DNA of 20,481 nt from a virus, in the IMG/VR virus record IMGVR_UViG_3300034073_002500, positions 1 to 20,481 of that record. One strand, 5' to 3'. Shown here piece after piece: positions 1-20,481 of the stretch (position 1 is the stretch's first letter; the number at the start of each line of letters is the position of its first letter). The notes beneath the pieces are model-generated. The model had not been told where the DNA came from and did no database searches. It saw only the letters and a program-made list of their open reading frames with translations. Made by a program: the position numbers and the translations under genes.

Positions 1-16
1 CATGGAGAATATCATT

Positions 17-292
17 ATGAAGACACGTAAGAATCGCAAGTTTGTTTCGCAAAATCGCAACGCTGTTATCCGTACTCGTGAGGATCGTACGGGTAAGCTT
101 CGTACTGAGACTGCTCGTCGCGACGCAACGACAATTACAGCAGCAGTTAGCACCAACCGTAAGACCGATTCTACTCGCCTGTTCATCGATTTTCCAAATC
201 GTGGCGGCGCCGTAGAGCTTACTGGTTCAGAGGCACGTACGCTTTATCGTTTGCTTCAGAAGCACTATAGCGAGACTGGTAAGTCTTACTGA
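17..292 (+). CDS. Small basic protein, function unknown
   Basis: A 91-residue protein, rich in Arg and Lys in its first 55 residues, with a more ordinary C-terminal part (about 57-91) that looks able to fold as a strand and helix. I do not recognise the family. An ATG also exists at position 2, but GGAG at 4-7 lies 9 bases before the ATG at 17, so I chose 17 and treat the first ATG as part of the ribosome binding site region. Arginine is encoded only by CGT/CGC, unlike most neighbours, which use AGA and CGA freely. Together with the strong terminator just downstream, this suggests high expression. The charge would suit nucleic-acid binding, but no named motif is visible. Confidence 0.75.
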   Translation: MKTRKNRKFVSQNRNAVIRTREDRTGKLRTETARRDATTITAAVSTNRKTDSTRLFIDFPNRGGAVELTGSEARTLYRLLQKHYSETGKSY

Positions 293-314
293 TTTTTAAG
301 TAAGTCTAGTCTTT

Positions 315-349
315 GGTCGGATTCCTCCTCGGAGGAACCGACCTTTTTT
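315..349 (+). terminator. Rho-independent terminator
   Basis: GGTCGG pairs with CCGACC, and the inner TTCCTCC/GGAGGAA arms pair with one bulged A. Six T residues follow at 344-349. It lies 23 bases after the stop of the basic protein gene and before the ribosome binding site of the next gene, so it separates two transcription units. Confidence 0.9.
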
Positions 350-365
350 AGTTAGGAGAGTCGAC

Positions 366-947
366 ATGAAACTAGAAAACGCTGAAGTTTTATTACTTTC
401 TCAAATTCTTTTCCAAGTAAAATCTCTTCCAAACCAAAACTGGGAAGCATCAGAACAAATCAACTTACTTTATAGTAAGCTTTGTAATCATTTAGTCACT
501 TCTCTTTCACAGCAAAGTGAAAACGAATCAGACGTCGATTTTTTAAAAACAGATTATTTACATGATGAACTTCGTGCTTGGCAGGAATCAGAGTCTGATG
601 AACATGATTCTTGTGGTCTGGCAGAAGAACTAGATTCGTTAGATATTGACGGAGTAAATCATCTAAAACTTTCCACCGGGGTGCTAGTAGAACTTGAACC
701 CCTTCGTGTTGACTATAAAGGTAAACGATCGATGATTTTTGAAAGCGGCATCTCTAAATCATCTCTAGATATTAACTTTGATGATGGAGACGAAATTTTG
801 TGTGACGTAACAGCAATCGAAAGATTCGCCGATAAGCTTAAAATTTATTGCGCAGAAGGTTGTGTTTTCTTCGACGTTGCAAAATTTCCAAAGACGTGGA
901 CAAGTTTACTACAAACAAAAACCTGTTATAAGGTAATGTATACATGA
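366..947 (+). CDS. Acidic protein, function unknown
   Basis: A 193-residue protein of no recognised family. The ATG is preceded by AGGAGAG at 354-360. The N-terminal third (about 1-50) is predicted helical. A strongly acidic stretch (about 55-95, many Glu/Asp) follows. The C-terminal half has alternating hydrophobic residues suggestive of beta strands, with 'DINFDDGDEILCDVTAIERF' near residues 137-156. Two nearby Cys flank 'AEG' around residue 165, but there is no zinc-ribbon pattern. The gene overlaps the next by four bases (ATGA), indicating co-translation. It is the first gene of a run of five small plus-strand genes leading into the neck genes. Confidence 0.7.
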   Translation: MKLENAEVLLLSQILFQVKSLPNQNWEASEQINLLYSKLCNHLVTSLSQQSENESDVDFLKTDYLHDELRAWQESESDEHDSCGLAEELDSLDIDGVNHLKLSTGVLVELEPLRVDYKGKRSMIFESGISKSSLDINFDDGDEILCDVTAIERFADKLKIYCAEGCVFFDVAKFPKTWTSLLQTKTCYKVMYT

Positions 948-1183
948 AACTTACTTTAAGCCCTGAGCAATTTTTAGCTGTATATAATTGTGTAACCGTT
1001 AATCAAGGTTTAACCGCGCAAGAAGTTAAATCAAAAATGGATCTAGTTCTATTAGACGCTTTATCTTCGATCGACGAAGTACAGAATCAATCCAAGTTTT
1101 CTCATTGGGCAAAGCAAGAAGAAGACAAGATATCTAATCTTCAACATGAATTAAAAACCATCAGTAAGTCATCTATCACTTGA
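944..1183 (+). CDS. Small helical protein, function unknown
   Basis: A 79-residue protein whose ATG overlaps the stop of the preceding gene (ATGA). The first half ('LTLSPEQFLAVYNCVTVNQG' and following) looks like two or three short helices. The C-terminal half (about 45-75) is polar and likely coiled coil. No family is recognised. The overlap and codon use match the upstream gene, so both are probably translated from one message. Confidence 0.65.
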   Translation: MKLTLSPEQFLAVYNCVTVNQGLTAQEVKSKMDLVLLDALSSIDEVQNQSKFSHWAKQEEDKISNLQHELKTISKSSIT

Positions 1184-1192
1184 GTATAACAT

Positions 1193-1372
1193 ATGTCGGC
1201 TTTGACAGAAGAATTATTACAACAAATTTTTGAACTAGAAGAACGCATCAAGGTTGAACAATCGACCGGAAGAAACGTTCAAACCTTGATTGATCGATTA
1301 TCTCTTTTAAAAGAACAATTTCAATTAATGAACGAGAATTTGACGAAATCTGACAAAGTGCTAAAGGGATAA
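1193..1372 (+). CDS. Very small coiled-coil protein, function unknown
   Basis: A 59-residue open frame starting at ATG 1193 and ending at TAA 1370-1372. The whole protein is predicted helical, with heptad-like Leu/Ile spacing ('LTEELLQQIFELEERIKVEQ', then 'LIDRLSLLKEQFQL'). It sits 9 bases after the preceding gene and 6 bases before the next, with no other reading frame explaining the stretch, so it fits a continuous small-gene operon. The ribosome binding site is weak (TTGAG about 10 bases upstream). Function is unknown. Confidence 0.6.
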   Translation: MSALTEELLQQIFELEERIKVEQSTGRNVQTLIDRLSLLKEQFQLMNENLTKSDKVLKG

Positions 1373-1378
1373 CATGTC

Positions 1379-1597
1379 ATGCAAAAAGTAGATTTGTATC
1401 AACCAATCGTACACGATAGAAAAGGTCCGCCACCTCTTGCTATTAGAGTAGGAGTTAATACGACAGGTGATTATATCGAAGGCGGTTCAGCGACAGGATA
1501 CCTAAAACCAGAAACTTATATTTTACTTTCAGCATTGCCAGTCGAGCTACAAGAAAGAGTTAAAACAGCGGTACAAGCTATTATTTCTGGAATGTAG
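1379..1597 (+). CDS. Small protein, function unknown
   Basis: A 72-residue protein. An earlier ATG at 1374 is in another frame and meets a stop after five codons, so the ATG at 1379 is used, with AAGGG (about 1364-1368) at the end of the upstream gene as the likely ribosome binding site. The middle contains 'GPPPLAIRVGVNTTGDYIEG' and the end is a short amphipathic helix ('PVELQERVKTAVQAIISGM'). No family is recognised. Confidence 0.65.
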   Translation: MQKVDLYQPIVHDRKGPPPLAIRVGVNTTGDYIEGGSATGYLKPETYILLSALPVELQERVKTAVQAIISGM

Positions 1598-1603
1598 TAT
1601 TTA
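1598..1603 (+). promoter_or_regulatory. TATTTA motif before gene 1608 (possible late -10 element)
   Basis: TATTTA lies 4 bases before the ATG of the 52-residue gene, which lacks a spaced Shine-Dalgarno site. The same arrangement is seen at 1813 and 3113. It could be a -10 element giving a leaderless or nearly leaderless message, or chance in AT-rich DNA. Confidence 0.25.
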
Positions 1604-1607
1604 ATAT

Positions 1608-1766
1608 ATGAAACAAGCCATGACTGGGTACGTTCCCTTCGGAGCGCGCCGAACAATGACACAAACCGAAGAAGAAATTGCAGAAGAAGATATCGATAAT
1701 GAAAAAAAAGAATCTTTAAGAAAGATGATAAGATTATTAGTCATCGAATCTTTAAAAGATTATTAA
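1608..1766 (+). CDS. Very small charged protein, function unknown
   Basis: A 52-residue open frame, ATG 1608 to TAA 1764-1766. A short N-terminal segment ('TGYVPFGARRTM') is followed by a highly charged helical C-terminus rich in Glu and Lys. It has no clear Shine-Dalgarno site but TATTTA ends 4 bases before the ATG. An alternative start is the ATG at 1620. It is the last of the small genes before the neck genes. Function is unknown, and expression is inferred only from position and gene packing. Confidence 0.5.
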   Translation: MKQAMTGYVPFGARRTMTQTEEEIAEEDIDNEKKESLRKMIRLLVIESLKDY

Positions 1767-1789
1767 TTTTTACTTAAATTTTAAGTCGA

Positions 1790-1803
1790 CGTCAATATTG
1801 ACG
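1790..1803. promoter_or_regulatory. Perfect 14-base palindrome upstream of neck gene
   Basis: CGTCAATATTGACG is identical to its reverse complement and sits in the 57-base gap before the gp13-like gene, ending 9 bases before the TATTTA motif. This is a typical size and place for a dimeric regulator's operator. It has no T-tract, so it is not a terminator. Confidence 0.4.
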
Positions 1804-1812
1804 CTTGCTTAT

Positions 1813-1818
1813 TATTTA
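1813..1818 (+). promoter_or_regulatory. TATTTA motif before the gp13-like gene
   Basis: TATTTA lies 5 bases before the ATG at 1824. An AAGGA at 1818-1822 is only one base from the ATG, too close to act as a normal ribosome binding site. This is a candidate late promoter -10 element by analogy with positions 1598 and 3113. Confidence 0.3.
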
Positions 1819-1823
1819 AGGAT

Positions 1824-3005
1824 ATGCCTTTATTTTCTGACACCATTAGCCCGACGCCTTTTGGATTTTTTGATAGTGACACTGCGTTTCAAGCAGAAGC
1901 TGACGGAATGATTACATTCGTTAAGCGCAAGCTTGGCGACGACGTGTTGTCTGTAGAATTAACTCGAAAAGAGATATGGGCGTGCTTTGAAGAAGCGTGT
2001 TGTGAATATTCAAGGTTAATTCATGAAACAAAAATTACGTCTGAGCTAACGAACGTATTAGGCGTAAACACTGGTTCTGCAGACTTTACCAACAAATATT
2101 CAAGACAAACGCTAGAATATTTGTTGCGCATGGCAGAACCTTATGCAACAGAAGCATATGTTGGTGGTTCATATGACGCAACGATGTGCTATGTAGATCT
2201 AATCAGCGGTCAACAAGATTATGACATTTATTCAGACGTAAAGGTATTGTCGGGCAGCAATGCTGGGGAAGTTTTCTTCGATACGCTGAGTGGTTCAAAA
2301 GGTAAATTAAAAATAGTCGAAATTTTTCATTTTGAGCCATTGGCAGCGCAAACGTTTCTTCTTAACGCATCTAATATCACAAACTTCTTAGCGACTAATT
2401 TTAATTATGAATCGTACGTAAACTCTACAATATTCTACGTACTTCCTATATTTGAAGACGTCTTAAGAAGAGGAATGCTAGAAAGCGCCTTTAGAGTAAG
2501 ACGCTCCAATTATAGTTATGAATTATTGGGTAGCAAGTTAAGAATTTACCCGATTCCAACCAGCGATTTGCAGTTGGGTAAAATGTATATCAAGCTTATG
2601 CCACCCCATGATCCGTATAAACCTCTGTACACCGATAACTCGATATACGGAATATCAGGTCCAAATAATTTTCCACTAGGTAATTTACCATTTGCTACGA
2701 TAAATCAACCAGGTAGACAATGGATTCGTCAATACACGCTAGCGTTGTGTAAGGAACTGTTGGGTTTAATCAGATCTAAATTCCAAAACATACCAATTCC
2801 TAACGCAGACCTTCAATTAAACGGCGAAGCTTTAATCTCGCAAGGAAGAGAAGATAAAGATAAGTTAATAAACCAAATGAAAGAATTTTTATTAAATATG
2901 ACTAAGTCTAAGTTGTTAGAAAATGATGCTCTAGCAGCAGAAAACTTAAATAAACAACTTAGGTTTATACCAATGCCTCTTGGAAAGAGTATTCAAATTG
3001 GATAA
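1824..3005 (+). CDS. Neck protein, T4 gp13-like
   Basis: A 393-residue virion protein. Two parts line up with my recollection of T4 gp13. Near residues 28-65, 'VKRKLGDDVLSVELTRKEIW' with the following 'CFEEACCEYS' matches the helix pattern at the gp13 N-terminus. Near residues 290-350, 'RQWIRQYTLALCKELLGLIR' followed by an LNGEALISQGREDKDKL-type helix matches its C-terminal region. T4 gp13 is about 309 residues, so this one is longer, with extra residues in the middle and at the end. gp13 works with gp14 at the portal-distal side of the neck to close the filled head before tail joining. The next gene being gp14-like supports the call. The only start near the N-terminus is ATG 1824. Confidence 0.7.
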   Translation: MPLFSDTISPTPFGFFDSDTAFQAEADGMITFVKRKLGDDVLSVELTRKEIWACFEEACCEYSRLIHETKITSELTNVLGVNTGSADFTNKYSRQTLEYLLRMAEPYATEAYVGGSYDATMCYVDLISGQQDYDIYSDVKVLSGSNAGEVFFDTLSGSKGKLKIVEIFHFEPLAAQTFLLNASNITNFLATNFNYESYVNSTIFYVLPIFEDVLRRGMLESAFRVRRSNYSYELLGSKLRIYPIPTSDLQLGKMYIKLMPPHDPYKPLYTDNSIYGISGPNNFPLGNLPFATINQPGRQWIRQYTLALCKELLGLIRSKFQNIPIPNADLQLNGEALISQGREDKDKLINQMKEFLLNMTKSKLLENDALAAENLNKQLRFIPMPLGKSIQIG

Positions 3006-3070
3006 GTCGAAATTTTGAAAGATTTTATGAAACCGAATATTGAACAATTACTCTCGATAAATTGTAATGT

Positions 3071-3101
3071 GACGTATTCGAAATCCTTATAGAATATCGT
3101 C
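3071..3101 (+). promoter_or_regulatory. Imperfect hairpin between the two neck genes
   Basis: GACGTATTC (3071-3079) pairs with GAATATCGTC (3092-3101) with one bulged T and a 12-base loop. There is no T-tract, so it is not a terminator. It lies 11 bases before the TATTTA motif that precedes the gp14-like gene and may be an RNA-processing or regulatory structure. Confidence 0.25.
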
Positions 3102-3112
3102 GCGTAGAATCA

Positions 3113-3118
3113 TATTTA
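3113..3118 (+). promoter_or_regulatory. TATTTA motif before the gp14-like gene
   Basis: TATTTA ends 4 bases before the ATG at 3123. As at 1813, no Shine-Dalgarno site with normal spacing is present. The 117-base gap before it (3006-3122) holds only a 21-codon open frame and the hairpin. Confidence 0.3.
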
Positions 3119-3122
3119 GGTC

Positions 3123-4514
3123 ATGGCGCGCTTATTCATGAGTCCGAGAGAACTAAATTTCATATCGGATATTACAAAAGAAATTATTAAAGACGTCGTC
3201 GGACAAAAAATAATTTATTATCCTATTTCTGAAATTAAAACTAAGACTCATGAAGTTTATAATGAAGCGTTAAAAAAGATTTTTGATAATCCAATAATAA
3301 TAGATGCGCTAGTAGACAACAGCTTTCAAACAGACACCAAAATAGATAAGTTCGGTATCGATGCTCAATATAAAATAGAAGTTTATATTCAGCACAGAGA
3401 CCTAGTAGAAAAAGGAATTAATGTCACAATTGGAGACTTCTTTTCTTTTTCTGATATTTTTTATGAGATCACTGAGCGTACCTTTATGCGCAACATATAC
3501 GGTATGGCAGAGCATAAAGATGGAATTAGATTAGTTGGTACAAAATCTCGACTTGGTTTGTTCGAGGCGCCGATCGTTGGACCCACCGATATTTCATATA
3601 CGAATCCAGATGCGGTACAAGATGTGTTTGTTCAACAACGCGGACTAAAGTATATCAATAAAACAGGCGAAATAACTGGCGATGTACGAGATTTAGTTAG
3701 AGAAGGAGTTCTAGACGGTCCACTAACTGGGCAAAAAGAAGTTTCTGAACTCGGGGATCCGATTGGCGTTGGTCACGCATTTTATGACGACGACGATATT
3801 CGTACACCGTCAACTTATACCGTACCTTCTATTTTGCTAGCAATAACGACTCAAACGTCAGGCGGGATAGTAGGAGAAACAAATTTACTTAGAGAATTTG
3901 GAAATGTTGGATCAACTATAACGGGTACGATAACTCGAAACTACGATAAAGCAGCAATATCTAGTTATACTGTCGAATATCGCCCGAATGGTACAAGCAC
4001 TTGGACGGCAGTACCAGGTTTATCTAACGTAGCTGTTTCAGGTAATCCTGAAACAGTAACAATTACCTCTACTATTCACAACGATCCGACCCTATCGACT
4101 GCGACGACGATATATTATCGAGTGAGAGTAGTCGATAGCTATGAAACAACTATGTCAAGTACAACTTCTGTAGCATTTAATAGAGTTATATTTTTTGGAC
4201 CATCTGCAGCGGCCCCGACGACTTCGAATGCAGTCAGAGCTTTACCAGATAGGATATTTATAAACGGAGATAATCCGTTTATTTTGAATACGGGTTCGAC
4301 TAATGTAATATTTACAGTTGCTATGCCCGCGCCACTAACAATCGACGAAGTAAATGATTTGGACGCATATGGATTTGATATTACTAGCGCATATATTTCA
4401 TCAACATTTAGCGTCGCAGATAGTGCTGGAACATTATCGTCTTATAACGTGTACACAATGACAATTGGAGCAGCTTATACTTCGAACCATCGCCACGAAG
4501 TAACGAGGACTTGA
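3123..4514 (+). CDS. Neck protein, T4 gp14-like, with adhesin-like C-terminus
   Basis: A 463-residue protein in two parts. Residues about 1-165 resemble T4 gp14, a neck protein that joins gp13 in closing the head. The pattern is an N-terminal helix, a 'VVGQKIIYYPIS' strand, then 'DKFGIDAQYKIEVYIQ' and 'GDFFSFSDIFYEITERTFMR', matching gp14 'FYVPRE...KFTKAWKFAAYL...FFSNFGMQVQDEVTLSI'. Residues about 235-463 are Thr/Ser-rich and look like an Ig or fibronectin type III fold ('ISSYTVEYRPNGTSTWTAVP', 'IYYRVRVVDS'). They are followed by a segment starting 'FFGPSAAAPTTSNAVRALP' and ending 'YTSNHRHEVTRT', of a type I associate with phage fibre proteins. T4 gp14 is about 256 residues and lacks such an extension. 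Followed after two bases by the giant fibre gene, this suggests a neck piece that also displays or anchors an appendage (inference). Confidence 0.6.
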   Translation: MARLFMSPRELNFISDITKEIIKDVVGQKIIYYPISEIKTKTHEVYNEALKKIFDNPIIIDALVDNSFQTDTKIDKFGIDAQYKIEVYIQHRDLVEKGINVTIGDFFSFSDIFYEITERTFMRNIYGMAEHKDGIRLVGTKSRLGLFEAPIVGPTDISYTNPDAVQDVFVQQRGLKYINKTGEITGDVRDLVREGVLDGPLTGQKEVSELGDPIGVGHAFYDDDDIRTPSTYTVPSILLAITTQTSGGIVGETNLLREFGNVGSTITGTITRNYDKAAISSYTVEYRPNGTSTWTAVPGLSNVAVSGNPETVTITSTIHNDPTLSTATTIYYRVRVVDSYETTMSSTTSVAFNRVIFFGPSAAAPTTSNAVRALPDRIFINGDNPFILNTGSTNVIFTVAMPAPLTIDEVNDLDAYGFDITSAYISSTFSVADSAGTLSSYNVYTMTIGAAYTSNHRHEVTRT

Positions 4515-4516
4515 AC

Positions 4517-7500
4517 ATGGCACTAACACCAGGTCTTGAAGTCCCGTTTGGCATACAACCCGTTAATCCGATACCCGTAGATTCTTGGTCTGGCCCGTAT
4601 TCTGGTCCTGTCGGAGATGATACAATTGCGGGCGCTATTGCAGTTGCAAACGCTACTATTCCTCAAGCAGTTAGATTTCAATCGATGGAAGTTAGATTGA
4701 TCATTGGGGGAGAAGCTTACAAATATTGGTATAAAAATGGCATTGCGGACAGCGACTTAGTTTTATTTTCGGGTGGAGGTGGTGGTGCCGACGCTAATGC
4801 GCCATATCTTGTGCTTTCATCTACTGGTTCTTTATCTGCTGAAAGAGTTTTTGCAGTAGGCACAGGTTTAAAGGCAGTTGATGATGGAGCGGGTGGAAAT
4901 TATACTATTTCAATAAACAATTCAGCTATCGCAACACTTAGCGGTTCAACTTTTACTGGTGCTGTTAATTTTAATCAAGGGCTAAGCGGTTCATTAACTC
5001 AACTAACAGATGGCACTTCGTATTTGATCGCAGGAGAAAATATTGCGATCGTTACAAGTTCTAATGGATCGATTACAATTTCAGGTTTAGCAGGTGACAT
5101 CACCTCAGTTACAGCAGGAACTGGTCTGTCTGGTGGTGGTATGATAGGCGACATTACGTTAAATGTCGATGATTCTATCGTTGCTACGGTATCTGGTTCG
5201 ACCTTTAAAGGGTCCGTGAGCTTCGATGAAGGTCTTAGCGGTTCACTAACAAGACTAGTAGATGGAACTTCATATATCGTAGCCGGCGTAGGGATCTCGA
5301 TCTCTTCGGCTTCGAATGGTCCTATAACAATTTCGTCAGAAAACGCTGGTTCAATTACGGTTTCTTCAGGCTCTAATTCAGTATCATCTACCTCCAATCT
5401 CCAATTTGGGCCTGGGTTTATATTAAATCAGGAATCTACTGGCATCGCCGTAGTGTCAGGAACTATCGGAGAGCCTGAAGATGGTACGTATGCAGACGGC
5501 ATTTATACCGACTTTACATCGAACACGCTAATCGGAACGGCTATCGATAGATTCAATGAATTATTTTTAGCGTTAGCACCAAGTCCAGCACCAAGCCTAG
5601 ACAACGTTGACTGTGATACGTCGGCAGGAACAACCGCGTATTTATCGTTTGGTATAAGCAACGATCAATCGAGCGCTTCGCCGGCGTATATTTCCAGCAA
5701 TACGACAGCGGGATTTTCTGCCGTAGACGTTAATGACTCGTATAGTTCATCTACGTCAGGAGATAACATAAGAAAAGGAATTTATACAGGCACCTCAAAT
5801 ATATCTGGCGATTTAAACGAAGACGTACCTGCCTACGTTCATAACACTGGCGTGACAAATTACGTCGCAAATTCCTTTGGAGAAGCCAACCAAGGCACTT
5901 TAAAACTATATGCAAATGGTGCTTTATTGCATAGCGTAAATTTAACGACTAGCTCAGCAGGATCTGGTGTCCCAGGATCTGGTACAAAATCTCATTTAAA
6001 TGCGAATGGATCGGGTTTTACGAATCTATCGCAGACTGGCAGCGCAGTGCAATCGAACGGTCTTTCCTTTCCACCATTCCAGCACAGAACAGGAAAGTAC
6101 TTAGTTCACGCTGCTGACCAAAGAAATGGGTGGAATTATCTTCAAGTTATACACGATAAGGGTTCCACACAAACTCAAACAAATTACGTAGAGTGGATAA
6201 ATGACAATAACGCTGACGCATTAGTTGCAAGCAATAATTCTTTGTCTTTTGAAGGTTCTGGTTCAATCCATCTTTCGGGTGTTGAATATTTCCAAAGCGG
6301 TACTTTAACCTATAAAGTCAAAGTCGACAACGCATATAAGTACGTTTATGATAATACAGCGATTAGTTTTACGACATCGAACTCTTCTGCTGCTAGCTCA
6401 GGATTAAGCTTTAGTTTTGCGAACCAGACAAAACCTACTATCAACACGAGTGCAGGAGAAACGCACGCTAAAGCTCTACATTTAACGTCTTCAGCTACAC
6501 TCACTGCGAACTATTTAATTAATGGTTCAATTACTGCGGGTGTCAACGTTACACATCCTCTTAAATCTAATTTAACGAATAGTGGTCAGTCAACGACATC
6601 GCAAATACTAACGTACAATTATTCGAATACATCAACCGAATTAGCCGAAACCTTCCGTCGTGAAAATTATAGAATAATATCAGGATCATACGATACGCAA
6701 GCCGACGTCGTTAATGTCTCGAATGTTTGGAATTCAGAAATTTACATGACTTCTTCAAATGGAGGCCACTCGGACGGACTTCAATTTTATAATACAACGT
6801 TAGTATCTCCAAAAAACGCTGTGAATGGAGGTAACTTCTCCGTATTCTCAGGAGGTCCTAATGAAAATCCAAATTATTCTGGTATAATAGGCACAAGAAC
6901 ATTTTATAGATGGTTTAAAAACACATCTGGAGCTCAATACGATCTGTCTTTGGCGATGAATGGATCATCGACTATAGTCTCTAATGCGACAGCGTTCAAC
7001 GCGTCAAGAATCAAGTGTTTTATTAAAATACCTGGTAAAACAGGGTGGATGGACGTGGCGTTACCTTTTGTATTAGATAACGTGCAAGAAGGCGCCGGGG
7101 CTTATGTTTCTAATGCTTTATTAAGCTTTGATAGTACCTTAAACGCTACAAACTATTTAAACTTTGGAAATGTTTCAGTAGACAATAATGAGTATGTCGT
7201 TTTAAAGATACTAGCAGATTCTTCCTGGACAGGTAACGTATCTTCTATCACTGTAGACTTTGGCGCGGGTACTGGAACTTTAACGCCAGTCCCTGATTTA
7301 GACAATATAGATTCTGACAACGCAGGGACGACGGCAAGACTTTCTTTCGGTTCATCGAAATCTATAACAGGATACACGAATTCTTCGACAGACGCAGGAT
7401 TCTCTGCGGCGGATCTTAATGCAGTATATCAAGTTGCAACATCAGGTGCAAATCTTCGAAGAGCAGTATTCGCCGGCGCGACAACCATGGAAGGTGATTT

Positions 7501-9052
7501 GAATGAAGATGTGACGTCACCAGGTCAGGACTACGTCGCAAACGCATTTTCAGATGCCAACAGTGGAAGCATTAGTCTCGAAGTAAATGGAAGCGTAATA
7601 CACACTGTTGAATTAACAGGATCTTATAACCTCGTAGGCGTTGGATCGCCAGGCGCAGGAACAGGTACAAGTTTAAATGCAAATGGTTCAGGTTTCATTG
7701 CATTAAGCACATGGGGTCCAGGTTTGTTCGACAATGGTGTCCCAAGATATTCAGAAATACAGAGAACTGCCAAGTACAGAGTCGTACCCGCCAATCAAAG
7801 AACTGGTTGGAATTATTTGCGAGTATATCACACAGTAAACGGTGTTGACAGAACAACCAATTATGTCGAGTGGGTTAATGATCCCGATTCAAATGCTCTT
7901 TCTTCTGCTGGTAACGGACTGTCAATATTTGGTGATGATTCATTCTCATACATGAGCGGAGTTAAGTTCTTTAATTCCCCATCAGGAAGCATAAGAACTA
8001 GAATATCGAACATTTATAAGAACGTTTATTCCAATAGCTCAACTGCTATTTCTTTCACCAATCTAACAAATGCGACCGCCGCGCAAATTATCCAGTCGGG
8101 TTCCGGATTATCTTTGACGAAAACTACGAACGCTACAACAGACAGCCTTCAAACCTTGAATGCAAACGTAGATAGCCAAAATGAATTGCTACATGTTAGC
8201 GGAACTATAAACTTTACGCGAACAAAATCTTTACCAGGAACATACACGACTGCATACAGCTGCGGTGGAGCGATGGTGTTCGTTCATCCTCTAAAGTCAA
8301 ATCTTACTTTATCGACGCAACTAACGACGAATCTTTTAACATGGACACCTGTAAACACGAGCAATGCTAATACAGATGAATACTTTACGAGTGAAACTTA
8401 CAGACTCACAAGTGGATCTTATACTGCTCAATCAGATATAACAGGTGGTACAAAAACTTGGGATTCTACCATAAGCATGGACGATCAAGTTGGAAACCCA
8501 ACCTACGCTACAGGATTACTGGTGTATGACACTTATCTATTAGCACCTAAAGATGGTGGAGTTGATGGAGATTTCAGGAATCATATTGAAGGTGGATCAA
8601 TAGAGTCTCCTGCTGAAAACGTTAACTATAGTTCATTAACAAATTCCACAAGAAATTATTTTAGAGGATTTTTAAACAACACTGTAAATGACAGACCCAG
8701 CGTTCAAGTTACATTATTCGGAGACGCAACAATTGTTGGAAAAACAGGGCCTAATGCGGCGGCATTAGGGACGAATAAAAACATATTCGTAGAAGTCGGG
8801 GTGCCAGGAAAAACCGGATTATTAGATTTAGGTAAGCCTTCAGCGGGAGCAGGAAATATAATCGAAGGAGATGGTTGTTTAAGCGGTGACTTAAATGCGA
8901 CGGTCGACATCGATGGTGTAACCAATACATGCACATTCAATGGTGTAACAGCAGATGGTACGACCTCGGGCGCTGAATACATTATAGTCAAAATTTCAGC
9001 ATCTAAAAATTGGACTGGTTATTTAGATAGAGTGAGCATAACCTGGAGTTAA
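4517..9052 (+). CDS. Giant fibre/adhesin protein with tandem duplication
   Basis: A 1511-residue structural protein. I chose ATG 4517 because GAGGA at 4505-4509 is 7 bases upstream; an in-frame TTG at 4511 is less likely. Residues about 1-92 form an N-terminal domain ending in a Gly-rich hinge ('LVLFSGGGGGADAN'). This is followed by two modules of the GLSGSL...SNGSITIS type (to about residue 275) and a connecting segment. Two copies of a unit of about 570 residues then occupy 5597-7290 and 7298-9049. Both copies start after a Pro-rich linker with LDN(V/I)D. Both contain GDLNEDV, NGWNYL/TGWNYL, TNYVEW, VHPLKSNLT and PGKTG in the same order. There are no catalytic motifs. The likely role is a neck or tail fibre that binds the host surface. 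There is no signal peptide or membrane segment. Confidence 0.75.
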   Translation: MALTPGLEVPFGIQPVNPIPVDSWSGPYSGPVGDDTIAGAIAVANATIPQAVRFQSMEVRLIIGGEAYKYWYKNGIADSDLVLFSGGGGGADANAPYLVLSSTGSLSAERVFAVGTGLKAVDDGAGGNYTISINNSAIATLSGSTFTGAVNFNQGLSGSLTQLTDGTSYLIAGENIAIVTSSNGSITISGLAGDITSVTAGTGLSGGGMIGDITLNVDDSIVATVSGSTFKGSVSFDEGLSGSLTRLVDGTSYIVAGVGISISSASNGPITISSENAGSITVSSGSNSVSSTSNLQFGPGFILNQESTGIAVVSGTIGEPEDGTYADGIYTDFTSNTLIGTAIDRFNELFLALAPSPAPSLDNVDCDTSAGTTAYLSFGISNDQSSASPAYISSNTTAGFSAVDVNDSYSSSTSGDNIRKGIYTGTSNISGDLNEDVPAYVHNTGVTNYVANSFGEANQGTLKLYANGALLHSVNLTTSSAGSGVPGSGTKSHLNANGSGFTNLSQTGSAVQSNGLSFPPFQHRTGKYLVHAADQRNGWNYLQVIHDKGSTQTQTNYVEWINDNNADALVASNNSLSFEGSGSIHLSGVEYFQSGTLTYKVKVDNAYKYVYDNTAISFTTSNSSAASSGLSFSFANQTKPTINTSAGETHAKALHLTSSATLTANYLINGSITAGVNVTHPLKSNLTNSGQSTTSQILTYNYSNTSTELAETFRRENYRIISGSYDTQADVVNVSNVWNSEIYMTSSNGGHSDGLQFYNTTLVSPKNAVNGGNFSVFSGGPNENPNYSGIIGTRTFYRWFKNTSGAQYDLSLAMNGSSTIVSNATAFNASRIKCFIKIPGKTGWMDVALPFVLDNVQEGAGAYVSNALLSFDSTLNATNYLNFGNVSVDNNEYVVLKILADSSWTGNVSSITVDFGAGTGTLTPVPDLDNIDSDNAGTTARLSFGSSKSITGYTNSSTDAGFSAADLNAVYQVATSGANLRRAVFAGATTMEGDLNEDVTSPGQDYVANAFSDANSGSISLEVNGSVIHTVELTGSYNLVGVGSPGAGTGTSLNANGSGFIALSTWGPGLFDNGVPRYSEIQRTAKYRVVPANQRTGWNYLRVYHTVNGVDRTTNYVEWVNDPDSNALSSAGNGLSIFGDDSFSYMSGVKFFNSPSGSIRTRISNIYKNVYSNSSTAISFTNLTNATAAQIIQSGSGLSLTKTTNATTDSLQTLNANVDSQNELLHVSGTINFTRTKSLPGTYTTAYSCGGAMVFVHPLKSNLTLSTQLTTNLLTWTPVNTSNANTDEYFTSETYRLTSGSYTAQSDITGGTKTWDSTISMDDQVGNPTYATGLLVYDTYLLAPKDGGVDGDFRNHIEGGSIESPAENVNYSSLTNSTRNYFRGFLNNTVNDRPSVQVTLFGDATIVGKTGPNAAALGTNKNIFVEVGVPGKTGLLDLGKPSAGAGNIIEGDGCLSGDLNATVDIDGVTNTCTFNGVTADGTTSGAEYIIVKISASKNWTGYLDRVSITWS
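4798..5340 (+). repeat. Two fibre modules (GLSGSL...SNGSITIS type)
   Basis: Two protein-level modules in the giant fibre gene. Each has a VGTGL or TAGTGL strand, NYTISIN or DITLNVD, VATxSGSTF, then GLSGSLT, DGTSYxxAG and SNGxITIS. DNA around 4943-4975 is nearly identical to 9903-9935 in the next gene. Homologous modules also occur in the minus-strand fibre gene. Confidence 0.8.
5597..7297 (+). repeat. Tandem duplicated fibre unit, copy 1
   Basis: First copy of the unit of about 570 residues, beginning at 'LDNVDCDTSAGTTAYLSFG' and ending near 'DSSWTGNVSSITVDF' plus a Pro-containing linker. The copies share ordered landmarks (GDLNEDV, LNANGSGF, WNYL, TNYVEW, VHPLKSNLT, NYS..R.FYR/YFR, PGKTG) but have diverged, so the duplication is not recent. 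Confidence 0.8.
7298..9049 (+). repeat. Tandem duplicated fibre unit, copy 2
   Basis: Second copy, beginning at 'LDNIDSDNAGTTARLSFG' and ending at the C-terminus with 'SKNWTGYLDRVSITWS'. It carries all the ordered landmarks of copy 1 and a slightly longer end region ('IIEGDGCLSGDLNATVDIDG'). Confidence 0.8.
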
Positions 9053-9053
9053 A

Positions 9054-11462
9054 ATGGCCGGTAAAACAGATACGAGCGCCACACTTTTTGCGCAGAAAAA
9101 ACTTCTCGGTAAGGCCCACACCTCAAATTTAAAAATTGATGGTGAAGAGGTAATCGGTTCGAATATTCAGACATCGACTGATTTAATTTTTGGTGAACCA
9201 ATACCAAATTCTCCCATTCAGACGCTATATCTTATTCAGAGCGCCTCTGCTTCGGACAACGGCACAGTAGAGTACATACAATTCGTCTTAACTGCCTTAA
9301 CAGGTACCACATATGACGCCAACGTCTCGGGTGGTGGTTCAGGTACAGACGCAGGAGAAAGTTCGCAAGTTTCTGGTCCTCATGCTTATAAGTTTATACT
9401 TCCTTCTAACTATCAATCAATTTCAACCAATCCAAGAGCGGGTAATGGAGTTTTTGACAATAATAAACTAGTTCATGAAACCTTAGGACGATTGCAACTA
9501 GTTCCTCCGTTTTATTCTCAAACAGCGCCAAATCCTTATATCGTAAAAATATACAAGGACAATGGAGCTGGTGGCGTGGGAGACGAAATACCGCTATTAG
9601 ACAATATCGACTGGAACGTAGATTATTACAATGGTATTTTATTTCTACAGGATTATAGTGCTACAAAAATTCCCGCCTACGCAAGAGCCTTCGCGTACGT
9701 CGGAAAGACAGTAGATGAAGTCATATCATCAATATCTAATGGTTCTGCAGACACAAATGCCGAGTATCTATTGCTTTCAACGACGGGATCGTTAGGGTCT
9801 GCACGTTCGTTAACAGTAGGAACAGGATTAATAACACTCGATGGTGGAGCTGGTTCGAACTATACTATATCCATCAATGACTCGACCGTCGCAACCACGA
9901 GTGGTTCAACTTTTACGGGGGCTGTTAATTTTAACTTAGGTCTCAGCGGTTCGTTGACAAAACTTACAGATGGAACATCATATCTCGTTGCAGGAACGGG
10001 AGTTAATGTAATATCGTCTTCTAATGGATCAATAACCATTTCTGCGACCGGAGCGTCGACAGTCGCAGGAGCGAATCAGCAAATTCAATTCAACGATAAT
10101 GGCGCATTTGGTTCTGATGGTGGTTTAATTTATAACGCAACAAACAAAAACTTGCTTTTATCTGGCGCTTTGTTGATCGGAACAAGTTCGTTGTTAGGGA
10201 CTGAAAAACTAAGAATTGGGGGCGATTCTAGTTTTTATGGTAACATCGACGTATCTGGTAGTTTAACTGCAACATTGGGACTTAGCGGTTCATTAACAAA
10301 ATTAATTGATGGATCATCTTATCTAATCGCTGGCTCAGGAATATCAATAACGTCTAGTTCTAACGGTTCAATAACCATCACCAATGATGGTACCGTCGGA
10401 GATATCACGGCGGTTAATGCAGGCATTGGACTTATTGGTGGAGGAACAAGCGGAAATATTACACTCGATATAAACGACTCTGTCGTAGCAACGATTAGCG
10501 GATCAACATTTACTGGGCCTGTTATTTTTAATCAAGGATTAAGCGGGTCTTTAACTAGATTGATCGATGGAACCTCGTATATCATCGCGGGAAATAATGT
10601 AACTATAATTTCTTCATCGAATGGTTCGATCGTTATTTCGTCCGCAGATGGTCAGTCTTACGCAAAAGGATATATCTCTGGCTCGGCACAAGATGGATTC
10701 GGCAATATTGATATTTCTTCGATAGGGACATTGATCAACAACTACAATGAAACGACAGACATCGACGTTTTTAGAAATGGTCAAATTCTTACAGCTGGTT
10801 CTGATTTTGACTATACAGTTCCAACGAATAATACTATAAACTTGAATACGGCATTACAACCAGACGATATCATAACCGTGCGTATTTTAGTGTCTGGATC
10901 GTCGAATAATGGTGGTGGTGGAGGCGGTGGCGGTTCAGGAGATATAACGGCCGTCATAGCTGGAACTGGTTTACTAGGCGGCGCTACGTCTGGAAATGCG
11001 ACATTAACTATTGATGATTCTGTCGTCGCGACGACATCAGGTTCAAAATTCGTAGGACCCGTAACATCTTCGATAGGTTCTCTATTGGGGGGATATTCAG
11101 AATTTAGTGGCAGCGTTTCAGAGTCAATCGTAAACAACAATGGTAGCACAGGTATCATCGTTTTCGACACTACACAGGCTTCTATATTTTACGTTAATAA
11201 TCCGACAGGAAACGTTACTGCCAATTTTACGAATGTTCCCACGAAGGACATGAGAATTATTTCAACGACCGTCATTCTATCTCAAAGTTCTACAGCACGT
11301 ATAGTAAGTGCAGTTCAAATAGATGGCGTTGCTTCTGCGATTAATTGGGCGAATAATGTTATTCCTTCGGGCAACGCTAACAAACAAGACATCTTTGGAT
11401 TTAGCCTAATAAGATCTGGCAGCGTCTGGAAGACATTGGGACAATTGTCGACGTTCGGATGA
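9054..11462 (+). CDS. Modular fibre protein
   Basis: An 802-residue structural protein starting one base after the giant fibre gene stops, with GGAG at 9045-9048 as ribosome binding site. Residues about 1-230 form a unique N-terminal domain, probably for attachment to the virion. It contains 'LLDNIDWNVDYYNGILFLQD', a pattern seen at the base of phage fibres. Residues about 235-530 hold three modules of the VGTGL...GLSGSL...SNGSITIS family. A further segment ('YAKGYISGSAQDGFGNIDIS') resembles the end of the minus-strand fibre. An eight-Gly hinge is encoded at about 10911-10935, another partial module follows, and the last ~130 residues are a unique C-terminal domain that may bind the receptor. 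There are no enzymatic motifs. Confidence 0.75.
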   Translation: MAGKTDTSATLFAQKKLLGKAHTSNLKIDGEEVIGSNIQTSTDLIFGEPIPNSPIQTLYLIQSASASDNGTVEYIQFVLTALTGTTYDANVSGGGSGTDAGESSQVSGPHAYKFILPSNYQSISTNPRAGNGVFDNNKLVHETLGRLQLVPPFYSQTAPNPYIVKIYKDNGAGGVGDEIPLLDNIDWNVDYYNGILFLQDYSATKIPAYARAFAYVGKTVDEVISSISNGSADTNAEYLLLSTTGSLGSARSLTVGTGLITLDGGAGSNYTISINDSTVATTSGSTFTGAVNFNLGLSGSLTKLTDGTSYLVAGTGVNVISSSNGSITISATGASTVAGANQQIQFNDNGAFGSDGGLIYNATNKNLLLSGALLIGTSSLLGTEKLRIGGDSSFYGNIDVSGSLTATLGLSGSLTKLIDGSSYLIAGSGISITSSSNGSITITNDGTVGDITAVNAGIGLIGGGTSGNITLDINDSVVATISGSTFTGPVIFNQGLSGSLTRLIDGTSYIIAGNNVTIISSSNGSIVISSADGQSYAKGYISGSAQDGFGNIDISSIGTLINNYNETTDIDVFRNGQILTAGSDFDYTVPTNNTINLNTALQPDDIITVRILVSGSSNNGGGGGGGGSGDITAVIAGTGLLGGATSGNATLTIDDSVVATTSGSKFVGPVTSSIGSLLGGYSEFSGSVSESIVNNNGSTGIIVFDTTQASIFYVNNPTGNVTANFTNVPTKDMRIISTTVILSQSSTARIVSAVQIDGVASAINWANNVIPSGNANKQDIFGFSLIRSGSVWKTLGQLSTFG
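9748..10050 (+). repeat. Fibre module, long form
   Basis: The encoded segment AEYLLLSTTGSLGSAR... through SNGSITIS aligns with the first module of the giant fibre at 4798-5088, with a DNA stretch of about 33 bases around 9903-9935 differing at only two or three positions. Confidence 0.75.
10275..10650 (+). repeat. Fibre modules, short and medium forms
   Basis: A short GLSGSLTKL...SNGSITIT module is followed by GDITAVNAGIGLIGGGTSGN... through SNGSIVIS. The latter aligns with the second module of the giant fibre at 5095-5340. Confidence 0.7.
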
Positions 11463-11468
11463 TAAATT

Positions 11469-12194
11469 ATGTTTGGAAGAATAAGTTCAACATTAAGTCC
11501 TTTAGGTTTATTGAAAACGAAAGATGTAGTAACTTCTGGACTGGTTTTATATTACGACATAAGCAAGTCGTCTTCCTATTCAGGTAGCGGAACAACAGTT
11601 ATAGACCTACGAGGTAACAGTAATGCTATCTTAGCGAATGGACCAGCGTACGCTGATGGTTATCTGACGTTTGACGGTACGAACGATTACCTGCTGACTT
11701 CGACGTCGTTAGCTACTAAGGTAACTACAGACGTAACGACAATATCGATGTGGGCATATCCGATGGATAACGGAGTTTTATTGTCTGAAATAGGACAGGC
11801 GACGATTAATTATGGTTGGCACGATGCGCAAATGGAAATGGTAGCAGGCACTATGAAATTTGGTATGTGGAGCGCATCTGGATTGCAAACTATTACATCA
11901 ACGATTCCTACGCCACTTAATGCCTGGTATAATTTTGTTATCGTTTATAACGGCACTAATTTAACCGCCTATGTCAATGCAGTTTCTGCGGGGTCTATCA
12001 CGTTTTCTAGGTTTAATCCTGTCGAAAATGGTAACAGTTTACACTATGGTATCGCCGCCACCGATTCGACCAGCATGGGAGATGGAACATACGCTAATAT
12101 GCGATTAGGACAATTCCTAGTATATAACACAGCGCTAACCGAGACAGAGGTCTTAGCAAACTATAATGCGACAAAAAGTAGATTCGGTCTTTAA
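11469..12194 (+). CDS. LamG / concanavalin A-like virion protein
   Basis: A 241-residue protein with the pattern of a LamG-like (concanavalin-type jelly roll) domain from about residue 24 to the end. It shows 'SGLVLYYDIS', 'VIDLRGNSNAILANGPAYAD' then 'YLTFDGTNDYLL', 'TTISMWAYP', 'NAWYNFVIVYNGTNLTAYVN', and the closing 'LGQFLVYNTALTETEVLANY'. Such domains are common at the ends of phage fibres, where they are thought to bind surface carbohydrate. The first ~23 residues ('MFGRISSTLSPLGLLKTKD') may attach it to another fibre part. It begins 6 bases after the fibre gene, in the same operon, with only a weak ribosome binding site, so translational coupling is likely. No glycosidase residues can be identified. 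Confidence 0.75.
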   Translation: MFGRISSTLSPLGLLKTKDVVTSGLVLYYDISKSSSYSGSGTTVIDLRGNSNAILANGPAYADGYLTFDGTNDYLLTSTSLATKVTTDVTTISMWAYPMDNGVLLSEIGQATINYGWHDAQMEMVAGTMKFGMWSASGLQTITSTIPTPLNAWYNFVIVYNGTNLTAYVNAVSAGSITFSRFNPVENGNSLHYGIAATDSTSMGDGTYANMRLGQFLVYNTALTETEVLANYNATKSRFGL

Positions 12195-12213
12195 ATTAAT
12201 TCAAAATTTTTAA

Positions 12214-12738
12214 CTATTTTTTTATTTTTTTTCTCTCGGTCAAATCAAGCGCCGCCGCACCGATTCTAGTCGTCGGATCCTTGTCAGGTCTGTGTTTTCT
12301 TTCTTTCTTTTTTGTCTCAACATCACTAGACGCCGTAAAATTTGAATCGGTTGTTGATGCGACGATCTTTTGTAGCGACTGTATTTCGCTCGTTTTAAAA
12401 GTAATCTCTGTTTTTTTTGCTAACGCTAATCTTTCGTTTTCTAACTGTAGATCTTTTATCACGTTAAAAAAAGAATCAAAAATATTATCAACAAAACCAT
12501 AAACGTCTGTACCAATTTTACCTTCAACGCGTAAGTCAACTAAGCCTTTTTTATTAGCCCTTACGTACGTTTCCATCTTTTGCAACGCATCTTTGAATCC
12601 AGAAAAGTAGTCTTCAAATCTTGAGGCTTTACCATTCAACTCTTTTAGTTCATTGGCTTTATTCGCTAAAAGTTCTTGTAGTAAATTTAATTTTATTTGA
12701 TTCGAATCTACACTATCAATATTGATATTTGGTTCCAT
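12214..12738 (-). CDS. Coiled-coil protein with Lys-rich tail, function unknown
   Basis: A 174-residue protein. I chose the ATG at 12738 (MEPNINIDS) over an in-frame TTG two codons upstream. Residues about 12-120 are predicted helical with coiled-coil character ('LLQELLANKANELKELNGKA', 'DLQLENERLALAKK'). The last ~35 residues are strongly basic (KKKERKHRPDKD and TERKKIKK). It is convergent with the LamG gene, with a 19-base AT-rich gap and no GC-rich terminator. It lies downstream of the minus-strand fibre and its terminator, so it may have its own promoter. Scaffold-like or chaperone-like roles are possible but unsupported. Confidence 0.6.
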   Translation of the reverse strand: MEPNINIDSVDSNQIKLNLLQELLANKANELKELNGKASRFEDYFSGFKDALQKMETYVRANKKGLVDLRVEGKIGTDVYGFVDNIFDSFFNVIKDLQLENERLALAKKTEITFKTSEIQSLQKIVASTTDSNFTASSDVETKKKERKHRPDKDPTTRIGAAALDLTERKKIKK

Positions 12739-12763
12739 GACCAATTAATAATAACTCGTCGTA

Positions 12764-12801
12764 CAAAAAAATAAATGGCTCAAGAATTAACTTGAGCCAT
12801 T
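12764..12801 (-). terminator. Rho-independent terminator after minus-strand fibre gene
   Basis: An 11-base perfect stem (AATGGCTCAAG / CTTGAGCCATT) with a 6-base loop. Read on the minus strand it is followed by TTTATTTTTTT. It lies 23 bases past the stop of the fibre gene that ends at 12825. Confidence 0.85.
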
Positions 12802-12824
12802 CAAATTACTAATTTTTTAATTTA

Positions 12825-14465
12825 TCAAACAGTATCTCTTAAGATAATGGCCAATATATCGTCACCGGTTAGCGTACTGGACAAATTAGAATCTAATGTG
12901 AACGTTGTAGTCGTAATGTTCGTTATGTCATAACCATAAGACAAGAATACACCGTTAAGGTACACATCAAGATATTCGTCTGTAGCCATTGGTAAAGTTC
13001 CAATTCCGCTAAAGGTAACAACGCCCGTGCCTGTATCGACATTACCATCGTTACCCAATAGGTAACCCTTGGCCGTAGTGTTAAGGCCAGCGTTAGATAT
13101 TGTTATTGCGCCGTTAGAACCAGTTACGATCGAAATACCGGTTCCTGCAATAAACGCTGATGTTCCATCTATAAGCTGAGTATGTGAACCACTGATTTGC
13201 TGAATATAACCACGGTACCAATTGGCTCCCGTTGTGCCGAGATCATAGGAATTGCTAGTCGATGGAGCAATCGTGCCCTGGAATGTCGTACCAGAAACTG
13301 TCGCAACAACTGAATCATTAATCGCCAACGTATAACTACCGTTCGCACCAGCATCTGTCGCTAAAAGACCTGTACCGGCTGCGAATACTCTTTCATTCGA
13401 CAAAGAGGCGTCAGCAGATAAAACGAGATATTGCGCTGCGGCGGAAGCCAAACCAGCGCCGGCGATAGTAACCTGACCATTCGATGCCGAAGTAATCGAT
13501 ATATTGTCTCCTGCGACTAGGTAAGATGTGCCATCAACGAGTTGAGTTAACGAACCAGAAAGTCCCAAGCTAGCCTTTACAACGCTACCAGAAATTTGCG
13601 CTGCTCGAATGTTTGAGTAGGAAGTAACAGGAATCGGTAAAGATCCTGTCGCGCTATTAGCCGTCGTCGCGAATGCAAATTCATTTTCGGAATCATCCCA
13701 AAATGATACGACGTTATCAGAACCAGAAAGACCACCAATCCAACCACGATCGCCAGTCATTTGCGCGATAGTTCCCGACGCAAAACCCAAACCGATCATA
13801 GAGTCTTTGATTTCTAAATTCGTCGTGTCGATCGTGGTCGTAGTACCGTTAACAGTTAAGTCTCCTGCAACAATAACGTTAGTGTTATCTAACGTTATTG
13901 CGGTATTACCGTCCGATGATTTAATTTGATTTCCTGTAACTTGCAAATTACCCTTAATCTCTGTTAGGGTATTCGAAGTCATCGTGATGTTAGTATTGCC
14001 ATCGGAAGCTTGAATGTCATTGCCTGCAACCTTTAAGTCACCAGCTGTCTCTACAAGACCTCCACCACCGATCGTAATGGTATTACTTGTCACGGAACCA
14101 AAAAGAGTCTTAGACTCATTTACATCGGAATCTAAATTACCTTGTAAAGTAATGTTACCGCCAACTTCAAAATTACCGGAACCGCTTATACTACCTGTAA
14201 CATATACATTGTTTTGAAAATTAGCAATTCCAGTAGAAGGTGTAACCCTAAACGCGGTATAAATGTCAGCTAAATCTTGAGAACCGCTGAGAGAATTGTA
14301 CCATCTCTCGGTACCCATTATTAATCTAACTTGAGTACGTAAAGAATTTAAGTCGTCTTCTAGCGTTCTATTGGCTTTAACTAAATTAACAGATAAAACT
14401 TGATCATCAAGTCTCGCGGGCAGCGTCCCGCTAATTTGCAGTTGTTGTACTTTAGTAATTGGCAT
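12825..14465 (-). CDS. Fibre protein, opposite strand
   Basis: A 546-residue structural protein with AGGAAA a few bases before the ATG as ribosome binding site. The N-terminus (about 1-60, 'MPITKVQQLQISGTLPARLD', then 'LNSLRTQVRLIMGTERWYNS') is probably a virion attachment and helical segment. Residues about 80-240 are a repetitive beta stretch with GNITLQGNL, GDLKVAGNDIQASDGNTNIT, GNLQVTGNQIKSSDGNTAIT and 'VNGTTTTIDTTNLEIKDSMI'. The last of these is a pattern common in phage fibre and baseplate proteins. Residues about 295-460 hold GLSGSL...SNGQVTI modules shared with the two plus-strand fibres, and the end is a strand-rich cap. It is transcribed away from the other fibres, between the ligase gene and a terminator. 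Confidence 0.75.
   Translation of the reverse strand: MPITKVQQLQISGTLPARLDDQVLSVNLVKANRTLEDDLNSLRTQVRLIMGTERWYNSLSGSQDLADIYTAFRVTPSTGIANFQNNVYVTGSISGSGNFEVGGNITLQGNLDSDVNESKTLFGSVTSNTITIGGGGLVETAGDLKVAGNDIQASDGNTNITMTSNTLTEIKGNLQVTGNQIKSSDGNTAITLDNTNVIVAGDLTVNGTTTTIDTTNLEIKDSMIGLGFASGTIAQMTGDRGWIGGLSGSDNVVSFWDDSENEFAFATTANSATGSLPIPVTSYSNIRAAQISGSVVKASLGLSGSLTQLVDGTSYLVAGDNISITSASNGQVTIAGAGLASAAAQYLVLSADASLSNERVFAAGTGLLATDAGANGSYTLAINDSVVATVSGTTFQGTIAPSTSNSYDLGTTGANWYRGYIQQISGSHTQLIDGTSAFIAGTGISIVTGSNGAITISNAGLNTTAKGYLLGNDGNVDTGTGVVTFSGIGTLPMATDEYLDVYLNGVFLSYGYDITNITTTTFTLDSNLSSTLTGDDILAIILRDTV
13087..13570 (-). repeat. Fibre modules on the opposite strand
   Basis: The encoded GLSGSLTQLVDGTSYLVAG...SNGQVTI, then QYLVLSADASLSNERVFAAGTGL...VVATVSGTTF and HTQLIDGTSAFIAG...SNGAITIS, repeat the modules of 4798-5340 and 9748-10650 in inverted orientation. 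By eye, DNA identity over the best ~100 bases is roughly 70-75 percent. Confidence 0.75.
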
Positions 14466-14499
14466 GCTTATTTCCTAAAATTTGTATCAATACGATGAT

Positions 14500-14505
14500 T
14501 AAATA
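14500..14505 (-). promoter_or_regulatory. TATTTA motif before minus-strand fibre gene
   Basis: On the minus strand TATTTA occurs 34 bases before the ATG at 14465, followed by a well-spaced AGGAAA ribosome binding site. Orientation matches the TATTTA copies before the plus-strand neck genes. It lies in the 69-base gap after the ligase gene, so the fibre may have its own late promoter there. Confidence 0.3.
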
Positions 14506-14534
14506 TTAGTCGATGCCAATTTTGTATTTAAATG

Positions 14535-15869
14535 TTAGTTATTTTTAAATAGTTCAAAATTTCGTAAGATTTGAGGATCCACGTCCCTGGGATCCCTTTC
14601 ACGAATATATACGGGGAATCTTACCTTTCCATCTTTTGTCAGTCCATCTCCCGTTAATGGGTCAGGTTGCCCCTCCATCTCAACGATTCGTCCAATCCAC
14701 GAATCAGGATCAAGATTAATCTCCGCCTTCATCTTGTCGGTAAATCCGCTTCCAACTCTAGTAATTACGCTGTTAGGGAGAAGAACATCGAATCCGCCCC
14801 ACATACCTTCTCTCTTCGATCCTCTCCGCCCTTCATAGTGACCCACAATAATTCCTTCATAAGTCGCCACGGGTTTCATCTTGCGAATATTTGAAGATCT
14901 TTTAAAGAGATAATGGGCACCCAGATCCTTAATCATCACACCTTCATATCCGGCGTCAGTGTCATTAAGGTATGCTTCAAGAAGTTCCTCCTGATTGTTC
15001 ACAAGCCGACCTTCGACCTGGATAACTGAGGTATGAGAAACCTTATCGACCAACTCCTTGACAAGCTCAACTCGATCCGACAGTGACGAAAAATTCTCTT
15101 GATCGCGCCAGTCTTCAAAACACATAGCATCAAAAACATGGAAAATCATGTTTGAATCATCCTTGTTCTTCTTATGAGACATGACGACGGACGCAGACTC
15201 ATTCCAATCTACACCCATGATTTCACCATCGAGAACAAAGTCATCCCATGGAGCCCCCTCAAGAAGCGTTCTAATTTTAGGTAACGTTTCAAGTGGCGTG
15301 CCGTTTCGAGTGAACATAGTCACTTCTCCACCATGCTTCACAGCCACGCATCGAAGACCATCCAACTTCGGTTCTACTCGAACAGGATAATCTACCTTAT
15401 CTTCAATAATGATTCCTTTTCCTTCCTCATATCGAGTCGACAAGCTTTCTGCAAGTTGAACAGAAAATCCAACAATAGCGTCAGGCCAAACCTTATTGAC
15501 CGTGGTTGATTGAACACCACATCTTAGATTCTTCAATAGAATCCTGAGACACCACTTCTGCTGAATATGTGTCATCTCGCTGAAGATGTATTCGACAAAT
15601 TCCTTGGCGGCATTACCAGTCTTTTTCCGACTGGCTAGATTCTCATAAATTTCATCAAGGAACTGTTCAACGACGAGATCATCATGCCCCATGCCTTTTG
15701 CCGGCGGCATTTTGAATTTATTTACGTAGAAATTAAGATATGGATCACCCACAGCGACAAACACTCGTTTGAGAAGTTTATTATCACTGTGGGTTTCAAG
15801 AAGTTCTTCTTTAAAAAGTCGGGAATTATTGGATTCGAGATTTTCAAGAATGTCTAGGACGGATGTCAT
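14535..15869 (-). CDS. ATP-dependent DNA ligase, T4 gp30-like
   Basis: A 444-residue protein that seals nicks in DNA using ATP through a lysyl-AMP intermediate. In order, the N-terminal helical domain (about 1-150) resembles T4 gp30: 'DNKLLKRVF', 'SRKKTGNAAKEF', 'LRCGVQSTTVNKVWP'. Motif I is KLDG with nucleophile Lys168. An 'FTRNG' segment follows, then 'VLDGEIMG' (Glu216), 'FHVFDAM' (about 243-249), EGVMIKD (about 309-315, motif IV) and RKMKPV (about 329-334, motif V). An OB-fold domain forms the rest, with 'TRVGSGFTDKM' and 'GRIVEMEGQ'. T4 ligase is 487 residues, so this is a full-length but compact member. It serves phage replication and repair. It is last in the minus-strand metabolic and transcription gene cluster, 32 bases after the preceding gene, and the ribosome binding site is weak. 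Confidence 0.92.
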   Translation of the reverse strand: MTSVLDILENLESNNSRLFKEELLETHSDNKLLKRVFVAVGDPYLNFYVNKFKMPPAKGMGHDDLVVEQFLDEIYENLASRKKTGNAAKEFVEYIFSEMTHIQQKWCLRILLKNLRCGVQSTTVNKVWPDAIVGFSVQLAESLSTRYEEGKGIIIEDKVDYPVRVEPKLDGLRCVAVKHGGEVTMFTRNGTPLETLPKIRTLLEGAPWDDFVLDGEIMGVDWNESASVVMSHKKNKDDSNMIFHVFDAMCFEDWRDQENFSSLSDRVELVKELVDKVSHTSVIQVEGRLVNNQEELLEAYLNDTDAGYEGVMIKDLGAHYLFKRSSNIRKMKPVATYEGIIVGHYEGRRGSKREGMWGGFDVLLPNSVITRVGSGFTDKMKAEINLDPDSWIGRIVEMEGQPDPLTGDGLTKDGKVRFPVYIRERDPRDVDPQILRNFELFKNN

Positions 15870-15901
15870 AAACCCATTCTATCATTTTTAAAGAAAACAG
15901 T

Positions 15902-16366
15902 TCATGATCGGTCTAACGTTGCTACGTCTTTTTCTTTTTTCTTTTTTGAATTTTTTTGTTGAAACGTCATTCGCTGTTCGGTGTTAGATTTTTCTACATC
16001 GAATTCTGCTGGTTCTGTCGTAGGATTCGAGCTAGAAGACTCTAATGAAACAATAGAACTATCTTCAACAACGATAGAATGATGGATAGCATCATCTACT
16101 TGTACAGTTTGACCTGTGTCTTTAAGTAAGACTGGCGGATCTAAAACGACGACCCCTTCCTGCGGAGAAGAAACAACGACATCAACTGCGGCTCCGAACT
16201 CTTCTTCTGTTGGAACAGAAACGCCTAAACTATTGCATTTGTGTTGCAGGGTTACGTACGTAGTGATGCCAGAAGATTTAAGAAAAGTTTTAAGATTCGT
16301 TTTTCTTCTTCTTAGCAAGTCTGTAAGTTTAATCGGGGGTAATTTCTTAATTTGAAATTTTGACAT
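15902..16366 (-). CDS. Phage protein with basic N-terminus and Lys-rich tail, unknown
   Basis: A 154-residue protein with GAGGT 5 bases before the ATG. Residues about 8-55 are a compact helical unit ('LPPIKLTDLLRRRKTNLKTF' then 'LKSSGITTYVTLQHKCNSLG') that looks conserved and may bind nucleic acid or protein. Residues about 60-125 are acidic and Ser/Val-rich, probably disordered. The last ~25 residues contain NSKKKKEKD. I do not know its function. Its position between the helix-turn-helix gene and ligase, in the same strand and spacing pattern, suggests co-transcription. A TATAAT-like sequence upstream (minus strand, about 16375-16385) could also give it its own promoter. Confidence 0.65.
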   Translation of the reverse strand: MSKFQIKKLPPIKLTDLLRRRKTNLKTFLKSSGITTYVTLQHKCNSLGVSVPTEEEFGAAVDVVVSSPQEGVVVLDPPVLLKDTGQTVQVDDAIHHSIVVEDSSIVSLESSSSNPTTEPAEFDVEKSNTEQRMTFQQKNSKKKKEKDVATLDRS

Positions 16367-16393
16367 TTTTACCTCATTATATATATCTTAAAG

Positions 16394-16681
16394 TTAATTG
16401 CTAGAGCTATTTGCTGTTTCTAGACTGTGCAGCATATCAGAAATCACGTTTTGAAATTGTGCCGAAGACGCTACATTTCGAATCTTGTCATCAGACAATC
16501 TTAGGTCCCATTCTTCGTCGAAAGCTTCGACGAACTTCGTCATAACTCTAAGAACATAGTTTCTTGCCGAAGAATGATTCATTACGAATCCGATCTCTGA
16601 CATGATATCTGCAATTTCTCGGTAATTAATTCCGTCATCATCGAGAACCGTAGCATACTCTTTGTTGTTATTCTTTTTCAT
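16394..16681 (-). CDS. Small helix-turn-helix protein, sigma region 4.2-like
   Basis: A 95-residue protein. Residues about 19-54 ('NYREIADIMSEIGFVMNHSS' then 'ARNYVLRVMTKFVEAF') fit the region 4.2 helix-turn-helix of sigma-70 factors (pattern EEIG..LGVSRERVRQIE..ALRKLR), with a few extra residues in the turn. The remainder (about 57-90) is two helices of unknown role. The ATG overlaps the stop of the small membrane protein gene by four bases (ATGA), and the sigma gene is just upstream of that. The sigma factor lacks exactly this domain, so I infer that this protein may supply -35 or activator contacts in trans, like T4 gp33 replacing region 4 for gp55. Alternatives are an ordinary DNA-binding regulator or a small terminase-like HTH protein. 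Confidence 0.6.
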   Translation of the reverse strand: MKKNNNKEYATVLDDDGINYREIADIMSEIGFVMNHSSARNYVLRVMTKFVEAFDEEWDLRLSDDKIRNVASSAQFQNVISDMLHSLETANSSSN

Positions 16682-16875
16682 GGTTTACGCTGCAACGAAT
16701 ATTTTCTGTGTTGAAGATCCAGTAATCTGTGATTTAATAGGCTGTGAATATCTTGTTCTTGAATTTGATGAGTATCATCTTGTTGCTGACGATAAAGTTT
16801 CACTAATTTTCTTAAGTAAAAAAGCGTCATTATCGACAAAAAGATATTCGTACCCATCAATGTGATAAGAATCAT
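16678..16875 (-). CDS. Small membrane protein, function unknown
   Basis: A 65-residue protein with one probable membrane segment at about residues 2-21 ('ILITLMGTNIFLSIMTLFYL'), then a basic stretch (RKLVKLYR) and a Gln/His-rich polar tail. By the positive-inside rule the tail would face the cytoplasm. It overlaps the sigma gene upstream and the helix-turn-helix gene downstream by four bases each (ATGA on both sides), so all three are probably translated together. It could be a membrane-bound modulator of the phage sigma factor or a small holin-like protein. Neither is supported by motif. Confidence 0.6.
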   Translation of the reverse strand: MILITLMGTNIFLSIMTLFYLRKLVKLYRQQQDDTHQIQEQDIHSLLNHRLLDLQHRKYSLQRKP

Positions 16876-17663
16876 GTTAGACCATTACCTAAAGCAATTG
16901 CTGCAGCCTCTGCGTCTGTTACTTCATATTCGCTAGAATCCACATCTTCGTAGAGCCCAAATCTCAGGCGCAGAATCGCTGCTTCCTTTGTAGAAAGTCC
17001 TGTCAAAACTTTCTTGACAACGCCCATCATTTCTTTTTTTGACAAACACTCGAATGGATCATTGGCATGGTTCGTATCCTCGATTTTGTCTTCAAGAGTT
17101 GAATTACTATCGTCGCCAATTTGTTGTTGCAAAGATACGATATTCTTGCCAGACTGCATCGTCGCCTTAACGACAGTTTCTGACACGTCGATCATTTCAG
17201 AAAGTTCTTCCGAAGTAGGACCGTATCCCATCATTTCTTTAAATGAATCTGACGCTTCGATTAACTTCTTTTGCGCAGATGCAGCATGCGCTGGGAGTCG
17301 AATGATCTTCTTACGTTTCAGGACATACTGACTAATAGCTTGCTTAATCCACCACGTCGCGTAAGTCGAAAAACGAAAACCCTTCTTCCAGTCAAATTTA
17401 TCAATCGCCTTTAGTAAACCAAGATTACCTTCTTGAATAAGATCCTCCAAAGGAATATTGTGTCCCTTGTGTTTCTTTGCGATATAAACGACAAGTCTCA
17501 AATTGGACTCGGTCAATTTTTGACGAGCACGAGTCGCGTCCTTTCCACCCTTTTCATAAGTTTGAAAAAGTTGAACTAGTTCATCATGTTCTAGTTGTGG
17601 ATAGGTCTGCAACGATCCCAAATAATTCGAAATCGTATTTTGCTTTGATGTATTGTTTAGCAT
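16872..17663 (-). CDS. Sigma-70 family factor lacking region 4.2
   Basis: A 263-residue RNA polymerase sigma subunit that would redirect the host enzyme to phage promoters. I chose the ATG at 17663: it lies one base after the upstream stop, and an upstream in-frame ATG at 17708 would overlap that gene by 44 bases. Region 1.2 is at about 10-42, then region 2 (about 47-117, 'NLRLVVYIAKKHKGHNIPLE', 'DLIQEGNLGLLKAIDKFDWK', 'RFSTYATWWIKQAI'), region 3 (about 118-205, 'IIRLPAHAASAQKKL', 'YGPTSEELSEMIDV', 'VSLQQQIGDDSNSTLEDKIE') and region 4.1 (about 206-237, ending 'LRLRFGLYED'). Where region 4.2 should follow there is only a 26-residue acidic and Ala-rich tail. The Trp pair of the -10 melting region is kept (WW, 104-105). 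Confidence 0.9.
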   Translation of the reverse strand: MLNNTSKQNTISNYLGSLQTYPQLEHDELVQLFQTYEKGGKDATRARQKLTESNLRLVVYIAKKHKGHNIPLEDLIQEGNLGLLKAIDKFDWKKGFRFSTYATWWIKQAISQYVLKRKKIIRLPAHAASAQKKLIEASDSFKEMMGYGPTSEELSEMIDVSETVVKATMQSGKNIVSLQQQIGDDSNSTLEDKIEDTNHANDPFECLSKKEMMGVVKKVLTGLSTKEAAILRLRFGLYEDVDSSEYEVTDAEAAAIALGNGLT

Positions 17664-17664
17664 C

Positions 17665-17988
17665 TCAATTCGACTCGCTGGTTTCAGTAGTCTCATTCGA
17701 CTCAGCAAGAATTACATCAACCTCAGCCTGAGGTACAAACTTCTTCATATACTCTGCATGCAGTTCAGAACGAGTTTGACGCAGCTGCTGCTCGCGGCGA
17801 AGATATGCAACTTCGACTTCCCAAAGATGCGCATCCTTGTTCATGGAAAGAAGGCGATTCCTTTCGTTTTCAAGGCGCTGAGAGCGATCATGGATCGCCT
17901 CGTCCGTCATATAACCGATGTCGTCCATGTTATAAACATCGGGGGTTTCATTGATGAAATTCTTGCTAGGCTTGTTCTTCTTAGACAT
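17665..17988 (-). CDS. Charged helical protein, function unknown
   Basis: A 107-residue protein with AGGAA 7 bases before the ATG. The N-terminus is Lys- and Asn-rich. Residues about 27-85 form a long charged helix ('YMTDEAIHDRSQRLENERNR', 'HLWEVEVAYLRREQQLRQTR') and the C-terminus is acidic and disordered. No family is named. It ends one base before the sigma factor start codon, so it is translationally linked to the sigma gene and could be a partner or anti-sigma-like protein (inference from position only). Confidence 0.65.
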   Translation of the reverse strand: MSKKNKPSKNFINETPDVYNMDDIGYMTDEAIHDRSQRLENERNRLLSMNKDAHLWEVEVAYLRREQQLRQTRSELHAEYMKKFVPQAEVDVILAESNETTETSESN

Positions 17989-18015
17989 GTTGTTTTTCCT
18001 TTTATTAACTTAGTA

Positions 18016-18234
18016 TCAGTGGACTTCGTTGTACATGGAGCACATGACGTATTCAAGTGCTTCGCTAAGATCTTTTAAGAAAGAAACAGAATCAAAAAAC
18101 TCTAGTTGCGTAATTTCATTACCATTAAAAAGCTTAAATCGTCCGTGACTTGAAATATAAACCCGCAAATCATCTTTAGTATAAACAGGCTTCCAAACTT
18201 CTCGCCTTTCGGTAAGTGAAACTACGTTTGACAT
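18016..18234 (-). CDS. Small protein, function unknown
   Basis: A 72-residue protein preceded by AAGAGATAAG as a possible weak ribosome binding site. The central part ('DLRVYISSHGRFKLFNGNEI') looks like a beta hairpin with aromatic and basic residues, followed by a C-terminal helix ('FLKDLSEALEYVMCSMYNEV'). No family is recognised. It is the first gene of the sigma factor cluster, 27 bases upstream of the next gene. Confidence 0.6.
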   Translation of the reverse strand: MSNVVSLTERREVWKPVYTKDDLRVYISSHGRFKLFNGNEITQLEFFDSVSFLKDLSEALEYVMCSMYNEVH

Positions 18235-18250
18235 ATTTTTATCTTATCTC

Positions 18251-18256
18251 TTTATA
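18251..18256 (-). promoter_or_regulatory. Possible sigma-70 -10 box before the sigma gene cluster
   Basis: TATAAA on the minus strand lies about 17 bases before the ATG of the 72-residue gene, in the 35-base gap after the deaminase gene. No good -35 box is seen at the usual distance, so this is a weak call. Confidence 0.25.
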
Positions 18257-18269
18257 AACTGACATTGCA

Positions 18270-18668
18270 TCAATCGATTAACTGAATTGTTCCCCATTCA
18301 TCTTTTGCGATTGTATAAACGACTTTTCGAACACCTGCAGCGCGCATTCTTCCTTGACAACCAGTACATGGTCGTGACAAGGTCCATTCGCCAGTAGATC
18401 GCAAGACTCTTGCAACCCAAACGATAGAATCAGGAGTAAGTTTTCTTACTACACGCGCTTCCGCATGATGCGTAGGAACTACGTTCGCGGCAGCAATATT
18501 TTTCGCAGTTACGATAACGCCATCTTTTCTAAGGCCAACAGCGCCGAGACAGAAAGAACGATTGTCATATCGTTCGGGTTTATCTCGGGCAACTTCTGCT
18601 GCCATGGCCAACATCCTCTTGTCAATCGACATATAGTAATAAGACTTTATCGCAACAAGATGAAACAT
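18270..18668 (-). CDS. Cytidine/dCMP-type deaminase
   Basis: A 132-residue zinc enzyme of the cytidine deaminase superfamily. The zinc and catalytic motif is HAE (His68-Ala-Glu70), with the second motif PCTGC (Pro100, Cys101, Cys104). The order and about 31-residue spacing fit the family. The N-terminal part 'CLGAVGLRKDGVIVTAKN' is the usual beta hairpin before the first motif. In phages such enzymes usually turn dCMP into dUMP for thymidylate synthesis, but the substrate cannot be read here and free cytidine is possible. TTAGGA lies shortly before the ATG at 18668. An alternative start at 18632 (MSIDKRML) would remove 12 residues that family members often lack. It is divergent from the lysozyme gene, with a 29-base gap. 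Confidence 0.8.
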   Translation of the reverse strand: MFHLVAIKSYYYMSIDKRMLAMAAEVARDKPERYDNRSFCLGAVGLRKDGVIVTAKNIAAANVVPTHHAEARVVRKLTPDSIVWVARVLRSTGEWTLSRPCTGCQGRMRAAGVRKVVYTIAKDEWGTIQLID

Positions 18669-18697
18669 TGCATCCTAATTATTTCAGGAGAATTATT

Positions 18698-19390
18698 ATG
18701 AGTATCAACGATGAAATGAAAACTTCACAAATAGGTTTAGAATTAATCACCAAGTGGGAAGGACTAAAATTAAATCGCTATACTTGTATAGCTGGTAAAC
18801 CAACGATTGGTGTCGGACATGTAATTCTTCCTGGAGAAAATTATCAAACAATTACCCGCGAACAAGCGATGGACATTCTTGCAAAAGATGTAGAAAGATT
18901 CGAAAAAGCTGTCAAAAAACACATAACGGTAAAATTAAATCAAAACCAATTCGACGCATTAGTTTCTTTTATTTTTAACACAGGCGAAGGCGGCATTATT
19001 AACACGGGCGTTCAAAAGGCGGTAAATTCTGGCAATTTTGAAATCGTTCCTGAAAAACTTCTAGAATGGAGCAAAGCAAGAATAAATGGCGTTTTGCAGA
19101 CAAATAAAGGATTATATAATCGTCGTTTGTCAGAGGGCCAATTGTTTTCAAAACCTGTTCAAGGTACGACAATTCCCGAAATAAAAATGATGACATGGAC
19201 GAAAACTTCGTTGATGAAAGCCCAAGAATCATTAGCAAAATTGAAACTATATACGCTTAAAATTGATGGCCTTTGGGGCCCAGGTACCCAGGCTGCTTTA
19301 TTAGCTTTTGCAAATCACAGAGGATTTTCAATTGGTAACGATCCCAAAAAAGAAATTCCACTCGAAGTTTACGAGGCTTTAACTTCATGA
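18698..19390 (+). CDS. T4-type lysozyme (GH24) with peptidoglycan-binding domain
   Basis: A 230-residue endolysin cutting the glycan strand of peptidoglycan. AGGAG at 18686-18690 sits 7 bases before ATG 18698, so I prefer this over an in-frame ATG at 18668. Catalytic Glu21 lies in 'KWEGLKLNRY'. Positions equivalent to T4 lysozyme Glu11-Asp20-Thr26 are Glu21, Cys30 and Thr36, with identical spacing. Cys in place of Asp is also found in other members of this family. 'PTIGVGH' and 'NQNQFDALVSFIFNTGEG' are also typical. Residues about 170-228 form a PG_binding_1-type domain ('MKAQESLAKLKLYTLKIDGL', 'WGPGTQAALLAF') that would tether the enzyme to the wall. There is no signal peptide, so release would need a holin or equivalent. 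The SGNH esterase gene overlaps its end by four bases. Confidence 0.9.
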   Translation: MSINDEMKTSQIGLELITKWEGLKLNRYTCIAGKPTIGVGHVILPGENYQTITREQAMDILAKDVERFEKAVKKHITVKLNQNQFDALVSFIFNTGEGGIINTGVQKAVNSGNFEIVPEKLLEWSKARINGVLQTNKGLYNRRLSEGQLFSKPVQGTTIPEIKMMTWTKTSLMKAQESLAKLKLYTLKIDGLWGPGTQAALLAFANHRGFSIGNDPKKEIPLEVYEALTS

Positions 19391-19998
19391 ATTTTTTCTT
19401 TTTTTCTTTAATTACAATATTGATAATTCAACCGATAAACGCAATAAAAGAAGCTTACTTTTTTGCAAAAACTCATGTGCAATTAAATTCAATTGCAAAA
19501 AATAAAAAAATATTGCTTTTGGGTGATTCGCTCGCCGAAGGTATGACTTCTACTTTTCATAAATTAGCAAAACAATATGGGTATATTTCAATATCAAATT
19601 GCTTGAGGGGTTCGGGTGTGCAATATTGGTCACCCAAAATCGAAAAAATTATAACGCTAAATAAACCAGATTTGCTAGTTGTTTCATTGGGTACAAACGA
19701 CTCTGGAATTGCTTCACCAGAGACTCAAAGAAAACACATAAAAAATATAAAAAATGTTGCTATAAAACACAACGTTCGTATTTTATGGATTTTACCCCAA
19801 GCCCTACCTTCACGCTTTAAAAGTCAAAACGAAATTAAGCAAATAATCATTGATGAATTAGGCGATAACGTTTTTTACACAAAAAACGAAATTGAAAAAA
19901 CGAACGACAAAATTCATCCAACACACAAAGGATACGAAATATGGATGAATTTAATTTGGCAACGATTAATTGAAAAAGGAATTTTAAATAAAACTTAA
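19387..19998 (+). CDS. SGNH/GDSL-type esterase, membrane-anchored or exported
   Basis: A 203-residue hydrolase. Residues about 2-16 are hydrophobic (FFFFSLITILIIQP), followed by a charged region, so it may be exported or anchored in the membrane. The SGNH blocks are present: GDSLAEG with Ser48, Gly in 'LRGSGVQYW', LGTND with Asn104, and DKIH with Asp174 and His177. Such enzymes remove acyl groups from carbohydrates or lipids. The ATG overlaps the lysozyme stop (ATGA), so the two are co-translated. I infer it could strip O-acetyl groups from peptidoglycan or surface sugars to help lysis or infection. The gene is noticeably richer in A and T than its neighbours. It ends tail-to-tail with the FmdB gene, overlapping by four bases. 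Confidence 0.8.
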   Translation: MNFFFFSLITILIIQPINAIKEAYFFAKTHVQLNSIAKNKKILLLGDSLAEGMTSTFHKLAKQYGYISISNCLRGSGVQYWSPKIEKIITLNKPDLLVVSLGTNDSGIASPETQRKHIKNIKNVAIKHNVRILWILPQALPSRFKSQNEIKQIIIDELGDNVFYTKNEIEKTNDKIHPTHKGYEIWMNLIWQRLIEKGILNKT

Positions 19999-20189
19999 TC
20001 TTTTTTCGAAGAGTATAGATCTTTATACCACCCGCCACCCTTCAGCGAAAAACTTGTACATGATGAAATTAATCGATTATGACAAAAGGTTTTGCAATAA
20101 GGACACTCGGCGCCTTTTTCATCTTTAATAGATTGTCGAATTTCGAAAGAACCGCTACAGACTAAACAACCATATTCATAAGTTGGCAT
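19995..20189 (-). CDS. FmdB-type zinc ribbon protein
   Basis: A 64-residue protein matching the FmdB family pattern. It begins 'MPTYEYGCLVC', has paired CxxC motifs at Cys8/Cys11 and Cys29/Cys32 ('AECPYC') to bind one zinc, and ends with 'FSLKGGGWYKDLYSSKKD', the usual family finish. GGAG at about 8 bases upstream supports the ATG at 20189. The family's role is poorly defined; it is thought to be regulatory, and members occur in bacteria and phages. It follows the partial gene by 12 bases on the same strand. Confidence 0.85.
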   Translation of the reverse strand: MPTYEYGCLVCSGSFEIRQSIKDEKGAECPYCKTFCHNRLISSCTSFSLKGGGWYKDLYSSKKD

Positions 20190-20201
20190 TCTAATTCTCC
20201 A

Positions 20202-20481
20202 TCAAACAACTGGAACAACACTCGTGATTATAGTTGGAAATATTACGATTTGTCCTTTTTGCTCAGGAACGCCTGGCTGTCGCGTGATTTTTAAAGGTCC
20301 TTGATGACTTACCAAAGCAGAAAGAATAGGATCAACCAGCAATTCAGAAAATCGTTTTTCAACGCCATCCACCCAGCAAGTCTGAGACACCAATTGACAT
20401 ATTTGCGAATAATCTGAATGTAGCGCATCATGCGCTGTAGCATTGGGTTGAATGACCTTTACAGGTTTCGTATTGAAACTA
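20202..20481 (-). CDS. Partial gene, C-terminal part only, function unknown
   Basis: The minus-strand frame that ends at 20202 stays open to the right edge of the window, so at least 92 residues are encoded and the start is outside. An in-frame TTG at 20393 would give 63 residues, but no ribosome binding site precedes it and the codons upstream read sensibly ('KPVKVIQPNATAHDALHSDY'). The visible part looks mixed, with a helix ('GVEKRFSELLVDPILSALVS') and a final beta stretch rich in Val and Ile. It has no recognised motif. It is probably in an operon with the FmdB gene. Confidence 0.6.
   Translation of the reverse strand, partial: SFNTKPVKVIQPNATAHDALHSDYSQICQLVSQTCWVDGVEKRFSELLVDPILSALVSHQGPLKITRQPGVPEQKGQIVIFPTIITSVVPVV

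Follow-up and report, generated by a model that had tools for sequence, protein, structure and literature searches.

Among large uncultured tailed phages of one group, some lineages carry, overlapping the end of the lysozyme gene, an accessory gene for an SGNH-family protein; this pair is neither the fluke of one genome nor a phage-wide arrangement. The SGNH protein is probably an exported envelope hydrolase. More tentatively, we propose that it is an accessory, probably Sec-exported SGNH acyl-esterase that would be made together with the endolysin and whose likeliest single role would be to remove O-acetyl groups from the wall for the lysozyme. The window analysed here, i.e., the whole stretch of DNA at its full length, is a 20,481-base virus record from this group (IMG/VR IMGVR_UViG_3300034073_002500, positions 1–20,481).

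At the right end of the window, a deaminase gene of the dCMP/cytidine type (18270–18668, minus strand) and a lysozyme gene (18698–19390, plus strand; 230 aa) form a divergent pair, and AGGAGAA, a Shine–Dalgarno-like sequence (18686–18692, plus strand), lies 5 nt before the lysozyme ATG. The next gene (19387–19998, plus strand; 203 aa) encodes the SGNH-family acyl-esterase-like protein, assigned by Pfam, alignment and predicted structure. Its start overlaps the lysozyme stop in the ATGA read at 19387–19390 on the plus strand, and its own stop overlaps, convergently and again by 4 nt, that of a zinc-ribbon (FmdB-like) gene (19995–20189, minus strand). The latter is the right border of a variable site; the deaminase gene is the left border and served as a query for finding relatives. 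An earlier note on this DNA, made from the sequence alone, had described the overlapping pair at 18698–19998, and its coordinates, strands and ATGA are confirmed. That note also took the ATGA as a sign of coupled synthesis. The overlap is real, but by itself it is unremarkable, because exact 4-nt overlaps are common in the window, where they occur in 5 of 19 same-strand neighbour pairs with the gene starts chosen. A second contig, IMGVR 3300035670_001168 (L001/L081), is identical to the window over the 7,656 bases compared; it is therefore the same virus and provides no independent evidence.

The lysozyme is of the GH24 (T4) type. It matches Pfam Phage_lysozyme (PF00959) with an E-value of 2.5e-34 (118.7 bits; cut-off 22.3), and its PHROG match is an endolysin. 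The alignment of relatives places the catalytic stretch E21–C30–T36 at 18758–18805 (plus strand), where E21 and T36 are invariant in all eight aligned relatives and position 30 is Cys or Asp. The spacing of these residues is that of E11–D20–T26 in T4 lysozyme, by whose numbering they are assigned. A muramidase with a wall-binding domain had been proposed, of which the muramidase stands; the C-terminal tail is PG_binding_1-like at a weak score (E 0.0044, 17.6 bits), under the cut-off of 23, and it contains a DGxWG motif present in 8/8 aligned relatives. A hydropathy check of the N-terminus revealed no hydrophobic segment, which suggests that the enzyme is probably holin-dependent. The GH24 lysozymes of Nodularia phages share 38% identity with it over 79% of the query, and a search with the SGNH profile gave no match at the locus of one Nodularia-type contig (L004).

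The SGNH copy in the window scores above the cut-offs of DUF459 (PF04311, E 1.8e-9) and Lipase_GDSL (PF00657, E 2.1e-7) and slightly below that of Lipase_GDSL_2 (PF13472, E 3.4e-7). DUF459 is the top Pfam match in all three copies scanned, those of the window (37.7 bits) and of the related contigs L094 (36.1 bits) and L113 (41.3 bits), against a cut-off of 27.2; the model is covered in part, the window copy aligning to only the first 75 of its 197 positions. The conserved blocks are block I, G46-D47-S48 with the catalytic Ser48, in invariant alignment columns (19522–19530); block II, the canonical Gly75, which aligns with Ser161 of PatB (19609–19611); block III, G102-T-N-D105 (19690–19701); and block V, Asp174-x-x-His177 (19906–19917), all on the plus strand. 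Their Ser, Gly, Asn and Asp/His are complete and invariant in all four intact copies aligned, which represent three distinct proteins, those of L094 and L098 being identical. Residues 1–29 (19387–19473, plus strand) form a hydrophobic segment, with a best 12-residue hydropathy of 2.94 and a low-confidence helix at 3–29 in the predicted structure. We infer from this stretch a signal peptide or membrane anchor, and hence a protein that is probably exported. One point against the proposed role is the L113 copy, whose N-terminal segment shows no sequence likeness to those of the other copies and carries no positively charged residue among the first five. The complete SGNH blocks and the hydrophobic N-terminal segment fit the probable exported esterase of the earlier note.

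An AlphaFold2 model built from four sequences (pLDDT 77.7) has the alpha/beta/alpha SGNH fold; its confidence is good over most of residues 33–200, lower at 101–110, 141–150 and 161–180, and unreliable before residue 33. In structure comparisons, the best Z score was 19.4, to PatB of Neisseria gonorrhoeae, followed by PatB of Campylobacter jejuni (19.3), TesA (17.7–19.0, with 4jgg at 19.0 and E. coli TesA entries at 17.7–18.8), OatA (17.7) and Ape1 (17.0–17.4), with carbohydrate esterases also near. All these neighbours lie within 2.4 Z units, PatB being tied with TesA and slightly above Ape1. The comparison with peptidoglycan O-acetyl esterases that had been suggested does find Ape1 among the neighbours but does not favour it, PatB and TesA scoring slightly higher.

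PatB, the DUF459 (PF04311) protein, is the peptidoglycan O-acetyltransferase of Gram-negative bacteria. It shares with the phage protein the SGNH domain and the S-D-H triad and superposes on the model at 2.0 Å over 165 residues with 22% identity (20–22% over the PatB proteins compared). Ahead of the catalytic His stands an Ile or Val, a feature shared with PatB but widespread in the SGNH superfamily and therefore set aside as evidence. The DUF459 match and the structural rank of PatB raise the reading that the phage protein is a PatB-like O-acetyltransferase, which would attach acetyl groups to the wall and might, for instance, delay lysis or shield the wall from other lysozymes. In the available part of PMC9487903, DUF459 is the PatB family and Ape1 belongs to GDSL_2, and the L113 copy is also above the Lipase_GDSL_2 cut-off (41.8 versus 32.9 bits). 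The NCBIfam PatB model gives the phage copies only 14.8–21.4 bits against a cut-off of 580. According to the accessible text of PMC12148441, the features specific to PatB are a Ser or Asn in block II, two wing-like beta-hairpins and a hydrophobic wall (Leu250/Ile304). At the block II position, the phage protein instead has Gly75 in 4/4 intact copies. From the block III Asn to the block V Asp there are 70 residues, as against 106 in gonococcal PatB; this stretch, being 36 residues shorter, leaves little room for wing hairpins, and wing beta-hairpins are absent from the secondary structure of the model, the loops there being of low confidence. The part of about 100 residues that PatB has ahead of its SGNH domain is also missing. 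A search for the MBOAT partner (PatA, PF03062) gave 0 matches in 31 virus records, mostly fragments, with 4/14 genomes matched in the control; a PatA of the host could serve. Since the block II residue of PatB and any sign of its wings are absent and no MBOAT match was found in the 31 records, a hydrolase is favoured over a transferase and is the likelier of the two; hydrolysis by the SGNH protein is what we infer here, and the acetyltransferase reading is very improbable.

A hydrolase could be likened to Ape1, a peptidoglycan O-acetylesterase with the SGNH fold and a Ser-His-Asp triad, whose activity is the one proposed here for the phage protein. Membership in the Ape1 family itself was tried and became less credible: Ape1 chains have 350–365 residues (4k3u, 8gkd, 8gld) and 17–18% identity, and the phage protein, with 203, is far shorter and lacks extra residues beyond the SGNH core. 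The peptidoglycan O-acetyl esterase countering a host wall modification, as first suggested, is plausible but no more than that, the nearest structures being PatB and TesA and the chain being far shorter than Ape1. Peptidoglycan de-O-acetylation is the likeliest single role for the enzyme, at a level of belief that makes it possible rather than probable; lipids, LPS and surface polysaccharides are alternative candidate substrates.

One alternative is a TesA-like enzyme (thioesterase I/lysophospholipase L1) that would leave the cell and cleave esters in membrane lipid, lysophospholipid or LPS, aiding the breakage of the outer membrane at lysis instead of acting on peptidoglycan. TesA shares the top of the structure ranking with PatB, the core of the phage protein has the size and fold of TesA, and the L113 copy weakly matches the TesA model NF007819 (E 0.0033, 17.1 bits versus 270). 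Against this, fold similarity by itself says little, identity to TesA is 17–19%, the sequence models that the window copy matches are DUF459 and GDSL, with the window and L094 copies above the DUF459/PatB Pfam cut-off, and the NCBIfam scan listed no TesA match for either of these two; we consider a TesA-like role unlikely. Somewhat less likely again is a deacetylase of surface polysaccharides that would alter the host surface (by receptor removal, superinfection exclusion or the release of progeny from debris) and would be linked to the lysozyme by late expression only. SGNH domains do occur in phage tail and depolymerase proteins, as described in the available portions of PMC9862828 and PMC3853054; of the 50 viral matches listed in the structure comparison, 6 carry the names of tail or neck proteins and 43 exceed 300 residues; and the nearest other viral relative, at L134 (470–1567, plus strand), has an SGNH domain of the same type within a baseplate-spike-like protein, its neighbours being baseplate-like as named by eye. 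The window protein, however, is free-standing, at 203 aa, has an export-like segment of its own and carries no virion domain, and 7 of the 50 viral matches listed are also short (187–283 residues).

The recurrence of the pair was followed through relatives from three scans: one with the flanking deaminase gave 22 loci, one with the downstream gene 28, and one with the lysozyme alignment 80. These relatives are metagenome contigs, many of them short, among which chimeras are possible. Twenty-nine contigs with a lysozyme relative, the flanking genes of the group and a readable site were counted, the virus of the window once. Contigs were left out because the lysozyme is at the contig edge (L097, L101–L104, L107), because the stretch searched contains no lysozyme relative (L109, L116–L118, L121, L125–L129), or because the lysozyme lies in other neighbourhoods (L143, L145, L149, L150), in which the stretch read contains no SGNH gene. 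An intact SGNH gene lies behind the lysozyme in 4/29 (window, L094, L098, L113), corresponding to three lineages, and a decayed one in 1/29 (L124), where it is split across frames, with stops upstream and the block V His replaced by Cys. No SGNH gene is found in the other 24: 17 have no gene behind the lysozyme (L089–L093, L095, L096, L099, L100, L105, L106, L108, L114, L115, L123, L147, L148), including near-copies (identical sigma sequences in L090–L093; L095/L096; L106/L108); five have a protein with an HExxE motif (L119, L120, L122, L146, L151; the call in L120 judged by coordinates, which are the same as in L119); and two have a TilS-like gene on the opposite strand (L002 and L141, the latter contig ending within the gene).

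In the window, L094, L098 and L113, the SGNH gene has the same place and strand and the same 4-nt overlap with the lysozyme stop, and its own stop overlaps that of the zinc-ribbon gene by 4 nt in the intact copies. Between lineages, the SGNH proteins are 38–48% identical, and the lysozymes of L094, L098 and L113 are 54–69% identical to that of the window. Positions 1–1433 of L094, which take in the SGNH and zinc-ribbon genes and roughly the final third of the lysozyme gene, are identical to L098 DNA; L094:1434 is a breakpoint within the lysozyme gene, and after position 1500 the two differ by about 4–16% per 100 nt (over the first 2,500 bases). This breakpoint could reflect recombination or a chimeric assembly, since the L098 type (L097) is also present in sample 3300020578; the two contigs were counted as one lineage. 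A reading of the pair as not conserved, to which single-sequence scans had led (the pair in L001/L081 only), was overturned by the deaminase and downstream-gene scans. The pair is intact in three divergent lineages, so that the possibility raised in the earlier note, of a pair conserved nowhere, does not hold. The interpretation given there is, as a whole, only partly supported: the SGNH gene is absent from most of the related contigs read, and other genes occupy the same place.

Wider searches extended the pair no further. A profile search of all ORFs of 219 loci gave no further SGNH gene beside a lysozyme, and none of 146 more distant lysozyme loci (L003–L080 and L152–L219, all matching the lysozyme profile) has one within 4–6 kb flanks or to the contig end. 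Scanned over the whole records behind the 80 loci of the single-sequence scans, which used the window's own lysozyme and SGNH proteins, PF13472 matched in 2/80, both under the cut-off: the virus of the window itself and L087, an unrelated record in which the match is far from the lysozyme. The collection scans depend on a few short peptide patterns that relatives may escape, the scan with the SGNH alignment having missed L124. A search of 30 related records, over the stretches available, gave six matches: L094, L098, L113, L124, the L134 baseplate domain, and a weak one in the L150 record (E 0.006, with one internal stop); a free-standing SGNH copy away from the lysozyme was not found in these 30. 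Besides L134, the SGNH profile picked up the domain in three phage records that lack annotation and in distantly related cellular proteins of the DUF459 kind, and the nine loci with such distant kin (L083–L085, L134–L139) contain no lysozyme relative.

Among phage records, the window SGNH protein matched 49 (Lactococcus 24, Staphylococcus 11, Arthrobacter 7, Leuconostoc 4, unnamed 3); the matches listed (30 of the 49) comprise neck proteins from phages of Lactococcus and Leuconostoc, one with no annotation beyond hypothetical, and unannotated faecal contigs. The L113 copy matched faecal contigs only. A scan of cellular genome contigs gave five loci, distant DUF459-like proteins of Acetobacteraceae with 21–25% identity, and a recent capture of the gene from a cell was judged less likely in view of such distant kin. 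The G+C content of the SGNH gene is the lowest among the window genes compared (0.299 versus 0.365–0.447) and is also the lowest in L094 and L124, but that of L113 (0.364) is within the range of its neighbours, so that a foreign origin is only hinted at by composition. On a tree of the sigma factor and deaminase, the distribution of the intact gene needs two changes without the decayed copy and three with it. SGNH identity drops with the divergence of the viruses, which, on few points and with key forks of the tree left open, fits a long residence accompanied by losses.

The other occupants of the site bear on whether the pair has any functional meaning. The HExxE protein is conserved, has 241–323 aa and an invariant HExxE motif in the alignment, and is encoded on the minus strand in L122 (6145–7068), L119 (6520–7311), L125 (6458–7186), L129 (1565–2290) and L118 (6465–7436) and on the plus strand in L146 (4730–5524) and L151 (4674–5579); in L122, its gene overlaps the lysozyme gene by 4 nt. 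No family was found for it in Pfam (L122 and L129; best E 0.16), PHROGs (L122 and L129) or NCBIfam (L122 and L125), and its model (pLDDT 53) gave no fold match at E ≤ 0.001; its sequence profile gave only matches at E 0.05, to colicin E5, from which nothing was concluded. The TilS-like gene, on the strand opposite to that of the lysozyme, resembles the N-terminal domain of tRNA-lysidine synthase (L002:6693–7331 and L141:4699–5058, both minus strand); the L002 copy is above the NCBIfam domain cut-off (102.4 versus 93.6 bits), and L141 matches it at 83%.

Because unrelated genes occupy it, the site may be an insertion hotspot with no functional tie to the lysozyme, i.e., the gap between the lysozyme and zinc-ribbon genes may hold whatever cargo arrives, be it an SGNH gene, an HExxE gene, an opposite-strand TilS-like gene or nothing. 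The frequency of 4-nt overlaps in the window fits this explanation, as do L118, L125, L128 and L129, where the HExxE gene adjoins the zinc-ribbon gene in stretches that, as far as searched, contain no relative of this lysozyme. It is nevertheless unlikely, given that 4/4 intact SGNH genes share the orientation of the lysozyme gene and overlap it and that the related records searched hold no other free-standing SGNH gene. Its constant orientation and overlap, together with active sites that are intact, speak for a use timed with that of the lysozyme; the SGNH gene is dispensable, since 24 of 29 readable contigs have none and in another it is decayed. A variant of this idea, which we regard as doubtful, is that the slot behind the endolysin receives exchangeable envelope-opening helpers, either an SGNH de-acylase or the hydrolase-like HExxE protein, that would match the lysis kit to the wall of the host.

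Other features of this group deserve mention. A head–tail adaptor-like protein (1824–3005) matched seven records at 26–33% identity, including Microcystis phage Mel-JY01, Flavobacterium phages immuto and Rhodothermus phage RM378. Relatives sharing flanking genes include L129, a contig of 200 kb that has the ligase, sigma-factor, deaminase and zinc-ribbon genes, and L128 (278 kb), which has the zinc-ribbon and downstream genes only. A sigma-70-like factor (16872–17708, minus strand) has regions 2 and 3 and little of region 4 (E 0.023, positions 2–20 of 50); its relative in L002 (4100–4873, minus strand) is likewise short, and the group may thus retain a sigma factor that lacks the usual −35-binding part. 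An IF-3-like gene (translation initiation factor), recognised by eye, lies near the lysozyme in L150 (5752–6288, plus strand), a contig of 361,490 bases. Three fibre-like proteins in the window (4511–9052, 9054–11462 and 12825–14465), encoded on both strands, repeat a motif of about LSGSLTxLxDGTSYLxAG. A 65-aa protein (16678–16875, minus strand), whose gene overlaps both neighbours by 4 nt, has a single hydrophobic stretch at its N-terminus and a tail of charged residues and is a possible small membrane lysis protein.

In the literature searched, which mostly excludes subscription journals and preprints, no lysozyme–SGNH pair coupled as here was found. LysB is an alpha/beta-hydrolase that acts on mycolyl-arabinogalactan. 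The LysA–LysB system of mycobacteriophages resembles the present pair in combining an endolysin with an esterase for a layer of the host envelope (available part of PMC8309991), but the counterpart of LysB here is of the SGNH family and occurs in a different kind of phage. Proteus phages (Novosibovirus) have a small free-standing SGNH/GDSL lipase, for which wall O-acetylation and lysis are discussed in the accessible part of PMC9229222; there, its gene is transcribed divergently from ORF2, and that part does not place it with a lysozyme.

O-acetylation of MurNAc blocks lysozymes, according to the available parts of PMC6174289, PMC9862828 and PMC12148441; these parts do not mention phage lysozymes, and in the first paper the word "phage" does not occur. 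Because 6-O-acetyl on MurNAc has this effect, de-O-acetylation of the wall is the most economical single use for the SGNH protein, on the assumption that the host wall carries O-acetyl groups and that the GH24 lysozyme of the window is itself blocked by them. The lysozyme and the SGNH protein would be made from one message, linked by the 4-nt stop/start overlap, and would appear late in infection. The esterase would be exported at once and would strip acyl groups bound through esters to the host wall, in the likeliest case the 6-O-acetyl of MurNAc, while the lysozyme, without a signal of its own, would remain cytoplasmic until a holin breaches the membrane; it would then meet a wall open to cutting.

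If the SGNH gene is only the cargo of a hotspot, it is an example of ordinary phage gene traffic. If, however, its product removes O-acetyl groups from the wall, the pair would be a phage answer, in the form of a two-gene lysis cassette, to a widespread modification that confers resistance to lysozyme. Such cassettes would supply enzyme pairs for the lysis of acetylated walls, and the idea that wall O-acetylation is an anti-phage defence acting at the lysis step would become testable.
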